A stretch of 64,000 nt of DNA from positions 1 to 64,000 of the forward strand of contig JAJZIJ010000002.1 of NCBI GenBank assembly GCA_021810625.1, written 5' to 3'. The notes below the pieces were generated by a model, which saw nothing but the letters and a program-made list of their open reading frames with translations, ran no database searches and was not told where the DNA came from. The position numbers were made by a program, and so were the translations under genes. Shown here piece by piece: positions 1 through 64,000 of this stretch. Each line of letters opens with the position of its first letter. Positions within the stretch are counted from its first letter, which is position 1. The DNA comes from Acidobacteriota bacterium. Its GTDB lineage: Bacteria; Acidobacteriota; Terriglobia; Terriglobales; Acidobacteriaceae.

Positions 1-239
1 GCGACCTCATGGTAGTCTCTCTTACAAGCCGCCCATCAGCCGCTCCGAAATCGGTACAACCTCTTGATCATCTACAGGCACCCAACTAAAATCGATACAC
101 TGAAACGATTTATGCGGATTGGAAGTAAGGCTAGCGCCAGAATTCTGCGTTGTCAAGATATTTTTTTCATTTTGCAGGATTTTTTTCGAGGAGGTGGGAA
201 CCCGCTCTATTTGCCAACACATATTAGGGTGGAACATAT

Positions 240-377
240 CTGGTTCAAAATGTCGCCGACGGCCTGGCGATCCTCGTGGTTGGCAATGGAAAGGACTTCG
301 GCACGCCCTTGCCGAATCTTGGGCTGACAAAAACATTCGATATCACCATCCATCTGCCCACGGGAATGCAAGGATGA
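240..377 (+). pseudogene. C-terminal remnant of an M16 peptidase-like gene
   Basis: In the frame ending with TGA at 375-377 the sequence reads GLAILVVGNGKDFGTPLP, then FDITIHLPTGMQG and a stop. This closely matches the C-terminus of the non-catalytic M16 protein at 24657-26174, which has KLAILVVGNGKEFGTPLS, then LDITIPLPAQMQGK. Only about 40 codons remain, with no start codon or upstream domain in this frame, so it is a decayed or truncated paralogue. Upstream similarity fades before about position 240. The rest of 1-513 holds no convincing gene. Confidence 0.75.
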
Positions 378-388
378 TGATGACATTC

Positions 389-421
389 GTCATTTCGAGC
401 GAAACGAAAAATCCAGAATCC
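389..421 (+). repeat. Degenerate RFFALLRMT-type intergenic repeat
   Basis: The stretch reads gtcatttcgagcgaaacg followed by aaaaatccagaatcc. It is a diverged single arm of the repeat found in better-preserved form at 8102-8142, 40479-40905 and 42248-42745. It is non-coding and lies between the M16 remnant and msrB. Confidence 0.6.
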
Positions 422-513
422 CCGAACTTTGCCCATTCAGCCTGAATTCTTCGCCTCGCCCGAAAGGGACTTCTCGTTGGGTGACAGCTTGTACCAACAA
501 GAAAAATCTCCTA

Positions 514-936
514 CTACCTCTTCTCAAACTTTAACGCCACGCTGTTGATGCAGTAGCGCAGACCTGTCGGCCTGGGGCCGTCCTGAAACAGATGTCCCAG
601 GTGCGCGCCACACTTCGCACACGTTACCTCCACGCGGCGCATCCCGTGGCTGGAATCTTCCTGCGTTTTTACCGCCGCTGGCATGGCTGGCAGCCAGAAG
701 CTGGGCCAGCCGGAACCGGATTCAAATTTCGCCTCCGATGCAAACAACTCTGCATCGCAGCAGACACACCGATACTTTCCATCGGCATGATTGCGATATA
801 GCGCACCAGAAAAAGCTGGCTCCGTTCCCTTCTGCCGCGTCACATGAAATTGTTCCGGAGACAGTTGCGCGCGCCACTCGGCCTCTGTCCTTTGTATCCT
901 GCCTCTTCCGTCCGGCGACTCTTCCATTTCGCTCAT
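514..936 (-). CDS. msrB: Peptide-methionine (R)-S-oxide reductase MsrB
   Basis: Reduces the R epimer of methionine sulfoxide in oxidised proteins, normally using thioredoxin as electron donor. The 140-residue protein is a single SelR domain of usual length. It has the structural zinc pairs C57-x-x-C60 and C106-x-x-C109, the GWPSF motif at 76-80, and the catalytic cysteine in RYCINS at C129. The form is cysteine, not selenocysteine. It stands alone, with no msrA partner beside it, and points away from the tRNA-Phe gene. The ATG at 936 gives an N-terminus of about 15 residues before the domain, a little longer than the minimal family. Confidence 0.95.
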
Positions 937-1108
937 CGCGTCCTCTCTTCCCTTGCAGCGTAGGTGAAGTGAGATGCAATTTCAAGCGAAGCGCGCAGAA
1001 AATTTGGCAGGTTCGCAAGCCATTGCTATACTGCGTAGAGAGCTGCCAATCGTAGCGCGTATTCCGCAGGAATTGGCAGCCGTTGTACCCTCCTGGAGTT
1101 CACTCCAA

Positions 1109-1183
1109 GGCCAGATAGCTCAGTGGTAGAGCGCGGCCCTGAAAAGGCCGGCGTCGGCGGTTCGATCCCGTCTCTGGCCACCA
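1109..1183 (+). tRNA. tRNA-Phe (anticodon GAA)
   Basis: A full cloverleaf is visible: acceptor GGCCAGA pairs with TCTGGCC, the D arm is GCTC/GAGC, and the anticodon stem CGGCC/GGCCG holds loop CTGAAAA, so the anticodon is GAA. The T arm carries TTCGATC. The discriminator A at 1180 is followed by an encoded CCA at 1181-1183. Confidence 0.97.
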
Positions 1184-1229
1184 TTTTGTATTTACCATTT
1201 CGCATTCAGGAAATCTTCAGAACCACCGC

Positions 1230-2474
1230 TCAGCCGTTTCTGAAGCGAACCATCCCTGCAACATGGGCGGCGATCCTTCGATCTTCCTCTGCGGGGAGTA
1301 CATAGACGGCAGTTCTGGATTCTTGTTCGCTGATTCGGCGAGCGCCGGATCGCGTTGTTTTATTTTTATCGGGATTGATGATGATGCCAAACGCATCCAA
1401 TCCAACGCAGATTTGCGAGCGCGAGAGCGCGTCATGCTCGCCAATGCCGCCCGTGAAAACAAGCGCATCCACGCCGCCCATCAGCGCAATCAACCCCCCG
1501 ATTACTTTTTTTATGCTGCGAACAAAAACTTCAATAGCCAAAGTGGCTTGTTGATTTCCGTTGGCAGCCGCATCGCGCAGCACGCGCATATCATTTGAGA
1601 GTTCAGAAAGCGCCAACAGCCCGGAACGCCGATTTAACATCTGCTCAATAGCATCCGTTGCATTGGCGGAGCTGCCCGCCTGTTCGCGCAACAAATAGAA
1701 GATCAAGCCTGGATCCAAATCTCCGGGGCGCGTGCCCATCAACACGCCGCCGCAGGGGGTCAATCCCATCGTGGTGTCGATGGATTTTCCGTCGCGCATG
1801 GCGGTGATGCTGACCCCATTGCCAAGATGAGCAACGATCATCCGTTCTGGAATTCTGGCAGAAGACATCAAGTCAGGAACCCGTCCCTCCTGAAACTGCT
1901 GGAGGATCGACTCAAAGGAAAGCCCATGAAATCCATAGCGATGAACGCCTTGTTCGCGAAGTTTGTTTGGCAAAGGGTAGATCGACGCGACTTCAGGCAT
2001 TGTTTGGTGAAAAACCGTATCGAAACATGCGTAACTATCCACACCGGGAAAGTGCTGCATGGCCTCTCGGATAATTCCGAGCGCGATTGGCTGATGCAAT
2101 GGCGCAAAAGAAATCGCCTGCTCGATGTCTGCCAAAACTTCGGGCGTGATGCGCTGGTGCCTGGTCAGATTTGGGCCAGAGTGGACGACGCGATGTCCAA
2201 TAGCCAAGGGACGCGGCACTCCCGGTTGGTCGAGAGTCTCTGCAATTTTTCGGACAGCATCGGGAAAGGAGTCGAGTTTCTGTGGCGCAGACTCCGATGA
2301 TTGTTGTTGACGAACGCCATCCTTTATCGCATGAAAAACAAACCGCGCCTTCAGCGTTCCGATGCCGCTGGCCTCGCCGTCGTAGAGCAGCGTAAGCGAA
2401 TCCCCCACATCGTAGACGGAAAACTTGATCGACGAAGAGCCGCCATTCAAAACAAGAATAGGCAAACGTGGCAT
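1230..2474 (-). CDS. ackA: Acetate kinase
   Basis: Interconverts acetyl phosphate plus ADP with acetate plus ATP. From the ATG at 2474 the protein is 414 residues, normal for the family, with the N-terminal signature LVLNGGSSSIKF, then HRYGFHGLSF, DTTMGLTPCGGVLMGTRPGD and the nucleotide-binding FTGGIGEH. The longer reading frame to 2567 would overlap the upstream gene by about 60 bp and adds 31 residues that do not resemble the family, so I prefer 2474. It follows the phosphoketolase gene by 31 bp on the same strand. The pair would convert sugar phosphates through acetyl phosphate to acetate with ATP gain. Confidence 0.95.
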   Translation of the reverse strand: MPRLPILVLNGGSSSIKFSVYDVGDSLTLLYDGEASGIGTLKARFVFHAIKDGVRQQQSSESAPQKLDSFPDAVRKIAETLDQPGVPRPLAIGHRVVHSGPNLTRHQRITPEVLADIEQAISFAPLHQPIALGIIREAMQHFPGVDSYACFDTVFHQTMPEVASIYPLPNKLREQGVHRYGFHGLSFESILQQFQEGRVPDLMSSARIPERMIVAHLGNGVSITAMRDGKSIDTTMGLTPCGGVLMGTRPGDLDPGLIFYLLREQAGSSANATDAIEQMLNRRSGLLALSELSNDMRVLRDAAANGNQQATLAIEVFVRSIKKVIGGLIALMGGVDALVFTGGIGEHDALSRSQICVGLDAFGIIINPDKNKTTRSGARRISEQESRTAVYVLPAEEDRRIAAHVAGMVRFRNG

Positions 2475-2505
2475 CACGAAAGATTCGCTTTCATCCGATT
2501 CGGGT

Positions 2506-4950
2506 TCACCCAAGGGGCCACTTCCAGTTGCGAATCTCCTCGCGATCAATCCCATTTTCATGGGCATAGCGAATGGCCCCGGTCATTTGATCTTTCAGCC
2601 ACTCTTTGGCATGAGCGCCCACGGCACGCAGTTGCGGCACGCGGTCAATCACGTCAATCGACAGGTTGAACCGATCCACCTGATTGAGAATGGCAAGTTC
2701 CAGCGGCGTGTTGATATTTCCCCTTTCCTTGTAACCGCGCACATGTATGTTGTCATGATTGGCGCGTCGGTATGTGAGCTTGTGGATCAGCGAAGGATAG
2801 CCATGAAAATTAAAGATGACCGGTTTGTTCTGCGTAAAGAGTGAATCAAAATCGCGGTCAGACAGTCCGTGTGGATGTTCCGTCGATGGCTCCAGCTTGA
2901 ACAGATCGACCACATTGACGAAGCGAATCTTCAGGTCTGGAAAGCGTTCGCGCAGGATGGCGACTGCGGCCAGCGACTCCATTGTTGCAATGTCCCCGGC
3001 GCTGGCCATTACCACGTCAGGCTCCTCGCCCTGATCGTTGCTCGCCCAATCCCAGATGCCGATTCCCTTGGTGCAATGCAGAACCGCTGCCTCCATATCG
3101 AGGTACTGTAAGTGCGGCTGCTTATCCGCAACAATCACGTTAATGTAGTTCGTGCTGCGCAGGCAGTGATCGGCAACACTGAGCAGGCAGTTGGCATCAG
3201 GGGGCAAATAAATGCGCGTCACTGCCGCGCTCTTGTTGGTAACAATATCCAGAAACCCTGGGTCTTGGTGCGTAAATCCATTATGATCCTGCCGCCAGAC
3301 CAGCGAGGTAATCAATAAGTTGATCGAAGGAATGGGAGCGCGCCATTTGACTTCCGTCTTGCACTTCTCCAGCCACTTGGCATGTTGATTGAACATGGAG
3401 TCGATAACGTGAACGAAAGACTCATAGGTGGAAAACAATCCATGCCGTCCGGTCAGCACGTACCCCTCAAACCATCCCTCCAGCGTCGTCTCGCTGAGCA
3501 TCTCCATCACGCGGCCATCTGCGGAGAGTTCGCCGCCATTCTGATCCTCCGGCTTGTACTCGGCGAGCCATGTTTTCTTGCTGGCCTCGTAAATTGCCTG
3601 TAGGCGATTTGAAGCCGTTTCATCCGGCCCAAAGACGCGGAAACTGTCCATGTTCCGGCGCATAATTTCCGCAAGAAAATGAGCGAGGATTTCTGTCGGC
3701 CCCACTTCGGAGGTTCCTGGCTTCTTCACCGCGACGCTGAAGTCTCGAAAATCCGGCAGCCGCAACGGCTTGCACAACACTCCACCATTCGCGTGCGGGT
3801 TCGCGCTGAGACGGCGAGTTCCCTGCGGCGCCAACGCCTGCAATTCAGCAATCAGCTTGCCGCGCGCATCAAAGAGTTTTTCTGGCTTGTAACTGCGCAT
3901 CCACGCTTCCAGCAGGCGCAGATGGGCAGGATTCGTAGTTACATCGGGAATCGGAACCTGATGCGCCCGCCAAAAGCCTTCGACTTTGTGCCCATCCAAC
4001 TCCTTCGGCCCCGTCCATCCCTTCGGACTTTTCAGGATGACCATCGGCCAGCGTGGGCGCTCGGCAGTCTTCGCGCTTCGAGCATGTTTTTGGATGGCAT
4101 GTATCTCCTGAACGCAATGCTCCAGGGTTGCAGCCATTTTCTGGTGCATGATCTCTGGATCGTCCCCTTCGACAACATACGGCGTCCATCCATAGCCTCG
4201 AAACAACTGTTCGAGTTCCTCGGAGGAGATGCGGGCCAGAATCGTGGGATTGGCGATCTTATACCCATTCAGATGGAGAATGGGAAGAACCGCCCCATCA
4301 CGCATTGGGTTTAGAAATTTATTGGAGTGCCACGACGTAGCCAGTGGCCCTGTTTCCGCTTCTCCATCGCCCACGACCACGGTGGCAATCAGGTCAGGAT
4401 TGTCGAAGACCGCTCCAAAGGCGTGCGCGATGCTGTAGCCAAGTTCCCCGCCTTCATGGATGGAACCCGGCGTCTCTGGCGTGCAATGGCTCCCAATTCC
4501 ACCGGGAAAGGAAAATTGCTTGAAGAATTTCAGCAGACCTTCTGCATCCTGGCTCTTGTCTGGATAGACCTCAGAATAGGTGCCTTCCAGGTAGGCATTC
4601 GAGAGTGTTGCGGGAGCGCCGTGGCCTGGGCCGGAGATGTAAATCATGTTCAGGTCGTATTTTTTGATCAGGCGGTTTAGATGAACCCAGGCAAACGTTT
4701 GGCCGGGATCCGATCCCCAGTGGCCGAGCAAGCGGTGCTTGATATGCTCCGGCTTGAGCGGCTCTTGCAACAGCGGATTCTCCCGCAGATAGAGCATCCC
4801 GACGCACAGGTAATTGCACGCGTTCCAGTACGCATGGATCCTGCTCATTTCCTCCACTGAAAGCGGCTGCTGGTTTGTCACACTCTCTGAAGATATTTCC
4901 ACTGTGGAGGTGGATTGGACGGCGGAAGCAGCGCGGCGATTGGAATTCAC
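2506..4950 (-). CDS. xfp: Xylulose-5-phosphate/fructose-6-phosphate phosphoketolase
   Basis: Thiamine-diphosphate enzyme that splits xylulose 5-phosphate, and often fructose 6-phosphate, with inorganic phosphate into acetyl phosphate and a shorter sugar phosphate. Numbered from the ATG at 4986, the ThDP-binding stretch is GDGEAETG at 206-213 with [12 protein letters not shown] near 238-248, and SGPGHGAPA lies at 118-126. The family's full ~790-residue length is present. I prefer the GTG at 4950, preceded by AGGAG at an eight-base spacing, giving 814 residues; the ATG at 4986 has no visible ribosome site. First gene of an operon with ackA. Substrate preference between the two sugars cannot be read by eye. 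Confidence 0.96.
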
Positions 4951-5279
4951 AAAATTCACTCCTGTATCCCCTCTCGTATCCCTCATATTCCGTTAGACTC
5001 TTGGACTCCGGGAAAAGCTCATTGGTTGGTCAGAAAAAATATCTTCGAGAAGGCAATCCATCCGACAGTACACTCCGCAACAGCATACGACACCGCAGAA
5101 AAATCCACCTCACGGCAAGACGAAACCTCTCATGCGCAATACTATGCGGAAGTAAAAATCCTTTCTGTGATGAGAGGTACAGCGCAGGGTGATGTCCTTC
5201 ACGGCAAGACTCCGCAGGAAGAGTATCCTTGCAGTGTGGGAAGCTAAATACGCGGGCATGGGGGCTGGAGCGCATCTCA
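4951..5279. promoter_or_regulatory. Divergent promoter region between xfp-ackA and the phosphotransacetylase gene
   Basis: About 330 bases separate two outward-facing transcription units of one pathway, so shared control is likely. An 11-base direct repeat, CACGGCAAGAC, occurs at 5111-5121 and 5200-5210, 89 bases apart. I cannot assign -35 and -10 boxes with confidence and recognise no known operator. Confidence 0.4.
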
Positions 5280-6209
5280 ATGGATTCCCAGGTTTCTCGG
5301 TTTGATGTTCTCGTAGAGCGAGCCAAGCGACTGCCCGCAGTTTCCGTTGCGGTGTGTTATCCGCTGACGCGGGTTGCGCTGGAGGGTGCCTTGGACGCTG
5401 CCTCCTGCGGATTGATCCGTCCCATTTTGATTGGGCCGCAAAACGCAATCCTGCATCTGGCCAGGACGGAGGGCTTGGAGATTGGGCAATACGAGAGCAT
5501 TGATGCCGCAGATGAAATCGAGGCCGCAAAAATTTCCGTGGAACTGTGCCGTTCTGGCCGCGCTGGCGCGTTAATGAAGGGCAGTTTACATACGGATGTG
5601 TTTTTGCGTCCTCTCTTGTCCAGGGAAACAGGGCTTCGCACCACGCGAAGGATCAGCCATATCTTTGTCATGGATACGCCAGCCTATTCCCGTATCCTGC
5701 TCATCACCGACGCTGCAATCAACATTCTGCCGAGTCTGGAAGACAAGGTGGACATCGTGCAAAATGCGATTCACCTTGCCCACGTTTTAGGGGTTTCCGA
5801 TCCCAAGGTTGCCATCCTTTCGGCTGTGGAAACGGTGCATTCCAACATTGTGTCCACCGTCCATGCCGCGGCGCTTTGCAAAATGGCGGAGCGCGGCCAG
5901 ATCAAAGGAGGCATTTTGGACGGCCCCCTCGCATTCGACACCGCAGTGAGTCCAGAGGCAATTCGGATCAAGCATCTGACCTCCTCGGTTGCAGGACAGG
6001 CGGACATCGTGGTTGTTCCCGATCTTGAATCGGGAAACATGCTGGCAAAGCAGTTGGAATATCTGGGCGGCGCAAGTCTGGCTGGAATTGTAACCGGGGC
6101 CTCTGTTCCCATTATTCTTACCAGCCGCGCCGATTCTGCAAAAACACGCATGACATCTGCTGCTGTGGCCCTGCTGCTGCACGTCAGCGAAACGATTGCG
6201 TCGTCGTAA
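5280..6209 (+). CDS. Phosphate acetyl/butyryltransferase family protein
   Basis: Member of the Pta/Ptb family, which exchanges the acyl group between acyl phosphate and coenzyme A. The 309-residue protein has the short single-domain form without the N-terminal regulatory region of long Pta. It ends with the family stretch GASVPIILTSRADSAKTRM and also contains LMKGSLHTD and GGILDGPLAFD. GGAG at 5267-5270 supports the ATG at 5280 over the one at 5229. Its position divergent from xfp-ackA suggests acetyl phosphate to acetyl-CoA, completing the phosphoketolase route. LMKGSLHTD is also typical of butyryltransferase-like members, so the preferred acyl group is uncertain. Confidence 0.88.
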   Translation: MDSQVSRFDVLVERAKRLPAVSVAVCYPLTRVALEGALDAASCGLIRPILIGPQNAILHLARTEGLEIGQYESIDAADEIEAAKISVELCRSGRAGALMKGSLHTDVFLRPLLSRETGLRTTRRISHIFVMDTPAYSRILLITDAAINILPSLEDKVDIVQNAIHLAHVLGVSDPKVAILSAVETVHSNIVSTVHAAALCKMAERGQIKGGILDGPLAFDTAVSPEAIRIKHLTSSVAGQADIVVVPDLESGNMLAKQLEYLGGASLAGIVTGASVPIILTSRADSAKTRMTSAAVALLLHVSETIASS

Positions 6210-6308
6210 CGATTCCAGGGACGCTATCGACCCGCAAGTTCTGCCGAGACTCCGGCTTTGCAGCCCGTCCGAGGCTGTGCTACGGTCGAACATATTGAGG
6301 TTGTCGTC

Positions 6309-7166
6309 TTGGGTTCGTCCCCACCATCGAGCCGGATTCACGAACTGGCGCCGGAAGAACTGGAAATCTACCGCCAACTGGAGCCAGAGCGGTTGCCGCA
6401 GCATGTCGCCATCATCATGGATGGCAATGGCCGATGGGCCGGACAGCGCCGATTGCAACGCTTCTTCGGGCACCAGCAGGGCGCGGAATCCGTGCAGTAC
6501 GTGGTGGAGACGGCCTCGCGCATTAACTTGCCGTGGCTGACACTGTATGCCTTCTCTCTGGAAAATAATCTGCGCCGACCGAAAACAGAAGTCAGTTTTC
6601 TGATGCGCCTGCTCAAAAGCTATCTGGTGGGCAATGTTCGCCGCATGAATGACAACAACGTGCGCATCGCTTACATCGGACGCACCGGAGAGCTGCCTTC
6701 CGAGGTGCAGGATACGATGCGCTGGGCCGTCGAGCAGACCGCGCAGAACACCGGCACGACGCTCACGCTGGCGTTGAACTACGGGGCACGCTGCGAGATC
6801 GTGGATGCCGCGCAAGCAGCCATACGGAAAATTCTCGCCGCCTCGGACGTGCGCAATCTCCGCATGGAAGACCTGCTGCCGCTGCTCACCGAAGAATCTC
6901 TGGCCAAAGAACTCTACACGGCGCACATGCCCGACCCCGATCTGGTCATTCGCACCAGCGGCGAGATGCGCATCAGCAATTTTCTGCTGTGGCAGATTGC
7001 CTATTCGGAGATTTTTGTTACGGAGCGCTTCTGGCCAGACTTTCGCGGCCAACATTTGCTGGAGGCTATCGCCGACTATCAGCGCCGGGAACGTCGCTAC
7101 GGCGGCTTGGGCAAAGACAAGCTCGCGCCACCCTCTGTGTGCGATGAGGCGTTTGTACAATCCTGA
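6309..7166 (+). CDS. uppS: Isoprenyl transferase (undecaprenyl diphosphate synthase family)
   Basis: Condenses isopentenyl diphosphate units in cis to make the C55 lipid carrier for peptidoglycan and other wall polymers. The diagnostic HVAIIMDGNGRWA is at 32-44 with catalytic D38, and the later IRTSGE and RISNFLLWQ, AYSE motifs are present. I start at TTG 6309 because GAGG lies eight bases upstream and the first conserved residues follow soon after; the ATG at 6258 lacks a ribosome site and would add 17 unconserved residues. Predicted length is 285 residues. It begins the uppS-cdsA-dxr-rseP cluster, an order known in many bacteria. Confidence 0.94.
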   Translation: MGSSPPSSRIHELAPEELEIYRQLEPERLPQHVAIIMDGNGRWAGQRRLQRFFGHQQGAESVQYVVETASRINLPWLTLYAFSLENNLRRPKTEVSFLMRLLKSYLVGNVRRMNDNNVRIAYIGRTGELPSEVQDTMRWAVEQTAQNTGTTLTLALNYGARCEIVDAAQAAIRKILAASDVRNLRMEDLLPLLTEESLAKELYTAHMPDPDLVIRTSGEMRISNFLLWQIAYSEIFVTERFWPDFRGQHLLEAIADYQRRERRYGGLGKDKLAPPSVCDEAFVQS

Positions 7167-7247
7167 ACCGGGCAACCTGTAAAGAGCTTCTCCTAGTAGA
7201 ATTCCCTTTGGACTCAAAAAATCAATACTGAAAGCGGTCTGCCAAGC

Positions 7248-8063
7248 ATGAAGCGCGTATTGACGGGGATTGTTCTGATCTCGCTGATCTTACTGTTGGT
7301 TCTGGATGCCCCGTATTGGCTGCAAATTCTGGCAGCCTGCGGGATTGCAGAATTGGCGCTCCACGAATATCTGGTTCTGGCGGATGCCTCCGGCACGCAG
7401 GTTCCACGCTGGCTGGTTCTGCTGTGCGCAGCCATCTTGTTCGCGGTCATTTACCGGATTCCCGGCTTTCTACTTCCTGCGCTGGGGATCTTTGGCGTGT
7501 TGCTGCTCGGCGTGTGCGCACTACGCTCGCCCACGGAGCGGGTGCTGGCGGATACTTCCTTCTCTTTTTTCGGCTTGATCTATGTTGCCTACCCGCTGGC
7601 GCTGGCTCCCCTGCTGCTGACGCAGCAGGAGAATGGCAAAGCGCTGTTTCTGTTTCTGCTGGTCGTCGTCTGGGCTGGAGACATTACCGCGCTCTACGTG
7701 GGACGCGCCTGGGGACAGCATCAAATGTCCCCCATGCTCAGCCCGAAAAAAACCTGGGAGGGCGCTGCCGGATCGGTTGTCGGCAGCCTTGTGGCTGGGC
7801 TGGGCGTTGTGGCGATTGGCCCGCGCGTTCTGCTGATCTATTCGCAGCCTTGGTGGTACTGGGGCGTGATGGCCATTCTCTTGAACATCGCCGCACAGAT
7901 TGGCGATCTGTTGGAGTCGGCCATCAAGCGGGGAGCGGGTGTCAAGGACTCTGGCACGCTGCTACCCGGACACGGCGGCGTTCTGGATCGCATCGATGCG
8001 TTTCTGCTCGCCCTGCCCGTGCTGTGGTACCTTTTGCAGCTTCAGCAGTTGTACCCTTGGTAG
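7248..8063 (+). CDS. cdsA: Phosphatidate cytidylyltransferase (CDP-diglyceride synthase)
   Basis: Integral membrane enzyme that activates phosphatidic acid with CTP to CDP-diacylglycerol, the precursor of all phospholipids. The 271-residue protein has about seven to eight hydrophobic helices. The C-terminal family signature spans 224-250, with SAIKR, GVKDSG, LPGHGG and DRID in order. It lies 81 bp after uppS on the same strand and 224 bp before dxr. Confidence 0.95.
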   Translation: MKRVLTGIVLISLILLLVLDAPYWLQILAACGIAELALHEYLVLADASGTQVPRWLVLLCAAILFAVIYRIPGFLLPALGIFGVLLLGVCALRSPTERVLADTSFSFFGLIYVAYPLALAPLLLTQQENGKALFLFLLVVVWAGDITALYVGRAWGQHQMSPMLSPKKTWEGAAGSVVGSLVAGLGVVAIGPRVLLIYSQPWWYWGVMAILLNIAAQIGDLLESAIKRGAGVKDSGTLLPGHGGVLDRIDAFLLALPVLWYLLQLQQLYPW

Positions 8064-8101
8064 GCGGTTCTTTCGCGAGGATACGAGAAATCTGAAGGAA
8101 G

Positions 8102-8142
8102 GTCATTCTGAGCGAAGCGTAGCGGAGTGAAGAATCCAGAGA
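8102..8142 (+). repeat. RFFALLRMT-type intergenic repeat
   Basis: Reads gtcattctgagcgaagcg, then tagcggagtgaagaatccag. It is a single arm of the repeat seen in paired, inverted form at 40479-40905 and 42248-42745. It lies in the cdsA-dxr gap. Confidence 0.75.
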
Positions 8143-8178
8143 ATCTTGGCTTGGCGAATATCTCTGGGCAGACAGGAA

Positions 8179-8277
8179 AACTCATCCGAATTTTGACGGA
8201 ACAATTCATCCAAACTTCTTTAATGAAAAAATTCATCCAAATTTTTTTAATGAACAATTCATCCAAACTTCTTTATA
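8179..8277 (+). repeat. Tandem ~26-bp repeat immediately upstream of dxr
   Basis: AATTCATCCAAACTTCTTTA begins at 8203 and again, with small changes, at 8230 and 8256, so the period is 26-27 bases. A more diverged copy starts at 8179 (AACTCATCCGAATTTT). The array is AT-rich compared with its surroundings and ends about 10 bases before the dxr start codon, so it probably forms part of the leader or promoter. The period is not a multiple of three throughout, so coding is unlikely. Confidence 0.9.
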
Positions 8278-8287
8278 GGCGATTTCT

Positions 8288-9475
8288 GTGAAGCAACTTG
8301 CCATTCTCGGTTCCACCGGCTCCATTGGCCTTAGCACGCTGCGCATCGTGGAGCAGTATCCTGACCGCTTCCGCGTGTTGAGTCTGGCCGCTGGGCGCAA
8401 CCTGGATGCCATCTTCGCGCAGTGCCAGCGCTGGCAGCCGCAGGTCGTCTCCGTGGCTACAGAATCCGACGCCGCTGCATTACAAACGCGCCTGCGCGCC
8501 GCCGGACTCACCCAGATTGAAGTGCTGCACGGTGCCGCTGGAACCGTGCGCGTGGCTACGCTGCCGGGCGTCAATTTTGTCGTCAGCGCCATCGTCGGTG
8601 TCGCCGGACTCGAAGCCACCTACGCCGCTGTCGTCGCAGGCATTCCCGTGGGCCTTGCGAATAAAGAATGTATGGTCGCCGCCGGAGAAATTCTGACCCG
8701 CGAGGCACGCCAGCGCAACGTGCCGCTGCTGCCCATCGACAGCGAGCACAACGCCATCCACCAATGTATGCGCGGCGGCGCGAAGGCGGAGATCAAACGA
8801 ATCTGGCTCACCGCCTCAGGCGGCCCGTTTCGCGCGCTCCCGCCGGATCAATTTGCCAACATCACCGTGACGCAGGCACTCCAGCACCCCACCTGGGTGA
8901 TGGGCCAGCGCATCACCATTGACTCCGCCACCATGCTCAACAAAGGTCTGGAGATCATCGAAGCCTGCCGCCTCTTCGATCTTCCGCCGAGCGCCGTGCA
9001 GGTCACGGTGCATCCGCAATCCACCATTCACTCTCTGGTCGAGTTTGTCGATGGCAGCATTCTGGCACAACTCTCCGTCACCGACATGCGCCTGCCTATT
9101 CTCTATGCGCTCACGTACCCGGAGCGTGTTGCCTCCGACTTAACCTTCGACATGCGCAGTCTGTCGCATCTGGACTTTGAGCCTCCAGATTTCGCCCGCT
9201 TCCCCTGCCTGCGCCTCGCGTATGAGGCCGCAGAAATTGGCGGGGAGCATTGCATCGCGCTCAACGCCGCTGATGAAATTGCCGTGGATTCCTTTCTTGC
9301 CGGGCATATCTCCTTCTCTGCCATCCCGCGTACAATAGAGGCAGTGCTGGAACAAACCCCACGCCGCCATCCGTCCACCATTCAGGAAGTCCTGCAAGCG
9401 GATGCGCAGGCGCGAGAAAAAGCGCGCGAGGTGTTGCGCGCAGGCGCGAAAAAAAAATCGGTGTCGCAAACATGA
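8288..9475 (+). CDS. dxr: 1-deoxy-D-xylulose 5-phosphate reductoisomerase
   Basis: Second enzyme of the non-mevalonate isoprenoid pathway; rearranges and reduces DXP to 2-C-methylerythritol 4-phosphate with NADPH and a divalent metal. The 395-residue protein has the NADPH motif LGSTGSIG at 7-14, the catalytic IDSEHNA, LTASGGPF, and MGQRITIDSATMLNKGLE. The start is GTG at 8288; an initiation codon close to the conserved KQLAILGSTGS leaves little choice. No clear ribosome site precedes it because the tandem repeat occupies that space. It supplies the precursor used by UppS two genes upstream. Confidence 0.96.
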   Translation: MKQLAILGSTGSIGLSTLRIVEQYPDRFRVLSLAAGRNLDAIFAQCQRWQPQVVSVATESDAAALQTRLRAAGLTQIEVLHGAAGTVRVATLPGVNFVVSAIVGVAGLEATYAAVVAGIPVGLANKECMVAAGEILTREARQRNVPLLPIDSEHNAIHQCMRGGAKAEIKRIWLTASGGPFRALPPDQFANITVTQALQHPTWVMGQRITIDSATMLNKGLEIIEACRLFDLPPSAVQVTVHPQSTIHSLVEFVDGSILAQLSVTDMRLPILYALTYPERVASDLTFDMRSLSHLDFEPPDFARFPCLRLAYEAAEIGGEHCIALNAADEIAVDSFLAGHISFSAIPRTIEAVLEQTPRRHPSTIQEVLQADAQAREKAREVLRAGAKKKSVSQT

Positions 9476-9483
9476 GTTGCCAC

Positions 9484-9503
9484 GGCGCGTTTTCAAGCGC
9501 GCC
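9484..9503. other. Short GC-rich hairpin between dxr and rseP
   Basis: GGCGCG at 9484-9489 pairs with CGCGCC at 9498-9503 around an eight-base loop. No T-run follows, so it is not a typical terminator; it may affect readthrough or RNA stability. Confidence 0.4.
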
Positions 9504-9596
9504 AACAGGCAACGTGCAGGAGAACGCCGCGTAAGAACACAAAGATTGCTTGCGTTGAATTCAGTTTTTTAGATAGGATCACTTTCGGTATTACCC

Positions 9597-10970
9597 ATGT
9601 CGTTTGCTCTCGTCAGTATCGTCTCCATGCTCATCGTGCTCGGCATCATGGTTCTGGTGCATGAGTTTGGCCATTTCGCCGTCGCCAAATTGTGCGGCGT
9701 GCGCGTGGAAACCTTCTCCATCGGGTTCGGCAAGCGTCTTTTTGGTCTTCGCCGTGGCGATACGGATTATCGAGTCAGCCTGCTGCCCTTGGGCGGCTAT
9801 GTGAAAATGGCTGGCGAAGTCGTTGGCGACTTGCCGACAGGCGAGACCAGCTCCGACCCCAGCGATTACAGCAACCATCCCCGCTGGCAGCGCGTCCTGA
9901 TTGCCTGTGCCGGGCCGGCGGCCAACTTTGTGCTGGCCTTTTTGCTGCTCACCGTCGTCTACATGGCGCACAATGAGGTTCCGAATTTTATGAACGGGCC
10001 TGCCATTGTGGATTATGTCCAACCCAATTCTCCCGCAGCCAAGGCGGGTCTCGAACGTAACGACCAGATCATTCGCTACGATGGCGTGCAAAATCCCGAC
10101 TGGCAACAGGTCTTTCTTCGCACCATCCTGAATCTTAATCACACGGTATCCCTGCGCGTGGATCGCCAGGGACAGGTCGAAGCCCTACGAATGCATCTGC
10201 CGAACAGTGACAATCCCGATGGTTTTTCGCTGCAAGACCTTGGCATTGCCGCGCAGGAACAACAAGCTCCTCTCCGTGTTACTACAGTGGAATCCACCTA
10301 CCCTGGATACAAGGCTGGTTTGCGCGCGGGCGACCAAATCGCCGCCGTCGATGGCATCGCCTTCCACTCGTTGACATCCGTCATTTTGTATCTGCAACAA
10401 CAGGCCGGAAAGTCGATTGCGCTCACCGTGCTGCGCAAGGGACAATCCCTGACCCTGAATGTGCAGCCCGCATTGCATAAAAATGCGAGCGGGCAGCCCA
10501 TGTACCTGATTGGATTCAGCGCTGACCCGCCTCCCTTTCACGTCGAGCGTCTGCCGTTGTTTGCCGCCATGCGACAGTCCGCGCATGAAAACATCAAAGG
10601 CTCCACGTTGATCGTCGAAGTGCTGCGCCGCATGGTGACGCTGCGCATGTCAGTGCGCTCTCTGAGCGGGCCAGTAGGCATCGCGCAGGAGACAGGGCGC
10701 ATCGTCTCCATGCCGGGGTGGACACCTCTATTCGGCGAGATGGCTACCATCAGCCTGAATCTGGGCATCTTCAATCTGCTGCCTATTCCGATTCTCGATG
10801 GCGGCGTGATCCTGCTCTTGTTGGTGGAAAGTTTGCTGCGGCACGATCTGAATCAGCAGTTCAAGGAGCGTGTCTACCAGACCGCTTTTGTTTTCCTGAT
10901 GCTCATCTTCGCCTTTGTATTGTTCAATGATCTAACGAAGATTCCTCTCTTTGCGCGCTTCCACCCATAA
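9597..10970 (+). CDS. rseP: RIP metalloprotease RseP (site-2 protease)
   Basis: Membrane-embedded zinc protease that cuts anti-sigma factors and signal-peptide remnants inside the membrane. HEFGH at 22-26 lies in the first helix and provides two zinc ligands and the catalytic glutamate; the third ligand is in NLLPIPILDGG near the C-terminus. Two PDZ-type segments lie between, with the repeated phrases SPAAKAGLERNDQI and PGYKAGLRAGDQI. Four hydrophobic helices fit the family, and 457 residues is normal. It ends the uppS-cdsA-dxr-rseP cluster. Confidence 0.95.
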   Translation: MSFALVSIVSMLIVLGIMVLVHEFGHFAVAKLCGVRVETFSIGFGKRLFGLRRGDTDYRVSLLPLGGYVKMAGEVVGDLPTGETSSDPSDYSNHPRWQRVLIACAGPAANFVLAFLLLTVVYMAHNEVPNFMNGPAIVDYVQPNSPAAKAGLERNDQIIRYDGVQNPDWQQVFLRTILNLNHTVSLRVDRQGQVEALRMHLPNSDNPDGFSLQDLGIAAQEQQAPLRVTTVESTYPGYKAGLRAGDQIAAVDGIAFHSLTSVILYLQQQAGKSIALTVLRKGQSLTLNVQPALHKNASGQPMYLIGFSADPPPFHVERLPLFAAMRQSAHENIKGSTLIVEVLRRMVTLRMSVRSLSGPVGIAQETGRIVSMPGWTPLFGEMATISLNLGIFNLLPIPILDGGVILLLLVESLLRHDLNQQFKERVYQTAFVFLMLIFAFVLFNDLTKIPLFARFHP

Positions 10971-11013
10971 CACCTGATTTTTGTTAAGGAGGCGCTGCAC
11001 AAGCCTGAGACTT

Positions 11014-11045
11014 GCCTACGGCGGGACTTGAGTCCCGCCGTAGGC
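11014..11045. repeat. Perfect 15-bp palindromic hairpin (REP-like)
   Basis: GCCTACGGCGGGACT at 11014-11028 is the exact reverse complement of 11031-11045, with a two-base TG centre. The core GGCGGGACT recurs in the palindrome at 22828-22847. It lies between the convergent ends of rseP and the small membrane protein and could act as a bidirectional terminator or REP element, although it has no T-tract. Confidence 0.9.
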
Positions 11046-11112
11046 GAACACCCCCCTGCGCTGACATGGCAACCAGCCAGCGCGAACCTCACCCGATCAA
11101 CGATGCTGCGGC

Positions 11113-11382
11113 CTAAAAGTGTCGGATCGCATCGTAGACATAGAAGACGACGATAACTGCTGTAATCAGCCCGGTTACGCCACCAAATACGCGGATCACT
11201 GGCTCAATTTTCTTAATTTTAATCTGAATCTCATCCTGCTCTCGATGCTCCATCTCACTGGAGTCGCTCAAAAACAACAGGTCTTCTTCATTCCGAGAAA
11301 CATGGCCGCGATACATCAGAAGGCCGAGAAGAATCGTGGTCAGCATACCCCAAACGACCCACATTACTACGACGTAGCTCAT
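11113..11382 (-). CDS. Small two-helix membrane protein of unknown function
   Basis: I do not recognise a named family. From the ATG at 11382 the product is 89 residues. A hydrophobic helix starts almost at once (VVVMWVVWGMLTTILLGLLMY), a charged middle is rich in E, K and Q, and a second helix near the C-terminus is VFGGVTGLITAVIVVFYVY. A strong ribosome site (GAGGTG, seven bases ahead) fixes this start, 12 codons inside the open frame. It stands alone, convergent with rseP. Confidence 0.7.
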   Translation of the reverse strand: MSYVVVMWVVWGMLTTILLGLLMYRGHVSRNEEDLLFLSDSSEMEHREQDEIQIKIKKIEPVIRVFGGVTGLITAVIVVFYVYDAIRHF

Positions 11383-11664
11383 AATTGCACCTCGCATTTC
11401 GCTGCAATTCATGTCCACGGAAGCGGCTCCATTCTATTGCAATAAAGTCGCCCCATCGCCATCTGAGCAGAATAGTACACCCATTGCGAACAGATGCGTA
11501 CAGAAGTTTTTATAAAATATGGCGCTGATGCGACCTCTCGCGTTCCAAACCAGAACAGTCCAGTATCCAGGGATTGTCCATTCGATCTCCCTTGAAACTG
11601 GATTGCTCATCGCGATCAGCTTCTCCGATCCGGCTCGCATGGACAACCTATTGAGACTTCACAC

Positions 11665-12468
11665 TTAGCGCGTGTCCCAAAATTCCCTGAACAGGTTACT
11701 CGCGAAGCGCCCGGAAAAGCCAACGACAGCTTGCTGCGCCATTGTTCCCGTGGTGAGTGCCGTATTTGGATTCATGGTGTCGATCACCGCCGCACCAGCA
11801 AAGGGGCTGACAATCTTCGCCACGGACAGACGTCGATGGCCGTCGGAACCAACGGGGGACGTAAATGTCTCGCGGGCCGCGGTACGCAATTTTTCCTTAA
11901 AGCTGCATTCCCTGCATGGGAAAAATCGAGGATCCTCATGAAGGATGTCGGCAAGCAGATAATCCGTGCTACTCTGCGCGCCAAATTGCGCCATGCGAAG
12001 ACCGAATCGCTGACCATATCCGGCTACATCCTGCCCCCATTGCGGAGGGGTGTCGAGTCCAAAAGAAATCGCCGCGAATAACGCCGTGCGTCCAAGAGCC
12101 AGTGGGCCAAGATTGCTCACGATGAGGATGCACGCGCGCTCCTTTTGCGTTGGCGGGCTATAAGACGGGGCGTTTGGCAGCGATGATTCTGGTTGCGTCG
12201 AGTTTAACGTTGCGCTCTCCGTAGTCTTTTGCAACCCACGGCAGCCCAGGATTGTTTGCTGTGCAAAGGCCATTTGCATGGCACAACCTGTCCAGATCAA
12301 CAACCCAGCAATCTGCCCCCTTGAAAAGGAGCGACTTATGATCCTTACATGCCTGTACAACGGCAGCTTCTCTGGCAATCGGTTTTCTGAAACCGATATT
12401 TCCCACGCATGTAAGTTTTTCAATTCTCGCCTACTGCAGGTTGTACGTAATCGCGATGGAGTGTACAT
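11665..12468 (-). CDS. Secreted protein of unknown function
   Basis: Not assigned to a family. An early hydrophobic stretch (IAGLLIWTGCAMQMAFAQQ) looks like a signal peptide ending in A-x-A, but about 50 residues come before it from the ATG at 12468, so translation may begin further in; a TTG codon for the leucine of PLYRH is one option. The mature part contains LPNAPSY, SSTDYLLADILHEDPRFFP and two cysteines in PCRECSF. The annotated start overlaps the end of the sedolisin gene by 38 bp, suggesting co-transcription or a later true start. Confidence 0.6.
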   Translation of the reverse strand: MYTPSRLRTTCSRRELKNLHAWEISVSENRLPEKLPLYRHVRIISRSFSRGQIAGLLIWTGCAMQMAFAQQTILGCRGLQKTTESATLNSTQPESSLPNAPSYSPPTQKERACILIVSNLGPLALGRTALFAAISFGLDTPPQWGQDVAGYGQRFGLRMAQFGAQSSTDYLLADILHEDPRFFPCRECSFKEKLRTAARETFTSPVGSDGHRRLSVAKIVSPFAGAAVIDTMNPNTALTTGTMAQQAVVGFSGRFASNLFREFWDTR

Positions 12469-15283
12469 CGGTGCCAGCCGTCGCCGTCACGGTTACATAG
12501 TTGGAGATGTTGGGCGTTGGCCCAGGATTTGGCGGCGCAATGTTTAGACCAGCGGCACTGGAGGTGGAGCTACAGCCGATGGTGGCCCCCACGCAAACTA
12601 TCAGCAGCAATAATGACATCGCCATCCAATTTGCCTGCCTGCCAAAGCGAGACAGGAAGCGTCTCCGCTGCGCTGGCAACCCCATCATGCAGAGAGCGGC
12701 AAAGGCAATTCCGCCCCCGGCAAGTCGCTGCCAGGGTTGCTGTTGCTGCGACGGCGGCATCCCATGCGGAAAGATGCGTGGATATTGAAGGCTGGGGGTC
12801 GCCGTAGCGGCGGCTACAATGGTGAGCGTGGCCGACGACCCGCTGGCACCGAGCGTGGCCCCAGGCGTGACCGTGGCGCTGGGCTGACCGCCAAAGTTGC
12901 AGGAAATGCCGTGGGCTGACTGTCCCGCGCAGGTCAGCGTCACCGTTCCGGTAAAGCCGTCCAAGGCCGTGGAGTCAATGGTCGCGGTGGCGGAGCCGCT
13001 TGGAATCAGACTCACCTGTGCAGGATTTCCGACGATCTGGAAATCTGGAGCCGGATTGCCTGTATTTGGATTGAAGGACTCGCCAGCAGGCGAAGCCGAT
13101 CCCCATACCGCAGACATCGCCGCCACATCCACGGAGCCAAGCCCGGTCGCCTGATCATAGCCTGCGCCCACGTCGTATCCGGCCATGATGTAATTGCCGC
13201 TGTTGTTCGGATCGGGAACGCAGGATGGAGTTCCTTGCTGGCAATCCACCGCATTGCTGTTGGTGGCCTGATTGCTACTGGCCACCACATCGTGGAAGAC
13301 CGATGGAGAGGTCTGCGCCAGCGCATAGAGGATATAGTTGGCATTGCCCACGCCACCACCGTGGGCCGAGCTAATGGTGTAACCCGCCGCCTGGTTCCAC
13401 AGCGTAATCATGGCCGCAAACTGCGGCGCGGACACGGAGGTTCCCCCATAGATGGTGCCGCTGCCATTCGCGTCCGTGTAGGGATACTGCGTAGGCGACG
13501 CGCAACTGGGTATGGTGATGGCACCGCTGTTGTTGGTTTCTTCCGTACACATCACATAGCCATCATGATCTGGATCAGCAGAAAGGGCGACATCGGGGAC
13601 ATCCCGCGCGCCATCATTGGGCACACCCGGCCCCGTTTGCCAGAAAGGCTTGGCGGCAAGATAACTCAATCCCGTACCAGCCAGCGACGGCGTGGGCGGG
13701 GAGGAGGCAGCCACGCTGTAGTTGGGATTGGCGTTGAAGACCTCGCTGATACCGCCACCCCCAGCTCCCAATCCACCATTGGCCTGCGCTGCCGCCAGCG
13801 TCGGCGAGTCATTCCAGGCTCCCTCCGGGATGTAGGAGAGCGCGGATCCATTGGTGGCTCCCTGCGAGGTGGTGTAGTTGCCCGCCTCGTCCCAATACTG
13901 TGCCGGACTGTTGATATCCGCTTCAAAGGAGGTGCCCCCGGCGGCGGTGGTATACGGACTGCTCCCTGGAAAATCCACGGCCAGCCCCAACGTAGCCGCC
14001 GTCTCCTGAACATTGTTGACAAGTCCATCGCAATCCGCCGAGCCATCGTCTCCTGAAGATGCCACGATGGTCTGTCCCTGGGAGTTTGCCTGCTGGCCCA
14101 GTCCCACGTATTGTTCGATTTCTGCCTGCGTATACTGCTGCTCACAATTTCCATAGCTGATACTAATAACTGGGAGCACATTCTGGTTATTGTTTACCAG
14201 GTCTGTCTGGATGGCGTATTGGAGCGCATCCAATACGCTGTAATTCTGATTGGAGCCTACGGTGACATAGATGATGCTGGCATCCTTGGCTACTGCGCCC
14301 GACCACTCCGTATCCAGATCCGATTCCCCCAGATCGCCGGTGGCCGCGCCCGCAGCGGCCTCGCCGCTGGTACTGCCCGTGCCCGGCATCACGATCTGTG
14401 TGGGCAAGTTACTGGCGTTCAGGCCGCTGAGCGAACGAAAGATCGAGATATCGCTCATGTACTGGGTAATGTCTGTCTGGCCCATGATGCCAAGATACTG
14501 ACCGGTGCCGGAGACACCGGCACCGTAGAGCGCTGTGATGTCATAGATCGTCTGGATGTCCGCTGGCGCAAGATAATTCACGGGCGCGCCGGAATTCGTC
14601 ACCGTGTAGTACGGACGCAGGCGCGTCGATCCAGGTTTTCGCGCCAGATGGATGGGCGTGCTCTTCAAATGCGAGACCGCCGGACGAAAGGTATTCAGAT
14701 GCGCCACGCCAATGACCATGCCCGCGATGGCCTGCGGAAAGGAAAGCTCCGTGCTGTTGGCCCAATGCTCCGCGCCACGCAGCAAATATCGATGCATCTC
14801 GGTATGAAAAGCGGCATTAACCTGCGCCGCCGTTCCGCTAAAATCAATGCGATCCGCGCTCGGTGGAATCTGATCGACGGTAAATCCCTGGCTGCGCAGC
14901 CATGCGGCGGCGGCCTGTAAATCACTCTGGCTGGTACCATAGCGCGCGGCAAACTGGGCGGGCGTCAGCCAGTGATGAAACATCGCCGATCCCCGCGTTT
15001 GCTGCTGCGCCAGCAGACGATTCAGGTCATCCTGCTGCGCCGCCGAGCGATTGAAGAGCAGCGACATGCCCTGAATGGCATACGATCCGGGAAGCTGGCC
15101 TTCGTCGCGTGCAACGGCGACCAACGGATGCAGGCTTCCTCGCACCACCATCATTCGATCCGAGCGAATCTCCCCGACGATCCGATTTTTCACCAGCACC
15201 TGCGCCTGCAACAAACACACAGGCCCCATCAAAAACGCCGCCACAATTACGCTTGAAATCCATCGATACATGGAGGTTCTCAT
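12431..15283 (-). CDS. Secreted sedolisin/kumamolisin-type serine-carboxyl protease (S53)
   Basis: Acid-active endopeptidase made as a preproenzyme. After a signal peptide (to about residue 28) a pro-domain spans roughly 40-200 and a catalytic domain roughly 230-740. The triad can be placed: E320 and D324 in LGESDLD, oxyanion aspartate in SSGDDGSAD near D412, and S616 in GGTSVSAP. The calcium-site region DVGAGYDQATGLGSV follows. A C-terminal Ig-like stretch (VSLIPSGSATATI and on) and a late hydrophobic helix with a cysteine suggest surface attachment. Acid-active secreted proteases suit an acidic soil or peat habitat. Confidence 0.92.
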   Translation of the reverse strand: MRTSMYRWISSVIVAAFLMGPVCLLQAQVLVKNRIVGEIRSDRMMVVRGSLHPLVAVARDEGQLPGSYAIQGMSLLFNRSAAQQDDLNRLLAQQQTRGSAMFHHWLTPAQFAARYGTSQSDLQAAAAWLRSQGFTVDQIPPSADRIDFSGTAAQVNAAFHTEMHRYLLRGAEHWANSTELSFPQAIAGMVIGVAHLNTFRPAVSHLKSTPIHLARKPGSTRLRPYYTVTNSGAPVNYLAPADIQTIYDITALYGAGVSGTGQYLGIMGQTDITQYMSDISIFRSLSGLNASNLPTQIVMPGTGSTSGEAAAGAATGDLGESDLDTEWSGAVAKDASIIYVTVGSNQNYSVLDALQYAIQTDLVNNNQNVLPVISISYGNCEQQYTQAEIEQYVGLGQQANSQGQTIVASSGDDGSADCDGLVNNVQETAATLGLAVDFPGSSPYTTAAGGTSFEADINSPAQYWDEAGNYTTSQGATNGSALSYIPEGAWNDSPTLAAAQANGGLGAGGGGISEVFNANPNYSVAASSPPTPSLAGTGLSYLAAKPFWQTGPGVPNDGARDVPDVALSADPDHDGYVMCTEETNNSGAITIPSCASPTQYPYTDANGSGTIYGGTSVSAPQFAAMITLWNQAAGYTISSAHGGGVGNANYILYALAQTSPSVFHDVVASSNQATNSNAVDCQQGTPSCVPDPNNSGNYIMAGYDVGAGYDQATGLGSVDVAAMSAVWGSASPAGESFNPNTGNPAPDFQIVGNPAQVSLIPSGSATATIDSTALDGFTGTVTLTCAGQSAHGISCNFGGQPSATVTPGATLGASGSSATLTIVAAATATPSLQYPRIFPHGMPPSQQQQPWQRLAGGGIAFAALCMMGLPAQRRRFLSRFGRQANWMAMSLLLLIVCVGATIGCSSTSSAAGLNIAPPNPGPTPNISNYVTVTATAGTDVHSIAITYNLQ

Positions 15284-15522
15284 AGAATTCCCAGCTCTCC
15301 GAAAGATGTTGAATCTTCACTCATGTCTGAATTTTTCCTCCACGCTGCAAAAGAAAAATACAGACACTGGAGCCTCTCCAGTGTAGACGTATAGAGAAAA
15401 ATTTTGTTGCACAGAAAAATCTGCGATGTCGGCGCGAGGGCTGCGTTGTCCCAACTTGGAGAGCAACCCAAAACGGGAGGGGCAGCACGAGAGGCGCTCC
15501 GAAATGCATCTCGACCCCATCA

Positions 15523-17355
15523 TCAAAGCGCGTACTTGCCTGCCTCCACCACGCGCTTTGCGACGCTGCGCTTCAACGCAATCGTATCCGCCGGTTCATA
15601 CTTTGCCAGGCGGCGCAGAATCGCCAACTGCGTGCGCAGCATATCGCCCTCAGCAACGGCTGCAATCACGCGCCGCGCCGCATTCTCAATGATCTCGAAT
15701 GCCTTTCCTGCGTAAATACGGCTCATCGCAACTGCCTGCTCCGCCACCGAGCCGGAATTACTCTGACTGGGATTGCTCTGGCCGGGATTGCGATCCAGCA
15801 GCTTTTGCGCGCGCAGCATACAGGATTCCATCGCATAGACTTCAATCATCATGTCCGCCAGCGCCGCCATCACCTCCTGCTGATCCGCCAAAGCCTGCAT
15901 GTATTTTTGCGTGGCCGCGCCAGCAGCAAAGAGAGCCAGCTTCTTGGCATTCGCCAACATGCCGTATTCGTTGGCCATTTCGCCTTCGCGCTCCTCGCGC
16001 ACGACCGGCCCGGCCAGCACCTCATCCATCAACTGCTTGATGGCGGGCATCAGCGCCAGTTGCCCGCTCATCGCCCGCTTCATCACCCAGCCGGTAATGA
16101 TGAGGCGATTGATCTCATTGGTTCCCTCAAAGATGCGATTGATGCGCGCATCGCGGTAGGCGCGCTCCGCCGGATACTCCTCGACATAGCCGTAGCCTGC
16201 GTAGATTTGCACCCCATGATCGGCGACCATGCCCAGCATCTCCGATCCCCAGACCTTCAGGATGGAGCACTCAACGGCATAATTTTCAATGCGTTTCTGA
16301 ATCTCCAGCGCCATCGTTGGCGATTGCTTGTCCATATCGGCCAGCGCTGCGTCGATCATGCCCACTGTGCGATAAGCCATGCTCTCTCCGGCGTAAATGC
16401 CGACGGCGCACTCGGCAATCTTTTCCTGAATCAGGCCAAACTCTGCGATAGATTTTCCAAAGGCCTTGCGCTCCTTGGCATAGTGAATGCTGTTGGCCAG
16501 CGATGTGCGCGCGCCACCCACGCAGGCCGCGCCCAGCTTGAAACGACCAATGTTCAAAATGTTGAAGGCAATGTGATGTCCCTTGCCAACCTCGCCCAGC
16601 ACATTCTCCACCGGGACTTTGCAGTCGGCCAAAATCAACGGGCAGGTGGAGGAGCCGCGAATGCCCAGCTTGTGTTCCTCCGCGCCTACCGTCAACCCCT
16701 GCGTCCCGTGCTCCACGATGAAGGCTGTGAATTTTTCTCCATCCACCTTTGCAAAGATCGTGAACACATCGGCGAACCCGGCGTTGGTGATCCACATCTT
16801 TTCGCCATTCAGCAGATAGTGTTTGCCATCGGCGGAGAGCGTGGCCTTGGCGCGAATGTTCATCGCGTCTGAACCCGAAGATGCCTCCGAGAGCGCATAC
16901 GCGCCCAGCCACTCGCCCGATGCCAGCTTGGGCAGATATTTCTGCTTCTGCGCCGCCGTTCCATACCAGACAATCGGCAGCGTACCGATGCCGACATGCG
17001 CGCTGAACGCGACAGAAAAACTGGCCGATTGCGCGATGTGATCCGCGACAATGGCCGAGGTCACTTTGTCCATCTCCAGGCCGCCATACTCCTCTGGAAC
17101 ATCGACGCCCATCAGTCCCAGCTCGCCCGCCTTGCGCAGCAGCCCCTTGGTCACTTCAAAATTCTTGACTTCAATGGCATCGGCGACGGGAACAACTTCA
17201 TTCCTGGCGAAATCAAAGGCCGTCTGCGCAATCTGCCGCTGCTCGTCGCTGAAATCCTCTGGGGTGAAGACCTCCGAAGGCAAACGTTCTTCAATCAAAA
17301 AACTGCCGCCGTTCACCTTTTTCATCGGCGCGCCTGTTTCCACTGTGGATGCCAT
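15523..17355 (-). CDS. fadE: Acyl-CoA dehydrogenase, long form with C-terminal extension
   Basis: FAD enzyme for the first step of fatty-acid beta-oxidation. The full acyl-CoA dehydrogenase fold is present with YALSEASSGSDA, WITNAGFAD, IRGSSTCPL, YAKERKAFGKSI, YVEEYPAERAYRDARI and the active-site region IFEGTNEINR. About 170 extra residues follow, as in the VLCAD/ACAD9-like class and Bacillus FadE. The ATG at 17355 is preceded by GGAG; the frame opens 11 codons earlier without a better site. It is the last gene of a three-gene operon after the thiolase. A low-complexity NPGQSNPSQSNSGS linker sits in the extension. Confidence 0.93.
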   Translation of the reverse strand: MASTVETGAPMKKVNGGSFLIEERLPSEVFTPEDFSDEQRQIAQTAFDFARNEVVPVADAIEVKNFEVTKGLLRKAGELGLMGVDVPEEYGGLEMDKVTSAIVADHIAQSASFSVAFSAHVGIGTLPIVWYGTAAQKQKYLPKLASGEWLGAYALSEASSGSDAMNIRAKATLSADGKHYLLNGEKMWITNAGFADVFTIFAKVDGEKFTAFIVEHGTQGLTVGAEEHKLGIRGSSTCPLILADCKVPVENVLGEVGKGHHIAFNILNIGRFKLGAACVGGARTSLANSIHYAKERKAFGKSIAEFGLIQEKIAECAVGIYAGESMAYRTVGMIDAALADMDKQSPTMALEIQKRIENYAVECSILKVWGSEMLGMVADHGVQIYAGYGYVEEYPAERAYRDARINRIFEGTNEINRLIITGWVMKRAMSGQLALMPAIKQLMDEVLAGPVVREEREGEMANEYGMLANAKKLALFAAGAATQKYMQALADQQEVMAALADMMIEVYAMESCMLRAQKLLDRNPGQSNPSQSNSGSVAEQAVAMSRIYAGKAFEIIENAARRVIAAVAEGDMLRTQLAILRRLAKYEPADTIALKRSVAKRVVEAGKYAL

Positions 17356-17483
17356 CTGTGCTTCTCCCTTGAGCCGTGAGTCTTTCATTCCCTCATAAAC
17401 TTGATCCCAACCGTCGATTTTTGGCTCGCTCTGCGAGCTAAGAATCGGAGTGGAGGGATCTGCGTTTCATTACAACCTTTTTA

Positions 17484-18665
17484 CTAAATACGTTCAAAAA
17501 TCCCCGCAGCGCCCATGCCGCCGCCTACGCACATGGTCACCATGCCGTAGCGAACCTTGCGCCGCCGCATCTCATGCAGCAGCGTCGCCGTCAACTTGGC
17601 TCCGGTGCATCCCAAAGGATGACCGAGAGCAATCGCGCCACCATTGACGTTGACGATCTCTGGATTGCAGCCAACCTGCTGCATCACCGCCAACGACTGC
17701 GCGGCAAATGCCTCGTTCAATTCAATCAGGCCAAGATCGCTCAGCTTCAAACCCGCCAGCTTCAGCGCCTTGGGAATCGCAAAGAGCGGGCCAAGGCCCA
17801 TCTCCTCTGGCGCGCATCCAGCGGTGGCGAAGGCAACAAAACGCGCCAACGGAGCCAGCCCCAGCGCCTGCGCTCGTTCGGCGGACACAACCACCACTGC
17901 CGCCGCGCCATCCGAAGTCTGCGAAGAGTTCCCCGCCGTCACCGTCCCTTTGGCGTGAAAGGCGGGCTTTAATGCGCTCAGCGCGTCAAGTGACGTGTCA
18001 GCACGCGGCCCTTCATCCACGCGAAACTCCGTCGAACGCATTACCAGCTTGCTTCCCTTTTCTGGAGCCGTCGAATTCGTAACCGTGACTGGTACAATTT
18101 CTTCCTCGAATGCCTTCGCTTGGATCGCCGCCAGCGCCTTGCGATGGCTTTGCAGGGAAAATTCATCTGCCTGCTGCCGCGTGATGGAAAATTTCTGCGC
18201 CAATCGCTCCGCCGTCAGACCCATTGAAAGATAGGTTCCCGGCGCGTGCTCCATCAGCCAGGGATTGGCGGAAACTTTATTGCCACCCATCGGCACCATG
18301 CTCATGCTCTCCGTGCCACCAGCAATGATGACCTCTGCTCCGCCGCCGCGAATACGATCCGCCGCCAGCGCAATGGACTGCAAGCCCGACGAGCAAAAAC
18401 GATTGACCGTCATGGCTGAGGACTCAATCGGCAACCCGCAGCGCAGCGCGGCAATGCGCGCCACGTTCATGCCCTGCTCGGCCTCTGGCATCGCGCAGCC
18501 TAGAATCACATCCTCAATCTCCGCCCGGTCAAGCTGCGGAAGCTGCGCCAGCGCGCCTTCCATCGCCGCCGCCGCCAGATCATCGGGCCGCATCGCCCGC
18601 AGGGTTCCCCTGGGAGCCTTGCCTACGGCTGTCCGCATGGCGCTTGCGATCACTACGTCCCGCAT
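17484..18665 (-). CDS. fadA: Acetyl-CoA acyltransferase (3-ketoacyl-CoA thiolase)
   Basis: Last step of beta-oxidation: cleaves 3-ketoacyl-CoA with CoA to acetyl-CoA and a shortened acyl-CoA. The 393-residue protein has the nucleophile in NRFCSSGLQ at C91, the histidine in NGGAIALGHPLGCTGA, and the second cysteine in CVGGGMGAAG. The ATG at 18665 lies just behind AAGGGGGAG; the TTG at 18680 that would extend it lies within the ribosome-site region. It follows the FadN-type gene with a gap of about 25 bp and precedes fadE by about 130 bp. Confidence 0.95.
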   Translation of the reverse strand: MRDVVIASAMRTAVGKAPRGTLRAMRPDDLAAAAMEGALAQLPQLDRAEIEDVILGCAMPEAEQGMNVARIAALRCGLPIESSAMTVNRFCSSGLQSIALAADRIRGGGAEVIIAGGTESMSMVPMGGNKVSANPWLMEHAPGTYLSMGLTAERLAQKFSITRQQADEFSLQSHRKALAAIQAKAFEEEIVPVTVTNSTAPEKGSKLVMRSTEFRVDEGPRADTSLDALSALKPAFHAKGTVTAGNSSQTSDGAAAVVVVSAERAQALGLAPLARFVAFATAGCAPEEMGLGPLFAIPKALKLAGLKLSDLGLIELNEAFAAQSLAVMQQVGCNPEIVNVNGGAIALGHPLGCTGAKLTATLLHEMRRRKVRYGMVTMCVGGGMGAAGIFERI

Positions 18666-18690
18666 ATCTCCCCCTTGCAACAGAATGCAA

Positions 18691-21147
18691 CTAATTCCGC
18701 AATGGCTTGCCCGTCTTCAACGTAAACGCGATTCGTTCCTGCGTCTTTTTTTCTCCACACAGGGATAAAAACGCCTCACGCTCCAAATCCAGAAGATATT
18801 GTTCGCTCACCAACGTTCCCGGCGTAATGTTTCCGCCGCAGAGAATGTGCGCCACATGGCTGGCGACTTTTACGTCGTGGTCGCTGATGTACTCGCCCTG
18901 CCTCATTAGATGGATGCCCAGCTTCAACGTGGAGAGGATATTCTCTCCCGGCGCAGCAATATCGTTGCGCGCAATCGGAGGCGCATATCCAGCATCGGCC
19001 AGCGCCAGCGCCCGCGCTTTGGCATCGAGCAACAGTCGGTCGCGGTGCATGGTCGTTCCATCGCGCTCGCTCAAAAATCCCAGCGTGTGCGCTTCGGTAA
19101 CGGAAGTGGAGACCTTGGCCATCGCAATCGTCTCAAATGCCTTCTTCATCGCCTCCATCATCTCGACGGATTCGCCGCGACCATCAGGTCGAATGCTCTG
19201 CGCTGCGTTGACGGCGCGAATCGCCATCTCCTTGCACCCGCCGCCACCCGGAACCAGCCCCACTCCCGTCTCCACCAGTCCCATGTAGAGTTCCGCGTGT
19301 GCCTGTCGCTGCGCCGCGTGCAGGTTGATCTCTGTGCCGCCGCCCAGACACATGCCATACGGCGCGGCCACGACAGGGCGAGGGCAGAATTTAATGGCAG
19401 CGGTCATCGCCTGAAACGAGCGAATTTCAAGATCAACGTCGTCCCATTCCTCCTCCTGCATGGCCAGTAACAATTGCATAATGTTCGCGCCCACGGAAAA
19501 ATTCGTCGCGTCGCCGCCGATGACGAACGCCTCAAAACTGGCCACCGCATCGCTGTCGGAACGCAAGGCCTGCGTAACAAAGCGAACAATATCGCCGCCA
19601 ATGGCGTTCATCTTGGAGTGAAATTCGATGACCGCCACGCCATCACCCAGATCGACCAACGATGCGCCCGGATTTTTCTTCACCACGCCGCGCGCGCGCT
19701 GGATGACCGCAACCGTAGTCACGCCTGCGGGCTGCTCGACAGGACGATACGCGCCGCTGCTCACATCAAAGAAGAGTCGACCCGATGGCACGCTGGCATC
19801 CTCTTTGTACCAATGCGTGTGTCCGGCTGCGAGAAGTTTTTCGACATTCGCCGCAATCGGCTTGCCCTCGGCGCGCATCTTCTCCACCGTCTCGCGGACA
19901 CCAGCGGCATCCCACATCGCAAACGGGCCAAGCTCCCAGTTGAAGCCTGCTTGCATGGCGCGGTCGATGCTCACAATGTCGTCGGCAATCTCTGGAATGC
20001 GGTTGGCCGCGTAAGTCCAAAGCTCGGTCAGCATGGGCCAGTAAAAGGCCGCAGCCTTGTCTTTACGCGGATCGCCCGCGAGCAACAGACGCAGACGCTC
20101 GGCTGTCTGCTCGGCATTTTTTGCCATCTCCAACGCGGGAAGTTTTGGTCGCGCTGCGACGTGATACTCCAGCGTCTTCCAGTCAAGCGCCAGCCGAGTT
20201 TCCCTGCCCTCGGCATCCTTTTCTTTTTTGTAGAGTCCCTGCTTCGTCTTGTCACCCAGCCATTTGCGATCCAGCAATGCCTGGAGGAACGCGGGCCATT
20301 GCACGTCGGCGCGTTCATCGCCGATAGCTTTCGACTGCGCGGCAAAGTTCCGCGCAACGTGGCCCAGCACGTCGATGCCCACCATGTCCGCCAGTCGAAA
20401 GGTGCCCGTCTTCGGCCAGCCAATCGCGGAGCCAGTCAGCGCGTCCACTTCCTCGATGGACAAATTTTGTTCCTGCATCAGGCGCGCCGTGTTCAGAATG
20501 GAAAACGTCCCAATGCGATTGGCGATGAAATTCGGCGTGTCTTTGGCGCGAACTACGGTCTTGCCCAGCCGCTTGTCGGCAAACTCCGCAATGCGGGCCA
20601 TCAACGCGGGATCGGCCTCCGGCGTGGGAATAATCTCCAGCAAACGCATGTAGCGCGGCGGATTGAAAAAGTGCGTACCGAACCAGCGACGACGAAACTC
20701 CGGCGGCATCTGCGCGGCAATGCTGGCGACGGGAAGCCCGCTGGTGTTGGTGGTTAGAATGGCATCGGCGCGGCAGAATGGAGCGATTTTTTGCAGGAGG
20801 GCCTGCTTGATTGCCAGGTCTTCGGCGACCACTTCGATCACCCAATCGCAATCGCGCAGCATCTCCAGATGATCGTCGAAATTTCCGGGCACGATTCTCG
20901 TGGCGAAGGCAGCATCAAAGAACGCCGCAGGCTTGGCCTTCTTCAGGCCGTCAAGCGCCGCCGTCACAATTTTGTTGCGCTGGGCCGTATCGCCAGCCGT
21001 CGTGTTGGGCGGAATGATGTCCAGCAGCACCACGGCCACGCCCGCATTGGCCAGATGCGCGGCAATGCGCGACCCCATCGTACCCGCGCCTAGCACCGCC
21101 GCTTTTCGCAGCGGACGTTGCTGCATTGAACTCGGCGACAACTCCAT
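18691..21147 (-). CDS. fadN: 3-hydroxyacyl-CoA dehydrogenase / enoyl-CoA hydratase fusion (FadN type)
   Basis: Carries the two middle steps of beta-oxidation on one chain. The dehydrogenase half comes first (NAD-binding VLGAGTMGSRIAAHL, near residues 18-32 from the ATG at 21147), then two C-terminal dehydrogenase helical domains. The enoyl-CoA hydratase half is at the C-terminus, with GGDATNFSVGANI, PRPVVAAPYGMCLGGGTEI and GLVPGGGG. This order is opposite to E. coli FadB and matches Bacillus subtilis FadN, as does the gene order fadN-fadA-fadE. A run of G (GGGGGG) six bases before the ATG at 21147 supports this start over the GTG at 21162. Confidence 0.92.
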   Translation of the reverse strand: MELSPSSMQQRPLRKAAVLGAGTMGSRIAAHLANAGVAVVLLDIIPPNTTAGDTAQRNKIVTAALDGLKKAKPAAFFDAAFATRIVPGNFDDHLEMLRDCDWVIEVVAEDLAIKQALLQKIAPFCRADAILTTNTSGLPVASIAAQMPPEFRRRWFGTHFFNPPRYMRLLEIIPTPEADPALMARIAEFADKRLGKTVVRAKDTPNFIANRIGTFSILNTARLMQEQNLSIEEVDALTGSAIGWPKTGTFRLADMVGIDVLGHVARNFAAQSKAIGDERADVQWPAFLQALLDRKWLGDKTKQGLYKKEKDAEGRETRLALDWKTLEYHVAARPKLPALEMAKNAEQTAERLRLLLAGDPRKDKAAAFYWPMLTELWTYAANRIPEIADDIVSIDRAMQAGFNWELGPFAMWDAAGVRETVEKMRAEGKPIAANVEKLLAAGHTHWYKEDASVPSGRLFFDVSSGAYRPVEQPAGVTTVAVIQRARGVVKKNPGASLVDLGDGVAVIEFHSKMNAIGGDIVRFVTQALRSDSDAVASFEAFVIGGDATNFSVGANIMQLLLAMQEEEWDDVDLEIRSFQAMTAAIKFCPRPVVAAPYGMCLGGGTEINLHAAQRQAHAELYMGLVETGVGLVPGGGGCKEMAIRAVNAAQSIRPDGRGESVEMMEAMKKAFETIAMAKVSTSVTEAHTLGFLSERDGTTMHRDRLLLDAKARALALADAGYAPPIARNDIAAPGENILSTLKLGIHLMRQGEYISDHDVKVASHVAHILCGGNITPGTLVSEQYLLDLEREAFLSLCGEKKTQERIAFTLKTGKPLRN

Positions 21148-21162
21148 ACCATCCCCCCACAC

Positions 21163-21530
21163 GTCAAATTCCGAGTGGCAAGTGCAAAGTCGTACTGTGG
21201 GGAACTCTACTGAACCACTCCGCGCCGGTCAAGCGAACCGCAACGAGTCGAAAAACATGCGATTATTGTTGAATGAAAAAAGCAACCGCGTGTCACTCAC
21301 CGATTTTGCATCAACTGACCTGAATTTCGGCGGCGCATTGCCTAAGGATACATATTGCTCGTGCATGCTACGGCGTTTGTGAGGACTGATCTTCTTCTAC
21401 TTCTCAGTTCGGCCAAGAACCTCCTAATTGCGTTCTCCTGAACAAGTGCAGACCACGAAACTCAGATTAAGTCATTCCTTCGTTGCGGCAACTCCTTTAG
21501 AATAGGTCTGTAGCATTCTGAGGAACGGCA
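21163..21530. other. Gene-free stretch between fadN and the Shedu-like gene
   Basis: About 370 bases between two divergent genes. No open frame with a credible start, no inverted repeat longer than a few bases and no match to the repeat families elsewhere in the window was seen. It should contain the fadN operon promoter and the promoter of the downstream gene; TGAGGA at 21518-21523 is the latter's ribosome site. Confidence 0.5.
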
Positions 21531-22703
21531 ATGGATCGAATTGAGACACAATCCACTTCGAGTAAAACCGCGACGGCTTCCGACATAGTGCTACGAGAAG
21601 GATCGCAATCGAGACTCCTCTTTCGTCCTGAGATCGTAGATAACACTGGCAAACCGGAAGCTGCGGTACGAGGCCGATTCCTTTACCAGAAAAAAAAACG
21701 TAGTGACCAATGGATCGAGTTCGACCGATTGCCCCTCACCTCAATCAAGGTCGATGAAGGTTACCAGCTCGAAATCCATTCGAGCGAACTGCACACACTG
21801 CTCATCAATCTACGTCAGATATATAAACTCGCGAACGCTTACGGTGTTCCTCAGGGCAAGAAAAGTTTTCTTGAGGTAAGCGGAGCACTGGCCGACCTCT
21901 TGGCGCTTGCTGGTTCAGAGCTTCAGGCGTTCTTTACCTCGAAGAGTGATGATGCGATCAGACTCTTCAGACTGCTGTTGAACTGGATATATAAGCAGCC
22001 CAACATAGAAGTATTTGAAGGAGTGTCGGAGCTGCTGGAACTGAACACGGTTGTGGGTTTGGCAAACCTGAAGACCTTCCTCAAGGAATGGAAGGCAAGC
22101 AGTGACGTGAGCAGGGAAGAATTCTGGCAAACGCTCTTCGCAAAGAATGCGTTTGTACTCTCGCAGCTTTTTGCCTACCCGGTGATTCTCATCAACGACA
22201 AAGCCTACCTTGGAGGAAAGGGCCTGACGAATACAGGTGGTCACATTGTTGATTTTTTGTGCAAACTAGAATCCACTGGTGCTGCCGCTATGGTCGAGAT
22301 AAAGACACCTAAGACCCAGCTTCTCGGCTCGGTGTATCGCGGCGGCGTTTACCCCATCTCTAGTGACTTAGCAGGGGCCATATCGCAAGCCCTTAAATAT
22401 CGGAGTTCTCTCATGGAAAACATCCAGAATCTTCAGCGAGAACAGCCCACCCTTATAGCTTCCGAGCCGTATTGCGTAGTCGTTGCAGGCAACTGCGCCG
22501 AACTCAATTCTTCAGAAAAAAAGGCCTCTTTTGAGAGGTTTCGCGAACGATTAAATGGTGTTCGGATATTAACCTTTGATGAGGTCTATAAGCGTATTGA
22601 AGGATTGCTCGCGATCTTTACAGACTCCTCCGGGATCGATCCTCGCAAGTCGGCCAGCGTTCAGCTATCTGCCCACACAGGTATCTCGGCTGATGATCGG
22701 TAG
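21531..22703 (+). CDS. Shedu-like anti-phage nuclease (DUF4263 / SduA family)
   Basis: The C-terminal domain reads as the DUF4263 nuclease of Shedu defence: FWQTLFAKNAFVLSQLF, then GGHIVDFLC, AAMVEIKTPKTQLL, YRGGVYPISSDLAGAISQALKYR. The PD-(D/E)xK-type residues would be D241, E256 and K258. Residues 1-190 form a variable N-terminal part probably used for recognition or oligomerisation. Length 390 fits the family. It is a single-gene locus without other defence genes beside it. Codon use is more AT-rich than its neighbours, and it sits between a gene-free stretch and a palindromic repeat block, both consistent with acquisition by transfer. Start fixed by TGAGGA seven bases upstream. Confidence 0.85.
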   Translation: MDRIETQSTSSKTATASDIVLREGSQSRLLFRPEIVDNTGKPEAAVRGRFLYQKKKRSDQWIEFDRLPLTSIKVDEGYQLEIHSSELHTLLINLRQIYKLANAYGVPQGKKSFLEVSGALADLLALAGSELQAFFTSKSDDAIRLFRLLLNWIYKQPNIEVFEGVSELLELNTVVGLANLKTFLKEWKASSDVSREEFWQTLFAKNAFVLSQLFAYPVILINDKAYLGGKGLTNTGGHIVDFLCKLESTGAAAMVEIKTPKTQLLGSVYRGGVYPISSDLAGAISQALKYRSSLMENIQNLQREQPTLIASEPYCVVVAGNCAELNSSEKKASFERFRERLNGVRILTFDEVYKRIEGLLAIFTDSSGIDPRKSASVQLSAHTGISADDR

Positions 22704-22719
22704 TGGGGCAATTTGAAAG

Positions 22720-22892
22720 GCTGCCCCTCAGGGGCTGAAGCCCAAAGAGATTTTGTAGGGATACCGGACGGGCTAAAGCCCGTCCCCTTCAAGCTAAGAA
22801 ATCTCTGAACATATCCGGCTTTGAAGGGGCGGGACTTTAGTCCCGCCGTGAGCACCTAAAATGAGAGCGGGCTTTAGCCCCTGAGGGACAGC
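22720..22892. repeat. Nested palindromic repeat block (BIME-like)
   Basis: Outer arms 22720-22743 and 22869-22892 are inverted copies (22 of 24 bases pair). Inside are two perfect hairpins: GGACGGGC-TAAA-GCCCGTCC at 22766-22785 and GGCGGGACT-TT-AGTCCCGCC at 22828-22847. Shorter inverted pairs also occur, AGAGATTT with AAATCTCT and CCCCTTCAAGC with GCTTTGAAGGGG. There is no open frame. The block fills most of the 320-bp gap between the Shedu-like gene and the M16 operon. Confidence 0.9.
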
Positions 22893-23022
22893 AGTGAGAC
22901 TGAATCAGTCTCTCCCCGATCTCAAATTGACCCACTACCCAGCCTCCAATTGACTTCCCCTTCCAGAGCGGTTAGCTTCAAATTTTTAGAAGCAACGCAC
23001 CTGCCACGAGGATTCCATCGCG

Positions 23023-24657
23023 ATGAACACTCTGTACCGCCGCATTTTTCTCTCTGTACTGCTCGCCGCGCTCTGCACGCTTAGCTTGGCCCACGCGCAG
23101 GATGTAGCCAGCTTCGAGAAGCGCGTCACCGTCAAAGTTCTGCCCAATGGCTTGACGCTGATCGTCTGCCAGCGCCCGGAGGCTCCCGTCTTCAGCTACT
23201 TCACCATCGTGAATGCGGGCAGCGCGCAAGACCCGACAGGCGAATCCGGCCTGGCGCACATGTTTGAGCATCTCGCCTTCAAAGGCACGCAGACCATTGG
23301 CACGACCAATTATCCGGCAGAAAAAATTGCGCTGGCCAAAGTGGAGACGGCATACGCCGCCTACGATGCCGAGTTTCGCAAGCGCGTGGGGCGTGACCCG
23401 GCCAAGCTGAAGGCGCTGCACGCGCAGTTTGACGCAGCCGTTGCCGCCGCGCAGAAATACGTCGTCCCAAACCAGTTCACCGAAATTGCCGAGCAGAATG
23501 GCGCGACCGGAATCAACGCCAGCACCTCGCTCGACGACACGCAGTATTTCTGGAGCATGCCCATCAATCGGCTGCAACTCTGGGCCTATATGGAGAGCGA
23601 CCGCATCGCGCATCCCGTGCCGCGTGAGTTCTACAAGGAGCGCAGCGTGGTGATGGAGGAGCGACGGATGCGCACCGACTCCAACCCCATTGGCTATATG
23701 GTGGAGCAGTTTCTCGCTGCGGCTTACGTGGCCCATCCTTACGGACGGCCCGGCCTGGGCTGGGAGTCGGAGATCAGCCAAGTCAGCGCGACCGAAGCTG
23801 CTGCCTTCCACAAAAAATATTATGTTCCGGCCAACATTGTCATCACGGTTGTCGGCGATATTGATACAAAAACCGCGCTGCCCATGCTGGAGAAATACTT
23901 TGGCTCGATTCCGGCTGGCCCAAGACCGCTGCCGCTGGCGACCGTCGAGCCGCCGCAGCGCGCAGAGCGCTCCGTAACGCTCCGCGAACCGACGCAGCCT
24001 TTTTACATTGAGGGCTACCATCGGCCCGATTATCTGGACAAAGACGATGCCGTCTATGATGCCATCAGCGATATTTTGTCGAATGGACGCACCTCCCGGC
24101 TCTATCGCAGCCTGGTGCGCGATCAAAAAATTGCCGCAGAGTCGGCGGGTTTCAGCGGCTTTCCCGGAGAAAAATATCCCAATCTGTTTGCGTTCTACGC
24201 TGTGCCCACGCCGGGTCACACGCCGCAGCAGATGCGCGTCGCCATCCATAAAGAAATTGATCGGCTCAAAACGCAGGATGTTACCGATGACGAGTTGGCC
24301 ATGTTCAAAACCCGCGCGCGCGTGGAGATTTTGCATAGCCTGGACGACAATCAAGGGCTGGCCGAGGAACTTGGCACCTATCAACTGCGCTATGGAGACT
24401 GGCAGATGCTCTTCAACCAACTCGACAAGATCAACGCCGTCAGCAAGGCTGACATTCGCCGCGTTGCCAATCAGATTTTTAAGGCCAGCAATCGCACCTA
24501 CGCCATGATTGAGTTCCAACCTCCAACAGCGCCACCGCCTTTGCCCGCCTCGCAGCCAGCCGGGACTTCGCAATCCACAACCAAGGCTCCGCAAGCCATT
24601 ACCAAGGCTCCGCAAGCCATTACCAAGGCTTCGCAAGCCAATGGAGGAGCGCGCTAA
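23023..24657 (+). CDS. Secreted M16 zinc peptidase (catalytic subunit)
   Basis: Insulinase/pitrilysin-family peptidase. Signal peptide at about 1-26, then the inverted zinc motif HMFEH at 79-83, with the third ligand probably in KERSVVMEERRMR. Between them lies an unusually long helical insert (about 60 residues, EKIALAKVETAYAAYDAEFRKR and on). A second, non-catalytic M16 lobe follows. The C-terminal tail is P/A/Q-rich and includes three tandem heptads of the type TKAPQAI, encoded by a 21-base repeat at about 24583-24643. The stop overlaps the start of the next gene (TAATG), so the two are translationally coupled. Confidence 0.93.
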   Translation: MNTLYRRIFLSVLLAALCTLSLAHAQDVASFEKRVTVKVLPNGLTLIVCQRPEAPVFSYFTIVNAGSAQDPTGESGLAHMFEHLAFKGTQTIGTTNYPAEKIALAKVETAYAAYDAEFRKRVGRDPAKLKALHAQFDAAVAAAQKYVVPNQFTEIAEQNGATGINASTSLDDTQYFWSMPINRLQLWAYMESDRIAHPVPREFYKERSVVMEERRMRTDSNPIGYMVEQFLAAAYVAHPYGRPGLGWESEISQVSATEAAAFHKKYYVPANIVITVVGDIDTKTALPMLEKYFGSIPAGPRPLPLATVEPPQRAERSVTLREPTQPFYIEGYHRPDYLDKDDAVYDAISDILSNGRTSRLYRSLVRDQKIAAESAGFSGFPGEKYPNLFAFYAVPTPGHTPQQMRVAIHKEIDRLKTQDVTDDELAMFKTRARVEILHSLDDNQGLAEELGTYQLRYGDWQMLFNQLDKINAVSKADIRRVANQIFKASNRTYAMIEFQPPTAPPPLPASQPAGTSQSTTKAPQAITKAPQAITKASQANGGAR

Positions 24658-26174
24658 TGTCGATTCGCTCATACTCCTTCGCCTTCGCAACCACGTTGTT
24701 TGCCGGAGTCACGCTCATCGGACTTTCGTTGACTACCGCTTCCGCGCAAACGGCCTCGCCTGCGCCCGCGCACGCCGCGCAACCACCCCAGCCCCAGCAA
24801 GCTCAGCCCTGGAAGAAGATTCCCATTCCGCCGCTGCCAGCCTTTCATCCAGAGCAGCCCCGGCGTATTGTGCTCGGCAACGGCATGACCATCTTTCTGG
24901 AAGAAGATCACGAGCTGCCCTTCATCGAAGGCTTTGTTCTGCTGCGCGGTGGGTCGAGCGACGAGCCAGCGGCGAAGGCGGGCCTGATCGACCTGTATAG
25001 CGAGGCGTGGCGCACCAGCGGCACCGCGACCATGACTGGCGACCGGATGGACGACATTCTCGAAGCAAAGGCCGCAAAGATCGAGACCGACGGCGACGAC
25101 GAATCGACCTCGCTGTCGTGGTCGTGCCTCAAAGGAGACTTCGATTCGGTCTTCAGCATGGCCGTCGATCTGCTGCTGCATCCGCAATTCCGCGCCGACA
25201 AGCTCCAGCTTGCCCAGCAGCAGGAGGAGACCGGAATTATTCGCCGCAATGACAGCGCCAGTCGAATCGCGGAGCGTGAGGCGCTCAAGCTCGCCTACGG
25301 AAAAAATAATCCTTATGCGCGCCTGCCGGAGTTCTCCACCGTGGAAGCCGTCACGCTGGCCGATCTGAAAGATTGGCATCAACGAACGGCAACGCCCAAC
25401 AATATGATTGTCGGCATCACCGGCGACTTCAACTCCGCAGAGATGGAGGCCAAGCTGCGCGCCGCCTTCGCTTCCCTGCCGCGTGGCGCAGCCTTTGCCT
25501 CCGCCAAGATCGCCTTCCCCGGCCCCACGCCCGGCGTGTACTTCGCGCAAAAAAGCGATGTGAACCAAAGCAATGTCTGGCTGGTGGGTCTGGGTACAGA
25601 GCGCAGCAATCCAGACTACTACGCGCTCAGCGTGATGAATGAAATCTTCAGTGGCGGCTTTGGCTCGCGGCTCTTTCAGTCCGTGCGGACGCGGCTCGGC
25701 CTTGCCTACTCCGTCTCCGGCTCTTATGGCGCGGACTATGACCATCCCGGAATTTTCTATGTGACTGCGGGAACAAAAAGCGCGAGCACGGTGCAGGCAA
25801 CCCAGGCCATGCTGCAACAAGTCCGCGATTTGAAGACCGATCCGCCAACGGCAAGCGAACTACGCAAAGCAAAAGACGAGTTACTCAACTCCTACATCTT
25901 CCACTACGATTCCAAGGCAAAAATTCTGCGTGAGCAGGTCAATCTGGCCTTTTATAACTATCCACTGGATTTCATCGAGAAGTATCGCGCTGGCATTGAG
26001 AAGGTCACGGCTGCTGATGTAACCCGCGTCGCGCAGAAATATGTTGATGCCAACAAGCTGGCGATTCTTGTGGTTGGAAACGGAAAAGAATTCGGCACGC
26101 CCTTATCCAAGCTGGGGCCGGTGCAGTCGCTCGACATTACCATTCCCCTGCCCGCGCAGATGCAGGGGAAATGA
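24657..26174 (+). CDS. Secreted M16-family protein lacking the zinc motif (non-catalytic partner)
   Basis: Signal peptide at about 1-30, a proline/glutamine-rich linker to about 65, then the two M16 lobes. Where the catalytic subunit has HMFEH, this protein has LIDLYSEAW at 110-118, so zinc binding is lost. In two-subunit M16 enzymes one chain holds the metal and the other supplies substrate contacts, including an R/Y pair near the C-terminus, for which GFGSRLFQSVRTRLGLAYSVSG is the likely region. Its ATG overlaps the upstream TAA. The remnant at 240-377 is a piece of a close paralogue. Confidence 0.93.
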   Translation: MSIRSYSFAFATTLFAGVTLIGLSLTTASAQTASPAPAHAAQPPQPQQAQPWKKIPIPPLPAFHPEQPRRIVLGNGMTIFLEEDHELPFIEGFVLLRGGSSDEPAAKAGLIDLYSEAWRTSGTATMTGDRMDDILEAKAAKIETDGDDESTSLSWSCLKGDFDSVFSMAVDLLLHPQFRADKLQLAQQQEETGIIRRNDSASRIAEREALKLAYGKNNPYARLPEFSTVEAVTLADLKDWHQRTATPNNMIVGITGDFNSAEMEAKLRAAFASLPRGAAFASAKIAFPGPTPGVYFAQKSDVNQSNVWLVGLGTERSNPDYYALSVMNEIFSGGFGSRLFQSVRTRLGLAYSVSGSYGADYDHPGIFYVTAGTKSASTVQATQAMLQQVRDLKTDPPTASELRKAKDELLNSYIFHYDSKAKILREQVNLAFYNYPLDFIEKYRAGIEKVTAADVTRVAQKYVDANKLAILVVGNGKEFGTPLSKLGPVQSLDITIPLPAQMQGK

Positions 26175-26179
26175 TGGTT

Positions 26180-26220
26180 CTGTAGATGGTCAAGAGGGTG
26201 TACCTCTTTCGAGGGAAGAT
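26180..26220. repeat. 41-bp dispersed repeat, copy 1
   Basis: Starts ctgtagatggtcaagagg and ends cgagggaagat. It matches 38041-38081 at 37 of 41 bases. An inner AAGAGG...CCTCTT can pair. It lies directly after the M16 operon. Confidence 0.85.
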
Positions 26221-26372
26221 TGGATGGGCCTCGGAGAGCGGGCGGGACAAAAGGCGACGCGATAACCCCGCATCTTGGAAATAGATACAACCTATTTCCA
26301 CTTTCGCGCCTCCCCTACGACTGTTCTTTCTTCTCTTTATGAGAGGAACAACGTATTGAAAGATCACAGGTG

Positions 26373-26405
26373 CCCCATTCAAGCCTTGTTTTGGCTTGAG
26401 TGGGG
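26373..26405. repeat. CAAGCC hairpin repeat, copy 1
   Basis: CCCCATTCAAGCC and GGCTTGAGTGGGG flank a seven-base loop; all 13 positions pair, one as a T-G wobble. It lies between the convergent M16 operon and trxA and may serve as a shared transcription stop, although no T-tract follows. Confidence 0.85.
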
Positions 26406-26455
26406 GAGAAGAATCTGAGGCACTCGGCACCGGGCCAGATTGGTCCAGAAATTTC

Positions 26456-26788
26456 TTAAACGACCACTTTGTTCAACGATTTGCTGATCGTATCCTTTGG
26501 GACAAAGCCCACGATCTGCTCTGCGACCTTGCCGCCTTTGAAGATCAGCAGCGCGGGAATGCCACGGATGCCATAGCGCATCGGTGTGGCGGCATTGCTG
26601 TCCACGTCCATCTTCATCACCTTGAGCTTGCCCTGATACTCCTGGGCAATCTCATCCACAATGGGAGCCAGCGCGCGACACGGGCCACACCACGCCGCCC
26701 AGAAATCCACCAGAACGGGCTGGGCCGACTGCAAAACCTCTGCCTCAAATGTTGCATCGCTTACTTCGTGTACTGCCAGTCCTGCCAT
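26456..26788 (-). CDS. trxA: Thioredoxin
   Basis: Small dithiol oxidoreductase with active site WCGPC at 33-37, preceded by the classic VLVDFWAAWCGPC, and containing the cis-proline loop GIRGIPALLIFKGG. Length 110 is typical. It has no signal peptide, so it is cytoplasmic, and could serve as electron donor to MsrB. Single gene; the AGGAG just upstream supports the ATG at 26788. Confidence 0.96.
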   Translation of the reverse strand: MAGLAVHEVSDATFEAEVLQSAQPVLVDFWAAWCGPCRALAPIVDEIAQEYQGKLKVMKMDVDSNAATPMRYGIRGIPALLIFKGGKVAEQIVGFVPKDTISKSLNKVVV

Positions 26789-26915
26789 GAAAACTCCTCC
26801 TGGGAAAATTGGTGAGGGTTGAAGATGCGCCCTTCCCTGCTACGACTCTCCAGCATACTAGATGCGGCGCATGAACGATTGGTCGCAGAAAACGCGAACC
26901 CTGCGCGCCCTTTGT

Positions 26916-27839
26916 CTATACCGCCGCGCATTTCTCAAATTCGCACTCCATGATCTCCACCGTATCCGCATCCGCGACCCGTTCACGAATGACGGCCTGC
27001 AACTGAGCGCGATCAGCCACGCTCTCCACGACCACGAGAACGGCTGGGCCTGCGCCGCTCAAGGCCACGCCAAGGACGCCGTGGCTGCCAGCCAGCGGAG
27101 TAAGGATGGAGAGTAGCGGACACATCTCCGCGCGATAAGGCTGATGCAAACGATCCTGCATCGCCACTTGCAGCAGGTCGCCGCGTTCCTGCGCAAAGGC
27201 GGCCACCAGCAGCGAGGCGCATTGCACGTTGGCTCGCGCATCCTGGCGCGAATACATCTCCGGCAACACCCGGCGGGAGACCGAGGTCGCCAATGGTTTG
27301 GACGGCAGCACAATCACCACCGACCATGCCGATGGAATTGGAAATTGAACAGCGTGGACTTGCATGGACGCGCCCTCGCCGACCATTGCGGCAACGGTCA
27401 TGCCGCCCAGCCAACACGCGGCGGCATTGTCGGGATGTCCCTCCAGCACACAGGCGGTGTTCAGAATTTGATCGCGGCTCCATCCCAGTTCGCCGAAGTG
27501 TACCGCCAGCGCAATCCCCGCCAGCCGCGCCGCTGCCGAGGAGCCACAGCCCATTCCAAAGGGAATTTCATTATGAACCTTCAAATGCAGCGGCAGAACT
27601 TTGCGCCCATTCTCCTGCAACGTCTGCGAATAAATTTGCAACAGCAGATTGTTTTCAATCTGGCTGCAAGCCTCCGCATTGCGGCCCGTGGCGTCAATGG
27701 AAAAGCTGTCCGCCTGCGTTGCCGTTATATCCAAATGCAGATTCAACGCAATCGCGGCGGTATCAAAGGCCGGCCCAAGATTCGCCGAGGTTGCAGGCAG
27801 GCGCAGATGCAGGCTCCGTTTGCTCATCCGTTCGCTCAT
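26916..27839 (-). CDS. thrB: Homoserine kinase
   Basis: GHMP-family kinase that phosphorylates L-homoserine in threonine synthesis. The phosphate-binding glycine-rich loop is PFGMGCGSSAAA at 93-104; PATSANLGPAFDT at 15-27 and the C-terminal VALSGAGPAVLVVV are family features. Length 307 is normal. Its ATG overlaps the stop of thrC by four bases (ATGA), so the two are translationally coupled. Confidence 0.95.
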   Translation of the reverse strand: MSERMSKRSLHLRLPATSANLGPAFDTAAIALNLHLDITATQADSFSIDATGRNAEACSQIENNLLLQIYSQTLQENGRKVLPLHLKVHNEIPFGMGCGSSAAARLAGIALAVHFGELGWSRDQILNTACVLEGHPDNAAACWLGGMTVAAMVGEGASMQVHAVQFPIPSAWSVVIVLPSKPLATSVSRRVLPEMYSRQDARANVQCASLLVAAFAQERGDLLQVAMQDRLHQPYRAEMCPLLSILTPLAGSHGVLGVALSGAGPAVLVVVESVADRAQLQAVIRERVADADTVEIMECEFEKCAAV

Positions 27840-29215
27840 TTGCGCTCCGTCGCTTCCAGTTGGCGCAGCACGGCATCGGAGCTTGGCTCCAACAACACCG
27901 GCGGCTTGGCCAATTTCCGCAGCGATTCTTTCTCTGATGCGTTCAGCGCCGCAGTTTCCGTTTCTGTCAGTAATGTCCCGCGATGGAAATCAATCGTGTA
28001 CTCCGGGTCTTTCAACGTGTGCCCGGTCAGCACCAGCACCACAGACTCCTCGCGCCGCACTTTGCCCTGCGCGCAGAGCTTCTTCAACCCGGCATAGGTC
28101 ACGGCGGAAGCTGGCTCACAGCCGATCCCTTCGGCTCCGATCTCCGCTTTGGCGATGGCAATCTCCTGCTCGCTCACCTGCTCGCAATATCCGCCCGTTT
28201 CCTGAATCGCGCGCGCAGTCTTGCGCCACGATGCAGGATTGCCGATGCGAATCGCCGTGGCCCGCGTATTGGCCTGCACCGGCTCCAGCCGCTCGCCGTT
28301 GTATTTCAGCAGGCTGGTGTAGAGAGGATTTGCGCCCTCGGCCTGGATCACGCTGATACGTGGGATGCGATCCGTCAGGCCCAGCGCGCGCATCTCGTGG
28401 AATCCCTTGCCCAGCGCTGCGCCATTGGCCAGATTTCCTCCCGGAACAATGATGTGGTCGGGAACCTGCCAGCCCATCTGCTCGGCAATCTCCAGCGCAG
28501 GCGTCTTTTGGCCCTCCAGCCGATAGGGGTTGACCGAGTTCAACAGATAGACCGGAGCGCGCTCAACAATCTCCGCCAGCACACGCACGCAGCCGTCGAA
28601 GTCTGTTTTCAACTGGCAGGTCAACGCGCCATAATCAACCGACTGCGCCAGCTTGCCCCAGGCCACCTTGCCATCGGGAATCAGCACCAGCGCGCGCATT
28701 CCTGCGCGAGCCGCATACGCGGCCATTGCGGCGGAGGTGTTTCCCGTGGACGCGCACGCCACCCAGGGAAATTTTTTCTCATGCGCGACAGAAAGCGCTG
28801 CGGTCATGCCCGTGTCTTTGAATGATCCGGTGGGATTCATCCCTTGATGTTTGGCATGGAGGCTATCCAACCCCACGCGCTGAGCGCATTGCGGCATCGC
28901 ATACAGCGGGGTGTTTCCCTCGCGCAGCGTCACGGCGCGCTCTGGATCGTCGAGAAACGGAAGCAGCTCGCGAAAGCGCCATACACCGCTCTGATTCAGT
29001 ATTGCGGCGGAGAGCCTGCGCTCGGCCCACAAGGCGCGCAGCGCGGGCGCATTGGGCCGTTGCGATCCATCTCCCTCGCCGTCCAACTCCCAGCTCGGAT
29101 AGATGACCTCGAATAATTCTTTGCATTGGAGACAGCGAAACCCAGCGGACATACCCTCTCCGCTGGTGACGATACCGCAGCCAATACAACGCAACTGATG
29201 CAATTTTTGTGCCAT
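27836..29215 (-). CDS. thrC: Threonine synthase
   Basis: PLP enzyme that converts O-phosphohomoserine to threonine. From the ATG at 29215 it is 459 residues. The N-terminus carries a zinc-ribbon-like pair C10-x-x-C13 and C28-x-x-C31, seen in one branch of the family, before the PLP fold with GMNPTGSFKDTGMT (Schiff-base lysine) and ACASTGNTSAAMAAYA. The open frame continues upstream to 29533, but those 106 residues resemble no threonine synthase, and a purine-rich GAAAGAAG lies just ahead of 29215. First gene of thrC-thrB. Confidence 0.94.
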   Translation of the reverse strand: MAQKLHQLRCIGCGIVTSGEGMSAGFRCLQCKELFEVIYPSWELDGEGDGSQRPNAPALRALWAERRLSAAILNQSGVWRFRELLPFLDDPERAVTLREGNTPLYAMPQCAQRVGLDSLHAKHQGMNPTGSFKDTGMTAALSVAHEKKFPWVACASTGNTSAAMAAYAARAGMRALVLIPDGKVAWGKLAQSVDYGALTCQLKTDFDGCVRVLAEIVERAPVYLLNSVNPYRLEGQKTPALEIAEQMGWQVPDHIIVPGGNLANGAALGKGFHEMRALGLTDRIPRISVIQAEGANPLYTSLLKYNGERLEPVQANTRATAIRIGNPASWRKTARAIQETGGYCEQVSEQEIAIAKAEIGAEGIGCEPASAVTYAGLKKLCAQGKVRREESVVLVLTGHTLKDPEYTIDFHRGTLLTETETAALNASEKESLRKLAKPPVLLEPSSDAVLRQLEATERK

Positions 29216-29339
29216 GCTTCTTTCTAGCCTATCAGGTGCGCCGCGCAGATTGGCGATCTCTTCATAGGAGCAGATTCCCATTCTAATCTGTATAAATTCG
29301 CAGGTGGAAACATCGCATCGTCTTGCATATATTTGTCCT

Positions 29340-30149
29340 ATGCCGAAACTCCATACACGGCGCTGGGCATGCTTGTCCGTGCTTAAACACAGAGAGGTTG
29401 TATCCGCCTGCCTGTTTCTGCTGCTGACCTGCGGCTTTGTTGCCGCGCAGACCCCGCTGCGCATCGCCGCCGCCGCCGATCTGCAACCAGTGCTTCCTGC
29501 TTTGATTTCCGTTTTTGAAAAAAACAGTGGCATACACGTCGCCGTCTCCTATGCTTCGTCCGCAACGTTGGCCGCGCAGATTCTCAGTGGCGCTCCCTTC
29601 GATCTTTTCCTCGCGGCGGATACATCGTTTCCGCAGAAAGTCATCGCAGGTGGGCGCGCCGAGGAGTCTGCGCCCGTCATGTATGCGCGAGGAACGTTGG
29701 TGCTTTGGGCGCGCAAGGATGCGTTGCATGGCGCCCCGCTGACCGTACAATTTTTATCCGATCCAAAGGTTACGCGCATCGCCATCGCCAATCCTGCCCA
29801 CGCGCCCTATGGACGCGCCGCCATCGCGACGCTGCACGGGTTGGGAGTGTATGACGCGCTGCAAAACAAGCTGGTCTACGCGGAAAATATCGCCCAGGCC
29901 GCGCAGTATGCCGCCTCTGGCAACGCGCAGTGCGGGTTAATCTCGCAGACCCTGGCCGAGAGCGCCGCACTCCGCGCCAGTGGCGCATATATTGCGATTC
30001 CAGCATCGGACTATCCGCCCATCGAACAAGGGGCTGTGCTTATCAAGGGCGCGCAGCAATCTGTCGCCGCGCAAAAATTTCTACAGTGGATATTGTCATC
30101 GCAGGGCCAGAGCTTGCTCGCCGCCGGTGGACTGATGCGCGCGCAATAA
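29340..30149 (+). CDS. modA: Molybdate ABC transporter substrate-binding protein
   Basis: Periplasmic molybdate/tungstate-binding protein. After a signal peptide ending near GFVAAQ the mature part begins PLRIAAAADLQPVL, followed by SYASSATLAAQILSGAPFDLFLAAD and PAHAPYGRAA, all characteristic of ModA. The ATG at 29340 is preferred; the GTG at 29304 would lengthen the N-terminus before the signal peptide. Neither has a good ribosome site, so a leaderless or weakly initiated start is possible. First gene of modABC and divergent from thrC. Confidence 0.93.
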   Translation: MPKLHTRRWACLSVLKHREVVSACLFLLLTCGFVAAQTPLRIAAAADLQPVLPALISVFEKNSGIHVAVSYASSATLAAQILSGAPFDLFLAADTSFPQKVIAGGRAEESAPVMYARGTLVLWARKDALHGAPLTVQFLSDPKVTRIAIANPAHAPYGRAAIATLHGLGVYDALQNKLVYAENIAQAAQYAASGNAQCGLISQTLAESAALRASGAYIAIPASDYPPIEQGAVLIKGAQQSVAAQKFLQWILSSQGQSLLAAGGLMRAQ

Positions 30150-30169
30150 AAATCCTGGGAGAGTGGATC

Positions 30170-30832
30170 ATGGACATCGCCGCGCTGCTGCTCACGCTTC
30201 GTCTGGCTACTGTCACCATGCTGGTGCTCGTTTTGTTGGCGCTGCCGCTGGCCTACTGGCTCGCGCATACGCGATGGCGCGGCAAAATCTTCATTGAGGC
30301 ATTCGTCGCGCTGCCCATTGTTCTGCCGCCGACGGTGATCGGCTTTTATCTTCTGGTTATGCTCGGCCCGCAGACGGCCTTTGGCCGCGTGGTCACGCAT
30401 CTGCTCGGACATCCGCTGGCATTTTCATTTTCCGGGTTGGTCGTTGGCTCGGTCATCTATAGTTTGCCCTTTGCCGTGCAGCCAATGGTGGCAGGTTTTG
30501 CCGCCATCGATCCCGCGCTGCTCGAAGCTGCCGCCGTGCTGGGCAGTGGCCGATGGGACACGTTGCGCCGCGTGGTATTGCCTCTCTCGCGTGGGTCGAT
30601 CCTGGCCGCCGCCGTGCTCACCTTTGCGCATACTGTGGGCGAGTTTGGCGTGGTTCTAATGATTGGCGGCAATCTTCCCGGCGTAACGCGCACGCTCTCC
30701 ATCGCGCTTTACGATCAGGTGCAGGATTTTTCCTACGCGCAGGCCAATCGTACCGCGTGGCTGCTGTTGGTCGTTTCTTTCGCGGCGCTCACATTGCTCT
30801 ATACCCAGAGAAGGACGCGTCGCCTTGTCTGA
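30170..30832 (+). CDS. modB: Molybdate ABC transporter permease
   Basis: Inner-membrane channel subunit with five hydrophobic helices. The coupling-helix motif reads EAAAVLGSGRWDTLRRVVLPLSRGSI. The ATG at 30170 is preceded by GGGAGAG and yields 220 residues, the usual ModB size; the open frame upstream to 29930 is only overlap with modA. It lies 20 bp after modA, and its stop overlaps the start of modC by eight bases. Confidence 0.95.
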   Translation: MDIAALLLTLRLATVTMLVLVLLALPLAYWLAHTRWRGKIFIEAFVALPIVLPPTVIGFYLLVMLGPQTAFGRVVTHLLGHPLAFSFSGLVVGSVIYSLPFAVQPMVAGFAAIDPALLEAAAVLGSGRWDTLRRVVLPLSRGSILAAAVLTFAHTVGEFGVVLMIGGNLPGVTRTLSIALYDQVQDFSYAQANRTAWLLLVVSFAALTLLYTQRRTRRLV

Positions 30833-31607
30833 TTCGCAATCATCGTTGCCCGCTGCCAATCCCTGGCTCACGCTCCAGATCGACCATGCCTTTGCGCCCT
30901 TCCGTCTACAGGTACAGCTTGCCCTCCATGCGCCGTGGACGGTACTCTTTGGCCCCTCCGGCTCCGGCAAGACGACGATCCTTCGCGCCCTCGCTGGTCT
31001 CTTTTCGCCCGATGTCGGAAGCCTCCAGCTTCAAGGTGAAACGATCTTTGCTCGCGCAGCCAACAAGCCGTGCGCCATCAATCTTTCGCCGCAGGCACGC
31101 CGCATCGGGCTGGTTACGCAGACTCCGGCGCTCTTTCCGCATTACACCGCTGCGGAGAATATCGCTTTCGCGCTGCGTGGATTTTCCTCCGCCGAGCGCA
31201 ACAAAAAAATTCAGGCATTGCTACAGATTTTTGGAGCGGAATCCCTTCGCGACCGACTGCCGCATCAGCTCTCTGGCGGGCAGCAACAGCGCATTGCGTT
31301 GGCGCGTACCCTGGCTGCTGCGCCGCGCCTGCTGCTGTTGGATGAACCCTTCTCCGCGATGGATCGCGCGGCTCGGCTGGAAATCTTGAACAATTTGCGG
31401 CAGTGGGTGCAACAACGCGCCGTGCCCGTCTTGATGGTCACGCACGATTTGGCCGAGGCCTTCACCGCCAGCGAGGAGGTTGTTGTGCTTGAAGATGGTC
31501 GCGCCGTCGCGCAGGGCCGAGCGGAGATTGTGCTACGCAAAGCGCGGGCGCAGTTGCTACAGGAATTGGGAGTCACTCCGAACGCCGCTCACTCGCCGGA
31601 GAGATAG
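30825..31607 (+). CDS. modC: Molybdate ABC transporter ATP-binding protein
   Basis: ATPase subunit with Walker A GPSGSGKT at 43-50, signature LSGGQQQR, Walker B LLLLDEP and the H-loop in MVTHDLAEA. At 260 residues it lacks the C-terminal TOBE (molybdate-sensing) domain of the ~350-residue E. coli ModC, so direct feedback inhibition by molybdate is unlikely. The start is TTG at 30825 with AAGGA nine bases upstream. The 3' end overlaps the convergent murB gene by 19 bp. Confidence 0.93.
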   Translation: MSDSQSSLPAANPWLTLQIDHAFAPFRLQVQLALHAPWTVLFGPSGSGKTTILRALAGLFSPDVGSLQLQGETIFARAANKPCAINLSPQARRIGLVTQTPALFPHYTAAENIAFALRGFSSAERNKKIQALLQIFGAESLRDRLPHQLSGGQQQRIALARTLAAAPRLLLLDEPFSAMDRAARLEILNNLRQWVQQRAVPVLMVTHDLAEAFTASEEVVVLEDGRAVAQGRAEIVLRKARAQLLQELGVTPNAAHSPER

Positions 31608-32656
31608 ACTGGCTCCTGCTCCAGCACAATGCCGAACCTGGCTGTGACACGCGCGCGAATTGCGTCGCGCAGCGCGAGAAGATTCGCCGCCGTTGCGCCA
31701 CCGCGATTGACGAGCGCCAGCGTATGTCGGCTGGAGATACCCACAGTATCGCCGACGGCATCGACCGTCGCGCCTTTGGAAAATCCTGCCTGCTCGATCA
31801 GCCACGCTGCCGGAATTTTTACAAACCCCGCGCCCATTGTGCCCGCGCCTGCGGGATAGTGCGGGATGCCATCGAATTTTTCGGCGAGTTGCGCGAACTG
31901 CGCCGCCGCAAGCACAGGATTCTTAAAAAATGATCCAGCGCTGCGGCAATCAGGATCGCCCTCAACCAGCAGCATTCCTTTGCGATGGCGAATCTCGCGC
32001 ACGGCCTCGCGCACCGCAGCCAATGTCAGCGCCGATGTTTCATACTGCGAAAATCTCTGCGCCAGGTCTTTGTAGGTCAGCAGCGGCGCGCCACCACGCC
32101 GTAGTCGGTACGTCACTTCGCTCACAATGTAGCGTTGTCGCGCCGTCGTGTTGAACAGGCTGCTGCGATAGGCAAACTCACAAGCGGCGTTATCGAACTC
32201 CACCCATTGCAGTGTCGTCCGATCCAGCGCCCTCACGCGCTGGATGGTCGAGGAAACCTCCTGCCCATACGCGCCCACGTTCTGCACCGGCGTTCCGCCC
32301 ACCGTGCCGGGGATGCCAGACAAACACTCCACCCCGGCGCAATTTGCAGCCACGGTTGAGGCAACAAAGCTGTCCCACTCTTCGCCTGCGGCTACGGTAA
32401 AGATGGTGTCCGTTCCATCCTCTTCGCGGCGTAGGCCACGCAGCGCGATGTGCAGGACAAGGCCGGGAAATCCCGCATCGGCCACCAGCAGATTGCTGCC
32501 GCCGCCCAGCACAAAGAGCGGCAGGTTGCGGCTGCGGGCAAACTCGACGGCTTCGACAATGTCGGCCTCGCTCCTGGCCTCGGCAAACCAACGCGCCGGG
32601 CCGCCAATGTCCAGCGTTGTGTATCCAGCCAGCGCGATATTTTCCTGCATCTCCAC
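31589..32656 (-). CDS. murB: UDP-N-acetylenolpyruvoylglucosamine reductase
   Basis: FAD enzyme that makes UDP-N-acetylmuramate for peptidoglycan. YTTLDIGGPARWF, VLGGGSNLLVAD and the catalytic serine in SAGSFFKNP (S242) are present, with the C-terminal glutamate in EQEPVYLSG. Length 355 and the inserted region around RSSLF fit the type I (E. coli-like) class. It is not in a mur cluster here. Its tail overlaps modC on the other strand. Confidence 0.95.
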   Translation of the reverse strand: MEMQENIALAGYTTLDIGGPARWFAEARSEADIVEAVEFARSRNLPLFVLGGGSNLLVADAGFPGLVLHIALRGLRREEDGTDTIFTVAAGEEWDSFVASTVAANCAGVECLSGIPGTVGGTPVQNVGAYGQEVSSTIQRVRALDRTTLQWVEFDNAACEFAYRSSLFNTTARQRYIVSEVTYRLRRGGAPLLTYKDLAQRFSQYETSALTLAAVREAVREIRHRKGMLLVEGDPDCRSAGSFFKNPVLAAAQFAQLAEKFDGIPHYPAGAGTMGAGFVKIPAAWLIEQAGFSKGATVDAVGDTVGISSRHTLALVNRGGATAANLLALRDAIRARVTARFGIVLEQEPVYLSGE

Positions 32657-32714
32657 CGCTTCAGCCTACATCAATTGCCGCAAAAGATTGAATGAGTGTT
32701 CGTGACCTGTTCGG

Positions 32715-33413
32715 TTAGCTTTTAAAGATTTGAGGCAACCTACTTTGAATGTATTTGGATGGGCCTGTCAATACGATGACCTGTGATCCGAACTGATTTC
32801 CATCTGCTCCCTTGATGGGCGATACAAATGATGCGTTGTACATCGACATTTTCCAAAGAGTAAGTTCAAGTGGAGCGTTGGCTTGCATTCCTTCATAAAA
32901 AAAGGTCTGGCATAAATTCATTTCGATATGATTGCTGGCTTTCATGTCAAAAAGCGAATTAACCAAAGGGATGCCGGCATCGGAAATAGTCGCCACTCTT
33001 GCTGTGCAGTCAGAGTTAAGCAAAATTTCCCAGTGATACCAAGCCAGCCCCTTTGCAATGTATATAAAGAGGCTTTCAAATTTCTCTGGATCAATTTGAA
33101 TACTGGTACCCCGACTTGATTGCATAGATTGCAAAACCTCCTCACGTAGTTTCATATTTCTATGAATTCGCTTCGGTATCATTGTTTGTAAATTGTGCTG
33201 GGCATCCGGGTGTTGACCTCCGAATGGCAGGATCGTAGTCAAATAATGCTCAAGACGAGACTTTTCAGAATTACACTCACCACAAGCTGGAACTTTAGGA
33301 AGATTATCCCTATGTTGTTTCAAGAAAAATTCGCGTGCAACGACATGATCTGCCGTCGTAGAAGGCTCTTGGGCACAGTACACGCACGTTTTCCCCTTAT
33401 ACTTCTTGCTCAT
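32715..33413 (-). CDS. HNH endonuclease-domain protein, orphan
   Basis: The first 60 residues form an HNH-type zinc fold: C10-x-x-C13, the catalytic D22-H23, then C44-x-x-C47-N48 and H56. The remaining ~170 residues (KGLAWYHWEILLNSD, NQFGSQVIVLTG) are not recognised and could be a target-binding or partner domain. It is not next to integrases, methylases or phage genes. Base composition is visibly more AT-rich than its neighbours, suggesting transfer. The ATG at 33413 has no strong ribosome site. Confidence 0.75.
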   Translation of the reverse strand: MSKKYKGKTCVYCAQEPSTTADHVVAREFFLKQHRDNLPKVPACGECNSEKSRLEHYLTTILPFGGQHPDAQHNLQTMIPKRIHRNMKLREEVLQSMQSSRGTSIQIDPEKFESLFIYIAKGLAWYHWEILLNSDCTARVATISDAGIPLVNSLFDMKASNHIEMNLCQTFFYEGMQANAPLELTLWKMSMYNASFVSPIKGADGNQFGSQVIVLTGPSKYIQSRLPQIFKS

Positions 33414-33521
33414 ATGAGCAGTTTAGCCTCAATCAATCAGTCATGCGCTATACAATAAGCTATGTGAGTCCAGCGGCCCAGCCGCATGATTCTTGCAATC
33501 GTTCCCGGAGGAGCAGGCACA

Positions 33522-33947
33522 ATGTACCCAGAGATTATGGTTATTCCCATGCGCGAGGAACTGACTCGCGCTGGCATCAAGGAAACTCGCACCGCCGCCG
33601 AAGTGGACGCAGCCGTTGCCCAGCCCGGTACGACGCTGCTCGTTGTCAACTCCATCTGCGGATGCGCCGCTGGCAAGATGCGCCCCGGCGTCCGTTTGGC
33701 GCTGCAACACACCACGCGGCCTGATCAAGCCATCACCGTTTTTGCCGGACAGGATCGTGAGGCCACAGAGAAGGCGCGCAGCTACTTTGTCGGACAGCCG
33801 CCGAGTTCGCCCGCCGTGGCCCTGCTGCGCGATGGCAAGCTGGTCTATCTGATGCAGCGCTCGTCCATTGAGACATCGACCGCGCCTGCCATTGCACAGG
33901 AATTGACCCGCGCCTTCGACGAGTTCTGCTCCAAGACCACAGCGTAA
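33522..33947 (+). CDS. Bacilliredoxin, BrxA/BrxB (YphP/YqiW) family
   Basis: Thiol-disulfide protein of the family that removes bacillithiol from proteins. The start MYPEIMVIPMREELTRAGI is the family's conserved N-terminus, so the ATG at 33522 (behind GGAGGAG) is right rather than the one at 33486. The active site is C46-G47-C48 within NSICGCAAGKMRPG, the CGC form. Length 141 is typical. It is followed by the DUF885 gene. Whether this organism makes bacillithiol cannot be read from the window. Confidence 0.92.
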   Translation: MYPEIMVIPMREELTRAGIKETRTAAEVDAAVAQPGTTLLVVNSICGCAAGKMRPGVRLALQHTTRPDQAITVFAGQDREATEKARSYFVGQPPSSPAVALLRDGKLVYLMQRSSIETSTAPAIAQELTRAFDEFCSKTTA

Positions 33948-34010
33948 TTTTTCGGAATAGCCGTGCTGCTCTCTTTGCGGTCAGAGTGGCGCGGCCATTA
34001 CACTCAGGTC

Positions 34011-35930
34011 ATGTATTGTGCATCTCGCTTCCGCATCCGCGTGGCCTGTCGCGCGCTTCTGTTCGTTTTTCTCCTGAGCAGCTTTGCGCGTTGGGGTACG
34101 GCGCAATCCAAATCCGCGCAATCCAAATCCGCGCAATCCACCCCTGCCCAGCCAGCCGCGCCGCTCGCGCCCGTCGCCGACCGTCTCCGCGACCTGAACG
34201 CCATCTTCCACGACTACTGGCAGGACAAGCTGAAGCACGATCCGGAGTTTGCCTCCACCATCGGCGATCATCGTTATGACGATCAACTCTCCGACTACTC
34301 CGTGGATGCCTATAACGACGCAACGGCGCGGGGATTTCGGTTCCTCAAACGACTTGGCGCCATCGACACCACGGGCATGAGTGACGAAGATCGCCTGAGC
34401 AAGCGCCTGCTGGTACACGACCTGGTCGATCAGCAGGAGGAGTCCATCTGCAAACCCTGGCAGACACCCGTCACGCAGATGAACGGCCTGCCCACCGATC
34501 TGCCCGCGCTGGTGGAGACGCTCTCTTTTCGCACCGTGGATGACTACGACCACTACGTCACCCGTCTCCGCGCTGTGCCTCATGCCTTCTACCAGATCAG
34601 CTATGACATGGAACTTGGCGCGGAGCAGCACAATACGGAACCAAAATATCTGATGGAAAAAGTGCTGGCGCAGGTAAACGCCCTGGCCGCCGAGAAGCCG
34701 GAAGACACGCCCTTTGCCGCGCCGCTTCAGCACTTCCCTGCCAGCATCGCCGCCGCACAGCAGTCCGAGATTCGTGACGCCGTTTTGACAGCCATACGCG
34801 CGCAGGTGCTGCCAGCCTATGCGCACTTTGCCAAGTTTCTGACGGGCGTTTATATCCCCGCTGCGCGCATGGATCCCGGCATGGAGGCCACGCGCAACGG
34901 CGATGCTTGCTACGCCTATCTAGTGCGCCACAACACAACCACTGACCTGACGCCGACGCAGATTCACGAACTCGGCCTGCAACAGATGGCGCGGATCGAA
35001 CCAAAGATGTTGGCGCTGGCGCATTCGCTCGGTTATGCGGATTTGAAGACCTTTCGCGCCGCGCTTGCCGCCAATTCCAAGGAACACGCGCAGTCTGGCC
35101 AGCAGTTGATTACTCTCTACCAACATTATGTGACGCAGATGCAGGCCAAGCTCCCTACAATGTTTAACAAACTGCCGCAGGAGAAATTGGTCGTGGTACC
35201 GATGACCGCTGCCGGAGCCTCCGATCAGGTGCCCGCTGATTATCAGCCCGGCACGCCGGATGGCTCGCGCCCCGGATGGATTCGCGTGAACACTTTCGAC
35301 GCGCAAAAACGTCTGCTCACAACCGTCGAGGCCATCGCGTACCACGAAGGCGTTCCCGGCCATCATTTGCAAATTTCGCTGGCGCAGGAGAACACCCATC
35401 TTCCAGAGTTTCGCCGCTTTGAGGAGTACACCGCATACGTGGAAGGCTGGGCGCTCTACAGCGAGCAACTGGGCAAGGAGGCGGGCTTCTACACCGATCC
35501 CTACAGCGAATATGGCCGCCTGGAAGATGAGATGTGGCGCGCCACGCGGCTGGTTGTCGATACCGGAATCCACTCTCAGCACTGGACACGAGAGCAGATG
35601 GTGCAATACTTTCACGACCACACCGGACTCGACGACCTGACCATTGAGGAAGAAGTTGACCGCTACATTGCATGGCCCGGACAGGCGTTGGCCTATGAAG
35701 TCGGCGATCTGGAAATTCTAAAATTACGCGCCGAGGCGCAACAGGCTTTGGGTAGCCGCTTCGACCTTCGCGCCTTTCACGATGAGATACTCGACGCAGG
35801 AGCCTTGCCGCTGGACATCCTGCAACCTCGCGTGGAAGCGTGGATCGCCGCGCAGAAAAAGGTCGTAGCCGTCTCTGGTTCCGGCCCTAATTCCGGTTCA
35901 ACAGCCGCCGCGCCTTTGGCTTCGCGCTGA
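34011..35930 (+). CDS. Secreted DUF885 family protein (putative zinc carboxypeptidase)
   Basis: Large DUF885 protein, about 639 residues from the ATG at 34011. A signal peptide (ACRALLFVFLLSSFARWGTAQ) is followed by a short Q/S/A repeat, QSKSA twice then QSTPA. The metal-site motif YHEGVPGHHLQ occurs in the C-terminal half with AYVEGWALYSEQLG, a pattern that resembles HExxH-type metallopeptidases. I infer an extracytoplasmic peptidase; activity is unproven for most of the family. An upstream ATG at 33963 would place 16 extra residues before the signal peptide. Confidence 0.88.
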   Translation: MYCASRFRIRVACRALLFVFLLSSFARWGTAQSKSAQSKSAQSTPAQPAAPLAPVADRLRDLNAIFHDYWQDKLKHDPEFASTIGDHRYDDQLSDYSVDAYNDATARGFRFLKRLGAIDTTGMSDEDRLSKRLLVHDLVDQQEESICKPWQTPVTQMNGLPTDLPALVETLSFRTVDDYDHYVTRLRAVPHAFYQISYDMELGAEQHNTEPKYLMEKVLAQVNALAAEKPEDTPFAAPLQHFPASIAAAQQSEIRDAVLTAIRAQVLPAYAHFAKFLTGVYIPAARMDPGMEATRNGDACYAYLVRHNTTTDLTPTQIHELGLQQMARIEPKMLALAHSLGYADLKTFRAALAANSKEHAQSGQQLITLYQHYVTQMQAKLPTMFNKLPQEKLVVVPMTAAGASDQVPADYQPGTPDGSRPGWIRVNTFDAQKRLLTTVEAIAYHEGVPGHHLQISLAQENTHLPEFRRFEEYTAYVEGWALYSEQLGKEAGFYTDPYSEYGRLEDEMWRATRLVVDTGIHSQHWTREQMVQYFHDHTGLDDLTIEEEVDRYIAWPGQALAYEVGDLEILKLRAEAQQALGSRFDLRAFHDEILDAGALPLDILQPRVEAWIAAQKKVVAVSGSGPNSGSTAAAPLASR

Positions 35931-35964
35931 CATTCTGTATGTTTGTAAAGATAAGGAGCATCCT

Positions 35965-36825
35965 TTGACCGATATCGACGCAACCTTCATCGAAGAAACC
36001 GTAAAAGCCTCATTCCCCGATACCACTGTGGCCATTCTGGGCGCGGGAAAGATGGGCGGCCTGCTGCTTCAGGCATTTTTGAAAAATCATCTCTTCGCCC
36101 CGGAGCATCTCCACGCCACCGTGCAGCATGAGGAGCGCTCCATTGCGCTCTCCGCGCAGTATGGCGTGGATGTCAGCACTGACAACGTGGCGGCGGCGAA
36201 GGCCAGCGATCTTATTCTGCTCGGCGTCAAGCCGATTCAGGTTAAAGATGTTGTCCAGCAGATTCGCCCTGCGCTCCGGCCTAAAAAGCTGCTCATCTCC
36301 TTTGCCGCGTCTGTAAAAACTCGCGCCATTGAAGAGGCGGCGGGCATGGACATTGCCGTCATCCGCGCCATGCCCAACACTCCGTCCATGCTGGGCGCGG
36401 GCATTGCCGCGCTCTGTCGCGGACGCTTCGTCACCGACGAGCAGATGGCGCTGGCCTCGCGTGTCTTTGAATCCATCGGGCGCACCGTCTTCGTCGATGA
36501 AAAGCACATGGACGCCGTCACGGGACTCTCCGCCAGCGGCCCCGCGTTTATCTACATCATTCTGGAATCGCTGGCCGAGGCGGGCGTCAAAGTCGGCTTG
36601 CCCCGCGATATCGCCACGTTGCTGGCCGCGCAGACTACCTACGGCGCGGCGCGGATGGTGCTCGAAACGGGCTATCATCCTGCGTTGCTCAAGGATGCCG
36701 TTACCACTCCGGCAGGCTGCACCATCGACGGCATTTTGGAGTTGGAAGAAGGCGGCCTGCGCGTGACGCTCATCAAAGCCGTGATGCGCGCCGCCGAACG
36801 CGCCAAAGAACTGGCAGAAGGTTGA
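35965..36825 (+). CDS. proC: Pyrroline-5-carboxylate reductase
   Basis: NAD(P)H-dependent last step of proline synthesis. Rossmann motif AILGAGKMGG at 23-32, then VIRAMPNTPSMLGAG, TGLSASGPAFIY and the C-terminal signature TTPAGCTIDGILELEEGGLR. Length 286 is normal. The start codon is TTG at 35965, set by a strong AAGGAG centred about ten bases ahead. Confidence 0.96.
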   Translation: MTDIDATFIEETVKASFPDTTVAILGAGKMGGLLLQAFLKNHLFAPEHLHATVQHEERSIALSAQYGVDVSTDNVAAAKASDLILLGVKPIQVKDVVQQIRPALRPKKLLISFAASVKTRAIEEAAGMDIAVIRAMPNTPSMLGAGIAALCRGRFVTDEQMALASRVFESIGRTVFVDEKHMDAVTGLSASGPAFIYIILESLAEAGVKVGLPRDIATLLAAQTTYGAARMVLETGYHPALLKDAVTTPAGCTIDGILELEEGGLRVTLIKAVMRAAERAKELAEG

Positions 36826-36868
36826 AGGCAGGCGGCATACATGAATCTGTCATTCCGAGCGGCGGGTG

Positions 36869-36900
36869 CCCCATTCAAGCCTTCCTTTGGCTTGAGTGGG
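36869..36900. repeat. CAAGCC hairpin repeat, copy 2
   Basis: CCCCATTCAAGCC and GGCTTGAGTGGG around a seven-base loop, same orientation as the copy at 26373. It occupies the proC-ctaA gap and would be transcribed if the two genes share a message. Confidence 0.85.
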
Positions 36901-36938
36901 ATGAGCATCTACGGGAATCTTTGTCTGCGAACCCAGCG

Positions 36939-37898
36939 ATGAACGCACACCCCACAAACACCGCGAATCCGCCCATCCCCGCCGCGCTGCGTCGCTTCGG
37001 CTGGTTTGTCCTTGCGTATAACGTTCTGGTTGTTCTTTGGGGAGCGGTCGTTCGCGCCACTGGTTCCGGCGCAGGTTGCGGAGCGCACTGGCCGCTCTGC
37101 AATGGCGTGGTGATTCCGCAAGCGCCGCAGTTTCACACTATCGTCGAGTTTACGCATCGCCTGATGAGTGGCGCGACGCTGCTTCTCGTTCTGGCGCTGC
37201 TTGTCTGGGCGGTTCGCGCAACCCGCAAAGGCGATCTGGCGCGATGGGCCGCCGTGGCTTCGATGGTACTCACGTTCAATGAAGCGTTGCTCGGCGCTCT
37301 GCTGGTGCTGCTGCGCTTGGTCGCGCACAATCAATCGGCGGCACGCGGAGTTTATCTTGCCTTTCACTTCGCCAATACGCTGTTGCTTCTCGGCAGTCTC
37401 GCGCTTACAGCGGAGTTTCTCAGCCGTCCACGCGCGCGCATCACCACCGGACTGCGCCACGGTGCGCAGCTTATTCCGGCATTGGGCCTGCTGTCTACGA
37501 TGATGGTCGGCATCAGCGGCTCGCTGGCCGCGCTGGGCGATACGTTATATCCGGCGACGTCTCTGGCTGGCGCGATGCAACAGGATTTTTCCACCACCAG
37601 TTCCCTGCTGCTGCGCCTGCGCTGGATGCACCCGGCCAGCGCTCTGCTTGCCGGAGCCTTTATCGCCTGGCTACTGGCGCAAACGTTGCGTCACGCGGCA
37701 CCGCAAAACAATCGCAAGCTGGCTCTAGCTGTCTTAACGCTGCTGCTGACGCAATATGCCGTGGGCACAATGAACATCCTTCTGCTTGCGCCCATTTGGA
37801 TTCAGATTGTGCATCTGCTCTTGGCCGATCTTCTTTGGATATGCCTCGTTCTCCTGACGGCGCGTTTCTGCCTGACGCAGCGATCCTCGGCTACCTGA
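36939..37898 (+). CDS. ctaA: COX15/CtaA family heme A synthase-like protein
   Basis: Polytopic protein of 319 residues from the ATG at 36939, with about eight hydrophobic helices. CtaA/COX15 features are GAVVRATGSGAGCGAHWPLCNG, EFTHRLMSG, a histidine in YLAFHFANTLLLL and a late histidine in QIVHLLLADLLW. It would convert heme O to heme A for cytochrome oxidase. The open frame extends to 36822 across the CAAGCC repeat, but that part is not protein-like. No ctaB or oxidase genes lie beside it. Confidence 0.88.
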   Translation: MNAHPTNTANPPIPAALRRFGWFVLAYNVLVVLWGAVVRATGSGAGCGAHWPLCNGVVIPQAPQFHTIVEFTHRLMSGATLLLVLALLVWAVRATRKGDLARWAAVASMVLTFNEALLGALLVLLRLVAHNQSAARGVYLAFHFANTLLLLGSLALTAEFLSRPRARITTGLRHGAQLIPALGLLSTMMVGISGSLAALGDTLYPATSLAGAMQQDFSTTSSLLLRLRWMHPASALLAGAFIAWLLAQTLRHAAPQNNRKLALAVLTLLLTQYAVGTMNILLLAPIWIQIVHLLLADLLWICLVLLTARFCLTQRSSAT

Positions 37899-37920
37899 GA
37901 AAATTTCTAAATCCGGGTGC

Positions 37921-37946
37921 CCCATCCTCGCCGCAGCGAGGGTGGG
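37921..37946. repeat. Hairpin repeat of the GGGTGCCCCATCCTCGC type
   Basis: CCCATCCTCGC and GCGAGGGTGGG pair around CGCA with one G-T pair. It begins a 240-bp repeat-filled gap between ctaA and tRNA-Leu and shares the lead-in GGGTGCCCCAT with the CAAGCC repeats. Confidence 0.8.
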
Positions 37947-38000
37947 ATAAAAAGCTGGGTTGAATCGGAGGCAGTCGTGTCGGGAACGTACCGTATCCAT

Positions 38001-38032
38001 CCCACTCAAGCCAAAAGAAGGCTTGAATGGGG
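38001..38032. repeat. CAAGCC hairpin repeat, copy 3 (inverted)
   Basis: CCCACTCAAGCC, seven bases, then GGCTTGAATGGGG. Compared with copies 1 and 2 this element is in the opposite orientation. Confidence 0.85.
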
Positions 38033-38040
38033 CACCCGGC

Positions 38041-38081
38041 CTGTAGATGGTCAAGAGGTTATTCCTCTTCCGAGGGAAGAT
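38041..38081. repeat. 41-bp dispersed repeat, copy 2
   Basis: Matches 26180-26220 at 37 of 41 positions. Here it is directly followed by tcacaggt and a CAAGCC hairpin, so the two repeat types form a composite. Confidence 0.85.
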
Positions 38082-38089
38082 CACAGGTA

Positions 38090-38122
38090 CCCTATTCAAG
38101 CCTGTTTTTGGCTTGAATAGGG
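38090..38122. repeat. CAAGCC hairpin repeat, copy 4 (perfect stem)
   Basis: CCCTATTCAAGCC and GGCTTGAATAGGG pair at all 13 positions around a seven-base loop. Compared with copy 1 both sides have changed (C-G to T-A), which keeps the stem intact. Confidence 0.88.
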
Positions 38123-38138
38123 AGAAGCCCCCATTTGT

Positions 38139-38225
38139 TGGTGCCCGGAGGGGGACTTGAACCCCCACGACCTTGCGATCTGCGGATTTTAAGTCCGCTG
38201 CGTCTGCCTATTCCGCCATCCGGGC
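38139..38225 (-). tRNA. tRNA-Leu (anticodon TAA)
   Basis: Read on the minus strand: acceptor GCCCGGA pairs with TCCGGGC; the anticodon arm GCGGACTTAAAATCCGC has TAA at the centre; there is a long variable arm (AGATCGCAAGGTCGT) and T loop TTCAAGT. CCA is encoded. A class II tRNA of 87 bases. Confidence 0.97.
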
Positions 38226-38295
38226 CGCATTGCGGCACAGTTACGCTCTGATTCTATATCGAAGCGCAACGGAGAATGGACAGGCTCTCCGCCCT

Positions 38296-39702
38296 TCAAT
38301 CGTTGGGAACGCTGGACTCGTCGCCCTTGAAGGGATTTTCAAAGCGAGTGAACTCGGAGAGATACAGCAGATGCACGGAACCCGTCGGGCCGTTGCGCTG
38401 CTTGGCAATGATGATCTCGGCCTTGCCTTTGCTCTCCGGGTCTTCCTCGCCGCTCTCGTCGCGGCTGTAGTAGCTTTCGCGGTGGATGAAGGCCACTACG
38501 TCGGCATCCTGTTCAATCGAGCCGGACTCGCGCAGATCGGAGAGCATGGGCCGCTTGTCGCCGCCACGCTGCTCGCTGGCGCGGCTCAACTGCGAGAGCG
38601 CAATCACCGGCACGCGCAACTCCTTGGCCAGAGCTTTCAGGCCACGCGAGACAGCGGAGACCTCCTGCGTGCGATTCTCATATCGGCGGCTGTTTGGCCC
38701 GGACGCGCCGCCAGACATCAACTGCAAATAGTCGATGACCACCAGATCAAGCTGGCCCTCCTGCTGACGCAAACGGCGCGCCTTGGCCCGCATCTCGGCC
38801 AGAGAAATGCTTGGGGTGTCGTCGATGAACATGCGCGCCTCAGCCAACTGCGCCAGCGCGCCCACCAGTTTGTCGCGATCTTCCCGCGTCAAAAATCCGG
38901 TCTGGATGTGCCGCATATTCACAAATGCCTGCGAGGCCAACATGCGCCGCAGCAGCGCTTCCTTCGACATTTCCAGCGAGAAGATGCCCACCACCTTGCC
39001 GCCACGCACCGCGGCATTCTGCGCAATGTTGATGGCCCAGGCCGTCTTGCCCATCGACGGACGCGCCGCCAATATGAATAGCTCCGAGGGTTGCAGCCCG
39101 CTCGTCATGCGGTCAAAGTCCTGGTAGTGCGTGGCCAGTCCCGTGACCTCGCGGCCTTCCTTGTACAAATTGTCAATCGAGCCGAAGGAGCTGCGAACAA
39201 TCTCTGGAATGCTGGAAAATCCCTGCGTGATGCCGCGCTCGGAGACCTCAAGCAGCGCCGATTCGGTTGCGTTCAGCACCTCCAGCGCGTCCTCGCTCTG
39301 GTCGCTGGCGCGGGTCAGCGCCGTCGAGCAGATGCCCATCAACTGCCGCAGCAAAGATTTATCTTTGACGATGCGAACGTAATCCTCAATGCTGAGGCGG
39401 CGGGGAAGATTTTCCGTCAGACTGAACAGGTAGGCGCGGTTGCCAATGGATTCCAACTCGCGTCGGCGCTCCAGTTCCTCGCTCAGCGTGATGATGTCCA
39501 CGGCGCGGCCCGCATCGACCAGCTCGCCCATGCGCGCGAAAATTTTGCGGTGCGAGTCGAGCGAGAAGTCCTCTGCGCTCAGGCGCTCAGCGGCCTCGCT
39601 GTAGGCGGCGTTGTCCAGCAGAATCGCGCCCAGAATCGTGCGCTCCGCATCCACGCTCGCGGGCAGTCCGCGTTCCAGCGCGAAATCGGGAGCTGTGGCC
39701 AT
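38296..39702 (-). CDS. dnaB: Replicative DNA helicase DnaB
   Basis: Hexameric 5'-3' helicase of the replication fork. The N-terminal DnaB domain (PASVDAERTILGAILLD) is followed by the RecA-like ATPase with Walker A ARPSMGKTA at 213-221, Walker B LDLVVIDYLQLM, and SLEMS, SQLSR and DLRESGSIEQDAD motifs. Length 468 is normal and no intein is present. Monocistronic, on the strand opposite to gyrB. Confidence 0.96.
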   Translation of the reverse strand: MATAPDFALERGLPASVDAERTILGAILLDNAAYSEAAERLSAEDFSLDSHRKIFARMGELVDAGRAVDIITLSEELERRRELESIGNRAYLFSLTENLPRRLSIEDYVRIVKDKSLLRQLMGICSTALTRASDQSEDALEVLNATESALLEVSERGITQGFSSIPEIVRSSFGSIDNLYKEGREVTGLATHYQDFDRMTSGLQPSELFILAARPSMGKTAWAINIAQNAAVRGGKVVGIFSLEMSKEALLRRMLASQAFVNMRHIQTGFLTREDRDKLVGALAQLAEARMFIDDTPSISLAEMRAKARRLRQQEGQLDLVVIDYLQLMSGGASGPNSRRYENRTQEVSAVSRGLKALAKELRVPVIALSQLSRASEQRGGDKRPMLSDLRESGSIEQDADVVAFIHRESYYSRDESGEEDPESKGKAEIIIAKQRNGPTGSVHLLYLSEFTRFENPFKGDESSVPND

Positions 39703-39870
39703 GCCACCAGTGTAGTCGGGGCCTCTGTGGACAGGTGTGGAGAACTGGCCCTAAAAAATCTCCCTTTTCTTATGTTGCATTTGCGCGAGTGTTGCTCACG
39801 GAGACCCCACTACCGCGTCTCTTTCTGTATATGATGAACGCAGTTCTTTTGTTTTGAGGTTTCCCTTCCC

Positions 39871-40464
39871 ATGTATCGCCGTTTCTTTCGTAGTTGCCTC
39901 TGTACCCTCCGTCTTCTTCTCTGTGTCGCTCTGGGATTGGCGTTCGCGTCTGTCCCGCTGCGCGGCCAGGCAGCGCTGACAAACTCTGTTGCGTATCTTC
40001 CCTCCATCGACACGCCCTCGGACGAAGCTGCGCTCGAAGTTGCCGCCATGCAAAAGATCGCCGACCAATGGGATGAGGCCGTGCAGCAGCACGATCCCTA
40101 TGCGCTGGATCTGGTGCTGAGTCCCAAGCTGGTGGATATCTCCTCCGGCGGTCAAGTCACCCATCGCGATGAGTTGGTGGCGCTGGTCACGAAGAAAAAA
40201 TCTCCCATTCGCGCGCTCAATCAAAAGGTATCCAGCGTGCGCGTTCTGGGGGATGTGGCCATTGTGAACGGAACGTATGATGTTGCATTCCCCCCGGACG
40301 AGGAGCACCGCGCGCAAAAAGATGAAACGGGAGTCTACAGCCAGGTCTTTGAGCGGCTGAGCAACTCCTGGGTCTGCATTAACTCCCAGCGAACCGCGCT
40401 CGTGGCGGAGTCGGGCCATTCCGGCAGTAAGAAAAAGGATGTCCGCAGCACAGCGGCCTTTTGA
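39871..40464 (+). CDS. Secreted NTF2-like (SnoaL/DUF4440) protein
   Basis: Signal peptide (LRLLLCVALGLAFASVPLRGQA), then a single NTF2-like fold: the first helix IADQWDEAVQQHDPYALDLVLSPKLVDISSGGQVTHRDELVALV is typical of DUF4440/SnoaL proteins, followed by the strand pair VRVLGDVAIVNGTYDV and VYSQVFERLSNSWVCINSQRTAL. Such domains bind small ligands or serve as non-catalytic partners; no catalytic residue can be assigned. GAGG lies about 12 bases ahead of the ATG. Length 197. Confidence 0.75.
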   Translation: MYRRFFRSCLCTLRLLLCVALGLAFASVPLRGQAALTNSVAYLPSIDTPSDEAALEVAAMQKIADQWDEAVQQHDPYALDLVLSPKLVDISSGGQVTHRDELVALVTKKKSPIRALNQKVSSVRVLGDVAIVNGTYDVAFPPDEEHRAQKDETGVYSQVFERLSNSWVCINSQRTALVAESGHSGSKKKDVRSTAAF

Positions 40465-40478
40465 GGTAAAAACGAGGC

Positions 40479-40905
40479 GTCATTCAAAATAGATCGCCAC
40501 GTTGCGAGCTTCGGCATAAAAAACGAGGTGTCATTCTGAGGAGGTCGCCACAGCGACCGAGGAAGAATCCAGACGGTGCTGGCGTGGAATAAACAGCATT
40601 TTCCCTGCGAAGATTCTCTGGATTCTTCGCTCCGCTGCGCTTCACTCAGAATGACGGCATTTGGGGGTGCGGGCAGTTCTGTGTCATTCAAAATGGATCG
40701 CCACGCTGCGAACTTCGGCATAAAAAACGAGGTGTCATTCTGAGGAGGTCGCCACAGCGACCAGAGCCTGCCCTGAGCGAAGCCGAAGGGAAGAATCCAG
40801 ACGGTGCTGGCCTGGAACAAACAGCATCTTCCCTGCGAAGATTCTCTGGATTCTTCGCTCCGCTGCGCTTCACTCAGAATGACGGCGTTTGGGGGTGCGG
40901 AAGTG
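40479..40905. repeat. Two tandem ~200-bp repeat units, left of the peptide/7TM cassette
   Basis: Units begin with GTCATTCAAAAT at 40479 and 40683. Each contains gtcattctgag...gaagaatccag and, after about 45 bases, its inverted partner ctggattcttcgctccgc...cactcagaatgac, so each can fold into a long interrupted hairpin. Unit 1 is 204 bases; unit 2 is about 223 and holds an extra segment (agagcctgccctgagcgaag). It fills the whole gap between two genes and ends at the stop codon of the membrane protein. Confidence 0.92.
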
Positions 40906-40906
40906 T

Positions 40907-41770
40907 TTAACGCGCAACGCTCATGCCAGCGCCACGCTGCTTGGCCTTCTCTATCACCGCATGAACCTCCGCCATAAGTGCGTCCGGCTGGCTGACCACC
41001 ACCTGACCCGCAGGATTGTTGAGCAGTTGGGCAATCTCGTTCCAGCGGATCAACGGAGAGGTGGATTCGACCGTTACCAGTCGGCGCTGCGGCTCCGCCT
41101 TCACAAAGTAGACCACCCAGAGCGAGATGGCCGATAGTTGCACAATCTCGCCAATGAAATTGATAAGCATTCCCTGCGTCGGGAATCGGAGAAAAAGTGC
41201 TACTGCCACTAGCTGGTAGGTGGATATCATCCCCAAACCAAAGCTGATGCCAAAGACGCGGCTGCCATAGGACATGCCGAAGGTTTGCGCGGTAAACGCA
41301 AAAAATGTGACGAGGCAGAGCACCAAAATACATTCGCAGCGCACAACCTCTCGACTCCCCGCCAACAGCAACTGATGGTAATCGAAATGTAAATTGCATA
41401 GCGCAACGACAGCCATGATTGCGGAGATGGATACCGACCAGCGATAAATGACGATACCGAGATGCTGTATCCCCGGCAGGGCAGAGGTTGCCTGTCGGTA
41501 CAGGTCGTAGACCACGCAGAAGATAAGAATGGCGCCAGCCAAGTAACAGGCCAAATAGACATAGGCATATGCCATTCGTGCCGTGCCGTAAGGAAGAATG
41601 GAGAAAAAGACCAGCCCCTTGGCTACGAGGTAGGAAATCTCAGAAAGTATCGTTACCCAGAGGTATGCCTGAAATGCTGGAAATGCCCTGTACAGAGCCT
41701 TGCCGTGAAGGACGCCGACAAGCGTCGCCAGCAAAACGATCTCAACTGTGGACAACACGACCAAGTTCAT
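40907..41770 (-). CDS. Seven-helix membrane protein of unknown function
   Basis: From the ATG at 41770 the product is 287 residues. About seven hydrophobic helices run to roughly residue 225, beginning VLSTVEIVLLATLVGVL, then a soluble tail of about 60 residues (EPQRRLVTVESTSPLIRWNEIAQLLNN and on). LHGKALYRAFPAFQAYLWVTILSE after the first helix looks like a conserved signature. Topology resembles a small receptor or scaffold rather than a transporter with known motifs. It lies 103 bp downstream of the small exported peptide gene on the same strand, and its end abuts a tandem repeat. Function unknown. Confidence 0.75.
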   Translation of the reverse strand: MNLVVLSTVEIVLLATLVGVLHGKALYRAFPAFQAYLWVTILSEISYLVAKGLVFFSILPYGTARMAYAYVYLACYLAGAILIFCVVYDLYRQATSALPGIQHLGIVIYRWSVSISAIMAVVALCNLHFDYHQLLLAGSREVVRCECILVLCLVTFFAFTAQTFGMSYGSRVFGISFGLGMISTYQLVAVALFLRFPTQGMLINFIGEIVQLSAISLWVVYFVKAEPQRRLVTVESTSPLIRWNEIAQLLNNPAGQVVVSQPDALMAEVHAVIEKAKQRGAGMSVAR

Positions 41771-41873
41771 AGCACGATGCACCCCGAGTTCCGCTAGGTT
41801 ACGCGAAACCGAGGGTGCATGGCAAGAAAATTCACCCAATATGACCGATCAGTAACAAACTTTAGTTACCGAG

Positions 41874-42035
41874 CTAGAAGCAAACAGTTCCCGGATTACA
41901 GAACGGTATCGGATTTGCGCTGGAGGCGACCATGACGGTTTTCACGCTGGAGGTGGTCTTGGCGGAGACGTAATGATCGGCGACGAAACCTGTGAGGAGC
42001 ATTCCAAGGGCAAGGGCGCGAACGATAATTTTCAT
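41874..42035 (-). CDS. 53-residue exported peptide with C-terminal cysteine motif
   Basis: A short gene. ATG at 42035, TAG ending at 41874. The product begins MKIIVRALALGMLLTGFVA, a clear signal peptide with predicted cleavage after YVSA; the mature part would be about 28 residues and ends NPIPFCNPGTVCF, with two cysteines six residues apart. A ribosome site (AAAGGAA) lies about ten bases ahead, inside a small hairpin. It is the first gene upstream of the seven-helix protein on the same strand. I recognise no family; it could be a secreted signal, a toxin or a small structural peptide. Confidence 0.7.
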   Translation of the reverse strand: MKIIVRALALGMLLTGFVADHYVSAKTTSSVKTVMVASSANPIPFCNPGTVCF

Positions 42036-42042
42036 AATGGGA

Positions 42043-42097
42043 AATTCCTTTCAGGAATTAGAAAGATTTTTAATTTTGTGCTTGCGCACTTTCTAAT
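42043..42097 (-). promoter_or_regulatory. Structured leader of the small peptide gene
   Basis: Reading toward the peptide start: 42089-42097 and 42057-42065 are nine-base inverted repeats (ATTAGAAAG / CTTTCTAAT); within them GTGC-GCAA-GCAC at 42078-42089 is a tetraloop hairpin; next AATTCC-TGAAA-GGAATT at 42043-42059 folds over the ribosome site. TATACT just upstream (about 42103-42108) may be a -10 box. Confidence 0.6.
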
Positions 42098-42247
42098 TCG
42101 GAGTATAGTGGTAGGGTAGGGTTAAGCTTCCTGTTTTGAGCCAGATACAGAGATTCTTCAAACTTGAATGACTCCCGTCACGGTACTTTGTGGGTTATCC
42201 GGTGTCGTCAATAGCCGACACGTAATGCACCGCTTTTGCTGCACGCT

Positions 42248-42745
42248 TTTCCCGGCAAACATTCTCTGGATTCTTCGCTCCGCTGCGCTTCACTCAGAAT
42301 GACGGCATTTGGGGGTGTGGGCAGTTCTGCGTCATTCAAAATAGATCGCTACGCTGCGAGCTTCGGCATAAAAAACGAGGTGTCATTCTGAGCGCAGCGA
42401 AGAATCCAGACGGTGCTGGCGTGGAACAAACCGCATTTCCCCGGCAAACATTCTCTGGATTCTTCGCTCCGCTACGCTTCACTCAGAATGACGGCATTTG
42501 GGAGTGTGGGCAGTTCTGCGTCATTCAAAATAGATCGCCACGCTGCGAATTTCGACATAAAAAACGAGGTGTCATTCTGAGCGCAGCGAAGAATCCAGAC
42601 GGTGCTGGCGTGGAATAAACAGCATTTCCCCTGCGAAGATTCTCTGGATTCTTCGCTCCGCTGCGCTTCACTCAGAATGACGGCATTTGAGGGTGTGGGC
42701 AGTTCTGCGTCACTCAAAATAGATCGCCGCGCTGCGAACATTTCG
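42248..42745. repeat. Two full and two partial ~189-bp repeat units, right of the peptide/7TM cassette
   Basis: A partial unit (about 42248-42330) is followed by full units starting with GTCATTCAAAAT at 42331 and 42520, each 189 bases, and a truncated unit from 42709 (GTCACTCAAAAT). Same sequence and same orientation as the copies at 40479-40905. Each unit holds the inverted gtcattctgag / ctcagaatgac arms. Together with the flanks it accounts for most of the 840-bp gap before gyrB. Confidence 0.92.
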
Positions 42746-42828
42746 CCTGCGGACGTGCTACTATAGAGGATAGTTAACGACCGTTGTTTTTCGCGCTCAA
42801 GCCTTTGGGAATCAAGTGGTTGCCGTGA

Positions 42829-45573
<2,745 letters not shown>

Positions 45574-45731
45574 GAGGATTCTCTACCGTGGGGACGGCGG
45601 GCAATCCGCTGGCGCACAGTCGCCTTTCGCGGTTCCTCGAAGAGTACATTGTCCGATTGCAGCTTACCCGGCACAACAGTCGTGCTGTTTTTGGGTCGTC
45701 ACACGCTTTGAACCCTACTCGCTGAAACACA

Positions 45732-46022
45732 TTATTTTGCCGACTTTTGCAGTGTCGAAGGATAGCCTGCATTGGTGGTCGCTTTGATGAGTGCGGGTAC
45801 AGATGTTTTGGCATCATCGAAGCTCACAACAGCGTCTTTCTTTGCAAGGCTGACGGCAACGCTGGAAACTCCAGGAACCGCTTTGAGAGCCTTCTTCACG
45901 GTGACAGGACACATCGGGCAGTCCATCGAAGGCACGGCCAGCGTGACGGTTTTAGTTGCCGCCAGAACGGGAAGCGCAGTGGCGAGCATCAGAAAAGCGA
46001 ACAACTTCTTGAAAGCCTTCAC
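45732..46022 (-). CDS. merP: MerP-like periplasmic heavy-metal-binding protein
   Basis: Signal peptide at 1-21 (AFLMLATALPVLA), then an HMA domain with the metal pair C35-x-x-C38 in VPSMDCPMCPVTV and the typical KALKAVPGVSSVAVSLAKKDAVVSFD. Length 96 is usual. It lies 13 bp downstream of the merT-like gene on the same strand, so the two form an operon. Periplasmic Hg(II) capture and hand-over to MerT is the known role; here no mercuric reductase or regulator lies near. Confidence 0.88.
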   Translation of the reverse strand: MKAFKKLFAFLMLATALPVLAATKTVTLAVPSMDCPMCPVTVKKALKAVPGVSSVAVSLAKKDAVVSFDDAKTSVPALIKATTNAGYPSTLQKSAK

Positions 46023-46035
46023 AAGTTTTCTCCCT

Positions 46036-46386
46036 TTAGTAGAAAAGTGGCGCGAAGTATGGAAAGGTCATCGCAATCAACACCAGCGCGGCAACAATCC
46101 AGAACAGAACTTTGTAGAAATGTTGTGTTTGCGGCAGCGCGCAGACATCTTCGGGCTTGCAGTTCGCGGCAGGACGGTAAATGCGCCGCCAGCCAAAGAA
46201 CATGGCGACCAGCGCAATGCCAAGAAAGATGGGACGATAGGGTTCCAGCTTTGTCAGGTTGCCAATCCAGGCTCCGCTGAACCCAAGGGTAATCAGCAGC
46301 AGCGGCCCCAGGCAGCAAGTAGAGGCGAGAATCGCCGCCAAACCTCCAACTGCAAGCGCTGTGGATTTGGATTTTCCCGATGACAT
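46036..46386 (-). CDS. merT: MerT-like mercuric ion transporter
   Basis: Three-helix inner-membrane protein of 116 residues from the ATG at 46386. The vicinal cysteine pair C24-C25 in LASTCCLGPLLL lies in the first helix and a second pair, C76 and C82 (ANCKPEDVC), in the cytoplasmic loop, as in MerT. The frame continues to 46428 without a ribosome site, so 46386 is preferred. First of a merT-merP pair. Confidence 0.88.
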   Translation of the reverse strand: MSSGKSKSTALAVGGLAAILASTCCLGPLLLITLGFSGAWIGNLTKLEPYRPIFLGIALVAMFFGWRRIYRPAANCKPEDVCALPQTQHFYKVLFWIVAALVLIAMTFPYFAPLFY

Positions 46387-46408
46387 GCAGCCTCGTTTCT
46401 TCCTGCCT

Positions 46409-46421
46409 GTACATAATGTAC
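46409..46421. promoter_or_regulatory. Operator-like palindrome upstream of merT
   Basis: GTACATAATGTAC is a perfect 6-1-6 palindrome centred about 29 bases before the merT start codon. It contains TACA-n3-TGTA, similar in layout to metal- or BlaI/CopY-type operators and unlike the longer MerR operator. The regulator is not encoded nearby. Confidence 0.45.
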
Positions 46422-46552
46422 TCCCCACGAATTACAGATGGACTGAAGTCGCGCCCCTTCAAAACGCGGACGTATTCGGATGCTCCCCAAACGTAGAGAC
46501 TGGTATGCTTATTCTCAGAGTTATCCATCAGGTCTCGAAACGGAGCCAGCTT

Positions 46553-49417
46553 GTGAAGCGATTTGCGCCCGGTCTACTTTGTTTGGCTGTATGTCTTCCG
46601 CTGTCAGCCCAGAATACAGTTCCGAATGTACGCCAGAATTTTCAGAATCCACCCAAGGCCTATCGACCTATGGTGCGATGGTGGTGGCCTGGCGGCGACG
46701 TAACCGATGCCGAGCTACGCAGAGAGGTGCGTCTTCTCGATCAAGCCAATTTTGGCGGCGCTGAAATTCAACCCTTCATCATCGGGCTTGATCCAAAGAT
46801 GTCCAATAAAACGCGAAAGCGGGTCAACGATTACCTGACGCCGACCTTCTTCGCCCACATGCAGGCCGCGCTGGAAGAAGCGCATGCGCGCGGAATGTGG
46901 CTGGACTATACCTTTGGTTCTGGATGGCCCTTCGGCGGCGCTGGCGCCATTACCCCGGAGTTGGCCTCGGTACAGTTGAAATCGGCGCATCAGACCATTC
47001 GCGGGCCAGTTCATTTCCACGAAAAAATACAAATGCCTGAACTCAACCCAGACATCGCCACGGATCGTACCCTTCCGGCGGGCTGGCTTGAGCGCTTCCA
47101 GAAACGAGAAAAATTAGTGGCCGTAGTCGCCGTTCGAGGCGACAGGGTGCAACTCTATCCCGGCCAAACCGTAAAACAACGCCCGCAGGTCAAACAAACG
47201 GGCCAGTTGGATCCCGGAACCTCCGTGGTGCTGACAAGCCACATGCTGCCCGATGGAACGCTGGACTGGGATGTACCCGCGGGAACATGGCAAGTATTCG
47301 CCTTCAAAGAATTGCCTACCGGACAGACCGTCGTGGGCGGTGCCGGAGTGGGGCCGCAACTCGTTTTGGATCACATGAACAAGCAGGCATTTGATGCCTA
47401 CGCCCAACACGTCGGTGGCACAGCCAAACAGTACGATGGCCAGTTCTTTGGCAAAGGGATGCGGGCCATCTTCTGCGACAGCCTGGAGGTACGCGCCGAG
47501 CTTTACTGGAGCGACAATTTTCTCGAAGAGTTCCGCAAGCGGCGCGGGTACGATCTCACGCCATTTTTGCCCATTCTAAAGGTTCCCGGTTTTGGAAAGC
47601 GGTATGGCTCCACCTCTGCCCGATTGCCGCTCTACAACATTCCTGGAATTGGAGATCGCGTTCGTCAGGATTACTGGCAGACGGTCTCCGATATTATGAT
47701 CGACAATTTTTACTCGCCTTTCATCCAGTGGGCCGCGAACAATAACCTGTTGTCGCGTGTGCAGGCACATGGGTCGCCCACCGACCTGCTTCGCGTTTAT
47801 GGCGCGTCCAGCATTCCGGAGACGGAAGATTTATACGACAATGGCCGCTATGACTTTCTAAAAATGGCTTCCTCTGCTGCGGATTTGTATGGGCGGAACA
47901 TTGTATCCAGCGAAAGTTTTGTCTGGCATGGCAAGGCGTATCAGACGACTCCAGAAAAAATCAAGCGCTATGCCGATGAGTTGTTCACCGCCGGGATCAA
48001 CGAAATTATTTATCACGGCTACCCATACGAGTACATGGATCGCCCAGAGCCGGGCTGGCACCCGTTTGCGCTGGAAGGCGCGTTTTCCTCTGACATGAAT
48101 CAGCACAACACGTTTTGGCCCTATCTTCCCCGCCTGAACGAGTACATTACCCGGCTGCAATATATCTCCCAGGCTGGTAGCACCGTGGTTCCAGTTGCGC
48201 TCTATCGCGGAACGCTTGCCTATGACGCTGTTGAACCCGCTCCGCCCGAACCTGAAATTGATACGCGCCTCATGGCAGCCGGATACAACTTCGATCACAT
48301 TGATGCCTACACGCTGCTGCGGTGCAAGATCGTAGACGGCAAGCTGGTCTCGCCCGGAGGCACAAGCTATGAAGTCCTGATCCTCCCAAATCAGAAGTCC
48401 ATTTCTGAGGAACTTTCAGATCGGCTGATAACGTTTGCGGAAAGTGGACTTCCCATTCTCTTTGTGGGGCGCGCGCCCAAGGTGGAACCACCGGCTGTCG
48501 ATGGCAAGGTTCCAGGCAAAGACATGCCCTACCCCCTACAAAAAATTCTGGCGAACAAAACCATCCACATCGCCGCAGGCCCGTCCGATGCCATCCGCAT
48601 TCTGAGCGCATCTGTCTCGCCCAATCTGCATTTTGAAGGACAGCCCGTGCCCTTTATCGAGAAGCGCATTGGAAAGCTCGACATCTTTTTCCTGCGCAAT
48701 CCCAACGATGCAGAGAAGCGAACCAAGATTGACTGTACGGCGCTCGGCACGCCGGAGATATGGAATCCGTGGACAGGAACGATCCGGCCACTGGCTCAAT
48801 TTGAAAGAATTGGAAAGACCGTGCAGTTGCCGCTGGATATTGATCCGTATGGATCGGTGCTTCTGGTCTTCGATCCAAGCGGAAACCCAACGGGAATCCC
48901 TGTAAAAATGTCTCCTCCAACCCCGCCATCTGTTCAGATTGCTGTGGGTCAGAATGGATGGAAATTCCACGGCGTGGGAATGGGGCCGGGGAGCCATCCT
49001 GAAACAATCAACATGGAACTGCCAAATTTAGAAGACTGGACAATGAACGACCAGTTAAAGAATTTCTCCGGGCGTGGGCAGTACACCACCACGTTCACCG
49101 TGCCTGCGAATCTCCTGAGCAGCCATCATCGAATACTGCTTGATCTCGGCGACGTGAAGGATGTTGCCGAAATCTCCATCAACGGAAAAGCCGGGCCGGT
49201 GCTGCTGCTGCAACCGTACAAGGCAGATGTAACTCCACTGTTGCATGTCGGCGAGAACACGCTTCAGATCACCGTCGTCAATACGCTCTTCAACGCCTTG
49301 GCGGCGCAAGGGCTGAGTAAAAACTATCGGCCAGAGATAACCAACACGGCCAATGGGCTGATGCCCTCTGGGCTGATTGGGCCGGTGCGGTTGGAGGAGA
49401 CACAGGCACAGGAATAA
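46553..49417 (+). CDS. Secreted GH106-type alpha-L-rhamnosidase-like glycosyl hydrolase
   Basis: Large exported hydrolase of 954 residues. Signal peptide VKRFAPGLLCLAVCLPLSAQ, then PMVRWWWPGGDVTDAELRREVRLLDQANFGGAEIQPF, the hallmark opening of the GH106 family, with FGSGWPFGG and a catalytic (beta/alpha)8 core. The C-terminus carries a galactose-binding-like beta domain (GQYTTTFTVP, ILLDLGDVKDVAEISINGK). The start is GTG at 46553 with GGAG seven bases upstream; the open frame back to 46259 runs antisense through merT and is not coding. Probably releases rhamnose from plant or microbial polysaccharides. Convergent with uxaC. Confidence 0.87.
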   Translation: MKRFAPGLLCLAVCLPLSAQNTVPNVRQNFQNPPKAYRPMVRWWWPGGDVTDAELRREVRLLDQANFGGAEIQPFIIGLDPKMSNKTRKRVNDYLTPTFFAHMQAALEEAHARGMWLDYTFGSGWPFGGAGAITPELASVQLKSAHQTIRGPVHFHEKIQMPELNPDIATDRTLPAGWLERFQKREKLVAVVAVRGDRVQLYPGQTVKQRPQVKQTGQLDPGTSVVLTSHMLPDGTLDWDVPAGTWQVFAFKELPTGQTVVGGAGVGPQLVLDHMNKQAFDAYAQHVGGTAKQYDGQFFGKGMRAIFCDSLEVRAELYWSDNFLEEFRKRRGYDLTPFLPILKVPGFGKRYGSTSARLPLYNIPGIGDRVRQDYWQTVSDIMIDNFYSPFIQWAANNNLLSRVQAHGSPTDLLRVYGASSIPETEDLYDNGRYDFLKMASSAADLYGRNIVSSESFVWHGKAYQTTPEKIKRYADELFTAGINEIIYHGYPYEYMDRPEPGWHPFALEGAFSSDMNQHNTFWPYLPRLNEYITRLQYISQAGSTVVPVALYRGTLAYDAVEPAPPEPEIDTRLMAAGYNFDHIDAYTLLRCKIVDGKLVSPGGTSYEVLILPNQKSISEELSDRLITFAESGLPILFVGRAPKVEPPAVDGKVPGKDMPYPLQKILANKTIHIAAGPSDAIRILSASVSPNLHFEGQPVPFIEKRIGKLDIFFLRNPNDAEKRTKIDCTALGTPEIWNPWTGTIRPLAQFERIGKTVQLPLDIDPYGSVLLVFDPSGNPTGIPVKMSPPTPPSVQIAVGQNGWKFHGVGMGPGSHPETINMELPNLEDWTMNDQLKNFSGRGQYTTTFTVPANLLSSHHRILLDLGDVKDVAEISINGKAGPVLLLQPYKADVTPLLHVGENTLQITVVNTLFNALAAQGLSKNYRPEITNTANGLMPSGLIGPVRLEETQAQE

Positions 49418-49435
49418 ATTACATCTGTCTCCACA

Positions 49436-50836
49436 CTAACCATTCTTCGTAAGTCGGTATGTGGAAGCGACAAAGCGATAAGCAAGATCAAACGCGATCT
49501 CATGCGCTTCGTCCTCTTCCAGGCGATGGTCTGCAACCAGCTTGGAAAGGTAGGCACAATCGACCCGGCGAGCTACGTCATGCCGCGCCGGAATGGAAAG
49601 GAATGCGCGCGTGTCGTCGTTAAATCCAACAGTGTTGTAGAAACCAGCCGTCTCCGTCGTGGATTCACGGAAGCGCAACATTCCCTCCGGGCTGTCGTGG
49701 AACCACCAGGGTGGCCCAAGTTTGAGACAAGGATAATGCCCGGCAAGTGGGGCCAGCTCCCGGCTGTAGGTGGATTCGTCCAAGGTAAACAGGATGATCG
49801 ACAGCTTCGGCTCATTGCCAAAGCGATGCAACAACGGTCGCAAATTGTGGACATAATCGGTGGGTGCGGGAATGTCAGCCCCGATGTCCTGCCCAAAGCG
49901 TTGGTAGAGCGCCGCATTGTGGTTGCGCAGGCTTCCGGGATGAATCTGCATGACCAGACCATCCTCCAAACTCATGGCCGCCATTTCTGTCAGCATTTGG
50001 GCGCGAAAAAGTTCCCTGTTGGCGGCAGATGCGGAACCGGATCGAACGCGATCAAAAAGCGCGGCGGCAGCTTCGCGGCCCAGGTCTGCGGTGGCCGCTG
50101 TTGGATGTCCATGATCTGTGGCCGTACATCCCAGCAAACGGAAGCGTTCACGAGTCTTTCGCAATGCAGCCAGATAACCGCTCCAACTTGCGGTGTCTTC
50201 CTTTGCCACAGCGCCCAACCGTTCAATGTTGGACACAAAGCCGTCAAAGTCAGGATCGACGACAGGGTCAGGACGAAACGTGGGAAGAATTTTTCCGCGC
50301 CATCCTGAATGCTTCAATTGGCGATGGAATTCCAGATCATCCAGCGGAGAATCCGTCGTTGCCAGAACCTCAATACAAAAGCGTTCATACAAGGCGCGGG
50401 GCAAAAATTCAGGCGTGGCCAATTTTTCCTGGATCGTGTCGTAGTACAAATCGGCGGTTTGCGCGGTAAGAATTTTTCGCAACCCGAACAATTCCTGAAA
50501 AGCATAGTTCAGCCAGAGCCTCGTAGGCGTGCCACGAAAAAGATAGTAGTGCTCGGCAAATATCCTCCAGACGGCTCTTGGATCTTCGATCTCGCCTTGC
50601 CCGATGCCCATTCGCTCCAAGGGAATGCCCTGGCTGTAGAGCATCCGAAAGATGTAGTGGTCGGGCTTGATGAAGAGAGTGGCCGGATCGGCAAATGGCT
50701 GGTTCTCGGCAAACCATCGCGCCTCGGTATGCCCATGCGGACTGAGGATGGGCAAATCTCGAATTGCGGCGTGCAATCGCCGCGCAATCGCCAGCGCGGC
50801 AGGATCTGACGGGAAGAGTCGATCAGGATGCAGCAT
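49436..50836 (-). CDS. uxaC: Glucuronate isomerase
   Basis: Amidohydrolase-fold enzyme that isomerises D-glucuronate to fructuronate and galacturonate to tagaturonate. The N-terminal metal motif LSPHGHTEARWFAENQPFADPA, later HPGSLRNHNAA, and the C-terminal PPWWFHDSPEGMLRFRE, GFNDDTRAF are all family sequences. Length 466 is normal. It sits next to a rhamnosidase-like gene, which fits the breakdown of pectin-like polymers, but other uronate genes are not in the window. Confidence 0.95.
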   Translation of the reverse strand: MLHPDRLFPSDPAALAIARRLHAAIRDLPILSPHGHTEARWFAENQPFADPATLFIKPDHYIFRMLYSQGIPLERMGIGQGEIEDPRAVWRIFAEHYYLFRGTPTRLWLNYAFQELFGLRKILTAQTADLYYDTIQEKLATPEFLPRALYERFCIEVLATTDSPLDDLEFHRQLKHSGWRGKILPTFRPDPVVDPDFDGFVSNIERLGAVAKEDTASWSGYLAALRKTRERFRLLGCTATDHGHPTAATADLGREAAAALFDRVRSGSASAANRELFRAQMLTEMAAMSLEDGLVMQIHPGSLRNHNAALYQRFGQDIGADIPAPTDYVHNLRPLLHRFGNEPKLSIILFTLDESTYSRELAPLAGHYPCLKLGPPWWFHDSPEGMLRFRESTTETAGFYNTVGFNDDTRAFLSIPARHDVARRVDCAYLSKLVADHRLEEDEAHEIAFDLAYRFVASTYRLTKNG

Positions 50837-50904
50837 ACATTTAAGAATCTCACAAAATTCAGAGTTGTGTCCGCAGAACTTTCCGCGGTAGAAAATCGTT
50901 TTTT

Positions 50905-52188
50905 TTATGGTACAACCTCGGTCGCGGTTGTATAGCTAAGTTGATGAATGGCGATCCATGTCTGCGCGTAGGCGGTAAGCGCATTTAGGCTGGTGGAACG
51001 ATCATCTTGCAGCGCATTCAGATAATCAATGAGAGCAAGACCGCCGTGCTCATACGCAAATTGCGCGATGGCAAGCACGTCCTTCGCTTCGTCCAGATAA
51101 TGCCCCTGATATCGGTCGGACAAGACCTTCGACGTGGTGTAGCCCACCCATGCCTGATCCACGTCGGAGAAGACCTGATTGCGCGCCGCTATTTCCGAAA
51201 ATCGAATGGCCTGGGCCTGATATTTGGAGGTGGCCTTGTTGCCCTGATTGCGATCAAAGATGCGAATCGGGATGGTGGCGTAAAATCCAAAGCTATTTTG
51301 GTACCCACTGTGGTCATATTCACCCTCAAGCGTCGGGTCGGTTGTTCCGTTCGCATAGGCAAGCTTGACGTTGGCATCGGCCACGCGAACCGCAACCTGC
51401 GCTGCCTGATAATCCGGGCGGGCCGTCAAGGCGCGTTGTTCCAGCTCCGGCAGCGTGAGCGTGAGCACGGGCGGAATGATATTGCCGACAATATCAAACG
51501 TGCTGCTGGGTTTTTCATAGCCAAGCAGCGTTTGAAGTTGGTCGCTGGTCTGTGCCAAATTTTGTTCTGCCGTGGATTCATCAGTCTCAAATTGAGCAAG
51601 CTGCAAATCCAGCCGCTCGTAGTCCAGCTTGCCGAGGTCGCCGGTCTTGTAGCGCTCGCGGCTGATGTCGAGCTCGTGTCGAAAATCGGCGAGATTGTCT
51701 GTGGCGAGCTTGAGCGCGGCCTTGGCCAGCAGCATATTTGTGAAAGCCGTTTTGACCTGGAGAATCACCTGCCGCTCCTGATCCTGATACAAATCCAGGG
51801 TCTGCGCGGTCGTTGATCGCGCACTGTCGAGACGCCAGCGTCGTTTCTGTCCGCGCTCAAACAGGCGGGCCAACTGAAGGCTGTACATGTATGGAGTGTT
51901 GGAGTTTGCCGGATTCGTAACGTTCGTTCCATACGCCGTGAAGTAAGGATTTTGACGCACGCCTGCCTGGGTCTCCTGCGCTCTGACGGACAAAATGTTT
52001 TGCTCGGCGGCCAGCAGCGTAGGATTTTTTGCGCGCGCGATAGCCACTACTTGTTGCAGTGTGAGTGGAGCGGCAGAAGGATTTTGCGTTTGCGCGTTGG
52101 CGGTCAAAAAGCACAGCAGAACCATTCCCATCGTCAACGCCCAAAGGAGAATTGGCATCCTTGTGGTCGATATTTTTTTCTGAGTCAT
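50905..52188 (-). CDS. TolC/CzcC-type outer-membrane efflux protein
   Basis: Outer-membrane channel partner of the RND pump upstream. Signal peptide ends FLTANAQ; two OEP repeats follow with long helices (LTLQQVVAIARAKNPTLLAAEQNI; LPELEQRALTARPDYQAAQVAVRVADANVKLA). About 427 residues from the ATG at 52188, which has AAGGA about ten bases ahead; the ATG at 52218 lacks one. Third gene of the czcB-czcA-tolC operon. Confidence 0.9.
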   Translation of the reverse strand: MTQKKISTTRMPILLWALTMGMVLLCFLTANAQTQNPSAAPLTLQQVVAIARAKNPTLLAAEQNILSVRAQETQAGVRQNPYFTAYGTNVTNPANSNTPYMYSLQLARLFERGQKRRWRLDSARSTTAQTLDLYQDQERQVILQVKTAFTNMLLAKAALKLATDNLADFRHELDISRERYKTGDLGKLDYERLDLQLAQFETDESTAEQNLAQTSDQLQTLLGYEKPSSTFDIVGNIIPPVLTLTLPELEQRALTARPDYQAAQVAVRVADANVKLAYANGTTDPTLEGEYDHSGYQNSFGFYATIPIRIFDRNQGNKATSKYQAQAIRFSEIAARNQVFSDVDQAWVGYTTSKVLSDRYQGHYLDEAKDVLAIAQFAYEHGGLALIDYLNALQDDRSTSLNALTAYAQTWIAIHQLSYTTATEVVP

Positions 52189-52229
52189 TATCAATGTTTC
52201 CTTGTCCAAAATATGCATGTGGATCAGCC

Positions 52230-55200
52230 TCAGTTCTCAAATTCCGTCTCTGGAGTGGGAAGAATATCTTCATCCCTGGATATCCAGACGTAGAGCGTGG
52301 GCAGCAGGAAGATGCTCATCACCAGGTCGGCAATCAATCCGCCCACGATCACAATGGCGAAAGGTCGCTGCGAGTCCGAACCGATTTCATGAGACATGGC
52401 GGCAGGCAGCAGGCCCAGCGTCGCCACAAGCATGGTCATCATAATGGGACGCAGCCGAAGCACTGCGCCCTCCACTGCGGATTCTTCAATTGTGTTGCCG
52501 CGAACGCGCAGTTGGTTGATATACTCCAGCATGATGACACCGGTTTGCACGGAGACACCGAACAGCGCGAGAAAACCAACACCAGACGAAACGCTGAAGT
52601 TGGTATGTGTAATCAGCAGTGCAAGTAGTCCACCGACACGCGCCATCGCCACGTTGGCCAAGATCAGCAGTGCCCACTTAAAAGATTTGTACATCGAATA
52701 CAGAATGATGAAAATCAGCAGAACGGTTAACGGCACGATGATGAGCATCCGCGCTTCTGCGCGTACTTCGCTTTGGTACTCTCCCTCCCATGTGATGTGA
52801 TATCCGCGTGGAAGTTGCACTTGAGCGTCCACCTTCTGGATGGCCTCTCGTACCGTGTCGCCAAGGGCGCGACCGCGCACGCTGTACTTAATCGCAACAT
52901 AGCGCTGGTTATTTTCGCGGTAAATTTCGGAGCCTTCGTCTGCTTCTCGTATCTTGCAAAGCTGCGCCAGCGATACACGTTCGCCCGACGGCGATAACAG
53001 CCGGATGTCTTTGATAGCTTCGCTGGTATCCCGGTACTGGGGGAGATAGCGCAGCGTGAGGTTGTACACCTGCTCACCCCGCAGCACCTGCGTCAGAGCA
53101 TTGCCTCCAACAGCGGTCTGGATCGCGTCCTGCACATCCGCCACGTTGATGCCCCAGCGCGCCGCCGCCTGACGATCCACCACAAAGTCCAAGTCAGGCT
53201 GGCCAGTAACCTGAAAGACTCCGAGGTCTGTAATGCCTTTAATATGGCTCATAATAGCCGCAACCTGGTTTGCCTTGTCCTCCAGCACATGCAGGTCATC
53301 GCCATAGACTTTGGTGGCAAGCTCCCCTTTGACTCCGCTGACAGCCTCCTCCATGTTGTCTTCAATCGGCTGTGAGAATCCCCAGATCACGCCGGGGATT
53401 TTCTTTTGAAGCTGCTGACTCATGGCGGCGATCAGATTGTCTTTGTTTTGATGAAAGACGGGACGCCATTGCTCCTTCGGCTTCAGTCCCACGAAATACT
53501 CTGTATTAAAAAATCCCGTGTGATCTGTCCCGTCATCCGGGCGACCTGTCTGACTGGTACACTCGGTCGCTTCAGGAAACGAGCAAAGCAGGATTCGCGC
53601 CTGATTGGCGATACGGATACCCTCACTGGGGCCTGCGCTCTGGGCCAGAGTGCCGCGCACCCACAGCGCGCCCTCATCCAGATGCGGAAGAAATTCTGAG
53701 CCGATGACGCCACCGAAGGCAAGGTAGATTGCAAGAAACAGGCTGGCCACGCCCACGCCTACGGTAAGACTGCGATGATGAATGGCCCAGGTGACACTCT
53801 TCCGGTAACGCACAGTAATGGATTCCATCACCGGATTTTTCCACTCTGTTGCGCCCTTTCGGAATAGAAAACTGGAGAGGACGGGAGCAACGATCACGGA
53901 AAAGATCAGAGCGCCCAGCAGCGCAAAGGCCACAGTCCATGCCATAGGCCGAAAGAGTCTTCCTTCCACGGCCTGCAATGTAAAAATCGGCAAATAGGCT
54001 GTGATGATAATTAGGATCGCGTAGAAAACGGGTCGCTGTACCTCATGCGCCGCTTCCCGAATGCGCTCGCGCGGCGTTCTTCCGTCCTCCTCCTCTTTGC
54101 GCCCAAGATGGCGGACAATGTTTTCCACCATCACCACGGTGCCATCGACAACCATGCCAAAATCCAGCGCGCCCAGAGAGAGCAGATTGGCCGGAATATG
54201 CTTGATATCCAGACAAATCGCAGCGAACAGTAGAGAGAATGGAATGGTGAGCGCAACGATGAGCGCGCCGCGCACATTGCCGAGAAAGAGAAAGAGAATA
54301 ATGACAACCAGAACAATTCCCTCGCCCAGGTTGTGCAGAACGGTGTGGGTCGTAAAATGCAGCAGGTCGCTTCGATCTATGAAGGGGACAATCTTCACGC
54401 CCTTCGGCAGAATCTGGTCATTCAGTTCCCGAACTTTTTTGTGGATGCCCTCCAGAACAGGCTGCGCATCCGCTCCCTTTTGCAGGAGCGCAATCCCGGA
54501 AACCACATCGCCGTCATCTATGATTTTTCCGTCATCGCGACGAATCGCCCGGCCAAACTGACCCAGCCGAATCTCCGGCCCCTGCGTAACAACGGCAATG
54601 TCTTTTACCCGGAGCGGAGTGCCGCTCTTGGTGGTGATGACGGTGTTTTCTATATCCTGGATGTTTCTGACCAGACCCACTTCCCGAACGTTGATCTGCT
54701 GCAACCCATCTTCAATAAAGCTGCCGCCAGCATTGACATTGTTGTTTGCGAGTTGCTGCTCCACCTGGGCGATACTGAGTCCGTAGGAAACCAGCTTGTC
54801 CGGGTCGAGGCGAACCTGATATTCGCGAGTAGGGCCGCCGAACGGATTGGTATCCACAACCCCAGGAACGGACTTCAGATTTTTTTCGACCACCCAGGTT
54901 TCGAGCGACTTCAAATTCATCACGTCGTACTCTGGGTTCGTGCTTTGTAGCGTGTAGAAATATATCTGGCCGACTGGACTCCAGTCTGTACCCATCTGTG
55001 GAACCACACCCGGCGGCAACGTGGCCTGCGAAAGCCGTTCCAGAACTCGTTCCCGGTTCTCGAAGTCTGTCGTGTCTTCGCCAAAAACCATTTCCACGGT
55101 CGAGAGTCCGAAAATTGACCACGAGCGAACATGGACAACTCCCGGAATCCCGTTCATTGCAGTTTCAAGCGGGATCGTGACTTGTTGCTCGATTTGCTCG

Positions 55201-55373
55201 GCAGAAATTCCAGGCCACTGCGCGATGACATCAACATAGTTGTTCGCAACGTCTGGATAGGCTTCGACGGGAAGTCGGTGGAACGAGATCGCTCCCCACG
55301 CGAACAGCAGCACTGCAATTGCGAGCACAAGAAAGCGATTTTGCAGCGCAAAATCGACAAGGCGACGAATCAT
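52230..55373 (-). CDS. czcA: Heavy-metal efflux RND transporter, CzcA/CusA family
   Basis: Inner-membrane proton-driven pump with 12 helices and two large periplasmic loops; 1047 residues. The fourth-helix motif LGALDFGMVVDGTVVMVENIV (about 400-420) has the two aspartates and glutamate that mark the metal-exporting (HME) branch. Metal choice (Co/Zn/Cd, Ni or Cu/Ag) cannot be fixed by eye. ATG overlaps the czcB stop by four bases (ATGA) and the tolC-type gene follows. Confidence 0.94.
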   Translation of the reverse strand: MIRRLVDFALQNRFLVLAIAVLLFAWGAISFHRLPVEAYPDVANNYVDVIAQWPGISAEQIEQQVTIPLETAMNGIPGVVHVRSWSIFGLSTVEMVFGEDTTDFENRERVLERLSQATLPPGVVPQMGTDWSPVGQIYFYTLQSTNPEYDVMNLKSLETWVVEKNLKSVPGVVDTNPFGGPTREYQVRLDPDKLVSYGLSIAQVEQQLANNNVNAGGSFIEDGLQQINVREVGLVRNIQDIENTVITTKSGTPLRVKDIAVVTQGPEIRLGQFGRAIRRDDGKIIDDGDVVSGIALLQKGADAQPVLEGIHKKVRELNDQILPKGVKIVPFIDRSDLLHFTTHTVLHNLGEGIVLVVIILFLFLGNVRGALIVALTIPFSLLFAAICLDIKHIPANLLSLGALDFGMVVDGTVVMVENIVRHLGRKEEEDGRTPRERIREAAHEVQRPVFYAILIIITAYLPIFTLQAVEGRLFRPMAWTVAFALLGALIFSVIVAPVLSSFLFRKGATEWKNPVMESITVRYRKSVTWAIHHRSLTVGVGVASLFLAIYLAFGGVIGSEFLPHLDEGALWVRGTLAQSAGPSEGIRIANQARILLCSFPEATECTSQTGRPDDGTDHTGFFNTEYFVGLKPKEQWRPVFHQNKDNLIAAMSQQLQKKIPGVIWGFSQPIEDNMEEAVSGVKGELATKVYGDDLHVLEDKANQVAAIMSHIKGITDLGVFQVTGQPDLDFVVDRQAAARWGINVADVQDAIQTAVGGNALTQVLRGEQVYNLTLRYLPQYRDTSEAIKDIRLLSPSGERVSLAQLCKIREADEGSEIYRENNQRYVAIKYSVRGRALGDTVREAIQKVDAQVQLPRGYHITWEGEYQSEVRAEARMLIIVPLTVLLIFIILYSMYKSFKWALLILANVAMARVGGLLALLITHTNFSVSSGVGFLALFGVSVQTGVIMLEYINQLRVRGNTIEESAVEGAVLRLRPIMMTMLVATLGLLPAAMSHEIGSDSQRPFAIVIVGGLIADLVMSIFLLPTLYVWISRDEDILPTPETEFEN

Positions 55374-56509
55374 TGCGCCTCCAACGTAGCTTCCACATCA
55401 AGCGCCTTGGAGACCACAGGCTGGCCAGCATCAATCCCGGAGAGAATCTCCTGCATATTGCCCGGAAGCATGTTGCCGCCCTGTACTTCTACGCGACGGA
55501 AGCGATTTCCATCTGCCGGGACAAAAACCCAGTCGCGATCATGCAGGTGCAGCACTGCGGATGCGGGCACGACGGCATGAACTTCTTTGGTTCGGCTCTG
55601 GAAGGTTGCCGTGACAAACATGCCCAGCTTCAGAATGCCGGGATTGTGTACCTCAATGCGAACCTTGGCCGTGCGAATGCTGGGGTCGAGGATTGGGCCA
55701 ATGTCGCTGATGTGGCCGGTGAGCACCCTGCCGGGATACGCATCCAGATGGATCGTCGCAAGCTGCCCCAGATGCACCTTGGGAATATCGTTCTCATACA
55801 CATCGCAAAGAATCCAGACGGTGGAAAGATCGGCGACGGTGAAGAGCGTTGATGACCCGGAGTAGGTGACACCTGCGGCTGCAGCGTTGGTTACATTCTG
55901 CGCGACGATGACCCCGGAGATCGGCGCATAGACATTGACGATGCTCGATGGGTTGTCCTTTTTTACGCCGAGTATATCCAATTGATTGTCTGCCGCCTCA
56001 AGATCGGCCTGCGCGTCCTTTTCCGTGTCGTCGGCCTGCTCCAGTACGCCCAGAGCAATGGCTCCATGATCGTAAAGGTCTTTGGCGCGGACATACGCTT
56101 TGTTGGCGAGCATCTCGTCATTTTTCGCCTTCAGATAGGTGTCGAATGCGTTCGTGATGTCCGGGCTTTGTACTTTGAGCAGCAACTGGCCCTTGCGCAC
56201 ATTGTCATCCAGACGTGCCCGAATATCGACCACGCGACCACTGGCCAGCGAGATGACGGGAACTTCACGGGAGACGTCGGGCGTAACCGTACCCGTCACA
56301 TTCAACTCTGCGGGAGCATCTATTTCACTGGCGGCAATCAAGGGAAATTGATCGGGATGAGCAACGGCAAACAAGCTCATATTGCCGGTTTCCATGACTT
56401 GTGTCGCTGGAGGAGCGCCCGCAGCAGGGTTGAACTTTTTCCCGCACGCAGCCAGTGAAAGGCACACGGCCAGGCAAGAAAAACTTTGTAAAATTGAGAT
56501 TTTTTTCAT
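55370..56509 (-). CDS. czcB: Efflux RND periplasmic adaptor lipoprotein, CzcB type
   Basis: Membrane-fusion protein that links the RND pump to the outer-membrane channel. It is a lipoprotein: signal peptide with lipobox LSLAAC and lipidated C22. A lipoyl/barrel-sandwich split by a helical hairpin follows (GRVVDIRARLDDNVRKGQLLLKVQSPD through YAPISGVIVAQNV), then beta-barrel and membrane-proximal domains. Length 379 is normal. First gene of the operon; no regulator beside it. Confidence 0.93.
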   Translation of the reverse strand: MKKISILQSFSCLAVCLSLAACGKKFNPAAGAPPATQVMETGNMSLFAVAHPDQFPLIAASEIDAPAELNVTGTVTPDVSREVPVISLASGRVVDIRARLDDNVRKGQLLLKVQSPDITNAFDTYLKAKNDEMLANKAYVRAKDLYDHGAIALGVLEQADDTEKDAQADLEAADNQLDILGVKKDNPSSIVNVYAPISGVIVAQNVTNAAAAGVTYSGSSTLFTVADLSTVWILCDVYENDIPKVHLGQLATIHLDAYPGRVLTGHISDIGPILDPSIRTAKVRIEVHNPGILKLGMFVTATFQSRTKEVHAVVPASAVLHLHDRDWVFVPADGNRFRRVEVQGGNMLPGNMQEILSGIDAGQPVVSKALDVEATLEAQ

Positions 56510-56658
56510 TGGACATCCCGCAGGCGACGTTACGATCCACTCGCTCTATGGAAAGTGTAGTGCGCCCGCCAGTGGGCAGCCCCCTATCTTTCGGCTGGCG
56601 CGGGGATATCTTTCAGACAATTTTCGAAAGAGATGAAATTCCGGTAGGATAAAAGTTC

Positions 56659-56750
56659 GGAGAGGTGGCAGAGCCCGGTTGAATGCACCTGACTCGAAAT
56701 CAGACATAGTCGCAAGGCTATCGGGGGTTCGAATCCCCCCCTCTCCGCCA
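56659..56750 (+). tRNA. tRNA-Ser (anticodon CGA)
   Basis: Acceptor GGAGAGG pairs with CCTCTCC; the anticodon stem CTGA/TCAG encloses CTCGAAA, so the anticodon is CGA. The long variable arm (TAGTCGCAAGGCTA) and T loop TTCGAAT mark a class II tRNA. Discriminator G and encoded CCA at 56748-56750. Confidence 0.97.
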
Positions 56751-56921
56751 GGTTTGGATTTCAAGTTGCCCCAAACCCTTACCGCCTATGTCGAATCGTT
56801 AACACGTCCCACCCCAAACGCGCTTGAGGTCGCCCATTCGGCCCCTCCCAGAAAAACTGGACGCTCTCGCAATCCGCTTCTCTGGTCTGGATCGAATGGA
56901 CAATCTCTTAGAGCGCCACAT

Positions 56922-57458
56922 TTATGCCGTCTTGCGTTGGCCGGACGCCATCTCCCGAAGGTGATTGAGAACCGCCGAGCGCTGCAATGCGTCCAGCTTG
57001 GGTACCCAGAGACTGATCTCCGAGACAAAGGGGTCAGACATCAGCGAGGTGATCTCCTGCTGCCGCTGGCTGTAATTGTCTTGAACCAGGTCGCCCAACT
57101 GTACGGACAGCGCCACGGCCAGACGCTCCAGCGATGCCAACGTAGGCAGGGCGCGACCATTCTCCACTTTGGAAATGTAGGTTCTGGGAACCTCCATCTT
57201 AGCCGCCAATTGACGCTGGCTTAGACAGCGCTGGCTGCGAATTTCGCGAATGCGCACGGCAACCGCAGAACCGCTCTGCGGAGCGGCTTGCACACGAGGA
57301 GCCATCTCCGTGGGGATGGGAAGCGGTTTTGGTTCCTCGACTTCCAAGGGCTTGTGGCAGCGCCTACACAAAGCGTTGGTGGCGCGGAATTGCACCAAGG
57401 AGCAGTAATCACAACGAAATACATCCCGTGAAGCCACGGGGGCCATTGCTGTTGCCAT
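56922..57458 (-). CDS. XRE-family regulator with N-terminal zinc ribbon
   Basis: From the ATG at 57458 it has 178 residues. C16-x-x-C19 and C31-x-x-C34 (FRCDYCS, LCRRCHK) form a zinc-ribbon, followed by a proline-rich linker and a helix-turn-helix at about 68-122 (IREIRSQRCLSQRQLAAKMEVPRTYISKVENG). A C-terminal helical tail of about 55 residues may aid dimer formation. The frame continues to 57551 without protein-like character. Target genes are unknown; the zinc ribbon suggests sensing of metal or redox state, or RNA or protein binding. Confidence 0.8.
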   Translation of the reverse strand: MATAMAPVASRDVFRCDYCSLVQFRATNALCRRCHKPLEVEEPKPLPIPTEMAPRVQAAPQSGSAVAVRIREIRSQRCLSQRQLAAKMEVPRTYISKVENGRALPTLASLERLAVALSVQLGDLVQDNYSQRQQEITSLMSDPFVSEISLWVPKLDALQRSAVLNHLREMASGQRKTA

Positions 57459-57624
57459 ATCAGGTACCGCAGAGTGCCAGAGCGGGACACTCGATGCACA
57501 TGAAACAGGGCATCTCCGGTTACTGTGCCCCTTATTGGTAACGGTTGTCAAGAAAAAAATAGCATCGCCCCTAAAAAATATGGAAGAAGTAGGGTATAGA
57601 CACAGACATTTTCTGTTTGAATCG

Positions 57625-58317
57625 CTACGACGATCTCCAGGTTTTGTCGCCGGAGTGGCAAAGGTCTTCGAGTTGGCAGTCGGCGCAGCGGGGTTTGCGC
57701 GCGATACAAATCTCGCGCCCCAGACGAATGATCTGATGGGAGTAGTCGATCCAGCGCTCCTGCGGAAGGATGCGAATTAAATCCTGCTCAACCTTTTCCG
57801 GCGCGGTGTTGCTCGTCAGTCCCAGGCGACGCGAGATGCGCAGGACGTGCGTATCCACAACGACGCCAGCAGCAACGCCAAACCACGATCCCAGAACAAC
57901 GTTCGCCGTCTTGCGCGCCACGCCGGGCAGCGTAAGCAAGGTCTCCATCGATGCCGGAACGTTGCCCCCAAATTCATCAACGATGCGCTGGGCTGCGCCG
58001 CGAATGTTTTTTGCCTTGTTACGAAAAAATCCCGTGGTATGAACCAGCGATTCCAACTCCGGCAGAGCAGCGGCGGCCATCGCTGCCGGGGTGGGAAAGC
58101 GGTGAAAGAGTTCCGGCGTAACCAGATTGACGCGCGCGTCGGTACACTGCGCAGAAAGGATGGTGGCAACCAGCAGATCCCACGCATTGCGATGATGCAG
58201 CGCGCAGCGCGCCTTGGGATATTTTCTGTCAAGGCGCGACAGGATCGCCGCCACGCGCTCCGGCGCAATATCCGATGCAGCGCCAAAGCGTTTTCTGGCA
58301 GCCTTGCGCCTGGGCAT
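57625..58317 (-). CDS. nth: Endonuclease III
   Basis: DNA glycosylase/AP lyase for oxidised pyrimidines. Helix-hairpin-helix LPGVARKTANVVLG with catalytic K136, the aspartate in VVDTHV (D155), and the C-terminal 4Fe-4S cluster C204-x6-C211-x2-C214-x5-C220. Length 230. It lies only six bp after hemQ on the same strand. Confidence 0.96.
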   Translation of the reverse strand: MPRRKAARKRFGAASDIAPERVAAILSRLDRKYPKARCALHHRNAWDLLVATILSAQCTDARVNLVTPELFHRFPTPAAMAAAALPELESLVHTTGFFRNKAKNIRGAAQRIVDEFGGNVPASMETLLTLPGVARKTANVVLGSWFGVAAGVVVDTHVLRISRRLGLTSNTAPEKVEQDLIRILPQERWIDYSHQIIRLGREICIARKPRCADCQLEDLCHSGDKTWRSS

Positions 58318-58323
58318 CGTCGC

Positions 58324-59100
58324 CTATCCCAGACGATCCAGCATCTCCGCCGGAGACATGCGCGCGCAGGTGAAGATGGGGAAATCCTTCAACGTATAGG
58401 CGCTGATCTCGGTCTCGCGCAGTTGCTGCACCAGATCGAGAAAATCCTCCGGGTAGTTGGTCTCGAAGGCCACCACAAATTCCTGATCGTCCAATCCAAA
58501 AGAGTAGGTGGTATTGAGCTTGACGCGAGGGTAAAGATGACCGATGCGGATATGCTCTGCCATTAGGCGCTGCCGCTCTTCAGGGGGGAGCAGATACCAA
58601 GCGCGTGTCTTCCAAAATGGATAGATGAAGATATATTTCTGGCCACCGGGGTTGATGATGCCGCGGGAATCGCTCTGGCCCTCATGTTCATGGCCGATCA
58701 GATACTGCGAGCGCTTGGTCATGGCCAGAAAGCTGTGCGCCGTTTGCAGATAGCCGCCCAGCGGCGTGGCAAAAAGCTCCGCCGTCATCTGGTTGATCTC
58801 ATCCACGGTGTAGCAGATGCGCCAAAGAGCCATGTCGCAATCGCCGCGCATCCCCACTGTGGAATAGGTGATGGTGGCAAACTTGTCCACCTGATTCCAG
58901 CGCTCAATCACCTGGGCAAAAGCGCGCTTGTGAGCCGCGCGTTCCTCCGCAGGCAGGCGACGCCATTCGGGAAGAATTTTCAAAAACTGGAAGGAAACGA
59001 TCTGCCGCTTCACTGCCTTGGGCGCTTGTGCGGAGGGTTGGGCCTTCGCTTGGGATTGGGCGTGCTGGGTTGTCTCTGCAGGCGCCAGTGCTTCTGTCAT
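58324..59100 (-). CDS. hemQ: HemQ, coproheme decarboxylase (chlorite dismutase family)
   Basis: Last step of the coproporphyrin-dependent heme pathway: decarboxylates coproheme to heme b. After an A/Q-rich N-terminus of about 35 residues the chlorite-dismutase-like fold follows (VSFQFLKILPEWRRLP, RGDCDMALWRICYTVDEINQM, SQYLIGHEHEG, YIFIYPFWKTRAWYLLPPEERQRLMAEHI). The ATG at 59100 has GGAGGAAA upstream; the frame to 59157 is not needed. The family also includes true chlorite dismutases, but context and sequence fit HemQ. It could supply heme to the CtaA product. Confidence 0.9.
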   Translation of the reverse strand: MTEALAPAETTQHAQSQAKAQPSAQAPKAVKRQIVSFQFLKILPEWRRLPAEERAAHKRAFAQVIERWNQVDKFATITYSTVGMRGDCDMALWRICYTVDEINQMTAELFATPLGGYLQTAHSFLAMTKRSQYLIGHEHEGQSDSRGIINPGGQKYIFIYPFWKTRAWYLLPPEERQRLMAEHIRIGHLYPRVKLNTTYSFGLDDQEFVVAFETNYPEDFLDLVQQLRETEISAYTLKDFPIFTCARMSPAEMLDRLG

Positions 59101-59209
59101 CGTGATTTCCTCCCGTGTGCGTACTGCTCTCATGCTAACAAAGGAGCGGGCTGTCATAGACGTACTGCGCCCCGTTGCTTGCAGTCAGCATCCCCTCCGC
59201 ATCGTAGGC

Positions 59210-60097
59210 TCACGGATTGCAGCGGTCGCAGCGGCCCGCTGCCGCCGCTTTTTCCAGGCGCTCTACTGTTACTTGATGGCCGCATCGGACGCAACGGTGA
59301 ATCTCTGCTCTGGCTTCGCGGGTGGGAGCGCCACAATCCTCGCAAGGTAGGCCGGGAACGCGCTCAGCCAATTGGAAGCCGGGTGCATCGCAGATGGGGC
59401 AAAGGCTGCAAAGCTTGCGCGCAAGGTCTTGCGCGGCTTGACCAATCCGCTCCATGCGCGTGGGATTTCTATCGGCCCGCGTATCGGTTTCCAGAAAAAC
59501 GCACCCGTTGCTTGCTTCGCCGCAGGCCCAAAGGAAAACTTCACGCAGCGTCTTCCAGTCGGCGATGCCCTTGCGAATGCGTGCATCCTCCTGCTGCTGC
59601 GGGCGCACCACCAGGCAATGTTCGGGAAAGCCCACGGCGCAAGCGAATCTCTCAACCTCCTCCCAATTGGCGGTAAGCAGATGAGAGAAATTAGCCTTGC
59701 CCGACGATACGCCGACCACTTCGATGCCCAACGTATCGTCGATCCAGACAATCATCTCCACGTTCCAGGGAAACATCCCGGTGTAGGGATCAGGCCCAAA
59801 GCTGCCCTCGCTGGCGAGGCCGAGAGGCAGCCCAGCTAGCTCCATGCCAATGCGCGCCTTGTTCCGCGCCGCATCGAGTTGCGTGCCCGAACGCGAAATC
59901 TCCCGCGTGAATGTGCCCAGCAGGTCTGTGTCGTACCCCACCACACGTTCCACGCGGCAACCCAGAGCTGTCCCCAACACGGGCGCAATCACCCGCTCCT
60001 TGCCATGCTGCGTGAGCAGTGCGACGCGCCGCCCCTGATACGCGCCTCCCTCGCTGGATGTCGTCTGCACGATTCGTCGCTCCTGAACAGGCCGCAT
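59210..60097 (-). CDS. DUF6671-type protein with C-terminal zinc fingers
   Basis: 295 residues. The N-terminal two thirds read YQGRRVALLTQHGKERVIAP, GYDTDLLGTFTREISRSGTQL, LASEGSFGPDP, NVEMIVWID, which I associate with DUF6671. The last 70 residues contain four cysteine pairs (CSLCPIC, CEDC, CVRCGH, CDRC), probably two zinc ribbons. The conserved KHGKE, DTD and EGSFGPDP patches look like an active site, but no reaction is known to me. It is on the same strand as icd (30 bp downstream of it) and precedes hemQ. Confidence 0.75.
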   Translation of the reverse strand: MRPVQERRIVQTTSSEGGAYQGRRVALLTQHGKERVIAPVLGTALGCRVERVVGYDTDLLGTFTREISRSGTQLDAARNKARIGMELAGLPLGLASEGSFGPDPYTGMFPWNVEMIVWIDDTLGIEVVGVSSGKANFSHLLTANWEEVERFACAVGFPEHCLVVRPQQQEDARIRKGIADWKTLREVFLWACGEASNGCVFLETDTRADRNPTRMERIGQAAQDLARKLCSLCPICDAPGFQLAERVPGLPCEDCGAPTREARAEIHRCVRCGHQVTVERLEKAAAAGRCDRCNP

Positions 60098-60127
60098 TGA
60101 AGACAGGCCGCGTCTGGCCTCCCATCG

Positions 60128-61642
60128 TTACTGTCCCTGACCGAGCGCGTAACCGGGCTTGCCGTCGAAGTTGTACAGGTTCTCCATTTTGATGAAGTCG
60201 AATCCCGCCGCATTCAGCGCGTGCAGCAGCGACACAATCTGCGCGTGCGCAATTTCCGCGCCCGGTTCCCTGGCCTGAAAACGGCACCGCCAGTGGTCGG
60301 TGCAGATCGTTTCCGGGTGCCCGTTCGGCCACACCTTTACGCCGCGATTGGTAATCATCTTCAGCGCCAGCTCCGACATCGCAGCAGCCTCCAGGCGTGT
60401 CGCCAGCTCCTCCGGCAATCCGACGTTCCAGTCGAAGAAGACATCCACGCCTACAAGCGCCTTCGCTTCCACGGGCCATGACGGCGTGACCGCGCTCGCG
60501 CGCTCTGCTTTGGGCGCGTCCATGTTCGGGGTCGCTTGCGGCGTCGATTTGGCTACAGGTAAATGTTTAGGCTTCCGTCCCAGCCGCTCGATAACCGCCT
60601 GCGTGAACTGCTTGGTCGTGGCGCACTCCACCGTCGCTTCGTTTGCAATGTCCGCCGTGTGGATGCCATCTTCAATCGTCACCAACCAGGCGTTGTGAAC
60701 CGTCTCACCCACCTCGCTCCTGCCAAGGTGATGGAGCATCTCAACCGCAGCCAGCAGCAGCCCAGAAGGATTGGCGACATTGGGCGGCAAGTCCGGGGCC
60801 GAGCCGTGAATCGCCTCAAACAAAGCTCCGCCGGGGCCAATGTTCACCGAGCCGCCGATGCCCACCGAGCCGGTCATCTGCGCCGCAATGTCGGAAAGAA
60901 TGTCCCCATAAAGATTCGGGAGCACCACCACGTCATAGGCTTCGGGTCGATGGACAAAGTTCGCCATGCCGATATCCACAATTTGATGGCTGGTCTCAAT
61001 GTCCGGGTACTGCCGCGCCACCTCGTCGAACACGCGATGGAATAGTCCATCAGTGATCTTCATAATGTTGTCTTTGGTGAAGCAAGTTACCCGTTTCCGC
61101 CCATGTCTGCGGGCATATTCAAAGGCATACCGAACGATGCGCTCCGAACCGCTCCGCGTGATGAGCTTCAGGCACTGCGTCACATCGGGGGTCTGCCGAT
61201 GCTCAATTCCGGCGTAGAGGTCTTCCTCGTTCTCGCGGATAATGACGACATCCATCGCCGGATGCCGCGAGGGAATGTACGGCGCATATGCCTGACAGGG
61301 CCGCACATTGGCGTAGAGTCCAAGCGTCTTGCGCAGCGTCACGTTCAGTGACTTGTACCCGCCACCCTGCGGTGTCGTGATTGGCCCTTTTAGCAGCACG
61401 CGTGTCCGCCGGATGGACTCCCACGTCTCCTCTGGAATGCCGGACGTATTGCCCGCCTGGTAGACGCGCTCGCCGACCTCCATGTACTCTGCCTCTAAAT
61501 TAGCTCCGGCAGCAGACAGGATGACCAGCACTGCGGCGGTTATTTCCGGGCCGATGCCGTCGCCCGGCGCGACTGTAATACGGGTGGCGGTGCATTTAGG
61601 ATGTGTAGGGGGATGTTCAAGTGCGGGAAGCTTTGCGCTCAT
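60128..61642 (-). CDS. icd: Isocitrate dehydrogenase with extra C-terminal domain
   Basis: Oxidative decarboxylation of isocitrate to 2-oxoglutarate in the citric-acid cycle. The isocitrate/isopropylmalate dehydrogenase fold is seen in VAPGDGIGPEITAAV, RENEEDLYAGIEH, TKDNIMKITDGLF and PNLYGDILSDIAAQM. About 150 residues beyond the core carry a second small domain (ALVGVDVFFDWNVG and on), as in the Thermus-type enzymes. The ATG at 61642 behind AAGGAG gives 504 residues; the open frame upstream to 61822 lies antisense to the regulator. Coenzyme choice was not assigned. Confidence 0.93.
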   Translation of the reverse strand: MSAKLPALEHPPTHPKCTATRITVAPGDGIGPEITAAVLVILSAAGANLEAEYMEVGERVYQAGNTSGIPEETWESIRRTRVLLKGPITTPQGGGYKSLNVTLRKTLGLYANVRPCQAYAPYIPSRHPAMDVVIIRENEEDLYAGIEHRQTPDVTQCLKLITRSGSERIVRYAFEYARRHGRKRVTCFTKDNIMKITDGLFHRVFDEVARQYPDIETSHQIVDIGMANFVHRPEAYDVVVLPNLYGDILSDIAAQMTGSVGIGGSVNIGPGGALFEAIHGSAPDLPPNVANPSGLLLAAVEMLHHLGRSEVGETVHNAWLVTIEDGIHTADIANEATVECATTKQFTQAVIERLGRKPKHLPVAKSTPQATPNMDAPKAERASAVTPSWPVEAKALVGVDVFFDWNVGLPEELATRLEAAAMSELALKMITNRGVKVWPNGHPETICTDHWRCRFQAREPGAEIAHAQIVSLLHALNAAGFDFIKMENLYNFDGKPGYALGQGQ

Positions 61643-61701
61643 GGGATTCTCCTTTTGGCATAGGGCATTCAGCCCGTGCATACAATATACGACATTAGTG
61701 T

Positions 61702-61719
61702 CATGTATTGCAATACATG
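61702..61719. promoter_or_regulatory. Perfect 18-bp palindrome between icd and a winged-helix gene
   Basis: CATGTATTGCAATACATG is self-complementary over its full length. It sits in the 105-bp gap between the divergent icd and regulator genes, 60 bases from the icd start. A second smaller inverted pair, GACA-TTAG-TGTC, lies at 61691-61702. This is the place expected for an operator bound by the adjacent regulator. Confidence 0.7.
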
Positions 61720-61747
61720 TATTTACTTTCACGATTGAGGCGCGACT

Positions 61748-62080
61748 ATGACGATCAAAACAAAGGGTGGCAGGCAGGGGAAACCGGAGGCGGCATGGAC
61801 CTTCCTGACGAATCACTCGCATGTTTTACTGTTGCTTTCCAGCGATTCGGAGATGCGTATACGCGATGTCGCCGCCGCCGTCGGCATTACCGAACGCGCC
61901 GTGCAGCGCATTGTGAATGACCTGTCCGCCGCTGGCTATCTTTCCATTGAAAAGGACGGACGGCGAAACCGCTACACTGTCAGCACCACAGTGCCGCTGC
62001 GCCACCCGGTCGAGGCCCATTGCTCCGTTGGCGGACTCATCCGCTTCGTCCACAGCGGACGCCGTCGTTCAGTCGAATAA
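61748..62080 (+). CDS. Small winged helix-turn-helix regulator
   Basis: 110 residues with one winged-helix domain: SDSEMRIRDVAAAVGITERAVQRIVNDLSAAGYLSIEKDGRRNRYTVS, similar to MarR/ArsR-like or Lrp-like DNA-binding units. There is no ligand-binding domain, and the C-terminal tail is short. A GAGG lies seven bases ahead of the ATG. It is divergent from icd across a perfect palindrome, so it probably controls itself and icd. Confidence 0.75.
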   Translation: MTIKTKGGRQGKPEAAWTFLTNHSHVLLLLSSDSEMRIRDVAAAVGITERAVQRIVNDLSAAGYLSIEKDGRRNRYTVSTTVPLRHPVEAHCSVGGLIRFVHSGRRRSVE

Positions 62081-62236
62081 AGAAGTCGGTCGTATCACAA
62101 CGTGGTACGGAGATATAGCCAGAACCCTGTCACGGAGGGTGTATTCGATGAAGCGATTGTGCTTCATCGTACTTGTGCGGCATTCCCGTTAACCTTTAGA
62201 ATCGGGAAGCCCCGCAATGGAGAATGGAGACGCACT

Positions 62237-64000
62237 TTGGATAGACGAACTTTCCTGCAACTTCTCGGCGCAGCCGGACTGGCATCCTCCCTTACGCCGC
62301 TCGAAGCCGAGCTTTTAGGGGCCACGCCTCCACTGCCCAGCGCGCCCTACAATCCGGGTCGCATTGTGAATGAGTATTCCCTTTTTTTGCCGGGAGAAAA
62401 AGAGAGCCTCGCTCACCCTCCATCCATCTCAGATATGGAAAAAGACAGCCTGCTGGCCAAGTCGGCTTCAAAGGCGCATCGCGTTCACATCGGAGAAAAT
62501 TATGACGGCTGGCAGTTGCTCGCCATTGCAAAAATCAACGGGGTACATACGGCGATTTGGGAGAAGCATGTTACGCATCGCGGAGCTATTGCGTATGTCA
62601 CAGAGCTAGGCGGAACCATTGCGCTCATCCCCAAACAGATCGGCAATCTCGCCAACATCCGGCCCCGTCCCACAAACAATCCGCATGGCATTCGCTTTCA
62701 ACGAGAAGCTAATTTTGTAAAAGGCCCGGACGTGCCCGGAGATTACATCCTGAACTCCGCGGAAGACCCCTGCTACGAAAATGTTGCCGCGATGGGGCCA
62801 GAATATATTGGCTGGTCGCTGGTTGCCAATGAGCAAGCTGGGCCTTTGCGTTCAATCTATCTGGAGGCGAATGGAAAGTCCCGCGAGCTATCGCCTAATT
62901 CGCAAGCCTTATGGGCACCGGATATGTCTGGGCCACTGTTCGACCCGGAACACTTTGTCTCCTCCGTCAATCCGCAAAACTATGCCTATGAACACGGATT
63001 TAGCAAGCGAACCATGCTCGGCGGATATTTGCCCGTCGCCGATACTGGAGTCTGGAATGCACAGTACCAAGCCGGGTATGAAGTTATCATGCTGCTGCCT
63101 CCGGGGGAAGATGCGAAACCAATGGCCCGCTTTCGTTTACAGGTTGCCCCAGGCCAGGAATCGCAGGCGGCAGAGCATCATACAGTGGTAAAAGATGCGA
63201 GCGGGCAGGCATTCGTGGAAACCTACTGGAATTGTGAGGTCAATGAATTTTTTTCACAGCTTGTAGGGATATGGAACCACTGGCATCTGTTTTATCAGAC
63301 GAGTATGCCAGTCGAAATCCCCGATCCGTGGCTGTTGGACGCAGCACGCGCCGGAATTACACTTTCTCGTTGCAGCTATCGCGGACTTAGGCCGACCTAT
63401 CAAATCGGAGAAGGTGGATACACCAAGATTCCTGAGCGCAGCCATGCGCTGTTCCCTGTGGCCAGTTATGAATTTATCTGGGCGCAACAACTGTGGAATC
63501 TGACACGCGAAAGTAATCCATACTTTCAATACTATCTCGAAAACTACATTCTTCCAGACGGAAATTTTCTCTATAACACGCAGGATCAGGTGGAAGCTCC
63601 CCTGAATACCGGAGTTTTTCTGGCTAACTCCGCCAGGGCGTATAACTACACGCGGGACATAACTGTTTTTGAAAAGAGCCTGCCGATTCTAACGCGCATG
63701 TTGGACTATGTGCTTGCGCGATACGAATACAGCAAGCAGCAATTTCCAAAGCCAGACCGCCGACATGGACTGATCTGGGGATCGCCGGAGGCCGATCTGG
63801 GCGATCCGAACAATGATACGCCCGATTCCCATCCTTACTACTACCAAAATGCAACCTGGACCTGGCGCGGTCTGGTCGAACATGCGCGGGCGTTGAAGCT
63901 GGCAGGCACCGTCTCTGGCAAGCCTGAACACACCGCAGCCGCAGAAAAATATCAGAAGATTGCAGAAGAAATGCGCCAGAACATTCAAACATCCCTAGAG
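62237..64000 (+). CDS. Tat-exported protein, possibly a six-hairpin-type glycosidase, truncated by the window edge
   Basis: Open to the right edge, at least 588 codons. Start is TTG at 62237 with GGAG seven bases upstream. The N-terminus DRRTFLQLLGAAGLASS is a twin-arginine signal peptide, so it is exported folded. Middle and later parts contain WNCEVNEFFSQLVGIWNHWHLFYQTS, GLIWGSPEADLGDPNND and HPYYYQNATWTWRGLVEHARALK. These resemble (alpha/alpha)6 glycosidases, but I cannot name the family. No in-frame stop was seen. Confidence 0.65.
   Translation, partial: MDRRTFLQLLGAAGLASSLTPLEAELLGATPPLPSAPYNPGRIVNEYSLFLPGEKESLAHPPSISDMEKDSLLAKSASKAHRVHIGENYDGWQLLAIAKINGVHTAIWEKHVTHRGAIAYVTELGGTIALIPKQIGNLANIRPRPTNNPHGIRFQREANFVKGPDVPGDYILNSAEDPCYENVAAMGPEYIGWSLVANEQAGPLRSIYLEANGKSRELSPNSQALWAPDMSGPLFDPEHFVSSVNPQNYAYEHGFSKRTMLGGYLPVADTGVWNAQYQAGYEVIMLLPPGEDAKPMARFRLQVAPGQESQAAEHHTVVKDASGQAFVETYWNCEVNEFFSQLVGIWNHWHLFYQTSMPVEIPDPWLLDAARAGITLSRCSYRGLRPTYQIGEGGYTKIPERSHALFPVASYEFIWAQQLWNLTRESNPYFQYYLENYILPDGNFLYNTQDQVEAPLNTGVFLANSARAYNYTRDITVFEKSLPILTRMLDYVLARYEYSKQQFPKPDRRHGLIWGSPEADLGDPNNDTPDSHPYYYQNATWTWRGLVEHARALKLAGTVSGKPEHTAAAEKYQKIAEEMRQNIQTSLE

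Follow-up and report, generated by a model that had tools for sequence, protein, structure and literature searches.

A stand-alone B. cereus-type Shedu nuclease between a hydroxyacyl-CoA dehydrogenase and an M16 peptidase gene of an Acidobacteriaceae member, most likely acquired by recent transfer between genera

The SduA protein of B. cereus, reportedly the subject of Gu et al. in 2025, is said to be switched by its N-terminal domain and to cut near DNA ends with a 3' overhang. In E. coli, SduA is a homotetramer in which an N-terminal clamp binds DNA ends and the PD-(D/E)XK domain introduces nicks a fixed distance away, as laid out in the review PMC12904381, which also mentions toxicity when the protein is expressed heterologously. 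PMC12137116 describes, for V. cholerae VcSduA, a C-terminal DUF4263 nuclease in common with the protein studied here, a GHKL ATPase as N-terminal domain where our protein has SduA_N, and a nuclease mutant that lost phage protection; it portrays Shedu proteins in general as a common nuclease domain beneath diverse N-terminal domains. A literature search on Shedu in acidobacteria returned no paper whose title or abstract names either. The window analysed here, a whole stretch of 64,000 nucleotides from contig JAJZIJ010000002.1 of an Acidobacteriota bacterium, adds one B. cereus-type Shedu nuclease from this phylum, and the history of its locus, which is clean and readable, is more informative than the protein.

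The gene sduA (21531..22703, + strand, ATG start) encodes a Shedu nuclease of 390 aa with matches in Pfam, PADLOC and PDB. A sequence-only reading had taken the product for a 390-residue DUF4263 protein with D241, E256 and K258, and the profile search by which this was to be judged bears it out: SduA_C (PF14082, formerly DUF4263) is found at 1.1e-20 (74.8 bits against a curated cut-off of 27; Pfam), and its PD-(D/E)XK nuclease domain (residues 194-352, 22110..22586, + strand; Pfam, alignments and Foldseek) holds exactly these three as catalytic residues, invariant in 9/9 and 15/15 rows of two SduA alignments. The same reading had left the N-terminal ~190 residues unassigned, which does not hold: SduA_N (PF21407) occupies residues 8-109 (21552..21857, + strand) with its full profile (1-102 of 102) at 6.3e-30 (103.8 bits against a cut-off of 27; Pfam), and a PDB sequence search aligns residues 2-362 with the solved B. 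cereus SduA 8ti8 at 3.5e-69. With SduA_N present, the N-terminal half is not unassigned and implies no new sensor; a novel N-terminal sensor was rejected, SduA_N being a described domain common to B. cereus SduA. The PADLOC SduA model spans residues 2-365 at 1e-109, and NCBIfam gave no match to the protein at E up to 1. On its two domains (SduA_N + SduA_C) the protein is classed as a B. cereus-type, stand-alone Shedu nuclease and an ordinary member of the family.

Searched with the single window SduA, IMG/VR gave no relative; searched with alignment A3, which consists of nine hand-picked sequences and leaves out cut, broken or less complete family-genome matches, it gave 17 loci with matched stretches in the nuclease half (residue 149 onward). 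Twelve of these 17 were taken into alignment A4, leaving out L067, in which no open frame was found, and L078-L081, with 26-29% identity; also omitted was L043 from Nocardia, which nearly duplicates L042. The N-terminal part of the two Nocardia SduA_C proteins (L042:5470-6570 and L043:5470-6591) looks HNH-like by eye, and for the L042 protein Pfam gives only SduA_C at 0.01.

The predicted structure agrees with this assignment in the nuclease core. The AlphaFold model was built from a 15-row alignment in which just two rows cover the N-terminal half; pLDDT is >=70 for 180/390 residues, its confident part (~residues 171-360) being the nuclease domain only, and <50 nearly throughout residues 1-166. 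Since confidence is confined to ~171-360, the N-terminal assignment rests on sequence. Foldseek ranks the B. cereus Shedu structures 8ti9 and 8ti8 first, followed by E. coli SduA 8ps4 and 8ps5, and all nine matches at E <=0.001 are chains of these four entries. The match to 8ti9 chain B (E 9.9e-15, TM 0.87 by target) indicates the same nuclease core fold, and B. cereus SduA, with the same two domains, has 30-35% identity to the model in the structural alignments; E. coli SduA is matched at E 1.7e-9 and 1.9e-9 with 16-17% identity.

The gene had also been described as standing alone amid housekeeping genes, and so it does. All eight neighbours (15.5-29.5 kb) are housekeeping/metabolic or peptidase genes, namely an acyl-CoA dehydrogenase, a thiolase, a 3-hydroxyacyl-CoA dehydrogenase, two M16 peptidases, a thioredoxin, a GHMP kinase and a PALP enzyme, so that sduA qualifies as a single-gene system. 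PADLOC found no defence partner among them, just weak E1-E2 matches of 31-35 residues in the hydroxyacyl-CoA dehydrogenase gene (hadh), and the only PF14082 match in the own genome (2.45 Mb, 74 contigs) is sduA itself. Rfam gave nothing at gathering scores over 18000-28000, and the output of a promoter and terminator scan was at chance level.

Among the relatives, the closest SduA (best of three loci in a scan with one genome per species) is that of Edaphobacter lichenicola M8UP30 (L041), which NCBI carries under the name Tunturiibacter lichenicola (Acidobacteriaceae). It combines the same SduA_N + SduA_C architecture with 88% identity over 384 aligned residues, and the ~160 bp upstream resemble the window as well. 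At the DNA level, the similarity amounts to 89.5% identity over 21371..22652, i.e. ~160 bp upstream plus codons 1-374, and no DNA similarity to E. lichenicola was found outside this stretch. Simple Nei-Gojobori counts give dS 0.26 and dN 0.045 over 373 codons of sduA, against dS 2.79 (near saturation; 68% identity) for hadh in the same genome pair, a roughly tenfold contrast between genes, among which synonymous rates vary; for the window and the congener G001, hadh dS is 0.40, i.e. larger than the cross-genus value for sduA. The AT-rich codon use remarked on earlier is seen in a GC3 of 0.536, compared with 0.681-0.715 in the eight neighbouring genes. An acquisition, as the sequence-only reading had suspected, is most likely, and on these identities and synonymous distances we regard a recent transfer between genera, of a ~1.3-kb unit, as the most likely origin of sduA here.

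The distribution of the gene is patchy. Only 12/398 family genomes, the own one included, match the window SduA at E <=0.001, and the congener G001 is not among them. Five relatives besides the own genome resemble it at 51-90% identity: G296, whose sequence is that of the E. lichenicola locus, and G357 carry full-length copies; those of G312 and G013 are cut off by contig ends; and that of G263 (L048:1405-1650, - strand) is broken after ~50 codons inside a contig, with ~160 bp upstream still resembling the window. For G263, dS is 0.26 over 50 codons. It is 1.58 for G013 (68 codons), 1.79 for G312 (215 codons) and saturated for G357, by which these three copies are old splits; a recent transfer is therefore supported by E. 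lichenicola and the 50-codon piece of G263 only. Near the E. lichenicola sduA lie genes for an IS481-type integrase, an ArdC N-domain protein, a RepB primase, an SSB and a DndB-like protein, and these plasmid-type genes on a contig of 137,157 bp suggest that the E. lichenicola copy sits on a plasmid or integrated element.

In the window, sduA lies between the divergent genes hadh (18691..21162, - strand) and M16a, an M16 peptidase gene (23023..24657, + strand). Across the M16a loci of 16 relatives, hadh adjoins M16a in five (G001, G017, G019, G035 and G020), and in the other 11 it was not in the stretch examined, often just a 1.5 kb flank. All five readable sites lack sduA, which, together with its atypical GC3, speaks against a gene of normal composition conserved at this site in all relatives. 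The hadh/M16a gap measures at most ~0.37 kb in G017, G019, G035 and G020, which belong to four other genera, and is thus too short for such cargo. The congener G001 has a gap of ~1.4 kb between flanks that are 76% and 88% identical to those of the window, and this gap carries a gene for a 314-aa DUF4238 protein (L031:371-1315, - strand; 5.5e-15) that is non-homologous to sduA.

The comparison with G001 also locates the 3' end of the incoming DNA. The window becomes similar to G001 again from 22647 on (46 bp, 78%), and a local alignment lengthens this match to 58 bp with a score of 28, the best of 2000 dinucleotide shuffles scoring 15 and E. lichenicola's own 3' end scoring 7. The E. lichenicola match ends at 22652 and the G001 match starts at 22647, which is most simply explained by a fusion of the incoming unit with resident DNA within 22647..22652, where AAGTCG is common to the window, E. 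lichenicola and G001. With the fusion placed there, the last 16 codons of sduA (22653..22700, + strand) would most simply be former intergenic DNA; their counterpart in G001 is intergenic, downstream of the DUF4238 gene. A close copy, an occupied sister site and short gaps without cargo in other genera are all available, so that the 3' boundary of the incoming DNA can be fixed to 6 bp. Upstream, the shared stretch starts at 21371 (E. lichenicola) or 21362 (G263), and the ~120 bp of 21244-21370 match neither G001 nor E. lichenicola in these comparisons.

The same data could be read as vertical inheritance: the ancestor of the genus would have had sduA at this site, G001 would have lost it as DUF4238 came, and E. 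lichenicola would have received it from this lineage, the 58-bp match in G001 being what is left of the 3' end of sduA. G001 does hold DNA like the last codons of the window sduA, and the transfer could have run from the window lineage, which is a possible donor. However, that the E. lichenicola match should end where the G001 match starts, as 22652 and 22647 do, follows from a fusion but not from a remnant; sduA is richer in AT than the genes around it; its dS across genera is below that of hadh between congeners; and G263 has a nearly identical upstream edge. We consider vertical inheritance unlikely. Our preferred reading, a stand-alone B. cereus-type Shedu that was recently acquired as a ~1.3-kb unit in the hadh/M16 gap of an Acidobacteriaceae member, is one that we hold with considerable confidence.

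Directly downstream lies a palindromic repeat insert (22700..22938) whose 17-bp ends form an imperfect inverted repeat (22700-22716 and, on the - strand, 22922-22938; one mismatch). Its left end, a putative terminal repeat, contains the TAG stop of sduA (22701-22703), and apart from this stop codon the repeat copy lies outside genes. The sequence-only reading had pointed to a BIME-like block as a hint of acquisition; the block is real, with inverted pairs present over ~22715-22900, but as a mark of acquisition it was rejected, being a genome-dispersed repeat. Querying the own genome with 22715-22900 gave 53 match rows (these include the query place, its inverted match and some places on both strands, with 40 of 86 first-look candidates scored), which is in line with a dispersed REP/BIME-type repeat of dozens of copies. 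In G001, which lacks the palindromic block, the flanking matches are 7 bp apart, compared with 251 bp in the window; given this repeat-free congener site, the block was most likely inserted separately. The own genome has two Y1_Tnp transposase matches, and no further copy of the 17-bp ends (<=3 mismatches) was found in the window or the compared loci, from which five site-overlapping loci were excluded.

With sduA in the window and DUF4238 in G001, non-homologous single genes fill one gap in two congeners. It is tempting to see in the gap a slot for alternating anti-phage genes, with DUF4238 itself anti-phage and sduA travelling bare, without mobility genes of its own, though we would put forward this combination only tentatively and think it rather doubtful as a whole. 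The swap makes DUF4238 a candidate phage-defence family, as a modest lead, and the G001 gene a possible alternative defence cargo. Relatives of this gene occur in 5/398 family genomes, G001 included, and PADLOC gave no match to the G001 protein.

With regard to function, the window SduA may be expected to act like B. cereus SduA because it has the B. cereus architecture. By analogy, its most likely function is that of a stand-alone anti-phage nuclease whose N-terminal domain would control cleavage close to the ends of linear DNA, a mechanism established on other SduA proteins. As in the family, it would form a homo-oligomer, presumably a tetramer, and its N-terminal domain might hold it inactive or target it. 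It would then recognise the linear ends of incoming phage DNA, and the PD-(D/E)XK core would nick or cut near those ends, such that phage DNA is attacked and the circular chromosome spared. The 16-residue tail out of flank DNA, which distinguishes the window protein from B. cereus SduA, would be an accident of insertion and is probably dispensable; the C-terminal tail of E. lichenicola SduA differs from that of the window protein from codon 375 on.

A nuclease of the same fold might also serve host DNA repair or act against plasmids instead of phages. Cutting at DNA ends need not be limited to phage DNA, and relatives of the window SduA occur in 127 plasmid records (one of them over >=80% of the protein), with none in 50,697 phage records (tblastn). 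Against such a role stand the patchy presence in 12/398 genomes, the transfer, and the full-length match to the PADLOC SduA model, and we judge it slightly less probable even than vertical inheritance. That the chimeric tail marks a decaying, non-functional sduA seems highly improbable: although the tail from codon 375 on does not come from sduA and the G263 relative is broken after 50 codons, the full-length PADLOC model stops at residue 365, the other sequences of the nine-row alignment end near this residue or bear unrelated tails, and pairwise dN/dS between the window and E. lichenicola SduA is 0.17 over 372 codons, an average over both branches with which very recent decay would be compatible. 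We take sduA to be a real and probably functional gene.

Among the relatives, a gene for a protein of 330-333 aa lies in divergent orientation next to SduA genes of two different types, in G357 and G033 (L046:2783-3784 and L037:8112-9104). The two copies are 76% identical and have paired cysteines near the C-terminus, and Pfam gives no hit at 0.01. Relatives of this protein were found in 7/300 family genomes, in three of which (G033, G142 and G321) the match is nearly full length. The gene may belong to defence islands or be a neighbour of SduA; in G142 no SduA appears among the ORFs listed for the locus with 1.5 kb on either side, and in G321 the gene adjoins a reverse-transcriptase gene.
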